Assembly: GCF_944390845.1 (NCBI RefSeq) | Contig: NZ_CALXRM010000019.1 | Location: 1 to 50,213, forward strand | Direction: 5' to 3' | From: an uncultured Brachyspira sp. | Lineage (GTDB): Bacteria; Spirochaetota; Brachyspiria; Brachyspirales; Brachyspiraceae | DNA: 50,213 nt | In this document: positions 1 through 50,213 of the stretch, piece by piece | Numbering within the stretch: the stretch's first letter is position 1 | How the letters are laid out: every line of letters begins with the position of its first letter | Notes under the pieces: model-generated | Database searches by the model: none | What the model saw: the letters and a program-made list of their open reading frames with translations, nothing else | What the model was told of the DNA's origin: nothing | Program-made: the position numbers and the translations under genes

Positions 1-98
1 AAATCTTAAAATCATTTCAAAAAATCTTAAAATCATTTCAAAAAATCTTAAAATCATTTCAAAAAATCTTAAAATCATTTCAAAAAATCTTAAAATCA
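1..98. repeat. 21-bp tandem repeat array
   Basis: About 4.7 near-identical copies of a 21-bp unit (aaatcttaaaatcatttcaaa) run from the first base to about 98, where the last copy diverges into unrelated sequence. The period is exactly 21 bp, seen from the atctt core at 3, 24, 45, 66 and 87. The array may extend left of the window. There are no unique spacers, so it is not CRISPR. The unit is a multiple of three, but I see no start signal or open frame that makes it coding. It may be a length-variable locus of the VNTR kind. Confidence 0.93.
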
Positions 99-100
99 AT

Positions 101-602
101 TAGGATTATTCTTAATAATTAGAATCTTTCTTGAAAATTAGTATGGTCTTGATATTAGGATACTCTGAATTTTTTTTAAATTTGTCAATTTTTATGTTGT
201 TATTTTACAGACACATACTCTCTTAGTACTTCATCAAATAACCTTATATCTTTGATAGGCTCAGATGCGATTTGCAAAAGTGAAAATGTAAACTTAGAAC
301 TATAAATCATACTAAAGATTATGATATAAATTATTAACTTAAATATAAAATATAGCCTTTCAAAACGTATCAAGAATATATTTTTATCAATACAATAGCT
401 AAAAAATTTTTCTCGCTATAAAAGACTTTTTTCGATCGCAAAAGAAATGGTGAATTGTCAAGCAAAGTGTTAGACTTGTGTCACTTGAAAAAATAAAGAT
501 ATAAAAAATAAAAATGTAACTTTATTTTTTAAGTTTAAGAAGGTATATTTGTTTAGGATTATTATTATAAATTAGAATATTATATTCTTTCTTGAAAATT
601 AA
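101..602. repeat. Pair of about 45-bp direct repeats (101-143 and 554-602)
   Basis: Both blocks read ttaggattatt, then an AT stretch containing attagaat, then ctttcttgaaaatta. The second carries a few extra bases (attat) in the middle. They bracket the degenerate REP2 copy at 167-560. This could be an old segmental duplication or the trace of an insertion. Divergence between the blocks argues against a recent target-site duplication. Confidence 0.7.
167..560 (+). repeat. REP2 dispersed repeat, degenerate copy
   Basis: The left end (gaattttttttaaatttgtc) matches the left end of the copies at 22595, 45890 and 50152. The middle (tgcaaaagtgaaaatgtaaa, then aaatcatactaaa) matches 22664-22700. The right end (ggtatatttgtttagg) matches the promoter spacer of the two better copies. 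The GC-rich hairpins of the other copies are lost and extra sequence is present. The terminal promoter has decayed: the -10 position reads attatt. It lies upstream of the plus-strand gene at 817. Confidence 0.6.
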
Positions 603-677
603 ATACTTGTTCTATAAAAAAATTATTCTTAAAAAAATACAATATAAATGCAATGATAAATAAAAAAAAATATCAAC

Positions 678-703
678 TAAAGTATTTTAAACAAAGCCGA
701 TAA
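678..703 (+). promoter_or_regulatory. Sigma-28 (FliA)-like promoter
   Basis: TAAAGTAT (678-685), a 10-bp spacer, and GCCGATAA (696-703) closely match the flagellar sigma-28 consensus TAAAGTTT-N11-GCCGATAA. The -10 is perfect and the spacer is one base short. It would start transcription near 710, about 105 nt before the TTG start at 817. The match suggests that the winged-helix and LysM membrane genes are expressed with the motility regulon. Confidence 0.55.
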
Positions 704-816
704 AGGAAATTAGCTGATTATCTATAAAAATAAGCTAAAAAAAATATTATGTTTATACGAACTTGATTTTATATTTAATTAGATATATTATATAAACCTA
801 AAAATGGAGTAAGATT

Positions 817-1557
817 TTGGATAACATCATAGATATTATTAACAAAGCTGAATTAAAAACAATAGATAAAGATACATTCTTATCTATAGCCTCAATGTGT
901 TCGTTTATTCCAAAATCTATAACAGAGAACAACACTTGGAAAAAATTACCTCTATCTGCTAAAGAAGTTTACAGAAGTTTGGTGGCTAATTACGACTATG
1001 AGATTGGACTTGCTAAAATAACTCATTCTCAGATATTAAGTGAAGCTGGAATAGGAGGAAATGCTACTATAGTGAAATCTTTGGATACTCTTGAAGAAAA
1101 AGGGTTTATTACTAGAGTAGAATCTAAAGTGAAAAGTCATCACTATCTTATGCCGCATCAAGAGAAGTTTTTTGCCACTGTATGTAATTTTGAAGCTAGG
1201 GATTTCTCTATACTTTATACTCTAAACAAGAAAGCTAAAAAAGAAACTCAAGTTAAACAAGCTGTTGATAAACTTTTCTTCAAAGTTTGTTATAATTTAA
1301 GTTGTTTAGGTATAGATGATCCTCAAAAGCTAATAGATAAATATTCCTCTAATGGAAATCAGCTTAGAGTAATTTTATTTATGTGTAATTCTGTTTATAT
1401 TGCTAAGAAATATAACTTAAACAAAGATATAAATTTAAACAATTATCTTGTAGAGTCATTAAAAACTGGAAATATTACAGAAAATATGTTTGATGAAAAA
1501 ACTATGAACTCTATAAGAAACATATTAATCAAAAATAAACAAAATATTACAGAGTAA
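817..1557 (+). CDS. Winged-helix DNA-binding protein (uncharacterised)
   Basis: This 246-residue soluble protein starts at TTG, with GGAG at 806-809 spaced 7 nt away; no nearby ATG has a better ribosome-binding site. Residues about 45-110 read as a winged helix of the MarR/replication-initiator type: a helix after PLSAKEVYRSL, a recognition-like segment ITHSQILSEAGIGGNATIVKSL, and a wing at EEKGFITRVESK. The remaining ~130 residues are helical with no motif I recognise. The stop lies only 6 nt before the next gene, so the two are almost certainly cotranscribed. A sigma-28-like promoter lies upstream. It may be a transcription regulator or a partner of the repeat-rich membrane protein; the DNA-binding fold is inferred from sequence pattern only. 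Confidence 0.8.
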   Translation: MDNIIDIINKAELKTIDKDTFLSIASMCSFIPKSITENNTWKKLPLSAKEVYRSLVANYDYEIGLAKITHSQILSEAGIGGNATIVKSLDTLEEKGFITRVESKVKSHHYLMPHQEKFFATVCNFEARDFSILYTLNKKAKKETQVKQAVDKLFFKVCYNLSCLGIDDPQKLIDKYSSNGNQLRVILFMCNSVYIAKKYNLNKDINLNNYLVESLKTGNITENMFDEKTMNSIRNILIKNKQNITE

Positions 1558-1563
1558 AAAGAT

Positions 1564-4227
1564 ATGGCAACAAAAAAAACTACTACAAACAAAAAAGACG
1601 AAGTAAAAGAAACTACAAAAAAGACTACAACTAAGAAAACTGCAGCTAAAAAAGATGATGCTGAAGTAAAAGAAACTGTTAAAAAAACTACAACTAAAAA
1701 AACTGCAGCTAAAAAAGATGATGCTGAAGTAAAAGAAACTGCAAAAAAAACTACAACTAAAAAAACTGCAGCTAAAAAAGATGATGCTGAAGTAAAAGAA
1801 ACTGTTAAAAAAACTACAGTTAGAAAAACTGCAGCTAAAAAAGACGATACAGAAGCAAAAGAAACTGTTAAAAAAACTACAGTTAGAAAAACTGCAGCTA
1901 AAAAAGATGATACAGCAAGTGATAATAATAACATAATCAGCAGTGCAGTTAAAGAAAAAGAAAACACAATTAAAGAAATTGAAAATAAACCTAAAGAAGA
2001 AAAGAAAGCCATAGATTTTTTACAAGATAAAAAAGATGTAAAAGAAGTTAAGGAAAATAAACCTGAAATAAAACCTTTAGAAAGTTTATCTATAACAAAA
2101 AGAGAAGAAGAAAAAAAAGAGGAGAAGAAAGATTTAAAAGAGCTTATCAAAGAAGCTACAGCAGAAAGAAAAGGTGCTGACAGAAAAATCGTATTAAAAA
2201 CTTCTACTCCTGTTAGAAAATTAGATTCTATAAAAACTGAAAATACAGAAAGTAAAACAGAAAGAGAGTCAATCACTCTATTAAAAGAGGCTATAAAAGC
2301 TAAATCAAAAAATGTGTCAAGACCTGTTACTGTAAAAAAACGTCTTGCAGTAGTAGATGATGAGACTATAGAAAGCACAGATACTACAAATGCTACAAAA
2401 GAATCAAGCGTATCAAGTCCTATAGTAGCAAGTGTATTAGCTGCTCATTCATTGAAAGATAAAGAAAATGACGAAAAAATTGAAGCAGAAAAACATGATA
2501 TACATGATTCATTAGATAAAAAAGATGATGCAGCTGAAAATATTGAAAACAAAGAAACTATTTCAGAAGTATCCGAAGAAACAACTTCTGAAGCAGAAGA
2601 ATTAAAAGAAGCAGAAAAAACAGAAACTGAAGAAGAAAAAGTTGAAGAAAAAACAGAATCTGCTGTAACTCATAGCAGTACTTATAGCTCTTCTATATTT
2701 TCATTTGAAAGATTCCGCAGAAGAGAGGAAGAAGCAAAAGAAAAAGCTGAAGAAAAGCAAGAAGAGGAAAAAGAAACTACAGAAGACAAAGAAGAAATCG
2801 AAGAAAAACAAGAAGAAATTTCAGTACAAGAAACTGAGAAGGAAGAAACAACAGAAGATGTTTCTTCTGTTGAAGAAGCTGAAGAAAAACAAGAAGAAAC
2901 AGAATCTGAAGCTAAAGAGGAAATAAAAGTAACTGAAAAAGCAACTTACAGCAAAAGCGATATTTTCAAAAGACAAGTTGTTATACCTTTAAACGACGAA
3001 GATGTTCAAAGATCTAAATATGAACAGCAGGAAATTGACAGTGCTATAGAGAAAGCTCATACTATAAATGAAAATGATTCAATAGAAAGTTATGCTGAAA
3101 ATACTCAGGAAGAAACAGAAAATGAAAAATTACAAGAATTAAAAGATAAAGATATAAAAATTATAGAAACTGAAGAAGAATTAAAAACTTCAGCTCTTCC
3201 TGAAATAGAGAAAAAACCAGCTGAACCTTATGTAGTTCCTAGCCACTCTATCGAGGAAAATAAAAAATCAAATAAAATTGTTGCTATAGTTGGTATCATC
3301 ATAATAATACTTGGATTATCTTTCTTGGGAGTACAATTCTTCTCTGGAAGAAATAACACTATAGAAGATGACGGTTTCTATGATATCGTTACTAATGAAA
3401 CAGTTAATAATAATACTAATAATTTAATAGATATACAAAACACTAATGCTGTTAGACCGCAAACTAATAATGTTAATACAAATACTGCTAAACCGCAAAC
3501 TAATGTTAGACCTAACACTAACAATGCTGTAGTTAATACTAATGCTATTAAACCGCAAACTAATAACACTAGACCTAATACTAATACAGCAAATACTAAT
3601 GCTATTAGACCACAAACTAATAACACTAGACCTAACACTAATGCGGTAAACACTAATACAGTTAGACCTAACACTAATAACGCAGCAGTAAATACTAATA
3701 CAGCTAGACCGCAAACTAATAATACTGCGACAAGACCTAGCACTAATAACACAGCAACTAGACCTCAGACAAATAATGCTCCTACTCCTCCAAAAGAGCC
3801 TGAGATAAATCCGCCAACACCACCTACTCCTCCGCCTAATCCGCCTGCAGCAAATACTAATGCATCAGCGGCTGGCAGCACAATACAAAATAATAATAGC
3901 AGTACCTTAACTTATAATACAGGTACTTATAAAACTCAATGGAAAGATACTCTTTCCTCTATAGCCGTCACGGAACTGGGGGACTCAAGGAGATGGCCGA
4001 CTATATTCGTACTCAATGAACAATTAATAAAAAATCCTGATAGTATAGTTTTTAATGTTGATATAAAATTGCCTAATGGAGGAAAAAAAAAAGTTGAGAA
4101 TATGAGTGACGCTGAAAAAAAGGCATTGTATAATGATTATATAAAGGTATCAGACATATATTCAAGAATGGGTAAACAAGACCTAGCAAATACAATCAAA
4201 TCTCAAGCAAATTCAATTATAAAATAA
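1564..4227 (+). CDS. Single-pass membrane protein: Lys/Ala-rich repeats, acidic coil, TM, Asn/Thr linker, LysM-like domain
   Basis: This is an 887-residue protein with no signal peptide. Residues 8-118 hold about five copies of a 21-residue Lys/Thr/Ala repeat (core KKTTTKKTAAKKDD), resembling histone-H1 or AlgP-type tails. Residues about 120-565 are very charged, E/K-rich and probably coiled coil. A single hydrophobic segment follows at about 572-592. Residues about 610-780 form an Asn/Thr/Pro linker built of RPQTNNTRPNTN-like repeats ending in poly-Pro. Residues about 786-842 look like a LysM domain (YKTQWKDTLSSIA through VDIKLPNG), followed by a helical tail. By charge the N-terminus should be cytoplasmic and the LysM domain periplasmic, binding peptidoglycan. 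The start ATG has only a weak A-rich ribosome site, consistent with coupling to the gene 6 nt upstream. A role linking nucleoid to wall is inference. Confidence 0.85.
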   Translation: MATKKTTTNKKDEVKETTKKTTTKKTAAKKDDAEVKETVKKTTTKKTAAKKDDAEVKETAKKTTTKKTAAKKDDAEVKETVKKTTVRKTAAKKDDTEAKETVKKTTVRKTAAKKDDTASDNNNIISSAVKEKENTIKEIENKPKEEKKAIDFLQDKKDVKEVKENKPEIKPLESLSITKREEEKKEEKKDLKELIKEATAERKGADRKIVLKTSTPVRKLDSIKTENTESKTERESITLLKEAIKAKSKNVSRPVTVKKRLAVVDDETIESTDTTNATKESSVSSPIVASVLAAHSLKDKENDEKIEAEKHDIHDSLDKKDDAAENIENKETISEVSEETTSEAEELKEAEKTETEEEKVEEKTESAVTHSSTYSSSIFSFERFRRREEEAKEKAEEKQEEEKETTEDKEEIEEKQEEISVQETEKEETTEDVSSVEEAEEKQEETESEAKEEIKVTEKATYSKSDIFKRQVVIPLNDEDVQRSKYEQQEIDSAIEKAHTINENDSIESYAENTQEETENEKLQELKDKDIKIIETEEELKTSALPEIEKKPAEPYVVPSHSIEENKKSNKIVAIVGIIIIILGLSFLGVQFFSGRNNTIEDDGFYDIVTNETVNNNTNNLIDIQNTNAVRPQTNNVNTNTAKPQTNVRPNTNNAVVNTNAIKPQTNNTRPNTNTANTNAIRPQTNNTRPNTNAVNTNTVRPNTNNAAVNTNTARPQTNNTATRPSTNNTATRPQTNNAPTPPKEPEINPPTPPTPPPNPPAANTNASAAGSTIQNNNSSTLTYNTGTYKTQWKDTLSSIAVTELGDSRRWPTIFVLNEQLIKNPDSIVFNVDIKLPNGGKKKVENMSDAEKKALYNDYIKVSDIYSRMGKQDLANTIKSQANSIIK

Positions 4228-4269
4228 TAATTATCACTCCTAAAATAAATCAGCTATAATAAAAAAATT

Positions 4270-4644
4270 ATGAAAAGATTCGCTAAAAATAAAAATGCTA
4301 TTTTAGAATTTTCCTGCACCGGTTGCGGTATATGCTGTAAAGAACCTGGTTATGTGTTTTTTACTGATGATGATATAAAAAAAGCATCTAATTTTTTAAA
4401 TATATCCCCTATAGTATTTATTAACAAATATTTAGAATACGATGAAGGGTATGGATATTATATTCAAGTTACCGGAGAAAAAGGCTGTACTTTCCTAGAT
4501 GAAAGTAATAAATGTATAATACATGAGGCTAAACCAGAACAATGCAGAACTTTTCCGTATTGGAATGAATATATGGATAAAAATGGAAACTTAATTGCTG
4601 GTAAATTTAATAGACCCTGCCATGGTGTATCTATAAAAAAATAG
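4270..4644 (+). CDS. YkgJ family cysteine-cluster protein
   Basis: A 124-residue protein of the YkgJ family (putative zinc/iron-chelating domain). The signature is visible as Cys16, Cys19, Cys22 and Cys23 in CTGCGICC, then Cys74, Cys83 and Cys93 (EQCRTFPYW) and Cys118. The full set of family cysteines is present and the length is typical. Members are thought to bind a metal ion or iron-sulphur centre; the cellular role is unknown. It starts 42 nt after the LysM protein with no strong Shine-Dalgarno, so it may be translated from the upstream transcript. Confidence 0.88.
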   Translation: MKRFAKNKNAILEFSCTGCGICCKEPGYVFFTDDDIKKASNFLNISPIVFINKYLEYDEGYGYYIQVTGEKGCTFLDESNKCIIHEAKPEQCRTFPYWNEYMDKNGNLIAGKFNRPCHGVSIKK

Positions 4645-4721
4645 TCTTTTATTGTTTATTTTTTTTTAATATATTATATAATATAGTCAGCCAATATATT
4701 TTGTTTTAGGAAAATCGGATA

Positions 4722-6176
4722 ATGAGTAATGATTTAATAAGTAAATATGATATTTTAACGGTAAAAGATCTAAAAAGTATTAAAGATCAATTAATTTCAC
4801 ATAATATACCTCTATTTAGAGTTGATAAAGAAAAAAATCTTATAGCATTTCCAACTGAACAATTAAGTCTTATTATAGACAATGAAAAATATAATAACCT
4901 AAAACTATATATTCCTAAAAATTTTGCAGTATTTATTGATGAGTTCAAATCAATAACTCAAACTGATTCATCTACATCAAGTACTCAAGCTGCTGCTCCT
5001 TATGTTTTCAGAACTCCTAAAGAATCTGAAAAAGAAATGGGTAAAAGAATTTCTGAAATTTCTAAAATGACTTACAGAGAAAAAGTAAGCACAATAGAAA
5101 CATACAATAAAGAGCTTAAACAAATTGTAGTTGATGAAGAACAAGGTATCAATAAAAATACTGCTCAGCAAATTGTTAATGTTGGTAATGATGTAGGTCT
5201 TATCGCTAAAGTAACAATGTTTGAGAGTATACAAAAAATTAAAGGCGAAGAAATTACTCAAGAACAGGCTAAAATAGAAAACCAAGAAATAACAGAAACT
5301 ACTACTAACCTAGTTACAACTATAGTTGATATGCTTTCAAAAAATACTGAAACTCAAAAAGTATTTGATGAACTTAGAAACTATTCTGACGGCGGTATAA
5401 TGTCTCACTCTAACAGGGTATTTATTTCTTATGTCAATTTTATAGCATTTTATAATAACCTCATAAACAGAAGACATTTAGTACATAAAATAAGAACTTC
5501 ATATACTAATAAATATAAAAAATTCTATGAACAAGTTGAAGCAGTATTCAGCAAAGATAATATATGCAAAAATCTAGCTACTGTTGAAGACTGTATTGAT
5601 AAAGGTATTAAAATCATAGAAGACAGAGAAATGAATCTTTATTCTGTTGGTGCTTTACTTCATGATATAGGTAAAGTTAAAGATTTGGATTATTTTGAAG
5701 GTGCTAACGGAAGAGATTATGAAAGAATAAAAAAACACTTATTTAACAGCTATGCTTTAGTAAGTCAAACTTCAGAATATCCTCTTGAAGTTATATTGAC
5801 TGTAGCTTTACACCATGAATATTATGGTTTAGGTTATGGTCCTTATGATCATTTATATAAATTAAAATTGGCAAAACACCCTAGTTTCCAAATACAAAGA
5901 ATAATGACTTATGATGCTAAGACTATAGATGAATGCGAGGCTTTTGCTTATTTCCCTGCTAAAATGCTTGAAATAATAGACGTTTACGATGCTTTAATTG
6001 ACCCAGCACGTAAATACAGAGGCGGAAAAACATTTACTCCGGAAGAAGCTCTTAACATTATGAGAGAAGATTTTATAGAAAAGCATGTTAAATTAGACCC
6101 TATTCTATACGATGTATTTGTAGAGTTCTTAAGTAATTCTATAGAACAGGATTTAATGGCTTGTAAATTAATATAA
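4722..6176 (+). CDS. HD-GYP-like phosphodiesterase domain protein
   Basis: This is a 484-residue protein. The C-terminal half is an HD domain: His314-Asp315 in LLHDIGKVKDL, a downstream His in KKHLFNSYAL, His364-His365-Glu366 (HHEYYGLGYG) and the later DVYDALIDPARKYR segment typical of HD-GYP proteins. The signature GYP is GYG here and the spacing is atypical, so c-di-GMP hydrolysis is plausible but not assured. Residues 1-300 contain no receiver, PAS or GAF domain that I recognise; they are helical and charged. The start ATG follows AGGAAAA at 4708-4714. The protein has no signal peptide and is probably cytoplasmic. The HD call is firm; the substrate is inference. Confidence 0.82.
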   Translation: MSNDLISKYDILTVKDLKSIKDQLISHNIPLFRVDKEKNLIAFPTEQLSLIIDNEKYNNLKLYIPKNFAVFIDEFKSITQTDSSTSSTQAAAPYVFRTPKESEKEMGKRISEISKMTYREKVSTIETYNKELKQIVVDEEQGINKNTAQQIVNVGNDVGLIAKVTMFESIQKIKGEEITQEQAKIENQEITETTTNLVTTIVDMLSKNTETQKVFDELRNYSDGGIMSHSNRVFISYVNFIAFYNNLINRRHLVHKIRTSYTNKYKKFYEQVEAVFSKDNICKNLATVEDCIDKGIKIIEDREMNLYSVGALLHDIGKVKDLDYFEGANGRDYERIKKHLFNSYALVSQTSEYPLEVILTVALHHEYYGLGYGPYDHLYKLKLAKHPSFQIQRIMTYDAKTIDECEAFAYFPAKMLEIIDVYDALIDPARKYRGGKTFTPEEALNIMREDFIEKHVKLDPILYDVFVEFLSNSIEQDLMACKLI

Positions 6177-6201
6177 TCTTATTTTTTGTGCTTTTTTATG
6201 T

Positions 6202-6222
6202 TACTATAAACTTTATATAGTA
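6202..6222 (+). other. AT-rich hairpin after the HD-domain gene
   Basis: TACTATA and TATAGTA form a perfect 7-bp stem around a 7-nt loop, 25 nt after the stop codon. A T-run comes only 13 nt further on (around 6233), so this is at best a weak terminator. Confidence 0.35.
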
Positions 6223-6270
6223 TACCAATATATTTTTTAAGAAAAAACTAATTTAAAAATAATTTATCTG

Positions 6271-6343
6271 AGCCAGCCATGGGGATCGAACCCACGACCC
6301 ACGCATTACGAATGCGTTGCTCTGCCAACTGAGCTAGGCTGGC
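6271..6343 (-). tRNA. tRNA-Thr (anticodon CGT)
   Basis: On the minus strand a full cloverleaf is visible: acceptor GCCAGCC/GGCTGGC, D-arm GCTC/GAGC, anticodon stem ACGCA/TGCGT with loop TTCGTAA (anticodon CGT, reading ACG), a 5-nt variable loop, and T-arm GTGGG-TTCGATC-CCCAT. It is 73 nt long, with the discriminator base read as T and no encoded CCA. Its 5' end lies 8 nt after the stop codon of the minus-strand protein gene at 6352-6972, so it is probably processed from that transcript. Confidence 0.97.
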
Positions 6344-6351
6344 TTTTTATT

Positions 6352-6972
6352 TTAATTCATATCATTCGTAGCGTAGTCACCGCTGTTTAATTCCTCTAGC
6401 TTCTGAACGCCATCTCTAAAGGCTGTAAATATACTCTGCCAATTGCTTGTAGTGAGAGAAGATATTGATATATCATCATAAGCTTCTTCTCCAAACTCAT
6501 TTATAAAATTAAATCTTATATTTGTTATTGCAGCATTAGCAAAACCATCAAACTCTGCATCATCATTGAATTTATATCTAACTTCTACATCATAATATTT
6601 GAATCTTCCCATTAAATAAGGACTATAAATTACTTTTTGTATATTAGTAAGCTCAATACTGCTTCCGTCATTAAATGAAAATGTTATAGGCATGCCATTT
6701 GTTATTGATATTGCACTTGGATACTTATATCTAAACTGCAATGTCATAGTTCTTCCGTTTCTTTTATAGAATCTAAAACTATTATCCCTTAAATATTTAT
6801 AAGTGTATTTCCAAGATGTATATAGATTCATTTTTGAAGTTAATTTATCTCTTTCTGAAAAAAATAATCTGCTTTTGAATATATCATTCGTACCAGCTTC
6901 TTCCTGTGAATACAAGATATTTGAAGCCAAAAATACTGATAAAAATGAAATTAATAATGCATATCTATTCAT
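6352..6972 (-). CDS. Secreted/periplasmic protein of unknown function
   Basis: This is a 206-residue protein with a clear N-terminal signal peptide (MNRYALLISFLSVFLASNIL, cleavage likely after LYS-Q around residue 22). The start ATG follows AAGGA with good spacing. The mature part is rich in aromatic residues and predicted strand (DGSSIELTNIQKVIYSP, YYDVEVRYKF), like a small beta-rich periplasmic or outer-membrane-associated protein. I recognise no family. There is no lipobox cysteine. The tRNA-Thr gene follows 8 nt downstream on the same strand. Confidence 0.78.
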   Translation of the reverse strand: MNRYALLISFLSVFLASNILYSQEEAGTNDIFKSRLFFSERDKLTSKMNLYTSWKYTYKYLRDNSFRFYKRNGRTMTLQFRYKYPSAISITNGMPITFSFNDGSSIELTNIQKVIYSPYLMGRFKYYDVEVRYKFNDDAEFDGFANAAITNIRFNFINEFGEEAYDDISISSLTTSNWQSIFTAFRDGVQKLEELNSGDYATNDMN

Positions 6973-7133
6973 TTTATAATTCCTTATATGAAATATACTA
7001 TCATTAAAATACGGAATATTAAAGCTTAAAATTGAATTTTTTCTTACAAATAAATTGACTATATATACTATTTTTGTTAGAATAATAAAACTTTTTTACC
7101 GATAAAATTCAAAAAATTAAAGGAAATTTATTA

Positions 7134-7502
7134 ATGGAAGCTATAATTATAATATCTATCATAATATTAATATCAATCATCTTTGTAATAAGCTATATAA
7201 AGAAAATACAATCTGGAAGCTGCTGCGGTACTAGAGGAAATGAAAACATATCAAAAGTAAAAGTAGCTGATAAAAATAAAAATCATTATCCATACAAAAA
7301 AATATTACAAATAGGCGGAATGACTTGCAGTAATTGTGCCAAAAAGATAGAAAATAATTTTAATAAACTTGGAAATGTATATGCTAAAGTTAATTTTGAT
7401 AAGGAAGAATTAATTATACTTATGAAAGAAGAATTAAGCGATCAAGATATTGAAAATGTTATAAAAGATTCTGGATATAGATATTATATAAAAAACGCCT
7501 GA
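7134..7502 (+). CDS. Membrane-anchored heavy-metal-associated (HMA) domain protein
   Basis: A 122-residue protein. Residues 3-21 are a hydrophobic anchor, followed by a Cys-Cys pair at 30-31 (SGSCCGTRG). Residues about 56-121 form an HMA domain with the metal-binding motif GGMTCSNC (Cys65, Cys68) and the expected beta-alpha-beta-beta-alpha-beta pattern. Family knowledge: these domains bind Cu(I) or similar soft metals and hand them to P-type ATPases. No ATPase is nearby. The ATG follows AAAGGA. The terminator stem overlaps the last codons. Confidence 0.88.
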   Translation: MEAIIIISIIILISIIFVISYIKKIQSGSCCGTRGNENISKVKVADKNKNHYPYKKILQIGGMTCSNCAKKIENNFNKLGNVYAKVNFDKEELIILMKEELSDQDIENVIKDSGYRYYIKNA

Positions 7503-7524
7503 TAAAAAATTACCAGACGTTTTT
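7491..7524. terminator. Bidirectional terminator
   Basis: aaaaacg-c-ctg pairs with cag-a-cgttttt (11-bp stem, one mismatch) and is followed by T-runs on both strands. It overlaps the stop codon of the HMA protein and serves the convergent chemoreceptor gene ending at 7549. Confidence 0.75.
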
Positions 7525-7548
7525 AATATTTATATACAAAAATCAAAT

Positions 7549-9390
7549 TTATTTCAATCTAAAGAATCTCATAGCTTCTTCAAGCTCTCTAGCCTCATTC
7601 AAAAGAGAATCAGCTGCTGCTGTAGATTGTTCTACTAAAGCAGCATTCTGCTGTGTTACAGTGTCCATTTGTGAAACTGCTATATTCACCTGATCAACAC
7701 CTGATTGCTGTTCTATTGCTGTTTCTGTAATATCACGCATTATATTTGAAGTTTCTTCCAATTTCTTTTCTAAATCTTCAAATATCTGTTGAGATTCTTT
7801 TGCTTTTTCAGCTGATTTACTAATTTTTTCATAAATAATATTAATCAAATTAGTTATATCTTTAGCTGAAGTTTGTGAGTTTTGTGCCAAATTCCTAACT
7901 TCACTTGCTACAACCGCAAAACCTTTACCCTGTTCACCAGCACGTGCTGCCTCAACTGCTGCATTCAAAGCCAATATATTAGTTTGGAAGGCAATATCCT
8001 CTATTACTTTTGTAATGTTCTTTATTTTTTCACTATCTTCATTTACTTCTTCTATACTTTTTGTTGTTTCAACAATAATAGCTCCTGCATTTTTAATAGA
8101 TTCCATAGATTCTTTCATCATATTATTTCCTTCAACAGAGTGAGAAGTTGAAGATTTTATTGTTGAAGCCATCTCTTCCATAGAACTTGCTGTTTCCTCA
8201 AGACTTGCTGCCTGAGCTTCTGTTCTTCTTGATAAATCAGCATTTCCATTAGCCAATTCCTGAGCCGCACTGCTGATCTTTTGAGAGGAAGAATTTACTT
8301 GAGTAATGATTTCTGTAAGTTTTTTACGCATATTACTGAATGAATTAAATAAGATTCCAAGTTCATCTTTTCTTTTATGTTCATTGGATACATAAGTTAA
8401 ATTACCAATTTCTATTTCTTTAGCTTCTTTTATTATACTATTTATATGACCCATAAGTCTTTTTATAAATAGATATACTGATATTGAGAATAAAATAACT
8501 GCTATTACTCCAACAATAGAACTTATAACTATTACTATTCTATTATTTTCATATATCTCACTATCAAACATAGTCATAGCAACTATCCAATTCATAGACT
8601 TCATTCTGCAATAAGAACCTGTTCTTTTTTTATCCATATAAACGTATGATAATGTACCTTGATTTAAATTATTATCAAATACTGTTTTATAATCCGGAAC
8701 CACACTAGAACCTATTTGCTCATAAATATTATCCATTATATCAATCAAATTAGCATCTATTGCTAATATTCTTCCTGTCTTTCCAAGATCTATATCTGTA
8801 AAATAATTATCATGTATAAGTTTCCAATCCACAACAACAAGAATGGCTCCCAATAAATCTCCATTTAAACTTTTTATAGCACCGCCTAAAACTAATGATT
8901 TATTGCCTGTATCTTTAGAATTGACTATTTCTTCATCATAAGTATATTCAAAGCCATTTGATTCTAATTTAGTCCAAAAATTAGGTCTTGTTTCAGCTAT
9001 ATTATCACCTATAGAATTACCCAAAGCATCTGCTATAATATCACCATTTAAATCAATTACAGCTATATTTATTGAATATTCATTTGCCCCATTAAATAAC
9101 GCTAAAGCTTGTAAAACATCATTTTCTGTAGCTTCATTTCTATTTAATAAAGAATTCATTACAGCAGGTGCCACAGAATAAGTTTTTGCTAATGATATTT
9201 GGTCTATCAAAATAGCATCAAAAAGTTTAGCATAGCTTTTTGCTGTATTTTGAAATCCCTGAAGTCTGCTTTTGCTTAATCCTTTACTAGCAATAGTATT
9301 AGAAATAGTTAATATAATAATTATAATAACTAAAGAAATTAAAGATATTACAACAGGTATCTTAAAAGATAAACTATCTATTTTTTTCAT
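7549..9390 (-). CDS. Methyl-accepting chemotaxis protein (Cache sensor)
   Basis: A 613-residue chemoreceptor. TM1 lies at about 12-32, and a periplasmic double-Cache-like sensor at about 35-280, including the [17 protein letters not shown] region usual in such sensors. TM2 lies at about 284-310, followed by HAMP and a signalling domain. The conserved tip is visible as [20 protein letters not shown] and [16 protein letters not shown]. No C-terminal NWETF-type CheR-binding pentapeptide is present; the protein ends in AMRFFRLK. The ATG follows GGAG. It resembles the two receptors at 34673 and 36760 in the signalling half and overall plan. The ligand is unknown. Confidence 0.95.
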
Positions 9391-9571
9391 ACTATAACTC
9401 CAATCCCGATTCTTAATATTTTAAAATTATTGATTAAAAAAATATTTACGAAAAAATTACATAATCTTAATAGTTAGATAGAGTGTACATTTTTTTATCA
9501 TTTTAATCAATATTCTACATTTATTTTTTTTAATTATTTTTTTAATAAAATTTTCTATAAAAAAAAATTTT

Positions 9572-9607
9572 TTGACACTTTTTTTCAAACTTTTATATAT
9601 TTATAAT
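9572..9607 (+). promoter_or_regulatory. Candidate promoter of an orphan transcript
   Basis: TTGACA at 9572-9577 is followed by TATATA at 9594-9599 (16-bp spacer). A TATAAT at 9602-9607 is too far (24 bp) to pair with the same -35. Such AT-rich motifs occur often in this genome, so the call rests mainly on the terminator at 9667-9697. Confidence 0.35.
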
Positions 9608-9609
9608 GT

Positions 9610-9697
9610 AAACAGAATTGATTTGTATCTAATTTTATAAATTTTTTTCTTCATAATTTACCTTAATAGCGGGCATGCGAGTGTCCGCTGATTTTTT
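9610..9697 (+). ncRNA. Candidate small RNA (about 85-90 nt)
   Basis: Between a minus-strand chemoreceptor and a plus-strand peptidase lies a short stretch bounded by a candidate promoter and a strong intrinsic terminator, with no open frame of note. The terminator stem AGCGGGCA/TGTCCGCT (8 bp, one G-U, 6-nt loop) is by far the most GC-rich part of the ~480-bp gap. The terminator has no gene upstream on its own strand, which is the main argument for a separate transcript. The rest of 9391-9870 is plain AT-rich DNA. Confidence 0.4.
9667..9697 (+). terminator. Orphan rho-independent terminator
   Basis: Stem AGCGGGCA/TGTCCGCT with loop TGCGAG, followed by GATTTTTT. No plus-strand gene precedes it within 2 kb. 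Confidence 0.7.
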
Positions 9698-9870
9698 AAC
9701 TCAAATTTTCATAAAAACATATTCTATATTAAACAATTTATACACTTCTATTTTTATAAATTATAATATATGAAATAAATGTAAGATATTAATAAACCTT
9801 ATGATATTTACATAACCAAAAGAAAGAAATATTTTTACAAACTTAATAATTTTTAGTATATAATATAGCT

Positions 9871-10569
9871 ATGAATGAAATAATTATAGAATACAAAAGA
9901 ATAAAAAATATATACATAAGAGTGAAGCCAGATTTAAATATATATGTAACTGCCCCAAAAAGAGTTACTAAAAAATACATATATGAACTTATAGAAAAAA
10001 GAAAAGATTGGATAGAAGAAAAGAAAGAAGACATAAAGAAAAAAAGTATTTATGATATAAGCAAAAAAGAATTAGTTAGCGGTGATGAAATTTATTATTT
10101 AGGAAGAAGATATTTATTAAAAGTAGTAAAAAGCAGAGAAGAAAATATTATATTAGACGGAAAAATGATGTATATGTACGTTAATATAAAAGAAAAAGAA
10201 GAATTTAAAAATAGCGATATAAGGAGAAAGCATAATTTACTTGATATATGGTATAAAAAAGAGGCTTTAAAATTATTTGACACACTTTTAAAAAAATACT
10301 GCAGTATAATGAATTTAGAGATTAACAGTTTCACAGTAAAAAAACTTAAAAGTAAATGGGGCTCATGTGATGTTATAAAAAAGCATATTACATTTAATTC
10401 GGAGCTTATGAAATATCCTCAAAGTGCTGTGGAATATATAGTAATTCATGAACTAGCACATTTAATAGAGGCTAATCATAGTAAAAGATTTCATAATATA
10501 GTAAGCCTTTATATGCCTGAATGGAAAAAAGAAAAAAAGATATTAGATACATTTTTTAATAATTTATAA
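9871..10569 (+). CDS. YgjP-like metallopeptidase (DUF45)
   Basis: This is a 232-residue protein of the YgjP/DUF45 family. The zinc motif is His193-Glu194-Leu-Ala-His197 in VIHELAHLIEANHSKRF, with the third ligand probably His203 in the NHSKRF segment. The family hallmark KLKSKWGSCD, just before the active site, is also present. The N-terminal part (RIKNIYIRVKPDLNIYVTAPKR) is the usual strand-rich lead-in. Members are predicted zinc proteases related to SprT/WLM; the substrate is unknown. It is cytoplasmic, with no signal peptide. The start ATG lacks a strong Shine-Dalgarno. Confidence 0.9.
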   Translation: MNEIIIEYKRIKNIYIRVKPDLNIYVTAPKRVTKKYIYELIEKRKDWIEEKKEDIKKKSIYDISKKELVSGDEIYYLGRRYLLKVVKSREENIILDGKMMYMYVNIKEKEEFKNSDIRRKHNLLDIWYKKEALKLFDTLLKKYCSIMNLEINSFTVKKLKSKWGSCDVIKKHITFNSELMKYPQSAVEYIVIHELAHLIEANHSKRFHNIVSLYMPEWKKEKKILDTFFNNL

Positions 10570-10658
10570 TAAAATATGTTGAAAAAAATACAGATTATAC
10601 TATACTAAAAAACACTATTATGGATAAATATTAATTTAACATTATGAGGTAATAAATA

Positions 10659-12137
10659 ATGAATTATAACGAAAAACTATATAATATATTCTCAAGCGGC
10701 GAGCAAAAATTAGAATCTTGGATGGCTGCTGTATTTTCAAAAGAATATGATCATAACATGACTATTAATGAAGTTAGAGATATACTTTCAGAATCTGATG
10801 AATATATGGTTATGGAATTTAATGAAATAGATAAATCTAATTTTATAAGAGATAAATCAATATGGGAATTATCAATAAAATTGCAATACTTACCTATGGT
10901 TATGGAAGAAGAAGAACATGATTGCGGATGCGGACATGACGGCTGTTGCGGTGGTCACTCTCATGATGAGGAGCATGGCTGCTGTGGCGGACATTCACAT
11001 GATGAGGAACATAGCTGCGGTTGCGGACACTCTCATAATGAAGAAGAACAAAATAATGATGAACTTAGTTTCCATATAGCTTTCGTAGATGCTTCTACTG
11101 TTACAGAAAATGTTCCTGAAATATTCTCTGTAAACACAGTAAGAGAAGAAGATTATAAAGAGGCTTGTCAATGTAAATATGCAGTTCATGTATCAACAAC
11201 TTTCGATAATCACCCTCTTACAGACTATCAAAGACAATTACAATTATTAGACAGTTTAGTACCTGAATGTTCTATATTTTTAGATATGGCTTGTTATACT
11301 GCTCATTCTGGTGATTGGCTTTCATATACATCTACATTTGCTTTGCCTCCTTCTTTGGATTATCTATATACTATACATGCTGTTTATGATGATGATAAAG
11401 ACCCTAACAAAGTGGAATATTGGTTCCATACACATGGACTTTACAGAGTAGGTTGTATAGAACTTGAAATAGTAGGTGTTGAAGATCCTAATGTTCCTTA
11501 TGGTCAATTATTAAATACTTGTGCTAAAATGTTTATAGAAAGAGGTGTTCCTGAACCAGGATTTAAATTCAACCCTGCTTATAATGTTTATGTTTGCTGG
11601 CTTCCTTGGGAAGAAGCTTTGAAACAGCTTAATATTGGTAATGATATTACTGGAAGTTCTAAAGACAGAAATGACGGAGTACATAATACTCCTTCTGGAA
11701 TATTAGTTGCTGTAGACAATGAAGGAAATTATCATTCTATAGATTATTATAAAAAAGAATTAACTGATAATCCTATGTTTATGATGAGTTATTTTGAAAC
11801 TTCACTTATGAGAGAGGCTGCTTTTGAAAAACTCGAACATTTCCTTGAATTATTAGATAAAAATAAAGGTGATGAAAATACTTCTTTCCTAGTAAAATTA
11901 GGTTATGGAGAAACAGAAGAAAATCCTAATGATTTAGAGCATTTATGGTTTGATGTTCATGGCTTTACTAATGACGGATATTTTGATGCTACTTTAATAA
12001 ATGAGCCTTATAAAGATTTAGGTATGCATGAAGGGGAAAGAGGAATGCATAGTATAGAAAGACTTACAGATTGGACTATATATTCAGAAAATGCTCAATA
12101 CAATTCAAGCAACATATATTTATTATTTGAAGAATAA
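10659..12137 (+). CDS. Conserved protein with Cys/His-rich metal-binding insert (possibly DUF4026)
   Basis: A 492-residue cytoplasmic protein. Residues about 84-130 are a striking low-complexity insert of CGCGH, CCGGHSHDEEH and CGCGHSHNEEE units in tandem, an obvious candidate for binding Zn, Ni or Cu. The rest reads as a conserved globular protein with segments such as FLDMACYTAHSGDWLS and YWFHTHGLYRVG that recall the DUF4026 group; that assignment is from memory and tentative. The start ATG lies 10 nt after ATGAGG. The gene stands alone, with its own terminator at 12157. A metal-storage or sensing function would be inference. Confidence 0.75.
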   Translation: MNYNEKLYNIFSSGEQKLESWMAAVFSKEYDHNMTINEVRDILSESDEYMVMEFNEIDKSNFIRDKSIWELSIKLQYLPMVMEEEEHDCGCGHDGCCGGHSHDEEHGCCGGHSHDEEHSCGCGHSHNEEEQNNDELSFHIAFVDASTVTENVPEIFSVNTVREEDYKEACQCKYAVHVSTTFDNHPLTDYQRQLQLLDSLVPECSIFLDMACYTAHSGDWLSYTSTFALPPSLDYLYTIHAVYDDDKDPNKVEYWFHTHGLYRVGCIELEIVGVEDPNVPYGQLLNTCAKMFIERGVPEPGFKFNPAYNVYVCWLPWEEALKQLNIGNDITGSSKDRNDGVHNTPSGILVAVDNEGNYHSIDYYKKELTDNPMFMMSYFETSLMREAAFEKLEHFLELLDKNKGDENTSFLVKLGYGETEENPNDLEHLWFDVHGFTNDGYFDATLINEPYKDLGMHEGERGMHSIERLTDWTIYSENAQYNSSNIYLLFEE

Positions 12138-12156
12138 AAATTAATACTTAAAATAA

Positions 12157-12199
12157 CAAAAAACAATGGGCTTATTTATTAGGTTCATTGTTTTTTATT
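12157..12199 (+). terminator. Intrinsic terminator
   Basis: AAAACAATG pairs with CATTGTTTT and is followed by TTTTATTTT, 20 nt after the stop of the Cys/His-rich protein gene. Confidence 0.7.
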
Positions 12200-12220
12200 T
12201 TATATTAAAAACTTTTTTCA

Positions 12221-12417
12221 ACGCACGGTAAATCAAATTTTTCATATAATAAAAATTTTAATTCAAATAAATCTATCTTTTTAGCTTCGCTCTACGTGCG
12301 GTAAATACACTCTAAATTTAATTTAAACTTGGGCGGGTGTTATCAATTCTTTAAAAACATAAAAGAAATAAAAAAACAACGATATCAAATTATATTAATA
12401 AGGATAGAGGGCGGGGA
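12221..12417 (+). repeat. REP1 dispersed repeat, copy A
   Basis: Four landmarks in fixed order define this ~195-bp element: CGCACGGTAAA (12222), then CGTGCGGTAAAT (12295), then AAACTTGGGCGGGTG about 25 nt on (12325), and AGGGCGGGGA about 75 nt further (12407). The same order and spacing occur at 12561-12763 and 24598-24791. The GGGCGGG blocks stand out strongly in DNA this AT-rich. No coding frame is apparent. Function is unknown; it could be a non-autonomous mobile element or a structured RNA. Confidence 0.75.
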
Positions 12418-12448
12418 ATTTTAAATAAGCTAAAAAAATTATTTACAC

Positions 12449-12644
12449 ACCCCACCCTTTAGGCTTTAAAATATTATCTGATATTTCTGTATTATTTTCT
12501 TTTAAATATAAACTGTTATTTTAGCTGCCCACCCAAGATTTGTTTAAATTTGTTGTGCACTTACCGCACGCAGAATAAAGCAAAAAATATAGATTAGTTT
12601 GTAATTAAGATTTTATTATATTGTTAATTTAGTTTACCGTGCGG
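12449..12644 (-). repeat. REP1 dispersed repeat, copy D (inverted)
   Basis: Read on the minus strand, this stretch carries the REP1 landmarks: CCGCACGGTAAA (12644-12633), GCGTGCGGTAA (12571-12561), ATCTTGGGTGGGC (about 12538-12526) and AAAGGGTGGGG (about 12460-12450). Its first 84 bp are shared, in the opposite sense, with copy B, so the two overlap head to head. The G+C blocks have partly decayed (GGGTGGG for GGGCGGG). Confidence 0.65.
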
Positions 12645-12763
12645 GGAAATGCATTTTAAAGTTAATTCAAACTTGGGCGGGTGCTGTAATTTCTAATTAG
12701 ATTATTTAAGGATATATATGTATTAAAATATCAAAAATTATTCATTAAGTATAAAGGGCGGGA
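12561..12763 (+). repeat. REP1 dispersed repeat, copy B
   Basis: Landmarks are TTACCGCACGC (12561), TTTACCGTGCGG (12633), CAAACTTGGGCGGGTGC (about 12668-12684) and AAAGGGCGGGA (12753). It matches copy C base for base over most of GCATTTT-AAGTTAATTCAAACTTGGGCGGG (quoted here in parts). With copy D it makes an imperfect inverted repeat of about 315 bp centred near 12605. Confidence 0.75.
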
Positions 12764-12878
12764 TATATAAATAAAATTTTATTTTTCAATATAAAAACAC
12801 TGTAAATATTTATTAATATCCAATAATAATATCAAATTATCATAATATAGTTATAGTTATGGTAGTATTTTCAACAAA

Positions 12879-12896
12879 ATAGTTACTATTAACTAT
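12879..12896. promoter_or_regulatory. Perfect 7-4-7 dyad upstream of fabH
   Basis: ATAGTTA-CTAT-TAACTAT is a perfect inverted repeat about 75 bp before the fabH start. Iterated TAGTTA-type words precede it at 12848-12860. The position suits an operator or a promoter-proximal structure. It does not match the FapR consensus that I know. Between this and copy B (12764-12878) I see only AT-rich DNA. Confidence 0.4.
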
Positions 12897-12969
12897 AGAT
12901 TTTTTACTATTTTTTACTAAACTATTAAAATGAAAATTCTATACTTAACTACATTTAATGGAGAATCAT

Positions 12970-13938
12970 ATGAAAAGAGCATACATTAAGAACATAGCAT
13001 ATTATGTACCAGAAAAAATATTAGACAACAAATATTTTGAAAGCATATTGGATACTAACGACGAATGGATCACAACACGTACAGGAATCAAAACAAGACA
13101 TATGGCTAGAGAAGATGAAACCATATTTGAAATGGGATTAAATGCAGTTAAAAACTTAGAAAAAAAAGGCGTTGATTTAAAAGAAGTAGATGCTATTTTA
13201 GTACCTACAGTAACAAAAGATTATATATTCCCTTCTATGGCAGGACAAATACAAATGGCATTAGGTCTTAAACATTGTTTTGCTTTGGATTTGTCAGCTG
13301 CTTGTTCCGGATATATATATTCATTAAATACAGCTACAGCTTTAATAGAAAGCGGTCAATGCAATAATGTTCTTATAGTTTCATGTGAGAAATTAACTAA
13401 AGATGTAAATTGGAAAGATAGAGGAACAGCTATTCTTTTCGGAGATGCTGCTACAGCTTCATTAATCACTACAAGAGATGATGGAAAAGGCATAATAGGA
13501 ATTCATATGCAAAGCGAACCAGATATGAGTATTGTGCTTAACGGCGGAAGTGTTTGTCCTATAAGAGCTGATGATTTAGAAGCACCAGAGTTTAAAATAC
13601 ATATGGCTGGTTCTGAAACTTTCAAAAGAGCAGTAACAGAATTTTCAAATAGTATAGATAAAGTTTTAGAAAGCACAGGAAAACAGTTAAGCGATGTTAA
13701 ATATTTTGTACCTCACCAAGCTAATTTAAGAATCATGCAGGCAGTTGCTAAAAGAATAGGACTTCCTATGGAAAAAGTAAGCGTTGTATTAAATAAATTT
13801 GGAAACTGTTCTTCTGCTAGTATAGGTTTGGCTTTGACAGACGCTTTGGAAAATAATAAAATCAATGACGGTGATTTAGTTCTCCTTACTGGATTTGGAG
13901 GAGGATTCACTTGGGGTTCAACTTTGATGATTTGGTAA
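12970..13938 (+). CDS. fabH: Beta-ketoacyl-ACP synthase III
   Basis: A 322-residue FabH, catalysing the first condensation of acetyl-CoA with malonyl-ACP in type II fatty acid synthesis. The catalytic triad is visible at the usual positions: Cys112 in SAACSGYIYS, His249 in VPHQAN and Asn279 in FGNCSSAS. The C-terminal LLTGFGGGFTWGS is also typical. I chose the ATG at 12970 because GGAG (12960-12963) lies 6 nt before it; an in-frame ATG at 12958 has no ribosome site and overlaps that GGAG. It is a single gene, with no other fab genes nearby, and is followed by a terminator. Confidence 0.96.
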   Translation: MKRAYIKNIAYYVPEKILDNKYFESILDTNDEWITTRTGIKTRHMAREDETIFEMGLNAVKNLEKKGVDLKEVDAILVPTVTKDYIFPSMAGQIQMALGLKHCFALDLSAACSGYIYSLNTATALIESGQCNNVLIVSCEKLTKDVNWKDRGTAILFGDAATASLITTRDDGKGIIGIHMQSEPDMSIVLNGGSVCPIRADDLEAPEFKIHMAGSETFKRAVTEFSNSIDKVLESTGKQLSDVKYFVPHQANLRIMQAVAKRIGLPMEKVSVVLNKFGNCSSASIGLALTDALENNKINDGDLVLLTGFGGGFTWGSTLMIW

Positions 13939-13976
13939 AACTATCATATATATATTTTTGAATAAAATTTTTTCTT

Positions 13977-14004
13977 AAAGGGTAGCAATAAGCTATCCTT
14001 TTTT
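13977..14004 (+). terminator. Intrinsic terminator of fabH
   Basis: AAAGGGTAGC pairs with GCTATCCTTT (one G-U) around AATAA and is followed by a T-run. The next promoter begins two bases later. Confidence 0.85.
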
Positions 14005-14005
14005 A

Positions 14006-14033
14006 TTGACAATTAATAAAAATAAAATATGAT
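14006..14033 (+). promoter_or_regulatory. Sigma-70 promoter of the MATE gene
   Basis: TTGACA (14006-14011), a 16-bp spacer, and TATGAT (14028-14033). It abuts the fabH terminator and predicts a leader of about 145 nt before the ATG at 14186. Confidence 0.65.
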
Positions 14034-14039
14034 TTAATT

Positions 14040-14185
14040 ATGAAACTTGTTATTGAATTAAGCTCCGGCAATATCTAATTGTTTGGAGCATACTAAAAAT
14101 TTTTCAGTATGCTGCAGTTCATTGCGGTCTATAAAATATATTTTTTATAGGTTTAATTTTTAGTTTAAATTTCAAGGAAAGTTTC
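14040..14185 (+). promoter_or_regulatory. Structured 5' leader of the MATE exporter gene
   Basis: About 145 nt with several stems: GCTCC (14062-14066) with GGAGC (14085-14089), and GCATACT (14088-14094) with AGTATGC (14106-14112). These share bases 14088-14089, so the two stems compete or stack. Further down, CTATAAAA and TTTTATAG (about 14129-14150) can pair. The pattern suits a cis-regulatory leader. It does not match guanidine, fluoride, purine or other riboswitch consensus sequences that I can recall. Confidence 0.4.
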
Positions 14186-15454
14186 ATGTATTTAATAAAA
14201 TTTTCATTTATTTTATTCATTTCAAATATACTTCAATATCTATATAGTATTGCAGATATAATATTTATTTCACATTCAGTCGGAGATAATGGAGTTATAG
14301 CATTAGGAAACTGTGCTTCTATAATGTTTATTATAACTTCAATACATTTAGGTTTATCAATAGGAGGCTCTGTTATAATATCAAAATACAGAGGCTCTAA
14401 AGATATAATAAAATATAAACAAAGTATAGGAAGCTTATTATTTCTATCATTCGTTTCCTCTATAATAATTTTTGTATTTGGAATAATATTTTCAAAACAA
14501 ATATTATTATTTATGAATATACCAGAAGAATCTTTTAATTATGCCTATGATTATATTAAAATCATTTTCTTTGGTGTAATATTTGCATTCTTATATAGTT
14601 CAATATCATCAGTTATAAAATCAAGCGGTAAAGAAAAGATTTCATTATTCTTTATAATTATAGCTTCTTTAGTTAATATAGTATTAGACTTTATATTTGT
14701 TTATATATTAAAATTATCTGTAAAAGGAGCAGCCTCAGCAACCGTTATATCGCAGATTATAAGTTTCTTATTATCATTATATTTTATAAAAGATAATATA
14801 ACTTTTAAAATCGATATGAAGATAATAAAAGAATTAATACAAGTATCTTTTCCATGCATATTTCAAATGCTAATAATAAACATATCATATTTTTTAGTAA
14901 ATATAATGATGAATAAATATGATGTTATAGCAGGATTTACTATAGGATTAAAAATTAACACTTTCATAGGTATGATTTCTTGGTCTATAGGTGAATCATT
15001 AAGCATATTAGTTTCAAAAAATATAGGCGAGAAAAATTATACAGAAATAAAGAAAAACGTTAAATTTTCTATAGTATTTGATATAACTGCAACAATGATT
15101 GTTATTTTATTTATTCATATATTTGCCAGAAATATTATAAGTATATTCTATAGCGGAGAAGAAAAGGTAATAAATGATATAATATATTATTTGAAAGTTT
15201 GTGCTTCATTTAACGGAGCTATTTATGCTTTGATGTATATGCTTGACAGTTTTCTTATAGGCATTCAAAAATCATATATAACTTTTATTAACTCTTTTAT
15301 AGATTCTATAATTTTTAAAGTTGTATTATCAAAAGTTTTAGAAAGCATTATAGGATTTTTAGGCATATATATTTCTATGTCAATCTCCCCTATTATTCCG
15401 GCATTAATTGGTATAATTTATTTTTATAAGTTCATAAAAGAAAATAAATTATAA
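14186..15454 (+). CDS. MATE family efflux transporter
   Basis: A 422-residue polytopic membrane protein of the MATE/polysaccharide-exporter superfamily. About twelve hydrophobic segments are visible. Typical landmarks are the N-terminal ADIIFISHSVGDNGVIALG and the repeat-start segment GLKINTFIGMISWSIGESLS at the second half. The N-terminus is slightly shorter than usual (MATE proteins are mostly 440-460 residues). The ATG follows AAGGA with 7-nt spacing, so the start is well supported. It exports cationic drugs or metabolites by Na+ or H+ antiport; the substrate is unknown. A structured leader precedes it. Confidence 0.9.
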   Translation: MYLIKFSFILFISNILQYLYSIADIIFISHSVGDNGVIALGNCASIMFIITSIHLGLSIGGSVIISKYRGSKDIIKYKQSIGSLLFLSFVSSIIIFVFGIIFSKQILLFMNIPEESFNYAYDYIKIIFFGVIFAFLYSSISSVIKSSGKEKISLFFIIIASLVNIVLDFIFVYILKLSVKGAASATVISQIISFLLSLYFIKDNITFKIDMKIIKELIQVSFPCIFQMLIINISYFLVNIMMNKYDVIAGFTIGLKINTFIGMISWSIGESLSILVSKNIGEKNYTEIKKNVKFSIVFDITATMIVILFIHIFARNIISIFYSGEEKVINDIIYYLKVCASFNGAIYALMYMLDSFLIGIQKSYITFINSFIDSIIFKVVLSKVLESIIGFLGIYISMSISPIIPALIGIIYFYKFIKENKL

Positions 15455-15472
15455 AAAATATAATAATCAAAA

Positions 15473-15507
15473 AAGCGTATGCATATATAATTTTCATGTA
15501 TACGCTT
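15473..15507 (+). terminator. Terminator-like hairpin
   Basis: AAGCGTATGCAT pairs with ATGTATACGCTT (12-bp stem, one mismatch) 18 nt after the MATE stop. The T-tract is poor and delayed. Confidence 0.6.
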
Positions 15508-15655
15508 GTAAATTAATTTTTAAATTCATAACAAATAAATTAAGTAAAGAAAATATATATTCTTTACATTAGTATGTAATATAATTTTATACCATATTGA
15601 TTTTTTAACATTTAATACCATAATATAAAAAATAATTATTAAAGTAATTTTTATT

Positions 15656-16945
15656 ATGAGTAAGCTAAAAAATGCTAAAAGTAAATTGCTGCTCTTTATA
15701 TTAGCAAGTTTAATACTTGGTGCTATACTTGGAATGATAGTTTCATCAGCAGCATCAGAAGCAACAACAGCAAAACTTATAGCCATATCAGATCCAGTCG
15801 GTAAAATATTTATAAGACTATTAAAAATGATAGTAATGCCGGTAATTATATTCACTTTAATAAGCGGTGTTTCAAGCATATCTCCTAAAGATTTAGGAAT
15901 AGTTGGAATTATAATATTAGTATTTTATATAGGCACTTCAATAATTTCATCTGTATTCGGTTTAGTTGTAGGAAATATATTTAAACCTGGTTTAGGATTG
16001 GATTTAGACCTTACTTTAGCAGCAACAAAAGAATTCGTAAAACCTAGCTTTGTAGACACGCTTCTTGCCACTATACCTACAAATCCATTCTCATCATTTG
16101 CTAACGGTGACGGAGATGTACTTCCTACAATATTTTTCGCAATATTCTTCGGTATATCATTGGCATTTTGTAGGGACAATGAAAAAACAAAAGAAAATGC
16201 TGAGATAGTATATAGATTCTTTGACGGCTGTACTAATATCATTATAAAAGTTGTAAGTTGGATAATGTATTATGCTCCTATTGGTGTTTTTGCTTTAATA
16301 TTCACAGTGTTTGCTCAAAACGGCCCTAGTTCTTTAGGTTCATTATTAAAAGTTACATATACAATATATATTGCCTTTGCCATACAATTAATAATAGTTT
16401 ACAGTTTAATAAATTTAGCATTTGGAATAAATCCAAAAAAATTCTTAAATAAAATATCAGAACCTTTATTTACAGCATTCGTAACACGTTCTTCAGGCGG
16501 AACATTGCCTATATCTATGAGAGTAGCAGATGAAAAAATGGGAATTAATCAGGGTATTTACAGTTTTACTTTGCCATTAGGTGCTACTATCAATATGAAT
16601 GGAACTGCAATATATTTAGGTATCTGTTCAATATTCATAGCCAATGCCAGCAATGCTCCTTTAAACTTTGATTCTCAATTAACAGTAGTTATAGTATCTG
16701 TATTGGCTGCAGTCGGTACTGCAGGAGTTCCAGGTGCCGGATCTATAATGCTTCTAATGGTATTAAATTCTATAGGACTTGATATTAACTCAAATACCAA
16801 TGTAGCTGCTGCTTATGGTATGATAGTAGGTATAGATTCATTGCTTGATATGGGAAGAACCGCTTTAAATATATCAGGTGATTTATGCGGAACTGCAGTT
16901 GTAGCCAAAGTAACTAAACAAATGGATATGACTAAATGGGAATAA
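15656..16945 (+). CDS. Dicarboxylate/amino acid:cation symporter (DAACS)
   Basis: A 429-residue membrane transporter of the DAACS (GltP/DctA) family. All signature segments are present: the HP1 serine-rich loop RSSGGTLPISM, the NMNGTA motif at about residue 313, the HP2 loop GVPGAGSIMLL, and the TM8 substrate motif DMGRTALNISGD. It takes up glutamate/aspartate or C4-dicarboxylates with Na+ or H+. The Arg in TM8 (MGRTALN) occurs in acidic-substrate carriers, so an acidic substrate is likely. The ribosome site is weak. A convergent terminator at 16955 ends the gene. Confidence 0.94.
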   Translation: MSKLKNAKSKLLLFILASLILGAILGMIVSSAASEATTAKLIAISDPVGKIFIRLLKMIVMPVIIFTLISGVSSISPKDLGIVGIIILVFYIGTSIISSVFGLVVGNIFKPGLGLDLDLTLAATKEFVKPSFVDTLLATIPTNPFSSFANGDGDVLPTIFFAIFFGISLAFCRDNEKTKENAEIVYRFFDGCTNIIIKVVSWIMYYAPIGVFALIFTVFAQNGPSSLGSLLKVTYTIYIAFAIQLIIVYSLINLAFGINPKKFLNKISEPLFTAFVTRSSGGTLPISMRVADEKMGINQGIYSFTLPLGATINMNGTAIYLGICSIFIANASNAPLNFDSQLTVVIVSVLAAVGTAGVPGAGSIMLLMVLNSIGLDINSNTNVAAAYGMIVGIDSLLDMGRTALNISGDLCGTAVVAKVTKQMDMTKWE

Positions 16946-16954
16946 AGATATAAT

Positions 16955-16994
16955 AAAAAAGCTGTATGAAGTAATAATACTTCGTACAGCCTTT
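16955..16994. terminator. Bidirectional terminator
   Basis: GCTGTATGAAGTA pairs with TACTTCGTACAGC (13 bp, one G-U) around ATAA, with A/T runs on both sides, between the convergent symporter and sHSP genes. Confidence 0.85.
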
Positions 16995-17078
16995 ATATTA
17001 TGGATTATATCTTATGAATTAAAGTTACAATGTCTTTATTTCTTAATGTCTTAATTTTTAGGTATTTCTATATTTTTA

Positions 17079-17501
17079 TTATTCTCCTTTAATTTCTATT
17101 TTCTTTTCATATTTAAGTTCTTCTTTCTTTGGAAGAGTTACTATCAAAACACCATTAACTAAATTAGCTTCTATATTTTCAACATCAATACCTTTTGTGC
17201 TGATATTAAAGCTTTGTTCATATCTGGCAATAACTTCCTCTTTTGCTTCTCCATTTTCTGCTTTAACTGCTTTTTTACGTTTAGCAGAAATAGAAAGTAT
17301 ATTTTCTTTTATGCCTATTTCTAAATCTTCTTTTTTTACTCCAGGCATATCCATTTCTATAATATAATGTTTCTCATCTTCTTCTATTCTATATTCAGAT
17401 ACTCTAGGTTCATAATCTCTAAAATGATTGTAATTTCCTACATTGTTATATCTATTTGAAAAAAGTGAATTTAAAGTTGGTACAAATATTCTTCTTGACA
17501 T
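17079..17501 (-). CDS. Small heat-shock protein (Hsp20), second gene
   Basis: A 140-residue alpha-crystallin domain chaperone that holds unfolding proteins for refolding. The domain (about 40-130) has the MDMPGVKKEDLEIGIKEN strand pair, the Arg-containing RYEQSFNIS segment and the A-x-x-x-n-GVL motif (EANLVNGVLIVTLPKK). The C-terminal IXI motif is I-E-I in KKIEIKGE. AAGGAG precedes the ATG. It is a close paralogue of the gene at 17604, 102 nt upstream on the same strand, and probably shares its transcript. A short basic/acidic linker (AVKAENGEAKEEV) replaces the longer one in the paralogue. Confidence 0.93.
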   Translation of the reverse strand: MSRRIFVPTLNSLFSNRYNNVGNYNHFRDYEPRVSEYRIEEDEKHYIIEMDMPGVKKEDLEIGIKENILSISAKRKKAVKAENGEAKEEVIARYEQSFNISTKGIDVENIEANLVNGVLIVTLPKKEELKYEKKIEIKGE

Positions 17502-17603
17502 ATTAAAATCTCCTTAATTTTTTTATTTATTATTAATTGTTATTTACAATTTTCCATAAACCTCGCATTTAATTAACTTTTTCATTAATTAAATATCAGA
17601 CTC

Positions 17604-18059
17604 TTAACCTATATTAATTTTTTTCTCATATTTAACTTCTTCTTTCTTTGGAAGAGTTATTTTGAGAACACCATTACTCAAATTAGCTTCTATATTTTCA
17701 ACATCAATACCTTTTGTACTGATATTAAAACTTTGCTCATATCTTGAAACTACAACCTCATTATCTTTTTCAGCATTTTCTGCATTTTGAGCATCAACAA
17801 CTTTATTTTTGTTTACTCTTTTGCGTTCAGCATATATAGAAAGAACATTTTCTTTTATGCCTATTTCTAAATCTTCTTTTTTTACTCCAGGCATATCCAT
17901 TTCTATAACATATTGTTTATCATCTTCTTCTATATTGTAATGAGATAATTTTCTCATTTCTTCATTATTGCTGTTATATAAGCTATTAAAAGCATCATCA
18001 AAAGTTCTAAAATCATCTAACATAGAATGTAAAGCAGGTAAAAATAATCTTTTAGTCAT
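17604..18059 (-). CDS. Small heat-shock protein (Hsp20), first gene
   Basis: A 151-residue alpha-crystallin domain protein, paralogue of the downstream gene; long stretches such as GVKKEDLEIGIKEN and SFNISTKGIDVENIEANL are identical. The C-terminal IXI motif is I-N-I. The N-terminal arm (MTKRLFLPALHSMLDDFRTF) starts like the paralogue's (RIFVPTLNSLF). AAGGAG precedes the ATG. The promoter is probably the sigma-54 site at 18173-18189, which would give a leader of about 100 nt. I see no CIRCE (TTAGCACTC) element upstream, so HrcA control is not supported. Confidence 0.94.
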   Translation of the reverse strand: MTKRLFLPALHSMLDDFRTFDDAFNSLYNSNNEEMRKLSHYNIEEDDKQYVIEMDMPGVKKEDLEIGIKENVLSIYAERKRVNKNKVVDAQNAENAEKDNEVVVSRYEQSFNISTKGIDVENIEANLSNGVLKITLPKKEEVKYEKKINIG

Positions 18060-18172
18060 AATTAAAACTCCTTTATATTAACTTTCATTATTTATCATTT
18101 TTATATAGCATTTCATCTATTTAATTTATCTTAACTCTTTTTTCTGAGTTATCATCGCTACACTAATATATA

Positions 18173-18189
18173 TGCAAGAACTGTGCCAA
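18173..18189 (-). promoter_or_regulatory. Sigma-54 (RpoN) promoter of the sHSP operon
   Basis: On the minus strand the sequence reads TTGGCACAGTTCTTGCA, a full match to the -24/-12 consensus TTGGCAC-R-N4-TTGCW, including the invariant GG and GC at proper spacing. The start would fall near 18161, about 100 nt before the first sHSP ATG. An AACTC/GAGTT dyad (about 18134-18150) lies just downstream, in the leader. Confidence 0.7.
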
Positions 18190-18293
18190 TTATTTTTTAA
18201 ATATTGTTTATTAATAATACACTTGAACTATTTTTTTATATACAAAGCCATTATCACTAAATTAATCCGTACAATTTTAATACAATAAATTTA

Positions 18294-18357
18294 ATACATT
18301 GTATATCTATTATACTACTTAATAGACAATAAAAATCCAATGTATATAGTTTATACA
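18294..18357. promoter_or_regulatory. Candidate enhancer dyads between sHSP and birA
   Basis: Two inverted repeats, ATACA-T-TGTAT at 18294-18304 and TGTATA-TAGTT-TATACA at 18341-18357, lie about 110-165 bp upstream of the sigma-54 site, where enhancer-binding activators usually bind. They could instead serve the divergent birA promoter, which lies about 45 bp from the second dyad. Confidence 0.4.
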
Positions 18358-18373
18358 ATTAAAGGTATTCAAA

Positions 18374-18406
18374 TTGTAAACCGCATACAATATTTAAAGT
18401 TGACAA
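18374..18406. promoter_or_regulatory. BirA operator (biotin box)
   Basis: TTGTAAACC (18374-18382), exactly 15 bp, then AGTTGACAA (18398-18406). The BirA consensus is TTGTAAACC-N15-GGTTTACAA: the left half is perfect and the right half matches 7 of 9. The right half covers the whole -35 hexamer of the birA promoter, so BirA-biotinyl-AMP binding should block RNA polymerase. Confidence 0.85.
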
Positions 18407-18428
18407 TTAATTTTCTTTATGTTATCAT
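18400..18428 (+). promoter_or_regulatory. Sigma-70 promoter of birA-bioBDA
   Basis: TTGACA (18400-18405), a 17-bp spacer, and TATCAT (18423-18428). The start would be expected at about 18434-18436, which is on or beside the birA ATG at 18435; the mRNA may be leaderless. Confidence 0.65.
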
Positions 18429-18434
18429 AATTTT

Positions 18435-19421
18435 ATGAAAGGAAGTATAAAAGAGAATATAATATCAATATTAGAATCAAATAAAGGTCTATTTATATCC
18501 GGTGAAAAATTAGCAAATCAATTAAATGTAAGCAGAGCAGCAATTTGGAAGGCAATAAAAGCATTAAAAAATGAAGGATATGATATTTATGCTGTATCCA
18601 ATAAAGGCTATGCTCTTTCTAAAGAAACAGATATTTTATCATCAAAAATAATAAAAAATAATATGCATAAACATGCTGATAAATTTAATCTTTTAATATA
18701 CAAAACTGTAGAATCAACAAATATTATAGCAAGAGGTTTAGCAATAAATGGAGCCGAAAGCGGAACTGTAATTTTGGCTGAAGAACAGACAAGCGGATAC
18801 GGAAGAAACGGAAAATCATTCTTTTCACCTTATGGAACCGGTATATATATGAGTATAATTTTAAATCTTAAAAAAGAAAAAAAGACTTTTAATAACTCTT
18901 TCATAACAACAGCAGCAGCAATGGCAGTATCAAAAGCAATAGAAGAAATAACAAATACAAATACAAAAATAAAATGGGTTAATGATATATTTATAAATGA
19001 AAAGAAGGTATGCGGAATATTAACTGAAGGTGCTTTCAGCTTTGAGGACGGAAAAATTGATTATGCCATTATAGGAATAGGAATCAATGTTAATTTTCCT
19101 AAATCAGGATTCCCAAAAGAAATAGAACATATAGCATCATCTATACATTTAGAAAATAATAATAAATCTGATATAAGAAATTTATTAATATCAAAAATAT
19201 TAGAAAATCTATGGGAATATTATTTTAACAATATCAATTTCTATGATGAATACAAAAAGCGTTCTTTTTTGATAGGAGAAAAAGTTTCTATAAATATAGA
19301 AGGAGAAGAAAATATAGTAAAAGTTTTAGATATAGATAGAAATTTTGCTTTGATAGTAGAATTTAATGATGGAAAAATTGACAGACTATTGTCTGGAAGC
19401 GTAAATCATAAATTATCATAA
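18435..19421 (+). CDS. birA: Bifunctional biotin-protein ligase / biotin operon repressor
   Basis: A 328-residue group II BirA. Residues 1-65 are a winged helix (GEKLANQLNVSRAAIWKAIK, then a wing ending GYALS), so this is a regulator as well as a ligase. The ligase core holds the biotinyl-AMP loop GYGRNGKSFFSP near residues 122-133 and the KWVNDIF and GIGINVNF segments; a small C-terminal SH3-like domain follows. It joins biotin to carboxylase carrier lysines and represses the bio genes when the co-repressor accumulates. It is the first gene of birA-bioB-bioD-bioA, with a biotin box on its promoter. No Shine-Dalgarno precedes the ATG, in line with a leaderless mRNA. Confidence 0.96.
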   Translation: MKGSIKENIISILESNKGLFISGEKLANQLNVSRAAIWKAIKALKNEGYDIYAVSNKGYALSKETDILSSKIIKNNMHKHADKFNLLIYKTVESTNIIARGLAINGAESGTVILAEEQTSGYGRNGKSFFSPYGTGIYMSIILNLKKEKKTFNNSFITTAAAMAVSKAIEEITNTNTKIKWVNDIFINEKKVCGILTEGAFSFEDGKIDYAIIGIGINVNFPKSGFPKEIEHIASSIHLENNNKSDIRNLLISKILENLWEYYFNNINFYDEYKKRSFLIGEKVSINIEGEENIVKVLDIDRNFALIVEFNDGKIDRLLSGSVNHKLS

Positions 19422-19436
19422 ATATGGGGGGTAAAT

Positions 19437-20438
19437 ATGAGCAATATAGAAAAGATTATAAGAGAAGAAGTAAATTTAAATGAATTAAGAGAAAAAATTA
19501 TTAACGGATATAATATAACAAAAAAAGAAGCAATGAAATTAATTAATGTAGACTTAGATGAATTATCTGTTGCAGCAAATAGTATAAGAAAATATTTTTG
19601 TGCTAATACATTTGATATGTGTTCTATAATAAATGCTAAAAGCGGAAAATGCTCAGAAAACTGTAAATTTTGTGCTCAGTCAGCTCATTATGATACACAA
19701 TGTGAAAAGTACAATATACTCCCAAAAGAAAAAATATTAGAGCAGGGAAAAAATGATTTTGATAAAGGAGTTTTAAGATATTCTATAGTAACATCAGGCA
19801 GAGCATTACAAGGAGAAGATATTGATAAAGTTTATGATGCTATAGAAACTATTAACCAAGAAACAAACGGATATGTATGTGCATCTTTAGGATTGCTTGA
19901 TGAAGAAAAATTTTCAAAATTAAAAGAAGCAGGACTTAAAAGAGTTCATAACAATTTAGAAGCATCAAGAAATTTCTTTCCGGAAGTTTGTACAACTCAT
20001 ACTTATGATGAAAAAATAAATGCAATAAAAGCAGCACAAAAAGCAGGATTAACAGTATGCAGCGGCGGTATAATGGGAATGGGAGAAACTTGGGAAGACA
20101 GAATAGACATGGCATTTGAATTAAAAGAACTTGGTATAATGTCTATACCAGTAAACATGTTAAATCCAATAGCCAATACTCCTTTTGAAAATATTACACC
20201 TCTTACTGAAGATGATATGCAAAGAATAGTTGCTATATATAGATTTATTAATCCTAAAGCATTCATAAGACTTGCTGGAGGAAGGGGACTTTTAAAAGAT
20301 AAAGGAAAAGCATGTTTCTTATCCGGAGCAAATGCAGCCATTACCGGCGATATGCTCACAACTATGGGTATTTCTATAGAAACAGATAAGCAAATGGCTG
20401 AAGAATTAGGATACAAAGTACAATTAACAGAAGATTAA
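19437..20438 (+). CDS. bioB: Biotin synthase
   Basis: A 333-residue radical-SAM enzyme that inserts sulphur into dethiobiotin. The 4Fe-4S cysteines are Cys72, Cys76 and Cys79 in GKCSENCKFCAQS. Typical segments for the second cluster and substrate site are VHNNLEASRNFF, GGIMGMGET and the late RLAGGRG. GGGGGG 4 nt before the ATG gives a strong ribosome site. It sits 15 nt after birA and 28 nt before bioD. Length and motifs are complete. Confidence 0.97.
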   Translation: MSNIEKIIREEVNLNELREKIINGYNITKKEAMKLINVDLDELSVAANSIRKYFCANTFDMCSIINAKSGKCSENCKFCAQSAHYDTQCEKYNILPKEKILEQGKNDFDKGVLRYSIVTSGRALQGEDIDKVYDAIETINQETNGYVCASLGLLDEEKFSKLKEAGLKRVHNNLEASRNFFPEVCTTHTYDEKINAIKAAQKAGLTVCSGGIMGMGETWEDRIDMAFELKELGIMSIPVNMLNPIANTPFENITPLTEDDMQRIVAIYRFINPKAFIRLAGGRGLLKDKGKACFLSGANAAITGDMLTTMGISIETDKQMAEELGYKVQLTED

Positions 20439-20466
20439 AAAATTATTTTTTATAGGATATTATATT

Positions 20467-21129
20467 ATGGCTAAAGCACTTTTTATAACTGGCACTGGAA
20501 CTGATGTAGGTAAAACTTATGTATCAGCATTGATTGCAAAACAATTAAAAGATGAGGGATTGAATATAGGATATTATAAAGGAGCTTTAAGCGGCAGCAA
20601 TGAAATAACTGACAGTGATGCTTGGTATGTTAAAGAAAAAGCTAATTTAACAGACTCTTATGATGAAATGGTATCTTATACTTACAAACATGCCTATTCT
20701 CCTCACTTGGCTTCTCAAATAGAAGGGAATCCTGTTGAAATGCAAGTAATAAAAGAGGCATATAAAAATATTTCTAAAAGGCATGATTATATGATAGTTG
20801 AAGGAAGCGGCGGTATAATATGCCCTATAAGATACGATAAAGATAAAAAAATATTTTTAGAAGATATCATAAAAGAACTTGATATACCTTCTATAATAAT
20901 AGCCGATGCCGGACTTGGTACAATAAATTCTACAGTACTTACAATAGAATATATGATGAAAAGAAAATTAAAAATCAATGGAGTTATATTAAATAAATTT
21001 GAAATATCAAATGTTATGCATGAAGATAATAAGCAAATGATAGAAGAAATGACTGATATAAAAGTAGTTGGAATAGTTAATACAGAAAATATATTAAAAA
21101 TAGATAATTTAATTTCGCTTTTTGAATAA
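20467..21129 (+). CDS. bioD: Dethiobiotin synthetase
   Basis: A 220-residue P-loop ATPase-fold enzyme that closes the ureido ring of 7,8-diaminopelargonate with CO2 and ATP. The Walker A-like TGTGTDVGKTY lies at residues 8-18. The EGSGGIICP segment carries the expected acidic residue and glycine loop, and the lysine YYKGALSG occupies the usual substrate site. It is cytoplasmic and the third gene of the bio operon. A 124-nt structured gap separates it from bioA. Confidence 0.95.
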   Translation: MAKALFITGTGTDVGKTYVSALIAKQLKDEGLNIGYYKGALSGSNEITDSDAWYVKEKANLTDSYDEMVSYTYKHAYSPHLASQIEGNPVEMQVIKEAYKNISKRHDYMIVEGSGGIICPIRYDKDKKIFLEDIIKELDIPSIIIADAGLGTINSTVLTIEYMMKRKLKINGVILNKFEISNVMHEDNKQMIEEMTDIKVVGIVNTENILKIDNLISLFE

Positions 21130-21165
21130 TTGTTATTCTTAATAATTATTTTAATAGATTCTAAA

Positions 21166-21228
21166 TTCTTTTTGCTTTCTCTCCCTATTTGCAAAAAGAA
21201 TATGCGGGGGACCTATTTTACTCCCCCG
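21166..21228 (+). promoter_or_regulatory. Double hairpin between bioD and bioA
   Basis: Stem 1: TTCTTTTTGC (21166-21175) with GCAAAAAGAA (21191-21200), a perfect 10 bp. Stem 2: CGGGGGA (21205-21211) with TCCCCCG (21222-21228), a perfect 7 bp, very GC-rich for this genome. The loop of stem 1 contains CTCTCCC, which could pair with the GGGGGA arm of stem 2 instead. No T-run follows, so this is not a terminator. It may control RNA processing or bioA translation. Confidence 0.5.
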
Positions 21229-21253
21229 TGTATATTTAAAAAAGGAACTTATT

Positions 21254-22594
21254 ATGACATTAGAACAAAAAGATTTAAAATATATATGGCACCCTTGTTC
21301 TCAAATGAAAGATTATGAGGAACTTCCTCCGATCATCATAGACAGAGGAAAAGGAATTTATTTATACGATAAAAACGGAAAAGAATATATTGACATTGTA
21401 AGTTCTTGGTGGTGCAATTTACTTGGACATTGCAATGAAAAAATAAATGAAAATATTAAAGCACAGCTTGACAGACTTGAGCATGTTATATTTGCAAATT
21501 TTTCTCATGAAGGTGCTATTAAATTATGCGAAGAACTTATAAAAATAATACCTGAAGGATTAACTAAATTCAATTTTTCTGATAATGGTTCTTCATCAGT
21601 AGAAGCTGCATTAAAAATGGCATTTCAATATCAGCATCAAATAGGAAATACAAAAAGAACAAGATTTATCTGTTTTACGGACGGTTATCATGGTGAAACT
21701 ATTGGTGCATTATCCGTTGGAAGCTTAGACCTATATGCTAAAATATACAAACCAATGTTAATGGACACAATACATATAGAAGCTCCTGATTGTTATAGAT
21801 GTAAATACTGTAAAAACAGAGAAACTTGCCAATGCGAATGTTTTGAAGATGCTGAAAAAAAGTTTGAAAAATATTCTGATGAAATTTGTGCTGTTATAGT
21901 AGAGCCTTTACTTCAAGCAAGTGCCGGAATGAGAATATATCCTCCTCTATACTTAAAAAAATTAAGAGAGCTTTGTAATAAATATGATGTAGTTTTTATA
22001 GTTGATGAAATAGCTACAAATTTCGGACGCACAGGAAAAATGTTTGCATGCGATCATGCCAATATTACTCCCGATATAATGTGTATTTCAAAAGGCTTAA
22101 CAGGTGGGTACATGCCTATGGCAATAACTATAACTACAGATAAAATATATAATGCCTTTTATGCTGACTATAATGAAGGCAAGGCTTTTATGCATAGTCA
22201 CACTTATAGCGGAAATCCTCTCGGCTGTTCTGCTGCTTTGGCTGTACAAAAGATTTTAAGAGAAGATGATATCATAAATAAAACACAAGTCAGAGCAAAA
22301 TATTTAAATAATAAATTAAAAGAAAAATTACTTGATCACCCAAACATAGGAGAGATTAGAAATATAGGTCTTATCAATGCTATGGAATTAGTTACTGATA
22401 AAAATACAAAAGAAGGTTTTGATTCTAAACTTAGAATGGGTTATCAAATATACAAAAAAGCACTTCAAAGAGGACTTTTATTAAGACCTTTAGGAAATGT
22501 AATTTATTTCAATCCGCCTTTGATAATCAATGAAGAAGAAATAGATAAGGCTGTTGATTTATGTGTATCTTCTATAAATGATATACTATACTAA
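21254..22594 (+). CDS. bioA: Adenosylmethionine-8-amino-7-oxononanoate aminotransferase
   Basis: A 446-residue class III PLP aminotransferase making 7,8-diaminopelargonate. The PLP lysine is Lys280 in CISKGLTGGY. The IVDEIATNFGRTG segment binds the cofactor and SSWWCNLLGH lies near the substrate site. A Cys-rich stretch at about 180-198 (CYRCKYC to CQCEC) occurs in a subset of BioA proteins and may bind a metal. The ATG follows AAAGGAAC. bioF and genes for pimeloyl supply are not in the window. The stop codon abuts a REP2 repeat, which ends the operon without an ordinary terminator. Confidence 0.95.
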   Translation: MTLEQKDLKYIWHPCSQMKDYEELPPIIIDRGKGIYLYDKNGKEYIDIVSSWWCNLLGHCNEKINENIKAQLDRLEHVIFANFSHEGAIKLCEELIKIIPEGLTKFNFSDNGSSSVEAALKMAFQYQHQIGNTKRTRFICFTDGYHGETIGALSVGSLDLYAKIYKPMLMDTIHIEAPDCYRCKYCKNRETCQCECFEDAEKKFEKYSDEICAVIVEPLLQASAGMRIYPPLYLKKLRELCNKYDVVFIVDEIATNFGRTGKMFACDHANITPDIMCISKGLTGGYMPMAITITTDKIYNAFYADYNEGKAFMHSHTYSGNPLGCSAALAVQKILREDDIINKTQVRAKYLNNKLKEKLLDHPNIGEIRNIGLINAMELVTDKNTKEGFDSKLRMGYQIYKKALQRGLLLRPLGNVIYFNPPLIINEEEIDKAVDLCVSSINDILY

Positions 22595-22882
22595 GAATTT
22601 TTAAGTTTGTTATTTTTTACTCAACTTTTTCCCGCCGCATACGCTCTGCGGACTTCGTCAAAGTTGCAAAAAGTGCAAATGTAAAATTAGTACTAAATCA
22701 TACTAAAATTGTTTTACATGTAATATAATTTATTAAATTAAAGCCCAAATGCAGTCTTTCGCCGAAGGCGGGCTGTGCCTGCTTCTTTGGGGCACCAAAA
22801 GAAGTGGGGTGCGGGGCAAAGCCCTGCAGATATTTAAATTTAAAAAATTATTTTTGACAAAGTATAGTTGTTTAGGTATAAA
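22595..22882 (+). repeat. REP2 dispersed repeat with outward promoter, copy 2
   Basis: This ~288-bp element begins on the base after the bioA stop. Left part: AATTTTTAAGTTTGT, then CCCGCCGCATACGCTCTGCG, matching the window's right end almost exactly. Middle: hairpins CGCCGAAGGCG and CTTCTTTGG/CCAAAAGAAG. Right part: GGGGTGCGGGGCAAAGCCCT plus GCAGATAT, shared exactly with 46130-46159, then the promoter. I see no open frame of note. The GC-rich blocks contrast sharply with the surroundings. Confidence 0.85.
22854..22882 (+). promoter_or_regulatory. Outward promoter at the REP2 right end
   Basis: TTGACA (22854-22859), a 17-bp spacer, and TATAAA (22877-22882). This is the best sigma-70 match near the oligopeptide-binding protein gene, which starts about 100 nt downstream. 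The same layout is kept in the copy at 46182. Confidence 0.75.
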
Positions 22883-22985
22883 CTAATACAATACTAATTT
22901 ATTTATACCTATACTCTTAAATTAGGTAAAAAATACTGCAATAGAAGTGTACTTTTTATAAAATTAAAATGCAAAGGAAAAACGA

Positions 22986-24587
22986 ATGCTAAAAAAAATA
23001 ATTACTGCTAATTTGTTAATGCTCTTAATTATATTTACATCATGTACAAAAAAAGAAACAATTACAAATAATGAAATTATTATAAATCTTGCTCCAGAAC
23101 CTTTAACTATGGATCCCACTTTAAATACAGATAATCTTACTATGATATATATTCTTCATGCTTTTGAAGGACTTACAAAAAAAGATGCTGATAATAAAAT
23201 AATAGGAGGAGCTGCTAAAAGTTGGGATATAAATGATGACGGAACGGTATACACTTTTCATTTAAGAACTAATGCTAAATGGAATGACGGAAAAAATTTA
23301 ACTGCGAAAGATTTTGTTTATACTTGGAGGCGTGCTGTTGATCCTAAAACTGCAAACAAATATAGTTTTTATTTTGAAGTTATAAAAAATGCAAAAGACA
23401 TAATAGAAAGTAAAAAAGCTATAGAAGAATTAGGAGTTAAAGCTATAGATGATTATACATTTGAAGTTACATTAAACTACCCTACTGCATATTTTCTTGA
23501 ACTTGCTGCATATCCACCTTTCTATCCTGTACGTGAAGATATAATAAATAAATACGGCGATGAATGGAGTTTAAAGCCTGAAACATATATTGGAAATGGG
23601 GCTTTTCAAATGACAGAAAGAAATACTGATAAAAATATAATACTAGAAAGAAATACTAATTATTGGAATAATCAAAATATAAAGCCTGATAAATTAACTT
23701 TTCTTTTAATGGAAGAACCTAATACTTCACTTGCTGGAGTGCTTAATAATTCAATTCATTTTGCTAAACCTTTTCCTAGAAATAATATTGAAAGTTTAAA
23801 ACAAAAAGGAATAGTTCATATTGTTCCAGTGGCTGCTTCATACTATTACAGATTTAATTTAAACAAAGAAATATTAAAAGATAATAGAATAAGAAGAGCA
23901 TTATCTTTAGCAATAGACAGAGAATATATTGTACAGTCAATTACTAAATGCGGAGAATCTCCAGCAGGAAGTTTTGTTCCTTTCGGTATTAATGATGTTT
24001 ATGGGGATTTTAGAGAAAATGGAGGCGAGCATATAAAAACTAAAGAATATCAAAATAACATAGCAGAAGCAAAAAAATTATTAGCTGAAGCAGGATATCC
24101 TGACGGCAAGAATTTCCCTGTACTTGATTTGCTTATAGCGACAAGAGAATTTGATATAAATATTGCTGATGCTGTTCAAAGTATGATTAAAGAAAATTTA
24201 AATATTGATATAAGAATAACAAAAAATGAATGGGCTTCATATTTACAAAATATGTACGATAAGAATTTTGATATTGCTGTTTATTTATGGTATGCTGATT
24301 ATAATGATCCTATAAACTTTTTAAACCTTTTTAAAAGTGATTCGCCTAACAATTATGGTTCATACTCGAATAATGCATACAATCAATATATAGATATGGC
24401 TTCAACAAATAAAGACAACAATATAAGAATGAAAGCTATGCATGATGCTGAAAATATCTTGATGAATGATAATGCTATAATACCAATATATTTTTATTCC
24501 GAGGCCTTACTTGTTTCTCCAAAGCTAAAAGGAATAGAATATGATTCACAAGGTTTATATAGATTTTTTAATGCATATTTAGAATGA
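22986..24587 (+). CDS. Oligopeptide ABC transporter substrate-binding lipoprotein (OppA-like)
   Basis: A 533-residue family 5 solute-binding protein. It has a lipoprotein signal, with lipobox IFTSC and Cys20 as the acylation site. The mature part has the family landmarks PEPLTMDPTLNTDN, WNDGKNLTAKDFVYTWRRAVDP and RRALSLAIDREYI near the hinge. It binds peptides outside the inner membrane for an Opp-type importer. No permease or ATPase genes are adjacent, so it is an orphan binding protein. AAGGA precedes the ATG. Its promoter appears to be supplied by the REP2 element upstream. Confidence 0.94.
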   Translation: MLKKIITANLLMLLIIFTSCTKKETITNNEIIINLAPEPLTMDPTLNTDNLTMIYILHAFEGLTKKDADNKIIGGAAKSWDINDDGTVYTFHLRTNAKWNDGKNLTAKDFVYTWRRAVDPKTANKYSFYFEVIKNAKDIIESKKAIEELGVKAIDDYTFEVTLNYPTAYFLELAAYPPFYPVREDIINKYGDEWSLKPETYIGNGAFQMTERNTDKNIILERNTNYWNNQNIKPDKLTFLLMEEPNTSLAGVLNNSIHFAKPFPRNNIESLKQKGIVHIVPVAASYYYRFNLNKEILKDNRIRRALSLAIDREYIVQSITKCGESPAGSFVPFGINDVYGDFRENGGEHIKTKEYQNNIAEAKKLLAEAGYPDGKNFPVLDLLIATREFDINIADAVQSMIKENLNIDIRITKNEWASYLQNMYDKNFDIAVYLWYADYNDPINFLNLFKSDSPNNYGSYSNNAYNQYIDMASTNKDNNIRMKAMHDAENILMNDNAIIPIYFYSEALLVSPKLKGIEYDSQGLYRFFNAYLE

Positions 24588-24597
24588 GTTTCCTTAT

Positions 24598-24791
24598 ACG
24601 CACGGTAAATGAATTTTTATATATAATTAAATTATATTATTAATCAATTTATATTGAAAATTATTTTTACCGTGCGTTAAATGCATTTTTAAGTTAATTC
24701 AAACTTGGGCGGGCGTTCTAATTTCTGACTAAGCTATAAAGATAATGAAAGCAAAAAATCATAATTTAAATAAAAAGAATAAAGGGCGGGA
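24598..24791 (+). repeat. REP1 dispersed repeat, copy C
   Basis: The cleanest copy. ACGCACGGTAAA (24598) is an inverted match to TTTACCGTGCGT (24666-24677), giving a 12-bp stem with a ~56-nt loop. AAATGCATTTTTAAG and TTCAAACTTGGGCGGGCG follow, and AAAGGGCGGGA closes it at 24781-24791. It lies 10 nt after the oligopeptide-binding gene and may act as its transcript end. Confidence 0.8.
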
Positions 24792-24944
24792 TTTTTAATA
24801 ATTCTATAAAACCTTTAAAACGTTTTTTATAATGTTTTACACAAATATACAACATATATTACATATAAAATATGAAAATATCTATATTTTATATACAAAT
24901 TTATAAAAATTAATAAAAAATTATCAATAAAATCTCTTTTTATA

Positions 24945-24973
24945 TTGACTTTATTTTTTTAAGAATATAAGAT
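24945..24973 (+). promoter_or_regulatory. Candidate promoter upstream of a 44-codon frame
   Basis: TTGACT (24945-24950), a 17-bp spacer, and TAAGAT (24968-24973). It points toward the small frame at 25041 and the MATE gene at 25341. The rest of 24792-25340 is AT-rich with no other feature that I can support. Confidence 0.4.
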
Positions 24974-25040
24974 TTACTAATTATTTTTTAATAGAAAACA
25001 TATATTTCATTTTTTAATTTATAATCATATAGGGATTTTT

Positions 25041-25175
25041 ATGAAATTACCGCTATCTGCATTTGATATTATTACTGTAAAATGTAATTTTTTTCTATCT
25101 CTTGCTTGGAATATGATTAAATCTATTTTGCTTTATAGTAAATATAATATTCTACATTATATTTATATTTTTTGA
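25041..25175 (+). CDS. Possible small protein (44 aa), doubtful
   Basis: An ATG frame of 44 codons begins 6 nt after AGGG and about 65 nt after a promoter-like sequence. The product has a mixed start (MKLPLSAFDIITVKCNFF) and then a hydrophobic, Tyr/Ile-rich tail (LAWNMIKSILLYSKYN). It could be a small membrane peptide, the remnant of a longer gene, or chance in AT-rich DNA. I recognise no family. Confidence 0.25.
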   Translation: MKLPLSAFDIITVKCNFFLSLAWNMIKSILLYSKYNILHYIYIF

Positions 25176-25340
25176 ATGCTTTTATACTTTTTAAACTTTT
25201 TTCTATAACTAAATAAAAACTAAATAAAAAAGTTATATACTTGTTTTGAAAAAATAATATATTTCAAGACAATTTATTATAAAAACATAATGATAAATAA
25301 AACAATTAAAAAACTATCAAAATTATATATGAGGATAATT

Positions 25341-26726
25341 ATGGAAAAAGATAAGATGTTGGAGCTTACCGAAGGTAATGTAAGCAAAGGGCTGATAAAC
25401 TTAGTTATACCTATGATATTAGGAAACCTTTTAAATATTGCATATAATATAGTTGATACTATTTGGATAGGTCAAATGATAGGACCTAAAGGTCTTGGTG
25501 CCATTGCTGTAAGTTTTCCTATCATATTAATACTTATGGCTATAGCTTCAGGAGTTACAGTAGCTTCCAATATTTTAATAGGACAGTATTTCGGTGCTAA
25601 TGATAAAGATTCTGTAATATATGTTTCTAGAGTTTCAACTACTATAAGTTTAATAACTTCTCTAGCTTTGGCAATTATAGGATATATATTTGCTCCTGCT
25701 ATGATGAAATTTTTAAACACTGCAGATAGTATAATGGAATATTCTGTAAGCTATTTCAGAATAAGTATGATAGGTTTCCCATTCATGTTTTATTATTTTC
25801 TAGTTTCAGCTTTGCTTAGAGGAATTGGAGATACAGTAAGACCTTTGATATTTTTAGCTATTTCTTCAGTTTTGAATTTGATATTAGATCCGCTTATGAT
25901 AGCAGGTATAGGACCAATACCTGCTATGGGACTTGACGGTGCAGCTTATGCTACTGCCTTTTCTCAATTTGTTTCTGTTGCTATTAGTATGGTATATTTG
26001 AAAATGAAAAACAGTATTGTAAAAGCTAATCCTTTTGATTTGGCATTCGATTTTAATATAACTAAATTAATGTTCAAAATAGGACTTCCATTTGCTGCTA
26101 TGCAATTAATAGTATCCATAAGCTGGTTATTTTTAAATAGACTTATAAATACTTATGGAGAATCAGCTTCTGCTTCTGTTGCTGTATCTATGAGAGTTGA
26201 TTCATTATCATTCTTACCGCTTTTAGCATTATCTGCCGGTATTGCCACTATGGTAGCACAAAATATCGGAGCAGGTAAAATGGAAAGAGTTAAAGAAATA
26301 TTCAAAGCAGGAATAAAATTGTCAGTAGGAATATCAGCATTTATGGCCATTTTTTCTGTATTATTTCCTGAAATTATTGTAAGAATGTTTACTAAGGATA
26401 TGAGCGTACTTAAATATACAAAAAGTTATATCTATGTTGTTATGCCTTCTATAATAATGCTTGCTGTAATGTTTTCCGCTAATGGCGTTATAAATGGTGC
26501 CGGAAAAACTTTTATGCTTATGGTATTTGCTTTTTGTGCCCATATTATCATAAGAGTACCGCTCGCCTATATGATATCCCCTAAAATGGAATTATGGGGA
26601 ATATGGACTGCTATGGCTGTAGGTAACTTCTTCAGTATGATTTTTAGCTTATTATATTATTATTCAAATAAATGGAAAAAGAACGCTAATATAGCTTCAC
26701 ATTCTGCATCCGAACATAGCGTATAA
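25341..26726 (+). CDS. MATE family efflux transporter
   Basis: A 461-residue multidrug/metabolite antiporter of the MATE family (DinF/NorM-like). Typical segments: GLINLVIPMILGNLLNIAYNIVDTIWIG in TM1 (quoted to show the family start; key residues are P and the NIVDT motif), GATVASN-like ASGVTVASNILIGQYFG, and the second-half GLPFAAMQLI. I prefer the ATG at 25341 because GAGG at 25331-25334 lies 6 nt before it; an in-frame ATG at 25290 lacks a ribosome site and would add a basic 17-residue leader. It has about twelve membrane segments. It is unlike the MATE protein at 14186 in detail, so the two are not a recent duplication. Confidence 0.93.
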   Translation: MEKDKMLELTEGNVSKGLINLVIPMILGNLLNIAYNIVDTIWIGQMIGPKGLGAIAVSFPIILILMAIASGVTVASNILIGQYFGANDKDSVIYVSRVSTTISLITSLALAIIGYIFAPAMMKFLNTADSIMEYSVSYFRISMIGFPFMFYYFLVSALLRGIGDTVRPLIFLAISSVLNLILDPLMIAGIGPIPAMGLDGAAYATAFSQFVSVAISMVYLKMKNSIVKANPFDLAFDFNITKLMFKIGLPFAAMQLIVSISWLFLNRLINTYGESASASVAVSMRVDSLSFLPLLALSAGIATMVAQNIGAGKMERVKEIFKAGIKLSVGISAFMAIFSVLFPEIIVRMFTKDMSVLKYTKSYIYVVMPSIIMLAVMFSANGVINGAGKTFMLMVFAFCAHIIIRVPLAYMISPKMELWGIWTAMAVGNFFSMIFSLLYYYSNKWKKNANIASHSASEHSV

Positions 26727-26752
26727 AAATATATAAATATAAAAAATAAATA

Positions 26753-26791
26753 AGGCTTGAAAGTAAATAGTAAAAAAGTACTTTCAAGCCT
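26753..26791. terminator. Bidirectional terminator
   Basis: AGGCTTGAAAGTA pairs perfectly over 13 bp with TACTTTCAAGCCT, between the convergent MATE and CreD-like genes. AT-rich flanks lie on both sides. Confidence 0.8.
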
Positions 26792-26812
26792 AAATTATAT
26801 AATTTTTATAAA

Positions 26813-28180
26813 TTAATTATTCTCACCATACCAATCAACATTACGAGTGAAATACATAGCAAGAGCAATAACTGCAAATAATCCTAATGTACCCATTAAT
26901 AATGCATAGTCAGTAAGCTGAAGTATTCCAAATAAGAATATATAAACTAAAGCATCAACTGCTGCCATTGAAATAATGTACTTAGAAGATTTTATTATAT
27001 ATCCTATATAAATAGATGTTAAAGCTGTTACCATCAATGCACTTAAGAAATAACTTAAATTAAAACTAAGATGCTCTGATATAGCTAACAATAGTAAATA
27101 GAATACCGCATTTGCCATACCTATAAGTATATATTGCACTGGGTGTATGCGTTTCTTTGAAAGCACTTCACATAAAAATAGTACAAAAAACGGAATAAAT
27201 ATAAATAGTATTGCATACTTTACACTTCTTGAAGTTTTTTGATAATTGTCATTAAGAAGTAAAAAAGATACTACAACTTTATTAACATCTCTATTTGCAT
27301 TCCAATATTGAGAATCATCAATATTGTCTGTTCTATTTGCATTTTCATCGCTAGTCCAATACTTAGTAAATGGAGTGTTAAAGCTTGCTATTTTCCATTC
27401 GGCATTAAATCCATTATTATTCACTTCTCTTTTTATAGGTAAAAATCCTCCTGTAAAACTAGGATCTTTCCATTTTGAAGATATATTAAAAGTATTTTCA
27501 GAAGCTAGAGGAGTTAATATCAAAGAGTTTCCTCCTTGAATATCCATAGTTATATTAAAATAAAATCCATTTAATATTTTATCTCTTGAAATAGTATATA
27601 AAAACTTATTATCAAACATATTTAAATTTACATGAATATTTTTTTCATAATACTTAAGTTCTTCATTTCCGTTAACTAATATATTAGGAAGATTCATAAG
27701 ATTTTTTTTGTTTCCTACACCTAATATAATCATAGCCTCATCATAAAGTATAGTATTGTTATTTTCATCTAAATTATATATTTCCTCATTATACTTATCA
27801 AATTTTCCTGTTACATTCAACTGTGAATGAAAAATAGGAGCTTTAAATATTCCTCTGCTTAAACTTGAAACTTCAATATCGCCTGTAACATTATATTTAT
27901 TAGGCATGTAAAAAATATATTTCCTTACATAGCTTATTTCTTTAGTTTCACTGTCAATTACTTTACTTAAAAATGGTATGGCAACAACTATACCTTGTAT
28001 ATTGGCAGTCTCTCCTACAGGCTCTATTATAGACGATACAGCCTCACTTTTATAACTAATCCTATCTTTTACAACACTATTTATAAAACTCATAGGAATT
28101 AAAAGCAAAAGTCCCAATATAACTATTATAAGTATTTTAAATCCCAAAGTCCTTGTAATTTCATTAATATTTTTTATCAT
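26813..28180 (-). CDS. creD: CreD-like inner membrane protein
   Basis: A 455-residue protein of the CreD (cell envelope integrity / inner membrane) family. TM1 is at about 16-38 (LIIVILGLLLLIPMSFINSVV), followed by a large periplasmic domain with the family's GDIEVSSLSRGIFKAPIF region. Five or six membrane helices fill the C-terminal third, starting at FIPFFVLFLCEVLSKKRIHPVQY. The ATG at 28180 is chosen because GGAGG lies 9 nt before it; an upstream in-frame ATG lacks this. In E. coli CreD belongs to the CreBC regulon; no CreBC is nearby here. The precise function is unknown. Confidence 0.88.
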   Translation of the reverse strand: MIKNINEITRTLGFKILIIVILGLLLLIPMSFINSVVKDRISYKSEAVSSIIEPVGETANIQGIVVAIPFLSKVIDSETKEISYVRKYIFYMPNKYNVTGDIEVSSLSRGIFKAPIFHSQLNVTGKFDKYNEEIYNLDENNNTILYDEAMIILGVGNKKNLMNLPNILVNGNEELKYYEKNIHVNLNMFDNKFLYTISRDKILNGFYFNITMDIQGGNSLILTPLASENTFNISSKWKDPSFTGGFLPIKREVNNNGFNAEWKIASFNTPFTKYWTSDENANRTDNIDDSQYWNANRDVNKVVVSFLLLNDNYQKTSRSVKYAILFIFIPFFVLFLCEVLSKKRIHPVQYILIGMANAVFYLLLLAISEHLSFNLSYFLSALMVTALTSIYIGYIIKSSKYIISMAAVDALVYIFLFGILQLTDYALLMGTLGLFAVIALAMYFTRNVDWYGENN

Positions 28181-28395
28181 ATCAAACAACCTCCGAATTA
28201 TTAGCAATTAATATATTATACTATAGATAATATATCAATACAAAAAATACAAAATATTTATGCTAAACAATTATATTATTATTCACTATAAATTAATTAT
28301 GATATATATCGTCTATAAATAAAAATATGATTTACAAAAATATAAGAAAATTATTCGATATTTATTTTAGCCTTTATTTGAATATATTAAAAATA

Positions 28396-28429
28396 AAAAA
28401 GAGCTGGAAAACTTGATTTCCAACTCTTT
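28396..28429 (-). terminator. Terminator of the chemoreceptor gene at 28456
   Basis: On the minus strand AGAGTTGGAAA pairs with TTTCCAGCTCT, followed by TTTTTATTTTT. It begins about 27 nt after the stop codon. Confidence 0.85.
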
Positions 28430-28455
28430 ATATTTCAATGAAATTTAATTACAAA

Positions 28456-31290
28456 TTACCATTTAAGTACGAATTCTGTATAAATCTCACCATCTTTAAT
28501 AGACTTAGTTATTTCCATACTAGATCTAATATGAGTAATAGATTCAAGAAGCATACTAGACCAAGCAAGCACTGCAAGTTCCATAACTTCAGGATCTTCA
28601 GTAAAATCAGTAAGATGTACTACCAATAACTTTCTTCTAGCTCTAATAATATCTATTTTTGCCGGATCAAATAAATCAGGGAATATATGTTCAGCAGCAT
28701 AAGACAAAGCAAGATGTTTAGGCACAAAGAAAAGCAATGGTCTTAAATATCTAGGTATAATTTGATTAAAGTGATACTCAGAAATATCTTTAATACCCGT
28801 ATTAGTACCGCCATAGAACAAATCACAAACAAGTTTATACGGCTTATGGAAAGAAGTCATATAAGGATACCATTCTTTACTAACTATTTCATTTTTAAAT
28901 ATTAAAGAAGATGAAGGCTCCATAGCAGTTACCCATTTTTGATAACCGTCTTCACCAAATTTAGTTTTAATAAATTCTTTTAATATTAATAAAGTAATAC
29001 CTCTAACTCTTTGAGTAGCAACTTCTTTTTTAGTTTTAGCATCTCTAATTTTATATTTAGATATATCTATTTCTAATTCAGTTAATAATCTATTGTTATC
29101 AGCAGCAAATTTATTCATAGTATTTGCAGAAACAGAAAGATTATTAGAACTTTCAGAAATACTTTCTACACTGCTATGTATAGAATCAGATATATTTTTA
29201 AGCTTATTCATAGTCTTAGAAGTAGCTAAAGATATATTATTCAAAGCATCAAGATTAGTTTTAATTGCTCCAAGCTTATCAGCCATATCAATATACTGAG
29301 TTTTAATATGCTCACTGGATTCAGATATCTTTGTAATGGAGTTAACTATCTCATTAATAGCTTTTAATTGTTCTACAGAAGATACATGCACTGTACCCAT
29401 AATATCAGTAAGTTCTTGTACATCTCTTGTAAGTATATCGAACTGCTCTGTAGATTCAGTTAAATCATTAGTAGTAATAATAATCTTTTCTTCTATGTTT
29501 TGAAGTACTTTATTAGCATTATCTGCCTGTTCGTTTGATACTTCTGATAATTTACGTATTTCTTCAGCAACTACAGCGAAACCTGAACTGTATTTACCAG
29601 CATGAGCAGCCTCAATAGCAGCATTCATCGCTAAGAGGTTAGTTTGATGGGCTATGTTTCTAATAGAACTTACGAAATTAGAAATGAAACCTAAAGCATT
29701 TCTTAAATCTCCAGTAGCCATAGATGTAGCCTGCATCTTCTCTTTACTCTTAATAGATGCTACTGATAAGTCTTTGGCTTTATTTGTAACTTTAGAAATA
29801 ATAGCATCAATACTTTCAATTGTTTTGCTCATCTGTTCAACTGCTGTAGCAATTTGTTCTATGTTTTCGCCTTCTTCTATGATTTTTCCTTGAAGTTCTC
29901 TTGTATCTTTTTCTATGGAATCAATGCTGTTTGTATTTGTAGCAATATAGTCCTGCATGTTTTTATTGCTGCTTTCTACAATTTCTACCTGACTCAACTC
30001 ATCATTTACATTGTCTTTAATAGTTTCAATATTATTATTGATACCATATATTATACTCAAGTTATCACTGATTTTTTCTGTCAATGTATCACTTTGCTTT
30101 TTAGAAGTTAAAATAGTTCTCTTTACACTTGATAATACGGATTGAAGCGAGTTATTTAATAGTACAACCCATTTTGTCATCTCACCTATTTCATCACCGC
30201 CTGATATTTTAGGTATATCAACAGTTAAGTCTTTATTATCAACAGAATTACCTATAGCATCTGATATTTTTGTAATAGAACCAAATAAAACTCTAATAAA
30301 GAATATTATAGCAACTATTGCCATCAAAAATGCTATGATTATGGTATAGAATATAGAGTTATTCATATCCTTAATTTGTAAAGTATAATAAGAATTAGGA
30401 ATAAGCATTACTATATTTAAAAGTCCTGCTATACTTGTTACATAAGATTTGTAAGACTGATTGCCTAATTTTATATCATCTATTCTAATATCCCCTGAAG
30501 ATAAAGTAGCATTAAATATTTCATAATATTCAGGATACAAAACATCAACTCTGGCATTAATTAAATCAGTATTTTTAGAATTTATAATACTTGAATTTCT
30601 TTTATCAATTACAATCAAATCAGACCCTTCTATATCAAGAACATCTTTTATATTTTGAGATGAATAGTTAAATAATACACCTATATTTGCCAATCCTACA
30701 ACACTGCTATTAGACATATCAGATATAGTAGAAGCCATATTTAAAGTAACACCAATATTGCCTCTTTCATTAATTATATATGGTTTTAATACTTGTCTGT
30801 ATAGTATATTCTTATCTACTGTACCATAATTGTTGGTAAGATTGATCCACATAGTTTCATTAGTAATATCTATCTTTGTAAATCTATTATCTATAGTAGA
30901 ATATCTATAAATAGCAAAAGGCTCAGTTCCATCTCCCATAACTTGAGGGTGGAATAATATACTTAAAATTCTGTTGAAATATAGCTGAGATTCACCAACA
31001 GCAGCGGATAAAAAATTCTGAAAATATGTATCTCTATCATCAAGTGTATAATTTTTTATATCATTATAACTTATAGTAAGAGTAGTAGCTATTTTAGCAG
31101 CTTCTTCTCTTGCTGACATTATATTATATTCAAATTCATTACCTATCAATCTAAATCTATTATGCAGACTTCTTTCTGTAATCTCAGAAAAAGTCTCTGT
31201 ATTTAAAGTATTACTTAAAAAGTTAGTGCTGGCTGCTACAAGGGCCATAACTCCAACTATTATTAAAATTATACGAATTTTTATACCCAT
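28456..31290 (-). CDS. Methyl-accepting chemotaxis protein with extra C-terminal domain
   Basis: A 944-residue chemoreceptor, much longer than usual. TM1 is at 5-25, a periplasmic sensor at about 30-335, TM2 at about 337-360, then HAMP. The signalling domain has the tip [20 protein letters not shown] and [14 protein letters not shown] at about 545-600. Beyond it a distinct domain of about 180 residues (about 761-944) starts [18 protein letters not shown] and contains [11 protein letters not shown] and a Cys-Asp-Leu-Phe-Tyr-Gly-Gly stretch. It faintly recalls the DUF2378/H-NOX-like alpha-helical folds, but I cannot assign it. AGGAGC precedes the ATG, with a sigma-28-like promoter at 31315-31341. 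Confidence 0.93.
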
Positions 31291-31314
31291 TGCAAAATGC
31301 TCCTGTGTAATTTA

Positions 31315-31341
31315 ATATCGGAATCGGACGTATATTTTTTA
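31315..31341 (-). promoter_or_regulatory. Sigma-28-like promoter of the long chemoreceptor
   Basis: On the minus strand TAAA (31341-31338), exactly 15 bp, then TCCGATAT (31322-31315). The consensus core TAAA-N15-GCCGATAA is matched 4/4 and 6/8. The start would lie about 18 nt before the ATG. Confidence 0.5.
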
Positions 31342-31464
31342 AAGAATTATTACTATAATATATTTAAAACAAATAACTGTAAAGTGATATTATTAAAAAA
31401 GTATAATAATTTCAAAAATTATTTCAGCAATTTTTTACTAAAAAACAATACTGTATAAAAAAAT

Positions 31465-31493
31465 AAGGCGATATCATAAAAAGATACCGCCTT
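31465..31493 (-). terminator. Terminator of flgK
   Basis: AAGGCGATATC pairs with GATACCGCCTT (11 bp, one mismatch), followed on the minus strand by ATTTTTTTAT. It lies 19 nt after the flgK stop. Confidence 0.8.
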
Positions 31494-31511
31494 AAAAAGT
31501 TCTATATATTC

Positions 31512-33425
31512 TTACACACCCATTCTATTTATAACAACATCAAGAAGCTGATCCATTACACTTACAACCCTTGCTGAAGCATTATAACCATGCTGATACA
31601 TAGCCATCTGAGCTACTTCTTCATCTAAGTTAACACCTGATACAGACTGTCTTAATCTTTCAAGATATTCCATAACAACTGTTTGCTTTTCAGTTTCAGC
31701 ATTAGCACTTTCTGTTCTTGAAGCTATTCTTGCAAGGCTTCCAGTATAAAAATCATTGAATGTAGATTTACTGTCAACCATTATTTCCTTAGTTTTTAAA
31801 TTAGCAATAGCCAAAGCATTAGATCCATCACCTACACCATTCCATTTATCATTAAAGCCGTTACCTGTAGTATCTATACCTTTAGAAGCAGCTATGTAAT
31901 TTACATCATTTCTGATAATATCATTTACTTGTATAGCACCTGCAGGGTGTCTTTCTGGAGTTGTAGTAAAGTTTCTGAAATCACCAGCAAGTCTATTAAC
32001 CTGATCTGTATTCTGCCAATTATAAGCACCAGCAGCTCCAGACTGATTCAATACGCCAGTAATACCTACTAAGAAATCTCCTGAATCTTCTATATGTTTA
32101 ATGAAATATGAAGGCTTCATATAATCATCAAAACCTTTAGCTTTTAGTACTAATCTATTTTTATCATCTAAATAAGCAGAAACATTTGCTTCACTTGAAT
32201 TGATTTTATCTATTAAATCACCTACTTTCATTTGAGCAGTATAATCTATAGCTACATCAGCACCTTCTCTTGATTTATTTCCAAACACTAATGTACCGCT
32301 GCTTCCTATACTATCTGAAGCATCTACTGAATTGATACCGCTTACTTTAAACATTATAGTAGAATCTTCCTGTCCGTCATTATTAGTATCAAAATTACCT
32401 ATAACAGAAGGAGTAGCTTTTGTCATAGTGAAGAAATCAACACCAGTTTCCTGATTCAAACCGAAACCGCTTCTATGTATTTCGTTTACACTGTCTGCTA
32501 AATTCATAGCAAAAGTATCCAAATCATTAATAGCATCAACTGTATCAACATCTCTAAGTTCTAATAAAGCCTTTAATTCTCCGCCTTCAAATTGAACTTG
32601 AACATGATCTTTTTTCCAATAGATATCGTACATACCTTCATTATTGATATTTCTTTCAGCACTTAATTCGCTTACCACATTACCTTGAATTAATGCTCTG
32701 CCGCCTATATAAATCATAGTCTCATCAGGATCCATAGATTTTATGTCAACATTAGCAATAGAAGAAAGTTCATCTACAAGTAAATCACGTCTGTCTAATA
32801 AATCATTAGGACTTTGACCTAAAGCCTGCTGTTTTACTATTTCAGTGTTTAAATCTTTGATAGAACTAGCTATATCATTAATTCTATTAACCTTGCTTTC
32901 AACAAGATTATTCAAATTATTACGCATTCCATTCATTTGATTAAACATTTGATTGAGTGAATTATTAACTCTGTCTGCTCTCTCAACCAACACCATTCTA
33001 GTTCCTCTTTCTGAAGGATTAGCAGCCATTTCCTGCCAAGAATCCCAGAAAGCATCTAAATCGCTTCTTAAATTTGAATTACCAGGCTCATTATAAATAG
33101 CCTCTAATTGTTTTAAATAATCTGATTTAGTTTTCCAATAACCATCAGTTCCAAGTTCTGCCATTATTTTAGAATCTATAAATTGATCTCTAATTCTTTC
33201 AACAGTAGTTATTTCAGCACCCTGTCCTATTTGACCGGCACGCTCTGCTCTATTCAAACTAGGTGCTTCTAATGGTTTATCAAAAGTACGCATTACTACT
33301 CTTTGTCTGCTGTATCCTTTAGTAGCAACGTTATTTATATTATGACCTGTAACCTCTAAAGCTGTTTTGAAGTTTTGAAGTGATCTTTTACCTAATTCTA
33401 TACCAAAAAATGAGCTTGTTGACAT
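31512..33425 (-). CDS. flgK: Flagellar hook-associated protein 1
   Basis: A 637-residue FlgK, joining hook to filament in the periplasmic flagellum. The N-terminus has the axial-protein signature (FFGIELGKRSLQNFKTALEV, then GHNINNVATKGYSRQRVVM). The C-terminus has the heptad-rich VNLDEEVAQMAMYQHGYNAS and ends in VVINRMGV, as in other rod/hook proteins. It is longer than E. coli FlgK (547), mostly in the central variable region, as is common in spirochaetes. AAGGAG precedes the ATG. No flgL or fliW follows in the window. A sigma-28-like promoter lies upstream. Confidence 0.95.
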   Translation of the reverse strand: MSTSSFFGIELGKRSLQNFKTALEVTGHNINNVATKGYSRQRVVMRTFDKPLEAPSLNRAERAGQIGQGAEITTVERIRDQFIDSKIMAELGTDGYWKTKSDYLKQLEAIYNEPGNSNLRSDLDAFWDSWQEMAANPSERGTRMVLVERADRVNNSLNQMFNQMNGMRNNLNNLVESKVNRINDIASSIKDLNTEIVKQQALGQSPNDLLDRRDLLVDELSSIANVDIKSMDPDETMIYIGGRALIQGNVVSELSAERNINNEGMYDIYWKKDHVQVQFEGGELKALLELRDVDTVDAINDLDTFAMNLADSVNEIHRSGFGLNQETGVDFFTMTKATPSVIGNFDTNNDGQEDSTIMFKVSGINSVDASDSIGSSGTLVFGNKSREGADVAIDYTAQMKVGDLIDKINSSEANVSAYLDDKNRLVLKAKGFDDYMKPSYFIKHIEDSGDFLVGITGVLNQSGAAGAYNWQNTDQVNRLAGDFRNFTTTPERHPAGAIQVNDIIRNDVNYIAASKGIDTTGNGFNDKWNGVGDGSNALAIANLKTKEIMVDSKSTFNDFYTGSLARIASRTESANAETEKQTVVMEYLERLRQSVSGVNLDEEVAQMAMYQHGYNASARVVSVMDQLLDVVINRMGV

Positions 33426-33474
33426 TATTATGCTCCTTAATAATAAATAATTTACTTCAAATTAATTACTATAC

Positions 33475-33501
33475 TTATCGTATAAAATAAAAATTTGATT
33501 A
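33475..33501 (-). promoter_or_regulatory. Sigma-28-like promoter of flgK
   Basis: On the minus strand TAAT (33501-33498), exactly 15 bp, then TACGATAA (33482-33475). It matches TAAA-N15-GCCGATAA at 3/4 and 6/8, and lies about 50 nt before the flgK ATG. FlgK is a late flagellar gene normally under FliA, which supports the call. Confidence 0.5.
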
Positions 33502-33569
33502 GATTTTTTTTATTATTATTGTAACAAATAGATAACATAATAAAAAATAGTATAGATGTTTTATTTCTA

Positions 33570-34418
33570 TTATAACTTATTTATTTCTTCTATGCTAAGA
33601 CCAGTATTTTCACTTATAATATTTATATCTATACCTGACTTTTTTAAATTTTTAGCTATAGCAATCTGTTCTTCTCTTCTGCCTTCTTCCCGCTCTCTTT
33701 TTAACATTAATTTCTGACCATATAAAAAGGCATCTCTTGCATTATAAACTTCCATTTCATCTTCGCTTGATATAAAACGTTCATATTTATTAATTACTTT
33801 ATCCATTATAAAATTTACCTCCTTCAGTCTTTCTTTTATTTTATCTAAATCTTTTGCTGTAAAAAACTCTATCCAAGATAAAATTCCTTTTCTCTTTATA
33901 TCTTCTATATTGGAATTATATAAAATATTTTTAAATCTCGGAACTTCCAATATATGCATTTGTACCATATCTAAAACAACATTAGGATTTTCTATATCTA
34001 TTAATTTAAAACATCTATGAGGTTTACCTTCATCATTAAAATCCATATTAAAATCAACAAAATTAATACTTATAACCTCACTAATTATATCATACGGTTC
34101 TTTTTCATCTACTTCACTTACTATATTTCTAGATATATAATAATATATTCTCTTCAAAAAATCTATATTACCTGATAATTGTATTTCTATAATTATTTTT
34201 TTATTGCTTTTTGTAATGGCTTTAACATCAAGTACGGATTCTTTTAAATTAATATTTTCAGGAAGATTATGAGGATTAATGATATGCAGATTATGGACTT
34301 CTTCAAATCCTAAATCTTCAAGTACAGAGTTTACTATATTCTCAAGTATATCTTCATTTCCTTCCGATGCTAACAGGTATCTAACAAAATAATCATTCAT
34401 TCTGTTTATATTTCTCAT
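33570..34418 (-). CDS. Rpn family recombination-promoting nuclease / putative transposase (PD-(D/E)XK)
   Basis: A 282-residue protein of the Rpn/PDDEXK transposase-like family. Nuclease core: ESVLDVKAITKSNKKIIIEIQ gives the Asp, then Glu-x-Gln of a D-(D/E)xK-type site at about residues 61-80. The family RIYYYISR segment follows. The C-terminus has the EGRREEQIAIAKNLKKSGIDINIISENTGL helix usual in these proteins (read as several short motifs). GGGGA precedes the ATG. Family members move or promote recombination by unclear means; no terminal repeats are visible around this copy. It looks intact. Confidence 0.88.
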   Translation of the reverse strand: MRNINRMNDYFVRYLLASEGNEDILENIVNSVLEDLGFEEVHNLHIINPHNLPENINLKESVLDVKAITKSNKKIIIEIQLSGNIDFLKRIYYYISRNIVSEVDEKEPYDIISEVISINFVDFNMDFNDEGKPHRCFKLIDIENPNVVLDMVQMHILEVPRFKNILYNSNIEDIKRKGILSWIEFFTAKDLDKIKERLKEVNFIMDKVINKYERFISSEDEMEVYNARDAFLYGQKLMLKREREEGRREEQIAIAKNLKKSGIDINIISENTGLSIEEINKL

Positions 34419-34592
34419 TTATTATTCCCCAAGATTTAATAAGTAAATAAGATTAACTTTTAATATTAGTTAAACAAATTCTTTTGATAAAATAAGCCTA
34501 TAAACAGATATTTTTTTAATAAATCAAGCTTTATAAGTTTGACAAATATAACATTTTAGAAAAAATATATAATTTATACACCATAAAAAAAT

Positions 34593-34634
34593 AATAAGCT
34601 GCCTTCTATTAAATATTTTAAAAGACAGCTTATT
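34593..34634 (-). terminator. Terminator-like hairpin after the chemoreceptor at 34673
   Basis: AATAAGCTG pairs with CAGCTTATT (9 bp); inner bases extend the stem imperfectly. On the minus strand it is followed by ATTTTTTTAT. Confidence 0.7.
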
Positions 34635-34672
34635 AATATATGTATTAATTAAACAATTGAAAAAATTTATTA

Positions 34673-36505
34673 TTAATTTCCAATCTTAAAGAAACTCATA
34701 GCATTAACCAATTCTTCAGCCTGATTAAGCAAAGAAGCAGACGATGCAGAAGTATGTTCTACTAAAGCAGCATTTTGCTGAGTTACCGCATCCATATCTG
34801 TAATTGCCTTATTAACCTGCTGAACTCCTGATTGCTGTTCCAATGCTGTTGTACTTATATCGTCCATAAGTTTTGAAGTTACATCTATTTTATCTTGAAT
34901 ATCATTAAATATTTCTTGGGATTCTCTTGCTGATTCTGTAGCCTTAATAATTTTATCATAAGCATTGTCTACTAAATCAGTGATATCTTTTACCGATGAC
35001 TGAGTAGTCTGTGCTAAATTTCTAACCTCACTCGCTACTACTGCAAATCCTTTTCCTTGATCTCCAGCTCTTGCAGCTTCTACTGCCGCATTTAAAGCAA
35101 GTATATTAGTTTGGAAAGCAATATCTTCTATTATTTTTGTGATATTTTTTATTTTTGTACTTGCTTCATTAACTTCTTCTATATTTTGAACTGTATCTAA
35201 TATTATACTTCCAGCATGCTCAATAGATGCTTTTGAGTTTATCATCATTTTATTTCCGTCTACTGATTTATTTGCAGATGATATAATGGTTGAAGACATT
35301 TCTTCCATTGATGAAGCTGTTTCCTGCAAACTAGATGCTTGCGAATCTGTTCTTCTTGATAAATCTTCACTATCTTTTGAAAGTTCTCTTGCACTATTAG
35401 TTATTTCATCAGCAGAAACTCTAACTTTCATTATAATATCAAGCAGTACATCACGCATATTAAAGAAAGAATTGGCAAGTATACCTAATTCATCATCTCT
35501 ATTGATATTTTTATGTTCATAAATCAAATTGCCTTGAGATATCTCTTTAGCAAATAATACTAGAGAAATTAATGGTTTTGTTATAGTTTTTATATAAAGA
35601 GCAACTACAAAGCAAGCTAATATTATAAAAAACGGCACTATTGTAGATGTTCTAAAAATTATGCCTCTTATATCTTTATAAATTTGGCTATTATAATTTG
35701 CAAATATAACAGACCAAGGCATTATACTAATATTTTTATAAGCAGCTGATCTTTTATTTTTATTATTTCCAAAGACATAAGATTCTATAACACCTTCTGA
35801 TGTAGTTTTTGTTATATCATAAACATAAGGTAATGAAGTGCCTATTCTATCTTTATTAGATGAAAGCATAATAATACCTTTATCATTAGCTATTGTTATA
35901 TCTCCATCAAAATTTATATTAGAAATAAAATCGCTATTAACTTTTCCTAAATCTATATTTATATAAATAATACCCATCAAATTTCCTTGAGAATTGAATA
36001 ATCCCTTACAAAGAAGTATATCTAGAGTATCCTTTGTAGTAGTATCTGCATAAGTAGCATTATAATTATTTGCTTTTAATCTTGTAAATAATTCAGGATC
36101 AGCATCAGCTATAGATGTACCTTCAAGAGACGGATTATCACTATCAAGTATTATTTTTCCATTAATATCTGCAAGTCCCATATTAAGTGCATATCTATTT
36201 ACAGAAGCAAAATCTTTTAATCTATTTATACTCTGCTGTTTTACATTAGCATCATTAGTATAAAGAATATTAAATACTGTTGATGATTTAGCGTATGTAT
36301 CAATAGCTAATAATTGTTCATGCAGTACCATATCTATCATAGAAGCATATCCGGAAACTGTAGATTTAAATCCATTCAATGTTGCCCTTTTTACTGCTCT
36401 TGTAGATGATAATACAGAAAGTGTACCCAATATAGAAATTGTAATGAAAATTATAATGCTTATAATGAAAGGAACTTTAAAAGATAAACTGCTCATTTTT
36501 TTCAT
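34673..36505 (-). CDS. Methyl-accepting chemotaxis protein (paralogue A)
   Basis: A 610-residue chemoreceptor: TM1 at about 10-32, Cache-like sensor to about 280, TM2 at about 285-308, HAMP, then the signalling domain with [20 protein letters not shown] and [16 protein letters not shown]. It has no CheR pentapeptide and ends AMSFFKIGN. It is closely similar along its whole length to the next receptor at 36760 (shared [36 protein letters not shown]), so it is a tandem duplicate. Sensor domains differ more than signalling domains. I see no sigma-28-like site before it. Confidence 0.95.
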
Positions 36506-36640
36506 ACATAAAACCTTAATAAAAATTTTTTAATCATTGTTTTAATATATATTTAATTCGAATAATTTAAATATAAAAATAAAAAAAAATTACATTTTAA
36601 TTACTTTTATTAGGATTTATTTACTATAAAATAAATAAAA

Positions 36641-36718
36641 AGGGTTATTTCTATAAAGAAATAACCCTTAAAATATTCATGAAAAAATATTAATAGACAG
36701 CTAAAAAGCAGCCTATTA
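36641..36718 (-). terminator. Two hairpins ending the chemoreceptor gene at 36760
   Basis: AAGGGTTATTTC/GAAATAACCCTT (36641-36670) is a perfect 12-bp stem followed on the minus strand by TTTTATTTATTTT, a strong terminator. A second stem, AATAG...CTATT (36693-36718), lies between it and the stop and resembles the hairpin after the paralogue. Confidence 0.85.
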
Positions 36719-36759
36719 ATATATGTATAAATTAAACAATTGAAAAAAGTTTATATTAA

Positions 36760-38607
36760 TTAATTTCTAACCTTAAAGAAACTCATAGCATCAACAAGTT
36801 CTACCGCCTGATTAAGCAATGAAGTTGATGAAGCTGATGCCTGCTCTACTAAAGCAGCATTTTGCTGAGTTACTGTATCCATATCTGTAACTGCTCTATT
36901 AACCTGTTCTACACCTTCATGCTGTTCTACTGCTGTAGAGCTAATGTCTTGCATTATCTTAGCTGTATTTTCTATCTTATCCTGAAGTGTATTAAATATC
37001 TCCTGAGATTCTCTAGCTGATTCTGTTGCTTTATTTATCTTTTCATAAGCATTATCTACTAAATCAGTAATGTCTTTTACTGATGATTGAGTAGTTTGAG
37101 CCAAATTTCTAACTTCAGAAGCTACTACAGCAAAACCTTTCCCCATATCTCCGGCTCTTGCTGCCTCTACTGCCGCATTCAAAGCCAATATATTAGTTTG
37201 GAAAGCAATGTCTTCTATTATCTTAGTAATATCTTTAATCTTAGTACTAGCATCATAAACTTCTTCTATATTTTTAGTTGTATCCAATATTATATCGCCG
37301 GCACTTTGAATAGCATCTCTTGAATCTATCATCATCTTATTACCTTGTATAGATTGATCTGCTGATGATTTAATTGTAGAAGCCATTTGTTCCATAGAAG
37401 AAGCTGTTTCTTCCAAGCTTGCTGCCTGAGCTTCAGTACGTCTTGATAAATCTACACTTCCTTGAGAAAGCTCTTTTGCATTCATTCTTATTTCATCTGC
37501 TGAAGTTCTAACTTTGATTATAATATCTGCAAGTCTGTCTCTCATATCGAAGAAAGAGTTAGCTAGAACACCTAATTCATCTTTACGCTGTACGCTTCTA
37601 TGAGTAGATGTCAAATCTCCGTTAGAAATATCTTTTGATATATCAACCAATTCATTTAATGGTTTTGTTATACTTTTGATATACATAAATACTAACATAG
37701 TACATAATATTATGAAAAGAGGTCCAATTATTACAGTACGAAGAATAGTGTACTTTATTTCTTTGTATATCTCACTATCTGATTTAGCAAATACAACAGT
37801 CCAAGGCATTAAATCAACATTTTCATAAGCTGCAGAACGTTTGCCTTCATAACCTTCATAAGTATATGATTCTATTATTCCTTTATCTGTTGTTTTTATT
37901 ATGCTGTAAACATCAGGCAAATTTCCTCCTATACGTTCACTGTCTGATGATAAGATAACGTTTCCATCTCTGTTAGCAACTGTTATACGTCCGTTAATAT
38001 CTAAATTTCCGATAAAGTCTTTATTTACTTTTTCTAAATCTAAATTTATATAAATCAAACCTACAAAATTACCTTGAGAATTTTTTAATCCTCCGCAAAG
38101 CAATAAAGCCTGCCCGCCTGTAGTAGATGATATACTTGTGTAATTATCAAAAGAAAATTTGTAATTATTAGACTTCATAAACGAAAATAAATGTTTATGA
38201 ATTTCTGCTATAGAAGCTCCTACAAGTTTAGGATTAGAACTATCAAGCAACACATTTCCTTCCATATCTGCTAATCCTATACTTATAGCATAAGTATTTA
38301 CTGAAGCAAAATCTTTTAATCTCTTTAAAGCTTCACTTTGTACTGCAGGATCGTCCATTCTCAATATACCATTAGCTAATGCTGCTGACTGAGCATAGGT
38401 TGCTATTGCTAATTTCTGCTCATGAAGCACCATATCTATCATAGATGAATAACCTGAAACCGTAGCAGAAAAACCTTCCAATGCCGCTTTTCTTATGGCT
38501 CTTGATGAAGACCAGATGGAAATAAAAGCCAATGTAACTATTGTAATTAAAATAATAGAACTAATTATAAATGGGACTTTGAATGATAAGCTGTGTATTT
38601 TCTTCAT
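36760..38607 (-). CDS. Methyl-accepting chemotaxis protein (paralogue B)
   Basis: A 615-residue chemoreceptor with the same plan as paralogue A: TM1 at about 12-33, Cache-like sensor, TM2 at about 287-310, HAMP, signalling tip [20 protein letters not shown] and [16 protein letters not shown], ending [13 protein letters not shown] lies 9 nt before the ATG. The sequence downstream of its stop (tttctcaattgtttaattta-like, minus strand) is shared with the downstream flank of paralogue A, so the duplication covered the 3' flank too. The ligand is unknown; sensor divergence suggests related but different ligands. Confidence 0.95.
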
Positions 38608-38923
38608 AGATGAAAACCTCTTTTTGTTTTTTTGTTTTTTATTATTGTTTATTTTTATTTTTTTTAATTTTATTTTTATTGCTTATTTGAAATCGATAAC
38701 ACTATTATTTAACTACCACTAATTTAACAATTAACACCCTAAAGTCAATTTATTTTTCAAAATTTTTTTTGATTTTTTTAAAATAAATCAAAAAATTTTC
38801 GGTTTACATTGATAATTTCATACTATTTTCAATTTAATACAAAAAAATATCGATAATTAATTATTGTTATAAAACAAAATATCTTATATAATAATACTTC
38901 CATTAGTATGTAAAGGATTTTTT
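38608..38923. other. Divergent intergenic region, chemoreceptor / hisC
   Basis: About 316 bp of T-rich then A-rich DNA separating divergent genes. It includes long T and A homopolymer runs (38630-38670) and a TGATTT/AAATCA inverted pair near 38770-38790. Promoters for both genes should lie here, but I see no convincing consensus hexamer pair. Confidence 0.5.
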
Positions 38924-39982
38924 ATGAGTGATTTTTTAAGCAATAAAGCAAAATCTATAGAACCATATACACCAGGAGAACAGCCTAAAGATAAAAAATA
39001 TATAAAACTAAATACAAATGAATCTCCATATCCTCCATCTAATGCTGTAAAAAAAATTATAACAGAATCAAACTTTGATGATTTAAGACTTTATCCTGAT
39101 CCTAATGTTTCAGATTTAAAAAAAGAAATATCAAAATTCTACAATATAAATGAAAAAAATATTTTTATAGGAAATGGTTCCGATGAAATATTGGCATTCT
39201 CTTTTATGGCTTTTTTCAATAAAGGAGATAAAATTTATTATCCTAATATTACATACAGTTTTTACTCTGTTTATTCTAAACTTTTTGATTTAAAAGAAGT
39301 ACAAATACCTTTAAAAGATGATTTTACTATAGATATAAATGATTATAAGAATTTAAATTCCGGAATATTTATAGCTAATCCTAATGCCCCTACTGGTTTA
39401 TTATTAAGCCTTTCTCAAATAGAAGAAATTGCCTCTACTAATAAAAACCATATAATAGTAATAGATGAAGCATATATAGATTTTGGAGGAGAAAGTGCCT
39501 ACAAACTCACAGAAAAATATAATAATCTGCTTGTAATACAAACTTTTTCAAAATCAAGAGCATTAGCTGGTATGCGTTTAGGTTTTGCTATTGGAAATGA
39601 ATATCTAATTCAAGGACTTAAAAATATTAAATACTCTTTCAATTCATATACTATAAACAGACTTTCAATACTTGCCGGAATAGAAGCTATGAAAGATAAA
39701 GCTTATTTTGAAGAAAGCGTAAATAAAGTTATAAATACTAGAGAAAAAACAAAAGTTATATTAAAAGAATTAGGATTTATAGTACCTGATTCTAAATCAA
39801 ATTTCTTATTCATATCTCATAAAAATAAATTTGCTGAAGATATTTATCTAAAATTAAGAGAAGAAGGAATATTAGTAAGATATTTCAAAACTAGATTAAT
39901 AGATAATTATATAAGAGTAACAATAGGTACTGATGAAGAAATGAATATATTTATAGAAAAGATAAAAGAGATAATTAAATAA
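38924..39982 (+). CDS. hisC: Histidinol-phosphate aminotransferase
   Basis: A 352-residue class I/II PLP aminotransferase of the HisC type, making histidinol phosphate from imidazole-acetol phosphate; such enzymes often also transaminate aromatic amino acids. It has the N-terminal KLNTNESPYPPS, PNAPTG for the substrate and cofactor pocket, DEAYIDF, and the PLP lysine Lys210 in TFSKSRALAGMRLG. AAGGA precedes the ATG. No other his genes are in the window, so an aromatic or salvage role cannot be excluded. Confidence 0.93.
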   Translation: MSDFLSNKAKSIEPYTPGEQPKDKKYIKLNTNESPYPPSNAVKKIITESNFDDLRLYPDPNVSDLKKEISKFYNINEKNIFIGNGSDEILAFSFMAFFNKGDKIYYPNITYSFYSVYSKLFDLKEVQIPLKDDFTIDINDYKNLNSGIFIANPNAPTGLLLSLSQIEEIASTNKNHIIVIDEAYIDFGGESAYKLTEKYNNLLVIQTFSKSRALAGMRLGFAIGNEYLIQGLKNIKYSFNSYTINRLSILAGIEAMKDKAYFEESVNKVINTREKTKVILKELGFIVPDSKSNFLFISHKNKFAEDIYLKLREEGILVRYFKTRLIDNYIRVTIGTDEEMNIFIEKIKEIIK

Positions 39983-40028
39983 AATTATTTTGCTATATAG
40001 TTATAAAAAATATATTTGCAGATTTTTG

Positions 40029-40062
40029 TCCCTCGCTATAGTTTTGATACTATAATGAGGGA
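40029..40062. other. Hairpin between hisC and the M16 peptidase
   Basis: TCCCTC/GAGGGA and an inner TATAGT/ACTATA pair form a two-part stem with a 2-nt internal loop on each side. Neither strand has a proper U-tract after it, so it is not an ordinary terminator even though it lies between convergent genes. Confidence 0.6.
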
Positions 40063-40121
40063 TAAAAAATCAAAATACCCAAAATCTAATAATAAAAACT
40101 GCTTTAATAAATATAAATAAA

Positions 40122-41387
40122 TTAATTAAGTTTCAATTTCTTACTCAAAGCATTACTTATATCTTTTGTACCTTCAGAACCTACTGATGTTAAAAAGAAT
40201 TTTTTATTTATTAGTTTTTCATCAATAACTTGATTAACTAATTTCAAATCTACTCTATCTATTGAATTATAAATTTCTTTGAATGAAACATACTTTGATA
40301 AATATAATTCGCTTCTGGCATTCTTATTCATTATGAATTCGGCATTAAGTTTACTAAATGCCATAGAACTTTTATAACTTTCTTTTGCTTCTTCAAGTTC
40401 TTCTTCTGATACTCTATCATTAATAAGTTTTTCTATTTCAGCATATATGCTTTCTATAGTTTCTTCATATCTATCCAAACTTGTAGAACCATGTATTTCA
40501 AAACTACCGCCATTGATGAAACTTGAATTATAACTGTATATATTATAACAAAGTCCTTTATTTTCTCTAATAGCCTGAAATAATCTTGAATAAGAACTTC
40601 CGCCGAATATATCATTAACTATATTCATAGCATATCTTTCTTTACTATTTGCTGCACTGTATGAAGGAGTAATAAGAGAAAAATATACTTGATGAAGTTC
40701 CTGTTTTTCTTTAGTAACTGTTTTATAGTAAAATGGCAAATCCCCATTAACTGTTGGGCTTTTTTTAGGCAATTTGATTTTTTCTAGTCTGTCAACTATT
40801 GTTTCTATATCAAAGTTGCCCGCTATAGAAATAATCAAATTATTAGAATTAAAATGCTCTTTAAAATATGAATATAATTTATCTCTATTAATACTTTTTA
40901 TATTATTAATAGTTCCTCCTATTGGAAAGCTCATAGATGTGCCCTTATAAGCAGCAGCAAAGAATTGATTGGCTGATATTTCCTCCGGAGTATCATTTGA
41001 CATTTTTAATTCTTCTATGATAACTTTTTTCTCTCTGTTTATATCATCTTCTTTAAAAGCAGAATGAAGCATAACATTTTCTAAAGTATCTATAGCTCTG
41101 TCAAAATATTTAGATATTATATTTATATAAAAAGAAGTTAAATGTCTTGAAGTAAAAGCATTAAATATACCGCCTACACCTTCTATTTTTCTAATAATAT
41201 CCTTAGAAGTCATAGTATCAGTACCTTTAAAAAGCATATGCTCTATAAAATGAGTGTATCCGTTTTCCTCTTTACTCTCATTAGCACTGCCTGTCAAAAA
41301 AGTAAAGCCTATAGAAACTGTATCTAATATAGGCATATTCTCTAAGACAACTCTAATTCCATTTTCAAGCGTTAATCTTTTTACCAT
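40122..41387 (-). CDS. M16 family zinc peptidase (pitrilysin / mitochondrial processing peptidase-like)
   Basis: A 421-residue peptidase with the inverted zinc motif His46-Phe-Ile-Glu49-His50 (HFIEHMLFKGT) and the distal Glu at about 126 in EELKMS, giving a complete active site. The C-terminal half has the family's GGSSYSRLFQAIRENKGLCY segment. It resembles the YmxG/PqqL-like single-chain bacterial enzymes. It is probably cytoplasmic or peripheral, with no signal peptide. It is preceded on the same strand by scpB, with a hairpin between them. The substrate is unknown. Confidence 0.93.
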   Translation of the reverse strand: MVKRLTLENGIRVVLENMPILDTVSIGFTFLTGSANESKEENGYTHFIEHMLFKGTDTMTSKDIIRKIEGVGGIFNAFTSRHLTSFYINIISKYFDRAIDTLENVMLHSAFKEDDINREKKVIIEELKMSNDTPEEISANQFFAAAYKGTSMSFPIGGTINNIKSINRDKLYSYFKEHFNSNNLIISIAGNFDIETIVDRLEKIKLPKKSPTVNGDLPFYYKTVTKEKQELHQVYFSLITPSYSAANSKERYAMNIVNDIFGGSSYSRLFQAIRENKGLCYNIYSYNSSFINGGSFEIHGSTSLDRYEETIESIYAEIEKLINDRVSEEELEEAKESYKSSMAFSKLNAEFIMNKNARSELYLSKYVSFKEIYNSIDRVDLKLVNQVIDEKLINKKFFLTSVGSEGTKDISNALSKKLKLN

Positions 41388-41471
41388 GTTTTTTCCATAA
41401 AATTTTTATATTATTTATTAATTGTATAATTTTCGACAGTATAATTATAAAAATGATATAAGCATAGATAT

Positions 41472-41502
41472 AAGGACTTTACTATTTTTTAGCAAAGTCC
41501 TT
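41472..41502 (-). terminator. Hairpin after scpB
   Basis: AAGGACTTT pairs with AAAGTCCTT (9 bp) around a T-rich loop, 12 nt after the scpB stop. The U-tract is weak, so some read-through into the peptidase gene is likely. Confidence 0.6.
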
Positions 41503-41513
41503 AATAAAATATA

Positions 41514-42197
41514 TTAGTCGTTTTTATTAAATTCTAAATCTTTTAATTCTCTTAATTTTGGAAGATCATCTAAACTATTGATGCCGAAATGAATTAAGAA
41601 TTTATCTGTAGTTCCATAAGTTTGTCTCTTATCCAAATAATCCTTTCTTCCTTTCCAAGTAATGAAACCGTCTTCCATCAATGCTCTTAAATGATATCCG
41701 CTGTCGCTTTGTCTTATATCATCAATTTCAGCTTTAGTTAAAGGCTGTTTATATGCTATGATAGATAAAGTTTGAAGCATTGCTTTTGAAATTTTTTTCT
41801 TACGCTTCTTATCATATATTGCCGATAATGTACCAAACGTAGAAGGTATGATAGTCATGATAATAGAATCGCCTACTTCAAGTATTTCTATAGCACTATT
41901 AGCACTTCTATATTTAGCATTGATGCTTTCTATATAGTTTCTTATATCAGAGTTCTCACATTTAAAAAGAGTTCTGAGTCTGCTTATAGGAACGCTGCCT
42001 TCAACATAGATGATAGCTTCCATAACTTTTTCTAATTCTTCTCTGTTAGAAAGTATAGAATCGTCTAATTCAAAAGCATTTTTTTCTGATGTTTTGTTTT
42101 CAGCCTGAGCCTCCATGCTTACAGCTTCATTGTTTTCTTTTGATTCCGTACTTTCTTCTACTGCAGTAATTTCTTTTGTTTCTTTAATTTCGTCCAT
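41514..42197 (-). CDS. scpB: Segregation and condensation protein B
   Basis: A 227-residue ScpB, the paired winged-helix partner of SMC-ScpA in chromosome condensation. The core (about 52-215) shows LEKVMEAIIYVEGSVPISRL, the signature LSIIAYKQPLTKAEID and then the second winged helix DGFITWKGRKDYLDKRQTYGTTDKFL (read as motifs). Residues 1-48 are an acidic Glu/Ala/Thr-rich extension, longer than in most ScpB. scpA is not in the window. It is cytoplasmic. Confidence 0.93.
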   Translation of the reverse strand: MDEIKETKEITAVEESTESKENNEAVSMEAQAENKTSEKNAFELDDSILSNREELEKVMEAIIYVEGSVPISRLRTLFKCENSDIRNYIESINAKYRSANSAIEILEVGDSIIMTIIPSTFGTLSAIYDKKRKKKISKAMLQTLSIIAYKQPLTKAEIDDIRQSDSGYHLRALMEDGFITWKGRKDYLDKRQTYGTTDKFLIHFGINSLDDLPKLRELKDLEFNKND

Positions 42198-42452
42198 AAT
42201 ATTTATATCCTATAAAATGAAAATCCTTTTTTATTTTATATATCGAAATTATAACATAGTTGAAACTTTTTTCAAGAATATGCATATTTATTTAATATGA
42301 GTTATGTAAATCTAATTATATTTGGAATTTTTTTATACATTTATTAAATTTATATGCATTATTATATACTAATCTTATATGCTGAAATGTTATTTTACAA
42401 TTATGATTTATGTATATATAACTTTATTATACCAAAATAATATAATATTTCT

Positions 42453-44720
42453 TTAAATGTCTGATTTATAGAGTTTTATATCTTCATCATTTATTATGCG
42501 TCTGATTATCTCTATATCTGCATCATCAAAGTCATTAGAGAAATATATCGCTTTTATTTTTATATCTCCGTCTAATAAAGCTACGCTGCTTTCTGAATTG
42601 AATATTGAAATCAAAGACTCATAATGAATTTCATCTATATCATTTATAAACTTAGCACTTTTACCATAAATATTATTTTGATTATAATTGTTAATATTTA
42701 TTACTGTGGCATTTTCTGAATAATATTCTACACATATAGTATGATTATCTAAATCAGTTATAGAGTTATCAAATAAAGATAATTTTAACTTCTCTATTAC
42801 AGGTTTTACAGCTTTTAATTTATTATCATCTATTGATCCGAATAGAAAATCCAAAGAATTAATTGATTGAATCTTATGCTCTAATAATATTTTTAGCGAA
42901 TCTGTATTATAAACTATACTTTTATATAATTTTGAATTCACATTTGAATTATGAAGTTTATAATGTTCTATACTTTTATTCAAAGATTTCTCAAATAAAG
43001 ATAAGAAGTCGCTGTACTTTATTATATTGTTTCTTAATAAAGTATAAGATAATAAAAATATATTATAGCTTGCAAACTGTACATTACTTAATTCAAAGTT
43101 ATCTATATAGCTATTATATGTATTTAAAAGTGATTCATAATCTTTTTTCAAATAATAAATAATAGCCAAATTATTATACAATTTGAAAGATGATTTTTCT
43201 CTTTCTATTAATTTATTGTAATATATGCAAGCATTATCATAGTCTTTTAAATGATAGTAGGATAAAGCAAGTATATTATAATCAATTTCTTTATCAGTTT
43301 TTTTAGAATACTCAATAACTTTATCATACTGTTTATTAATGAAGCATATATCAATTAATTTGTCATAATATTTAAATGATACATCAGGTTTTATCTCCAT
43401 AACCTTATCGGCAAAATATAAAGCACTGTCATATTCTTCAAAATCAAAATATATATTAAATAAAGCCTCATAAGCATTTGTATATGAAGGATTAATACTT
43501 ACTGCCTTATTCAAATAAATTAAAGCCTTTTCTTTTTCACCCAAATAATAATAAGCTAAACCTATACCATTATAGGAATCAGGATTATTTATATTAATAT
43601 CCAAAGACTTATTGAAATTCTCTACTGCCTTATCATAATAACCCAAATTATAATAAGCCAATGCCAAATTATTATAAGCCTTGTAGTATCTGTCATTAGT
43701 TTCTATAGATTTATTGAAATATTCTATAGCCTTGTCATACTCTTCATTAGATGAATAACATATACCTATAAAGTTATAAGCCTTATAAGCATTAGGATTT
43801 TTTTCTATAACTTTTTGGAAACATTCTATAGCTTCATAATAATATTTTTTAGAATAGTAGCTTATTCCAAGTTTATTATAATCGGTAAATGCATTCAAAT
43901 CTAATCTTTTAGCCTTATCAAAATATAAAGCTGATTTATCAAACATCTTTCTATTGAAATAAACTAAAGCTAAATTATTATAGGCATTTGCATATTTAGG
44001 ATTTATCTCTATAGCCTTATTAAAATATTTTATAGCATTATCATAATCTTTTAAGAAAGAATAAACCGCTCCTAATGTATTAGCCACTTTATATGATTTT
44101 GTATTATACTGTAAAAATCTAGCTAAACATTCTATAGCCTTATCATAATTGCCTATTTTGTAATAGCTCATTCCAAGCATATCATAAGCTTTGAAAACCA
44201 TTTCATCTAAAGACTTTGAATGCTCAAAGAACTCTATTGCCTCATTAAATTTTTTATGCTTATAATAGAATAAAGCCAAATTATTATAAGCCTTATCATA
44301 TTTAGGATTTATCTCTATAGCCTTATTAAAATATTCTATAGCCTTGGTATAATCTTTTTTTTCAAAATAGCTTATTCCAAGTAAATTATAAGCCTTATAA
44401 GAATTCGGAGTAATTTTTAGAGTTTCATTAAAACATTCTATAGCTTTATCATACTGTTTTATAGCATGATAACTTATACCCAATAAATTATATGATTTGA
44501 AAGTTTTTATGTCTACTTTTCTAGCTTCTTCAAAATATCTTATAGCGTCTTCATATTCTTTAAGCTCTACGCATAATTGTCCTCTATATAAATTCGCTCT
44601 GTAATTTTTAGGGACTTTTTTTAATATTACATCAAGAATTTCTAATGTCTGATCATAATCTTCATTGTTCATACGGATAGAAGCTTCATTTAAAAGATAA
44701 TCCATTTTTGTATTATACAT
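42453..44720 (-). CDS. Tetratricopeptide repeat protein
   Basis: A 755-residue protein. Residues about 1-520 are about fifteen consecutive TPR units (for example KAYNNLALFYYKHKKFNEAIEFF), some almost identical at DNA level, which suggests growth by duplication. Residues about 540-755 are a non-repeat domain with alternating helix and strand and many Ser/Asn/Asp residues that I do not recognise. There is no signal peptide or membrane segment, so it is probably a cytoplasmic scaffold. GAGG lies 5 nt before the ATG. The plan is shared with the TPR protein at 46388, whose C-terminal domain differs. Confidence 0.88.
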   Translation of the reverse strand: MYNTKMDYLLNEASIRMNNEDYDQTLEILDVILKKVPKNYRANLYRGQLCVELKEYEDAIRYFEEARKVDIKTFKSYNLLGISYHAIKQYDKAIECFNETLKITPNSYKAYNLLGISYFEKKDYTKAIEYFNKAIEINPKYDKAYNNLALFYYKHKKFNEAIEFFEHSKSLDEMVFKAYDMLGMSYYKIGNYDKAIECLARFLQYNTKSYKVANTLGAVYSFLKDYDNAIKYFNKAIEINPKYANAYNNLALVYFNRKMFDKSALYFDKAKRLDLNAFTDYNKLGISYYSKKYYYEAIECFQKVIEKNPNAYKAYNFIGICYSSNEEYDKAIEYFNKSIETNDRYYKAYNNLALAYYNLGYYDKAVENFNKSLDININNPDSYNGIGLAYYYLGEKEKALIYLNKAVSINPSYTNAYEALFNIYFDFEEYDSALYFADKVMEIKPDVSFKYYDKLIDICFINKQYDKVIEYSKKTDKEIDYNILALSYYHLKDYDNACIYYNKLIEREKSSFKLYNNLAIIYYLKKDYESLLNTYNSYIDNFELSNVQFASYNIFLLSYTLLRNNIIKYSDFLSLFEKSLNKSIEHYKLHNSNVNSKLYKSIVYNTDSLKILLEHKIQSINSLDFLFGSIDDNKLKAVKPVIEKLKLSLFDNSITDLDNHTICVEYYSENATVININNYNQNNIYGKSAKFINDIDEIHYESLISIFNSESSVALLDGDIKIKAIYFSNDFDDADIEIIRRIINDEDIKLYKSDI

Positions 44721-44794
44721 AAAAACCTCATATACAAATATATAGATATTTTACAATGAATATGTATATTATGTCAACATTAAAATGCAATTTT

Positions 44795-45046
44795 TTATTT
44801 ATTAAAATACTCTTTAAGTGACTTATCATCAATATTAATAGCAATAATTTTCTTACTGCTTTTCTCACCCTTTAATATTTCAACATCTCTTTTTTTGATA
44901 TTAAGCTCATCAGCCAAGAAATCAATTATAGCTTTATTGGCTTTACCGTCTATAGCCTTAGCCATAATACGAATGGAATAGGCCCCATTCTCGAATTTAA
45001 AACTGTTGGATTTAGCTCCCGCTGTTACTTTAACTTCTAGGTTCAT
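44795..45046 (-). CDS. YggU / DUF167 family protein
   Basis: An 83-residue member of the DUF167 (YggU) family, a small alpha/beta fold of unknown function. The typical parts are visible: VKVTAGAKSNSF, then AKAIDGKANKAIIDFLA and the KRDVEILKGEKSSKKII end. The length is normal. No clear Shine-Dalgarno precedes the ATG. Confidence 0.9.
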   Translation of the reverse strand: MNLEVKVTAGAKSNSFKFENGAYSIRIMAKAIDGKANKAIIDFLADELNIKKRDVEILKGEKSSKKIIAINIDDKSLKEYFNK

Positions 45047-45199
45047 ATATTATAGTTATCATTTTGTTTATTATATTTTTATTAAAACTTATAATATTTC
45101 TTTTGTCAATATAACTTATATAAATACAATATAAGAGAAATTATTAATATCATTTATATTGATTATTTATTTCAAAACATAATTTATAATATTTTTGAC

Positions 45200-45832
45200 C
45201 TATTTATTAATTTTACATATATTAGTAAAACCAGCAGTAGGAACTCCTAAACCTCTTATAAGCCTAGCCCAATAATTAACCTGTGCCGCAGTGGAAGCTA
45301 ATATTAATATAGCACGCTCTGAATACTCTTTTTTTACTTCTGTGATTAATTCTTCGGATATTATTACAGGCGTTTTCGTTATAGTTGAAATATATTTTAA
45401 AGCAATCTTTTCCTTATTTGACATAGTCGGGCAGGAATCTATATCTTTATTTTGTAAATATTTTATTTCTTCTTCGGTTACATTTTCTTTATCATATTCA
45501 AAACTATTCATATCTATACAAAACGGACATGCCACATCTATTGAAATCTGTATCCTTATAAGTTTCAAAAGCCTTTTAGGTACTTCTTTATCATCATGAG
45601 TTATGAGTGCCTCCATTACACCCGAACTTATTGCAGTTTTAGGATTCCAAGCCAAAATCTTTGGAAGAAGTAAGTCTTTTTTCACTTTCTTTTTAGCTAT
45701 CCACATAGGCAGTTTCAAAAAGAATGGTATTTTCTTAGGCGGATTAATGTAAGCTTCTTCTGAACTTTTGAAGTAATTATCTTTAGTACTTTGTATATCA
45801 AAATTTATATTGTCCATTATTAAATTATCCAT
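45200..45832 (-). CDS. Carboxymuconolactone decarboxylase family protein
   Basis: A 210-residue protein of the CMD/AhpD-like fold. The CxxC pair is Cys102-Cys105 in VACPFCIDMNSFE, where AhpD-type peroxidases carry their active dithiol; the usual downstream His is replaced by an Asn/Ser stretch (MNS). The C-terminal helix AAQVNYWARLIRGLGVP is typical of the clade. An N-terminal extension of about 80 residues, including FFLKLPMWIAKKKVKK, is longer than in AhpD. It is probably a thiol-dependent antioxidant enzyme; the specific reaction is unknown. No clear ribosome site is visible. Confidence 0.85.
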   Translation of the reverse strand: MDNLIMDNINFDIQSTKDNYFKSSEEAYINPPKKIPFFLKLPMWIAKKKVKKDLLLPKILAWNPKTAISSGVMEALITHDDKEVPKRLLKLIRIQISIDVACPFCIDMNSFEYDKENVTEEEIKYLQNKDIDSCPTMSNKEKIALKYISTITKTPVIISEELITEVKKEYSERAILILASTAAQVNYWARLIRGLGVPTAGFTNICKINK

Positions 45833-45889
45833 TTTGAATTATTATATTATTATTAATTTTTATTTTTATTAATAAAATTTATATATACT

Positions 45890-46210
45890 GAAAATTTTTA
45901 AGTTTGTCAACTGATAGACTTTATATAAAATTATCTACTTTTTTCTGCACAAAAAAGCAGCTATATCCTCGACAAGCTCGGATACGCTTTGCGAAAACGC
46001 AATTGCTAGAACTTTATATTTTAAGAATATGTATTAAATATGTGGTATAAAACCCTAGTTTTAGGTAAAAAATGAAGTTGTTTTGGTTCTTTTATACCAA
46101 TACCGAAAGGTACCTACTCGGTAAAAGAACTGGGGTGCGGGGCAAAGCCCTGCAGATATCTAAAATTAAAAAAAATTATTTTTAACAAAATATAGTTATT
46201 TAGGTATATA
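45890..46210 (+). repeat. REP2 dispersed repeat with outward promoter, copy 3
   Basis: The left end AAAATTTTTAAGTTTGTCAA matches the other copies. The middle has diverged, but keeps a hairpin at the same place (GTTCTTTTATACC with GGTAAAAGAAC in place of CTTCTTTGG/CCAAAAGAAG). The right end GGGGTGCGGGGCAAAGCCCT plus GCAGATAT is exact, followed by the promoter. The remainder of the gap 45833-46387 is plain AT-rich DNA. Confidence 0.8.
46182..46210 (+). promoter_or_regulatory. Outward promoter at the REP2 right end
   Basis: TTAACA (46182-46187), a 17-bp spacer nearly identical to that of copy 2, and TATATA (46205-46210). It faces the TPR gene at 46388, giving a leader of about 170 nt. Confidence 0.65.
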
Positions 46211-46387
46211 TTATTAATCATAAAATTATTATTAATAGAATTTATATAAAAAATTTAAAAAATATTATCTTTTATAGAAAGAATTAATGATTATTTTTTC
46301 ATAGTTATTGTTATAATTATACATGAGTAGTTTAAATTTATCAAATTATATCTTATAATACTACCCTAATTATTTTAAAGTGAGATT

Positions 46388-48217
46388 ATGAATAATATAA
46401 GTAAATACTTACAAGAAATTGATGAATATATACAAAATCAAAACTATGATGATGCTTTTAATTTATGCAGCAATATTTTAAATAATATTGACCCTAATAA
46501 TATAGAAGCTATATTTAAAGCCGGATACTGCTCTTATAAATTAGACCGCTACGATATAGCAATGATGTATTTTTTAAAAGCCATTTCATTAGAAAAATCT
46601 AGTGTAAATAAGGCTATGTATAAATATTATATGGGAAGATGTTATGACATATTCGACTCATTAGAAGAATCATTGGAATGTTTTGAAAGTGCATATAAAT
46701 TAGACAGCACAAATAAATATTATTCTTTATGGTTAGGCATTACCTATGCTAAAATAGGAACTAATGACAAATATTACAGTATAGCATTAAGATATTTATC
46801 AAAAGCAGTAGGCATAGAGGATCATTTAGTATATAGATATGTAGGATATTGCTACATTCAATTGAAAAATTATAATGATGCTGTTGAATATTTAAAAAAA
46901 TCTGTACAATTCAAAGATGATGATTATTTAAGCCGTTATTATTTGGGAAATACATATTTTCTTCTTCAAATATATGATAAGGCATTGGAACATTTAAGTG
47001 AATCTGTAAAATTAAAAGATAATGAATTTGATACTTGGTTTACTTTAGGGCTGCTATATAAAGTTATAGATGAGGAAAGTTTATCCGAAGAATGCTTTGA
47101 AAAGGCAAGAGAAATAGCTATAAGATATGATAATGATATAGATTATGAATTAGAATGCTTTATAAAATTATCAGAAGTACAAGAACATGAATATTTAAAC
47201 TATTTATATCTTGGAATATGCTATGCTAAAACAGAAAGCTACAAGAATGCTATACATTATTTATTATCATCTATAGAAATAAATGAAAAAAACAATAATG
47301 AAAATAATTATTTGGCATATTATTGGATAGGATATATTAATTACATAGACAGCGAATATGAAGAAGCTATAAAATATTTAGAAAAATCAATAAAACTAAA
47401 TAATGATGAAGATAATTATTTAATATCATTATGGCTTGGAGATTCTTATTTAAAAATAGGCAATCATAAAAAAGCATTATTTTATTTGAAAAATTCTATG
47501 GATCTTAAAGACAATGAATCTGAAACATATAAATTGATGGCTAAACTATATTTAGAGATGGGGCAAAAAGATAAACATCATGAATATATGAATCAGTATA
47601 AAATATTATTAAAGCAGGAAAAACAAAAAGAGAAAAATCATAATTTACATCTGAAGAAGATGAAAGAAGATTATAATAACTATTTCAAAACATTCTCATA
47701 CAAAAATACAGCCTCAGCATCTACTGAAGTTATAAAACCACAAAAAGTAGAAAATAAACAGCATGTAAAAATGATATACAATACTATGTTAGGCTTTTGT
47801 GATAATAATACCAAAACTAATAGAAATGATTGTGATTCAAAGAAGAAAGATATTAATAACTTTTTTAATATATTATTCCAAGATATAGAAAAGTCAGATT
47901 TATATCATTTATATTCTTCCAATACAGAAAAAAAGCCTTATTTATATTTTGATTCTTTTAATATAGATAATTTCCTATACTATAAAGAGATAGTAAAAAA
48001 AGCTATAGAAAAGAATTTGGAAAATAGTAAAGAAATATATTATTGTGATGTTATAGATAATAATGATAAAGAAAATATAAAAAGAATAGTCGATAATATA
48101 GAAAATGCTTTTGAATACACTTCTGTTTGTATATTAAATTTAATGAAATCTTATTATAAAAATTATGATATAGAGCTTTATTTTATATTGATGAAATTAA
48201 TGGAAAATTATTTATAA
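46388..48217 (+). CDS. Tetratricopeptide repeat protein
   Basis: A 609-residue protein with about eleven TPR units over residues 1-405 (for example YYMGRCYDIFDSLEESLECF), then a Lys-rich helix (about 400-430) and a C-terminal domain of about 180 residues with Asn/Asp-rich helices that I do not recognise. It has no signal peptide and no membrane segment. The ribosome site is weak (AAGTGAGATT). Its promoter is probably supplied by the REP2 copy upstream. It is similar in plan to the TPR protein at 42453, but the tails are not alike. Confidence 0.87.
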   Translation: MNNISKYLQEIDEYIQNQNYDDAFNLCSNILNNIDPNNIEAIFKAGYCSYKLDRYDIAMMYFLKAISLEKSSVNKAMYKYYMGRCYDIFDSLEESLECFESAYKLDSTNKYYSLWLGITYAKIGTNDKYYSIALRYLSKAVGIEDHLVYRYVGYCYIQLKNYNDAVEYLKKSVQFKDDDYLSRYYLGNTYFLLQIYDKALEHLSESVKLKDNEFDTWFTLGLLYKVIDEESLSEECFEKAREIAIRYDNDIDYELECFIKLSEVQEHEYLNYLYLGICYAKTESYKNAIHYLLSSIEINEKNNNENNYLAYYWIGYINYIDSEYEEAIKYLEKSIKLNNDEDNYLISLWLGDSYLKIGNHKKALFYLKNSMDLKDNESETYKLMAKLYLEMGQKDKHHEYMNQYKILLKQEKQKEKNHNLHLKKMKEDYNNYFKTFSYKNTASASTEVIKPQKVENKQHVKMIYNTMLGFCDNNTKTNRNDCDSKKKDINNFFNILFQDIEKSDLYHLYSSNTEKKPYLYFDSFNIDNFLYYKEIVKKAIEKNLENSKEIYYCDVIDNNDKENIKRIVDNIENAFEYTSVCILNLMKSYYKNYDIELYFILMKLMENYL

Positions 48218-48234
48218 AATAATATTTAAAATAT

Positions 48235-48265
48235 AAAAGAACTGCAAAAATTATGCAGCCCTTTT
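48235..48265. terminator. Bidirectional terminator
   Basis: AAAAG-CTGCA pairs with TGCAG-CTTTT around AAAATTA, between convergent genes, with T-runs on either side. Confidence 0.75.
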
Positions 48266-48288
48266 ATATTTTAAAATAAACCAAATAA

Positions 48289-49119
48289 CTATCTAATAAT
48301 TATACTGTCGCCTGTACAAAAATCTGAAGACTCTATAGCATCATCATTCTTTACAACTTCTTTTACCTTATTTCCGGAACAATGACAAAAACCTGCTTTT
48401 TTTAATCCTAATTTCTTCATATCTGCAATTGTATTTTTTATTCTTTCACCATCAGCCTCTACTAAATGTATTCCGCCGTATATGCTTGTAACATTAGAAT
48501 TAAAATATTCACCTACAGATTTTACCATATTAACTATTCCGGGGTGAGAACATGCGGTTAATAAACAAAGTTCATTGTCAGTTTTTATAACTAAACAAAT
48601 TTCATCATTAAAATTATCAACTTTCATATCTTCATTTAAATTTCCGCATACAAAATTTGATGATGCTTCTTCATAAGGAGTAGTCCTTTTAAAACCGCTA
48701 AATACATAACAATTATCATCTATCTTGTATACATCTTTACATTCGATATGTTCTATATTATTGTCTAGTAAAAGCTGTTTATTAAAAGGATTACCTATAT
48801 ATGCAAACTTTGAATCATCAGCTCTATATTTAGGCTCAAAGAAACCTTCACCAGTTATAAACTTTTTTATTTTATATTTACTGACAAAATCAGCAAAACC
48901 GCCGCTATGATCATAATGACCATGACTGCATACAACTACATCTAAATCATTTAAATCTATATCCATTCTTTGAGCATTATATAAAAATATATCGCTTGAT
49001 CCAAAATCAAATAATATTTTATTTTTTGGTGTTTTTATAAATAAAGAAAGTCCATGCTCATATTTTAGAGATTTATTAACAGCAGGACTATTTTCCATTA
49101 AAACAGTTACAGACACCAT
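48289..49119 (-). CDS. MBL-fold metallo-hydrolase
   Basis: A 276-residue metallo-beta-lactamase fold enzyme. The metal motif is His66, His68, Asp70 and His71 in SHGHYDHSGG; a later CSHPGIVN provides the next His. The sequence style (VLMENSPAVNKSLKYEHGLSLFI) fits the group annotated as 7,8-dihydropterin-6-methyl-4-(beta-D-ribofuranosyl)-aminobenzene-5'-phosphate synthase, but that activity is an archaeal assignment and should not be taken over literally. AAGGAG precedes the ATG. It follows the GntP gene by 16 nt on the same strand and would be cotranscribed with it. Confidence 0.9.
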   Translation of the reverse strand: MVSVTVLMENSPAVNKSLKYEHGLSLFIKTPKNKILFDFGSSDIFLYNAQRMDIDLNDLDVVVCSHGHYDHSGGFADFVSKYKIKKFITGEGFFEPKYRADDSKFAYIGNPFNKQLLLDNNIEHIECKDVYKIDDNCYVFSGFKRTTPYEEASSNFVCGNLNEDMKVDNFNDEICLVIKTDNELCLLTACSHPGIVNMVKSVGEYFNSNVTSIYGGIHLVEADGERIKNTIADMKKLGLKKAGFCHCSGNKVKEVVKNDDAIESSDFCTGDSIIIR

Positions 49120-49135
49120 ACAATAAACTCCTTAA

Positions 49136-50149
49136 TTATTTAAATATTAAAGAAAGTATAAATACTATTATGATAGTTGTCAAACCCTGAACCAATGTAA
49201 CACCTGTTTGACATTTATAAGCCTGCTGAGGGGTCATATTAGAGAATTGAGAAACTACCCAGAAATAAGAGTCATTAGCATGTGATACTGTCATAGCACC
49301 AATAGCCATTATTACTAAAACTTTTTGTATCTCTGAAGTAAATCCTAAAGTACCCATTAAAGGAAGCATCATAGATGAGGTTACTATCATAGAAACAGTT
49401 GAAGCCCCCATAGCTGTTTTTAATAACATAGCAATTATAAATGGAAGGAAAACTCCTATATTAAATTGAAGCAAAGAACTGCTTAATATGTCAGCAATAG
49501 GCAAAGCTTTTAATATTTCACCAAAAGAACCGCCTGCTCCAGTAATTGCCAATATAGAAGCTGAATTTACTATACCTTCAGATATAATAGATAATATTTC
49601 ATCTTTATTCACTTTTGTTAGAAGTGTCATAGATAAAAATATTCCAAGCAAAAGTGCTATAATAGGTGTTCCTATAAAAGAGAAGAAAGTTTTTACTGCT
49701 CCATCTCCAAAAGGTGCTGAAGGGAAATCAGCTATAGACTTTAAAGCTATTAATACTATAGGAAGAAGTATAGGAGAAAATGAATGTAAAGCTCCAGGAA
49801 GTTTACCATATTTATCCATCAAATCATCAACATTATCTTCAGTATTAGCATCTATATATATTTTGCTTGCCACTTTTTTAGCATAGATAATAGAAGCTAT
49901 TACAGAAGGTATTGATACAAGAAGTCCAACTAAAATAACTAATCCTAAATTAGCACCTAAAGTTCCAGCCATTGCTATAGGGCCAGGTGTAGGAGGAACC
50001 AAACAATGTGTAGCATATAATCCTCCGCTTAATGCAGTACCCATAACAGCCAATGATATTTTTGATCTTGAAGCTAATGCCTTTGATATAGGTGATAAAA
50101 TTACAAATCCTGAATCGCAGAATACCGGTATTCCAGTTATATATACCAA
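49136..50149 (-). pseudogene. GntP family permease, N-terminally truncated
   Basis: 337 residues of a gluconate:H+ symporter (GntP) family permease. Conserved parts are present: GIPVFCDSGFVIL at the very start, HCLVPPTPGP at about 48-57, and the terminal MTPQQAYK region. Family members are about 440-450 residues, and the GIPVFFDVGF segment normally lies near residue 110, so about 100-110 residues (three membrane segments) are missing. The frame opens with a TTG directly after an in-frame TAA (50158-50156) and there is no ribosome site. The homologous part ends where REP2 sequence begins (about 50152). It could be a genuine truncation or an assembly join at a repeat. Confidence 0.65.
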
Positions 50150-50151
50150 AA

Positions 50152-50213
50152 ATTTTTAACTTTGTCATTTTTTTAGTCAACTTTTTCCCGCCGCACACGC
50201 TCTGCGGACTTCG
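50152..50213 (+). repeat. REP2 dispersed repeat, partial copy at the window end
   Basis: Runs from AATTTTTAACTTTGTC through CCCGCCGCACACGCTCTGCG to the last base. It differs from 22596-22656 by only a handful of bases. It continues beyond the window, in the same orientation as the other copies. Confidence 0.85.

Follow-up and report, generated by a model that had tools for sequence, protein, structure and literature searches.

How bacteria keep the chromosome in position relative to the envelope is an open question, and a single protein that reaches from the DNA as far as the wall would answer it in a simple, mechanical way. Burroughs et al., in Cell Cycle in 2017, reportedly described Bacteroidetes membrane proteins with HU-CCDC81 and SPOR, for which a role in chromosome partition was predicted. 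The polar landmarks HubP, FimV and TspA of Proteobacteria have a periplasmic LysM domain, one transmembrane (TM) helix and a long, acidic, low-complexity cytoplasmic part. The LysM domain of FimV binds peptidoglycan (PMC12918733). HubP of V. cholerae anchors the origin region through ParA, thus a LysM-anchored protein can hold this region via ParA (PMC9140986). On the DNA side, mycobacterial HupB does not bind DNA stably without its KAAK/PAKK tails (PMC5676037).

Here, we analysed a stretch of 50,213 nucleotides (the window, G000:C19:1-50213), part of a 3.43-Mb Brachyspira genome in 133 contigs. An ATG-start ORF at 1564-4227, on the forward strand like the other window genes given below, encodes an 887-aa protein with a basic tail, a TM helix, a linker and a LysM domain. 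A sequence-only reading of the window had proposed that this protein tethers the nucleoid to the cell wall, and that no described system has this form. The second statement was too strong, because HubP and FimV are likewise LysM-anchored, acidic and membrane-spanning (PMC9140986, PMC12918733). HubP and FimV would be functionally close to the proposed role of the 887-aa protein. However, in HubP and FimV the periplasmic LysM is N-terminal and a TPR/FimV domain forms the C-terminus, whereas here LysM is C-terminal and no TPR or FimV domain was found with Pfam and NCBIfam, so the protein was not counted among them. It also differs from them by its basic tail and its winged-helix partner gene.

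The Lys/Ala-rich, H1-like tail is shared with HupB and chlamydial Hc2, but both of these are soluble components of the nucleoid that have neither membrane nor wall domains, and their basicity is far higher. The Bacteroidetes proteins reportedly also carry a DNA-binding-type element and a peptidoglycan-binding-type domain on one membrane protein; they are said to have SPOR instead of LysM and HU instead of a lysine-rich tail, and they come from a different phylum. Our literature search found no paper on an HU-LysM fusion, or on such a protein in Brachyspira. Nor did we find one on chromosome-envelope positioning in this genus, whose cells are long, thin and wave-shaped.

Layout and charge of the 887-aa protein

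The N-terminal tail (residues 1-118, positions 1564-1917) is a Lys/Thr/Ala repeat with a net charge of +18, as revealed by charge counts, tandem repeat analysis and the orthologues. Its DNA is a 63-bp (21-residue) tandem repeat at 1600-1911, with 5.0 copies and a 93% match. The window has 31 non-overlapping ORFs with a length of 150 aa or above, and of all 118-residue stretches in them the tail was the most basic (+18 versus +12 for the next best). Shuffling of the cytoplasmic part gave an N-terminal charge this high in 5 of 20,000 cases, and the N-terminal placing of the positive charge is not chance.

The tail had been described as a histone-H1-like Lys/Ala repeat. The array itself is real, but its charge is modest (+0.15 per residue) and, because of interspersed D/E (17-18%), the tail falls well below genuine H1 or Hc2 in basicity. 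HC2 and related histone-like families were tried and rejected, with 18.3 bits against a cut-off of 40 for HC2 and 25.3 against 135 for NF038052; the protein did not reach the cut-off of a curated Hc2/histone H1-like family model. By analogy with lysine-rich tails, the N-terminus may bind DNA.

Residues 119-262 have mixed charge and include the basic, conserved motif 1 (ERESITLLKEAIKAKSKNVSRP...KK; residues 218-262, positions 2215-2349; alignments A1 and A6). Next comes a variable acidic stretch (residues 263-458, positions 2350-2937) with a net charge of -45, which could neutralise the tail. Between it and the membrane, alignment showed the conserved motifs 2 and 3 (TYSKSDIFK and DKDIKIIETEDELKTSSLPEIEKKPAEPY; residues 459-562, positions 2938-3249). 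They are followed by a single TM helix (residues ~572-592, positions 3277-3339), a linker rich in Asn/Thr/Pro by composition, as had been read (residues 593-788, positions 3340-3927), the LysM domain (residues 789-837, positions 3928-4074) and a C-terminal helical pair (residues 838-887, positions 4075-4224). The three short cytoplasmic motifs, the helical pair and the D/E content of the tail had not been noticed before. Pfam searches gave no HU (PF00216) match in the protein, and no catalytic domain was found. A weak NCBIfam match of ZipA type (residues 571-723, E 0.012) is probably due to composition.

The N-terminus was basic in 20 of 20 aligned orthologues, and most had the acidic middle. 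The N-terminal sequence varied widely, and the repeat array was only partly kept. In three other genomes of the family (G042, G043 and G044), the tails were shorter yet basic (+9 to +17), and those of G042 and G043 were short and lacked the array. The best-conserved cytoplasmic parts were not the repeats but the short motifs (residues ~218-262, 459-472 and 485-562), with ERESITLLKEAIKAKSKN, TYSKSDIFK and DIKIIETEDELKTSSLPEIEKKPAEPY strongly conserved across the genus. Judging from this conservation, the motifs are probably partner-binding sites. No phage relative of the protein was found, and a scan of genome contigs gave no confirmed relative of its C-terminus.

Membrane topology and the LysM end

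All 20 aligned orthologues had one strongly hydrophobic segment only (mean hydropathy 2.3-3.0), in agreement with the single membrane segment proposed earlier. In most of them the flank before the helix was basic and that directly after it acidic, a bias towards N-in/C-out and not the reverse. Therefore, the tail should be cytoplasmic and the LysM domain periplasmic.

The Pfam LysM model (PF01476) had no match in the 887-aa protein at E <= 1. NCBIfam PRK11198 matched residues 784-837 (E 4e-4), below its cut-off. A profile of 13 sequences from the genus matched LysM chains in solved structures of Kbp and phage proteins, with a best E-value of 7.6e-5, and the closest solved LysM was that of Kbp, a potassium binder. 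In the AlphaFold2 (AF2) prediction, the C-terminal end formed a strand-helix-helix-strand unit and then two helices; the best of five models had a pLDDT of 85.6, and the remaining four averaged 57-61. By Foldseek, the first part superposed on LysM structures with a probability of ~1 and an rmsd of 1.2-1.7 over ~54 residues for the best matches, with every E-value at or above 0.06. Together, these predictions support a LysM fold at residues 789-837, as the sequence-only reading had it. By analogy with other LysM domains, this end may bind peptidoglycan.

The winged-helix gene and its neighbourhood

An ORF with a TTG start (817-1557) stops 6 nt upstream of the 887-aa gene and encodes a 246-aa protein. 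No Pfam or NCBIfam model scored above its cut-off for this protein, and a PDB sequence search with its profile gave no match. Its AF2 model (pLDDT 78.8) matched the Rep/DnaD-type initiator 4pt7, CodY (2b0l) and AspA/pNOB8 centromere-binding structures by Foldseek, with probabilities of 0.97-1.00, but with poor E-values, above 0.02. On this predicted structure, the protein has a winged-helix fold, and here too the earlier description stood.

Among 296 sampled genomes of the phylum, the winged-helix family was confined to the window's order. The order winged-helix, tail-TM-LysM, CxxCxxCC was kept across the genus, and the three genes were also adjacent in G042, G043 and G044, where the winged-helix proteins had 51%, 57% and 44% identity to that of the window. 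The gene pair that the earlier reading proposed to look for thus recurs beyond the genus. The CxxCxxCC gene (4270-4644; PF03692, 46 bits, cut-off 23) encodes a putative zinc/iron-chelating protein. An HD-domain gene (4722-6176; PF01966, 31.4 bits) came next in most, not all, loci of the genus.

Two genomes of the order lie outside the family. In both, the winged-helix homologue preceded a lytic transglycosylase gene and no tail-TM-LysM gene adjoined it. In G025, it came directly after rsmH, murE and murF. At L067:8816-13851, a winged-helix homologue is flanked on one side by murE/murF, which rsmH precedes, and on the other by a lytic transglycosylase gene.

HU-TM-LysM proteins in spirochaetes

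The same architecture had been proposed for a search in other spirochaetes, and it was found with HU at the position of the tail. One chain in G026 (L069) combines an HU domain of 32.0 bits (cut-off 22.4) with a TM helix and a LysM domain that scores 34.1 bits (cut-off 20.9). With L069 as query, a second protein was detected in nearly every genome of the genus. This paralogue (L108, L118, L174, L176 and L177) has one or more HU-like domains, in tandem in several cases, as well as an acidic stretch, a TM helix, a degenerate LysM-like domain and C-terminal helices. The paralogue in the window's genome (570 aa; G000:C69:3405-5117, equal to L177:1906-3618, minus strand) had a borderline HU score of 19.3-22.8 bits against the cut-off of 22.4. 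HU-like paralogues were also present in G042 and G044, and the fragment L175 suggests one in G043.

Outside the order, proteins with HU, a TM helix and a LysM region were found in three other families: L184 (G072), L186 (G201) and L192/L234 (G040), all from metagenome-assembled genomes (MAGs). A search of genome contigs with an HU-TM-LysM profile matched three named MAGs. The HU scores were 73.2 (L184), 71.5 (L186) and 84.4 bits (L234), and over all these chains, including L069, they ranged between 28 and 84 bits (cut-off 22.4). Pfam LysM scored 26.6 bits in L184 and 23.6 bits in L186 (cut-off 20.9), and the LysM of L234 was recognised by alignment only. In all three families, a stand-alone HU gene (77-92 bits) lies directly upstream and extends into the beginning of the HU-TM-LysM gene (L184:354-2235, L234:2920-4312 and L235:2950-4343).

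The 887-aa protein resembles these proteins (L069, L184, L186 and L192/L234, and the HU-like L108, L118, L176 and L177) in its cytoplasmic N-terminus with a DNA-binding-type element, its single TM helix, its LysM domain and its C-terminal helices. However, where they have a folded HU domain, it has a lysine-rich tail without a PF00216 match. The canonical genes lie behind a stand-alone HU gene, whereas the 887-aa gene lies behind a winged-helix gene.

Stand-alone HU genes were not found in any of the 29 genomes of the window's family by a PF00216 search, which could miss a diverged HU. In these genomes, PF00216 matched only inside the HU-like TM-LysM paralogues, five genomes had no match, and the sole match in the window's genome was its paralogue on C69. 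G025, by comparison, contains two stand-alone HU genes, and among the controls PF00216 was found in 10 of 14 named genomes. The apparent absence of free HU from this family is surprising by itself.

TM-LysM genes beside parAB

In G376, a profile of the TM-LysM part of the HU-TM-LysM proteins matched a TM-LysM protein at an E-value of 4e-22, encoded at L266:2771-5383. Immediately in front of its gene are parB (113-122 bits) and a ParA-type gene, and a gyrA-like end is close by; parA and gyrA in G376 were assigned by reading the sequence. Across G376's order, a different one from that of the window (loci L270-L295), parB lay at most 1.5 kb from the TM-LysM gene in 19 of 30 loci, from four families. 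The ParAB-linked protein has only a short cytoplasmic end, and its family aligned with the HU-TM-LysM C-termini at an E-value of 5.6e-43.

The window protein has its layout in common with the HU-TM-LysM and the ParAB-linked proteins. Its C-terminal module matched the former at E 3e-10 and the latter at E 2e-12 (hhalign, 90-99 columns), with the C-terminal helical pair collinear in both. A generic LysM repeat used as control gave no match (6%). Small LysM lipoproteins of Treponema gave a match to the module similar to that of the HU proteins (E 5e-11 versus 3e-10), and the helices alone reached 37-40% probability, so common descent with the HU-TM-LysM proteins is unproven.

Proposed mechanism and alternatives

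We regard the 887-aa protein as a probable nucleoid-wall tether and give an even chance to a direct bridge between DNA and wall. It would be an inner-membrane protein of type II (N-in, C-out) that links peptidoglycan to the nucleoid or to a complex bound to the nucleoid. In the periplasm, the LysM-plus-helix end would grip the wall via the flexible Asn/Thr/Pro linker, and in the cytoplasm the basic tail would hold DNA loosely. The co-encoded winged-helix protein possibly adds a firmer or sequence-specific DNA contact, and likely binding sites for partner proteins are the motifs that lie between the tail and the membrane. The case for bridging is stronger because the layout recurs with a genuine HU at the tail's position and with TM-LysM beside parAB. 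It is also favoured by the basic N-terminus and single TM helix of all 20 orthologues, the conserved gene order, the modelled LysM fold, the lack of a free HU match in the family, and the published roles of the HupB tails and the FimV LysM. Counting against it are the modest, D/E-rich charge of the tail, the short, array-free tails of G042 and G043, the acidic stretch as a possible neutraliser, the equally good match of the Treponema lipoproteins, and the potassium binder Kbp as nearest solved LysM. The protein would then be one of several spirochaete solutions, next to HU fused to TM-LysM, an adjoining HU gene and parAB beside TM-LysM.

The main rival, ranked below the tether and rather doubtful, is a scaffold like HubP/FimV. 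Such a LysM-anchored protein would use its cytoplasmic motifs to recruit clients (ParA-type, chemotaxis, flagellar or division proteins) and contact the chromosome only through these clients, and the tail would contact something else, e.g., RNA, phospholipid or the acidic stretch of the protein itself. The motifs, not the repeats, being the most conserved cytoplasmic parts fits this reading, as does the likeness of an acidic low-complexity part with a periplasmic LysM to HubP and FimV (PMC12918733). The short cytoplasmic end of the TM-LysM protein beside parAB also implies a protein partner. Against it, the polarity is reversed, TPR/FimV is missing from the matches, and the relatives that carry HU point to a direct contact with DNA. 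Much less probable is a membrane protein that positions wall synthesis in growth or division, with the winged-helix protein as regulator of the gene unit and no chromosome tethering. The rsmH, murE, murF and lytic transglycosylase neighbours outside the family would suit it, and so would the weak ZipA-type match; the protein has no catalytic domain, and a wall factor gives no obvious reason for the HU and ParB linkage in relatives. Equally improbable is an origin of the tail in the compositional drift of an AT-rich genome, as a repeat expansion without DNA-binding role on an otherwise ordinary LysM membrane protein. This would agree with the 63-bp array, its near absence in G042 and G043 and the D/E in the tail, but the N-terminus stayed basic in every orthologue despite wide sequence variation, and the tail was more basic than any other stretch in the window's ORFs and rarely equalled by shuffles.

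The tether reading may be extended, tentatively, to the phylum. Direct chromosome-peptidoglycan tethers might share a TM-LysM-helix frame whose chromosome end can be exchanged between HU, an HU partner, ParAB and a winged helix combined with an H1-like tail, and membrane-anchored proteins would replace the missing free HU in the window's family. If so, nucleoid organisation in this family would be partly wall-anchored. The HU-bearing layout and the parAB neighbours turn the tether idea into specific tests.

Other observations

In four loci (L094 in G024, L088 in G007, L079 and L080), the winged-helix and/or LysM genes contained stops or frameshifts, possibly assembly errors in A-rich repeats. 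At the contig edge, window positions 1-97 consist of a short tandem repeat (aaatcttaaaatcatttcaaa, ~21 bp).

Follow-up and report, generated by a model that had tools for sequence, protein, structure and literature searches.

Heat-shock control in bacteria is usually described in terms of sigma-32, HrcA/CIRCE, CtsR or HspR, with HrcA being a common heat-shock repressor. Regulation by an NtrC-like protein is found in Myxococcus xanthus, where the regulator-kinase system HsfA/HsfB controls the heat-shock gene lonD; to our knowledge, this is its one known target, and a conserved multi-operon sigma-54 regulon is not known for this system. Among spirochaetes, Borrelia burgdorferi has the Hk2-Rrp2-RpoN pathway, in which a soluble kinase and an NtrC-like regulator act together with RpoN, the output being rpoS and host-adaptation genes. 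Members of the genus Brachyspira are spirochaetes of the gut, and some are pathogens of pigs, poultry and people. For chaperone genes, a sigma-54 promoter has been described before the small heat-shock gene ibpB of E. coli, beside its sigma-32 control (PMC4316790, PMC4370416), and in Chlamydia trachomatis tandem sigma-66/sigma-54 promoters precede hrcA-grpE-dnaK, the organism possessing the NtrC-like AtoC with its kinase AtoS (PMC8762339). In Bacteroidota and Planctomycetota, sigma-54 promoters are predicted before genes for GrpE, DnaK, IbpA-type small heat-shock proteins (sHSPs) and ATP-dependent proteases, a cluster not named for Spirochaetia in the corresponding survey, which does not mention Brachyspira (PMC12316311). 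A literature search, with subscription journals mostly outside its coverage, retrieved no paper on sigma-54 in Brachyspira. The initial annotation of the locus studied here had considered RpoN control of sHSPs unusual, which is appropriate as long as it is not taken to mean unprecedented, given the E. coli ibpB and C. trachomatis hrcA-grpE-dnaK cases.

The DNA analyzed, a stretch of 50,213 bases referred to as the window, bears a predicted sigma-54 promoter with the -24/-12 element TTGGCACAGTTCTTGCA at 18173..18189 on the minus strand, an assignment made from pattern match, conservation and a profile of 74 sites. The element shows GG at -24 and GC at -12 in fixed spacing within a TTGGCAC-N5-TTGCA context. 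No other place in the window matches TGGCACN5TTGCW or TTGGCACN5TTGCA without a mismatch, and only about 0.0015 copies of the latter are expected from base composition; the consensus-perfect element proposed in the initial annotation is thus confirmed. Transcription is predicted to start at about 18162 when taking C18174 as position -12 (previously placed at 18161), and 113 nt separate the element from the first Hsp20 start codon. As had been claimed as well, the element is directed at a pair of sHSP genes, both downstream ORFs belonging to PF00011 and encoding Hsp20 proteins of 151 aa (17604..18059, minus strand) and 140 aa (17079..17501, minus strand). The second gene is presumed to be part of the same operon, co-transcription of the pair being suggested by the 102-nt gap without a further sigma-54 site. 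In agreement with the reported absence of CIRCE, no such element occurs in the 50,213 bases when allowing up to three mismatches. Divergently from the sHSP genes, a biotin cluster assigned by sequence as birA-bioB-bioD-bioA lies in the region 18400-22594 of the window and has a strong sigma-70-like promoter, TTGACA-17-TATCAT, at 18400-18428.

Upstream of the sigma-54 sites, 17-bp dyads of the type TGTATN7ATACA are arranged in tandem, often at a spacing of 32-34 bp corresponding to about three helical turns. NtrC sites have the same length of 17 bp. In the sHSP upstream region, enhancer-like dyads lie on the minus strand at 18205..18221 (proximal copy, 9/10 match), 18268..18284 (weaker, 8/10, with better copies at this position in relatives), 18300..18316 (9/10) and 18341..18357 (10/10, the sole perfect copy in the window). 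Dyads matching at least 9/10 positions were found in 71 of 75 upstream regions versus about 9% of shuffled sequences, and perfect ones in 27 of 75 versus 0.2%, ratios which overstate the significance because the dyad was defined on the very sequences scored and these come from related genomes. The dyads likely represent the enhancers of an activator protein.

Named relatives of the sHSP place the genome under study (3.43 Mb, 133 contigs) in the genus Brachyspira. Across this genome, the pattern TTGGYAYN5TTGCA has five exact matches versus 1.4 expected. Four of them are located just upstream, and on the right strand, of the sHSP pair, clpB, grpE-(69-aa ORF)-dnaK and lon, the latter identified by TIGR00763 at 986 bits, and hence one conserved control element is common to several chaperone and protease operons. 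A chance origin of the match might be argued from the relaxed pattern being expected about 1.4 times per genome and from one-mismatch sites being nearly all within genes, but the probability of four out of five exact sites preceding chaperone or protease genes in the right orientation is about 1e-15, assuming ten such upstream regions, and conservation of the sites across the genus refutes this explanation, which we consider practically nil. Of 115 places with one mismatch, 59 were classified and 58 of these fall inside ORFs, so that they were rejected as extra regulon members; exact and one-mismatch sites differ significantly in intergenic location (Fisher p = 8e-7), and an upstream dyad accompanies just two of the 35 one-mismatch sites checked for one. 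Likewise, groEL was rejected as a member, with no such site being found at this gene in 22 genomes, and the regulon therefore excludes some chaperones. Almost all Brachyspira grpE loci that were read have the 69-aa ORF (L173:5024-5233) between grpE and dnaK; it gives no match in Pfam or NCBIfam and, from its position, belongs to the grpE-dnaK operon as an uncharacterised gene.

The fifth exact site is intergenic on contig C17 (L081:1350-1900; around 47,245 of C17 in G000) and resides inside a conserved noncoding repeat, which is also found at L070, L074, L087, L093 and L095. The repeat occurs in several Brachyspira genomes, in some of them in more than one copy, and contains an exact TTGGCACN5TTGCA between arms that have diverged yet are still complementary, for example, GTAGGTAGG and CCTACCTAC. 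Neither an ORF of at least 60 aa close downstream nor an enhancer dyad nor an Rfam match was detected. Instead of a promoter, the repeat may represent a mobile element or an RNA element, and the C17 site was left out of the regulon as lying in a noncoding repeat without dyad and Rfam match.

Within Brachyspira, the sHSP site is present in all 13 readable upstream regions and in 12 of 12 readable named loci, and the grpE site in 25 of 25 readable genomes (24 matching at 12/12 positions and one at 11/12). The clpB site is found in 20 of 23 readable genomes, being missing in G006, G010 and G031, and the lon site in 18 of 25, being missing in G001, G007, G010, G014, G018, G031 and G034. Some assemblies are fragmented: grpE was not found in G011, the clpB upstream region is unreadable in G005 and G037, and G013 gives no clpB match. 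In a Brachyspira relative (G004:C1, around 1,324,187-1,325,548), weak below-cut-off GrpE matches fall into a 7,872-aa open frame that probably encodes a giant coiled-coil protein. In the profile of 74 distinct sites, GG, GC and their 10-bp spacing are invariant, which is partly built in because the core positions were used for site selection; positions not selected for, namely two spacer T's and the T after TTGCA, are fixed as well. This profile also bears on whether the element could be a sigma-70 promoter or a repressor operator merely resembling a sigma-54 site. TTGGCA is indeed similar to a -35 hexamer, and several sites have a TATAAT-like sequence after TTGCA, but the distance from TTGG to this hexamer varies, with 13 bp at clpB and grpE and 15 bp at the sHSP genes, while GG, GC and the 10-bp spacing never do. 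Moreover, a sigma-70 scan did not call the site and gave no more hits in the region than in shuffles. With variable hexamer distance and negative scan, such an identity of the element is disfavoured and appears very improbable. An additional sigma-70-type promoter before these genes is possible.

The initial annotation could not decide from the window whether the organism has rpoN. The genome encodes one RpoN with activator-interacting, core-binding and DNA-binding domains (TIGR02395 above cut-off) as well as one true enhancer-binding protein (PF00158, E 5e-74). The remaining five PF00158 matches only reach 20-34 bits, a level at which all 14 control genomes show matches, compared to 4 of 14 at E<1e-30. 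The activator gene (L170:3755-5095, minus strand) encodes an NtrC-like response regulator with REC-AAA+-Fis HTH architecture and GSFTGA motif; at its start, the gene overlaps with the end of the one for a soluble PAS histidine kinase (L170:5088-6281, minus strand). All 19 Brachyspira genomes tested possess rpoN and exactly one such activator and lack HrcA; the same hrcA search, negative in these 19, was positive in two of 12 other spirochaetes. The regions upstream of the kinase-regulator operon and of rpoN contain neither a sigma-54 site nor a clear dyad, and therefore autoregulation is not claimed.

The sigma-54 promoter reading is thus supported by the presence of rpoN and the activator, the 13/13 conservation of the sHSP site, the enhancer-like dyads and the recurrence at clpB, grpE-dnaK and lon; the putative regulon and enhancers, the single activator and the lack of HrcA were beyond the reach of the initial annotation. 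Based on these sequence data, the site very likely is a working sigma-54 promoter and one of four in a single-activator proteostasis (heat-shock) regulon consisting of the sHSP, clpB, grpE-dnaK and lon operons, all apparently under the same activator. Promoters, dyads, one RpoN, one activator, the lack of HrcA and the conservation are directly seen in the sequences. In the proposed mechanism, RpoN holoenzyme would occupy the -24/-12 element and be held in a closed complex, and the NtrC-like REC-AAA+-Fis-HTH activator would bind at the upstream tandem TGTATN7ATACA dyads. The soluble PAS kinase might switch the activator on in response to heat or unfolded protein, with phosphorylation leading to oligomerisation, and ATP hydrolysis by the activator would then remodel the polymerase and open the promoter, so that sHSPs, ClpB, GrpE-DnaK and Lon are raised together. 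The sigma-54/activator system would thereby fill the role held elsewhere by HrcA/CIRCE. Conceivably, the promoters are real and under this activator, while the signal is not heat but growth phase, redox, envelope or metabolic state. The PAS domain of the kinase matches only weakly and no domain known to sense heat accompanies it, and the nearest NCBIfam models are AtoS/AtoC, far below cut-off; however, the four conserved operons all consist of classical protein-quality-control genes, and none of the exact sites in this genome belongs to a metabolic operon, making a different signal rather unlikely.

Parts of the putative proteostasis regulon extend beyond the genus. The order-mates G019 and G020 encode an orthologous kinase-regulator pair, the regulator sharing 68% identity and having a recognition helix that is near-identical, and show sigma-54-like sites ending with TTGCT before grpE and clpB. 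Dyads matching 9/10 positions lie 119 and 128 nt upstream of their grpE sites. The distant HrcA-less spirochaete G029 likewise has sigma-54 sites preceding both genes, grpE and clpB. In two HrcA-positive spirochaetes, no such site was found at grpE, nor at clpB in the one that was read. As HrcA-less relatives have similar sites, the sequences suggest that the arrangement predates Brachyspira. In G029, a grpE-dnaK-dnaJ run (L331, reverse strand 1935-7165) is headed by a sigma-54-like site, and an activator gene follows 8 nt past dnaJ; this activator is only 43% identical to that of Brachyspira.

Brachyspira seems to have handed much of its heat-shock control to sigma-54 and one activator, resulting in a compact and testable regulon of four operons, one regulator and one enhancer motif. 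The further-reaching proposal is that heat-shock control in Brachyspira relies mainly on sigma-54 and one dedicated NtrC-like activator and is positive, enhancer-driven and ATP-gated, replacing HrcA and sigma-32 genus-wide, with rpoN kept chiefly for this purpose. For this we regard the prospects as evenly balanced.

Compared to the described systems, the likeness to E. coli ibpB lies in a sigma-54 promoter heading toward a small heat-shock gene. There, however, it is an extra promoter within a sigma-32 operon, whereas the Brachyspira site heads the operon, recurs at three more proteostasis operons and is associated with a dedicated activator. C. trachomatis resembles Brachyspira in having an NtrC-like activator plus kinase and in the sigma-54 promoter that precedes grpE-dnaK. 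In contrast to Chlamydia, which has kept HrcA and the tandem sigma-66 promoter and whose sigma-54 targets are mostly non-chaperone genes, HrcA is absent from Brachyspira and the exact sites mark chaperone and protease operons. The cluster predicted for Bacteroidota and Planctomycetota belongs to another phylum and includes groEL/groES, while in Brachyspira groEL stays outside and an activator with enhancers is proposed. Hk2-Rrp2-RpoN of Borrelia, likened here by description, consists of similar parts, but its output is not a chaperone regulon. HsfA/HsfB of Myxococcus resembles the Brachyspira system in placing an NtrC-like regulator and a kinase at a heat-shock gene, compared to four predicted target operons in Brachyspira. 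Hence, sigma-54 promoters at single chaperone operons are already known, and what is new in Brachyspira is the predicted multi-operon regulon with one activator and without HrcA.

What the first reader, a model, noticed from the sequence alone, without database searches (positions are those of the whole stretch)
22595..22882. REP2: a dispersed repeat that carries an outward-facing promoter
Two separate copies (22595-22882, 45890-46210) end in a sigma-70-type promoter with the same 17-bp spacer (TTGACA/TATAAA and TTAACA/TATATA), each 100-180 nt upstream of a plus-strand gene (oligopeptide-binding protein, TPR protein). A decayed copy sits upstream of the gene at 817 and a partial copy ends the window, in the same orientation. 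The element may be a portable promoter that rewires genes as it spreads.
Basis: partly seen in the sequence, partly recalled or inferred. Interest (0 to 1): 0.75.

Follow-up and report, generated by a model that had tools for sequence, protein, structure and literature searches.

The report
Brachyspira mobile repeat with promoter-like ends
The repeat is a small transposon remnant, hundreds of copies strong in the spirochaete genus Brachyspira, moved by an IS630-type transposase; both of its ends look like ordinary outward-facing promoters, but most copies sit behind genes rather than in front of them, so there is no sign that it rewires genes on a large scale.

Summary
The window, from a Brachyspira genome, has two full copies (22587-22880, 45884-46208), a decayed one (about 173-557) and one cut by the contig end (50142-50213). 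The element is an IS630-derived MITE. It is about 220-570 bp long, with imperfect 27-bp terminal inverted repeats, a TA target duplication and tandem copies that share one TA. A relative genome has a precise empty site. A decayed IS with the same two ends and a DDE_3 transposase lies in Brachyspira sp. G79. The right end occurs 291 times in this genome, in 22 of 26 Brachyspira genomes and in none of 270 other spirochaete genomes. Both ends, not only the right one, read outward as TTGACA-N17-TATA. The terminal TA, the duplicated TA and two flanking bases make the -10 box, as in the Correia 'Black' promoter. TTGACA-N16/17-TATAAT is also the house promoter spacing here. Placement argues against the 'rewiring' idea: ends face a codirectional gene less often than intergenic chance, convergent gaps are enriched about 4-6-fold, and orientation in tandem gaps shows no significant bias (25:16). 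Verdict: a new member of a known kind; promoter activity is plausible but unshown.

The parts
22589..22878 (+). Complete MITE copy 1 (left end to right end), interior of two GC-richer hairpin regions
   Evidence: ends defined by the empty site in G024
22587..22588 (.). TA target duplication, left of copy 1
   Evidence: empty site GATATAC-TA-AACTAA in G024 versus GATATAC-TA-[element]-TA-AACTAA
22879..22880 (.). TA target duplication, right of copy 1; bases 3-4 of the -10 box
22587..22613 (-). Left 27-bp end; reads outward (-) as ATAACA-N17-TATA(GT); its TAA at 22592-22594 is the stop codon of the aminotransferase gene 21254-22594
22854..22882 (+). Right end: TTGACA (22854-22859), 17-bp spacer, TATAAA (22877-22882)
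45886..46206 (+). Complete MITE copy 2 (TA duplications 45884-45885 and 46207-46208)
45884..45910 (-). Left 27-bp end, perfect copy; reads outward (-) as TTGACA-N17-TATATA, 51 bp from the minus-strand ORF 45200-45832
46182..46210 (+). Right end: TTAACA (46182-46187), 17-bp spacer, TATATA (46205-46210)
173..557 (+). Decayed MITE copy about 260 bp upstream of ORF 817
   Evidence: nhmmer E=2e-14
50142..50213 (+). Left part of a copy cut by the contig end
   Evidence: nhmmer E=2.7e-14; left end with 4 mismatches
9834..9860 (+). Unpaired left-type end (3 mismatches), TTTACA-N17-TATATA, ending 10 bp before ATG 9871; remnant or look-alike native promoter

Best explanation
The repeat is a non-autonomous IS630 (Tc1/mariner-type) element, a MITE. 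Shown by sequence: imperfect 27-bp terminal inverted repeats of two types (L and R), TA target duplication, tandem copies joined through one shared TA, a relative genome with the empty site, and an IS630-type element with the same L and R ends. Inferred: the transposase of that IS binds the ends and moves the MITEs in trans, inserting at TA, preferably within TATATA. Both ends happen to have the form of the host's sigma-70 promoter, TTGACA-N17-TA, completed by the duplicated TA and two flanking bases. Some copies in front of genes can therefore probably start transcription outward (inferred, not shown). Copies survive mainly where that and the insertion itself do little harm, between convergent genes and just after stop codons.
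For: Copy number, spread and genus restriction. Element structure, 49 and 53 complete elements in the two sampled genomes, 27 of 27 close tandem junctions sharing exactly 2 nt. Empty site with TA duplication. IS with the same ends: L116 537-1592, HTH-type N-terminus, DDE_3 over Pfam's cut-off. IS left and right ends at contig termini of G000 and G024, as expected of an unassembled multicopy IS. House promoter spacing: sense against antisense 133:64 (N16) and 91:45 (N17) in G000, 64:35 and 79:32 in G007, no excess at N15 or N18. Placement.
Against: No intact transposase is assembled in any of the 29 genomes searched; the only DDE_3 match is in a decayed copy. No transcript data are available for Brachyspira here, so promoter activity is unshown. 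Conservation over the 27 bp does not single out the hexamers. Only one empty site was resolved to the base; site 2 relatives lack the element but are too diverged for an exact junction.
Confidence: 0.9

Rival explanations
1. Portable promoter: the element is kept and spread because its right end drives downstream genes, rewiring expression.
For: Both ends match the house promoter with constant 17-bp spacing. In right ends within 250 bp of a codirectional start the hexamers have fewer mismatches than in others (0.038 against 0.061, p=0.13).
Against: Ends face codirectional genes less often than chance, divergent gaps are poorest in elements (3 of 87 and 3 of 52), right and left ends face gene starts about equally. 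The hexamer difference is not significant.
Confidence: 0.12
2. The element works mainly as a 3'-end or transcript-shielding module: its structured interior ends or processes transcripts, which explains its place after stop codons and between convergent genes.
For: Convergent gaps enriched (odds 6.1 and 4.2, p=1e-6 and 2e-4). Interior more structured than shuffles (z -2.9 and -4.1). Several copies start within 10 bp of a stop codon.
Against: Intrinsic-terminator scan finds only one weak site in copy 1 and none in copy 2. The placement is equally explained by loss of harmful insertions in promoters.
Confidence: 0.2
3. REP/ERIC/BOX-like repeat without a transposon origin, or a family of structured RNAs.
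For: High copy number, intergenic, hairpins; no Rfam family in it.
Against: Terminal repeats shared with an IS630-type element, TA duplication, empty site.
Confidence: 0.02

Closest known systems
Correia repeat enclosed elements (CREE, nemis) of Neisseria
   Same: Genus-restricted short element with ~26-bp inverted repeats, insertion at TA, 100-250 copies, -35 box and part of the -10 box in the end with the -10 completed by the site (the 'Black' promoter; PMC2649163)
   Different: Unrelated end sequences (no TCAGGACAA or CCGGTACGG end); mostly 5' of genes in gonococcus (71 of 113), whereas here mostly 3' or between convergent genes; here a related IS630-type element is found
IS630-family insertion sequences (bacterial branch of Tc1/mariner)
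   Same: DDE_3 transposase, HTH N-terminus, TA duplication, about 1.06 kb, terminal inverted repeats
   Different: The MITEs carry no transposase gene; the one complete IS seen is decayed
Coxiella QMITE1
   Same: 300-400 bp MITE with predicted sigma-70 promoters on both strands (PMC5896051)
   Different: 2-3 nt duplications of variable sequence; transcription shown by RNA-seq there, not here
Pneumococcal BOX/RUP/SPRITE repeats
   Same: Multi-copy intergenic repeats, sometimes inserted into one another (PMC10969869)
   Different: Different sequence and architecture; compared from literature only

Membership tests
MITE | Short non-coding element with terminal inverted repeats | tested here: met
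   49 and 53 complete elements, most 220-430 bp, L and R ends 18/27 identical
MITE | Target-site duplication and empty site | tested here: met
   Exact TA duplication against G024; tandem copies share 2 nt
MITE | Ends shared with an autonomous element | tested here: met
   L116 537-1592 in Brachyspira sp. G79; IS ends in G000 and G024
MITE | Moved in trans by that transposase | not testable with these tools
   Needs a transposition assay
IS630 family (of the partner IS) | DDE_3-type catalytic domain | tested here: met
   PF13358 over cut-off, E=4.8e-10, positions 80-139 of 146
IS630 family (of the partner IS) | Complete DDE/DDD triad in an intact ORF | tested here: inconclusive
   Only a copy with stops and frameshifts was available
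IS630 family (of the partner IS) | TA target duplication | tested here: met
   Inferred from the MITE empty site and the TATA at both IS ends
Correia element | Correia end sequences | tested here: not met
   L and R ends lack the CCGGTACGG and TCAGGACAA ends given in PMC2649163
Correia element | -35 plus partial -10 in the end, completed on insertion | tested here: met
   TTGACA-N17-TA | TA | NN
Correia element | Majority of copies 5' of genes | tested here: not met
   Depleted upstream of genes

The most novel reading that the evidence does not exclude
Promoter form is a selected property of the ends, not a coincidence. The L and R ends agree at all 10 hexamer positions (TTGACA, TATA) but at only 8 of 17 spacer positions, and both match the host's preferred spacing. 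The element might need transcription from its ends for transposition or survival, and could thereby seed a genus-wide set of near-identical promoters.
Probability: 0.12. Interest if true: 0.65.

Novelty: new member of a known kind. Interest (0 to 1): 0.38.

Why it matters
About 250-290 copies, by my estimate roughly 2% of this genome, of an apparently unreported MITE break the assembly and fill Brachyspira intergenic regions. It is an independent Correia-like case with double promoter-like ends, in another phylum and with the opposite placement bias. It therefore offers a test of whether MITE promoters are used or merely tolerated. Naming it would clean up annotation and strain comparison in a genus that includes pig pathogens.

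Tried and rejected
Rfam: only a tRNA. Searching for an intact transposase by protein, by Pfam family and in GTDB contigs gave only decayed copies in Brachyspira sp. G79 and fragments at contig ends. Idea that unpaired ends are domesticated promoters: 21/44 against 43/164 with up to 6 mismatches (p=0.009), but this is confounded by native promoters that resemble the ends; with up to 4 mismatches 17/43 against 41/149 (p=0.14), so dropped. Better-kept hexamers in front of genes: not significant. Cassette-like mosaic of left and right interiors: one dominant family, no clear reshuffling by k-mer clusters. Literature: no Brachyspira MITE paper in the held library; Siddique 2011 on Correia promoters is not held.

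Full report
Observation. The two full copies, their right-end promoter-like hexamers with 17-bp spacers, the decayed copy and the truncated copy are all there. With the ends defined properly, the copies are 22587-22880 and 45884-46208, each including one TA on both sides. The window is contig C19 of a 3.43-Mb, 133-contig genome. The genus is Brachyspira: genome G015 of the same genus is Brachyspira sp. G79, matched by its contig coordinates.

Abundance and range. The right-end 27-mer TTGACAAAATATAGTTGTTTAGGTATA occurs 291 times with up to 3 mismatches in this genome (153 forward, 138 reverse; reversed-pattern control 0). It occurs in 22 of 26 Brachyspira genomes and in none of 270 other spirochaete genomes. 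The left end TATACTRAAAATTTTTAAGTTTGTCAA occurs 252 times.

Anatomy. Read outward, the left end is TTGACAAACTTAAAAATTTTCAGTATA, so both ends have the form TTGACA-N17-TATA. They agree at 18 of 27 positions: all ten hexamer positions and 8 of 17 spacer positions. In 826 kb of the own genome there are 49 complete elements (21 RL, 20 LR, 5 RR, 3 LL; all but two 218-426 bp), in G007 53. Every close tandem junction seen, 15 in G000 and 12 in G007, overlaps by exactly TA. About three quarters of free ends are followed by a further TA, a preference for TATATA-like targets. Elements are GC-richer (32% against 27%) and the two window copies fold better than shuffles (z -2.9 and -4.1).

Mobility. At copy 1 the relative G024 (92% identical flank) has GATATAC-TA-AACTAATA where the window has GATATAC-TA-[element]-TA-AACTAATA, a clean TA duplication. 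The insertion lies in the last codons of an aminotransferase gene. In G024 the gene ends CTA AAC TAA; here it ends CTA TAC TAA, the stop being supplied by the element. At copy 2 the eleven relatives examined lack this insertion, but the gap is too diverged to place the junction exactly.

Partner IS. In Brachyspira sp. G79 a 1056-bp element (L116 537-1592) has the left end with one mismatch and the right end with three. Between them lie an open 79-aa stretch with weak helix-turn-helix matches and a DDE_3 match above Pfam's cut-off. It is decayed by stops. In G000 and G024, 20 and 10 matches to the IS right end lie at contig termini. IS left ends, with a perfect L repeat followed by an ATG and a related N-terminus, also lie at contig termini. 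This is what a multicopy IS that the assembler could not cross would leave (inference).

Promoter question. In front of genes, with elements masked, TTGACA-TATAAT with up to two mismatches is about twice as common in sense as in antisense at spacers 16 and 17 in both genomes, and not at 15 or 18. The ends therefore match the host's own promoter form. The spacing is fixed: 157 of 161 ends with intact outer motifs have 17. As in the Correia 'Black' promoter (PMC2649163), the -10 box is partly supplied by the target. But the whole 27 bp is conserved, not just the hexamers, which is what a transposase-binding repeat would show. No transcript data were available.

Placement. Right ends face a codirectional gene in 20/56 cases (null 56%, p=0.004) in G000 and 27/63 (null 53%, p=0.13) in G007; left ends in 16/42 (p=0.03) and 14/50 (p=0.0005). 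Convergent gaps hold elements far more often than other gaps: 18/74 against 22/437 in G000 and 18/48 against 29/230 in G007, p=1e-6 and 2e-4. Divergent gaps are poorest (3/87 and 3/52). In tandem gaps the gene start is faced by R 25 times and by L 16 times (p=0.21). This is the reverse of the Correia pattern and speaks against a general rewiring role. Individual copies can still matter: copy 2 lies in a divergent gap with a perfect left end aimed at the gene starting at 45832 and a right end aimed at 46388. Gene calls are ORF-based, so small genes are missed. The G007 sample was drawn around elements, so its null is less clean than that of G000.

Conclusion. An IS630-derived MITE family of Brachyspira with Correia-like promoter-form ends. 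It works like a Correia element in structure but is not one by sequence or placement. I found no description of it in the held literature, which is not proof that none exists.

Noticed in passing
L116:537-1592 (Brachyspira sp. G79, NZ_JQIU01000008.1): Decayed IS630-type element with the same ends as the MITE; a second, more diverged copy lies about 11 kb away on the same contig.
   Followed up: yes
G000:C13 near 28497, G007 L216 near 9297, G004 L106 near 1795: Same right junction in front of an orthologous gene in three species, but the G004 copy has a different interior: independent insertion at the same TA or exchange of interiors between copies. A similar case is G008 L089 against G018 L098.
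   Followed up: partly
window 9834-9860: Unpaired left-type end ending 10 bp before the ATG at 9871; possible domesticated end or native promoter that resembles it.
   Followed up: partly
window 1-105: Exact 21-bp tandem repeat AAATCTTAAAATCATTTCAAA at the contig start.
   Followed up: no
window 12303-12355, 12647-12699, 24679-24731: Another dispersed repeat containing AACTTGGGCGGG, 75-89% alike in three intergenic places.
   Followed up: no
L311 (G000:C79) 1-115: Inside the IS left end, TTGTCA-N17-TATAAT lies a few bases before the transposase ATG, so the inner part of the repeat may serve an inward promoter as well.
   Followed up: no
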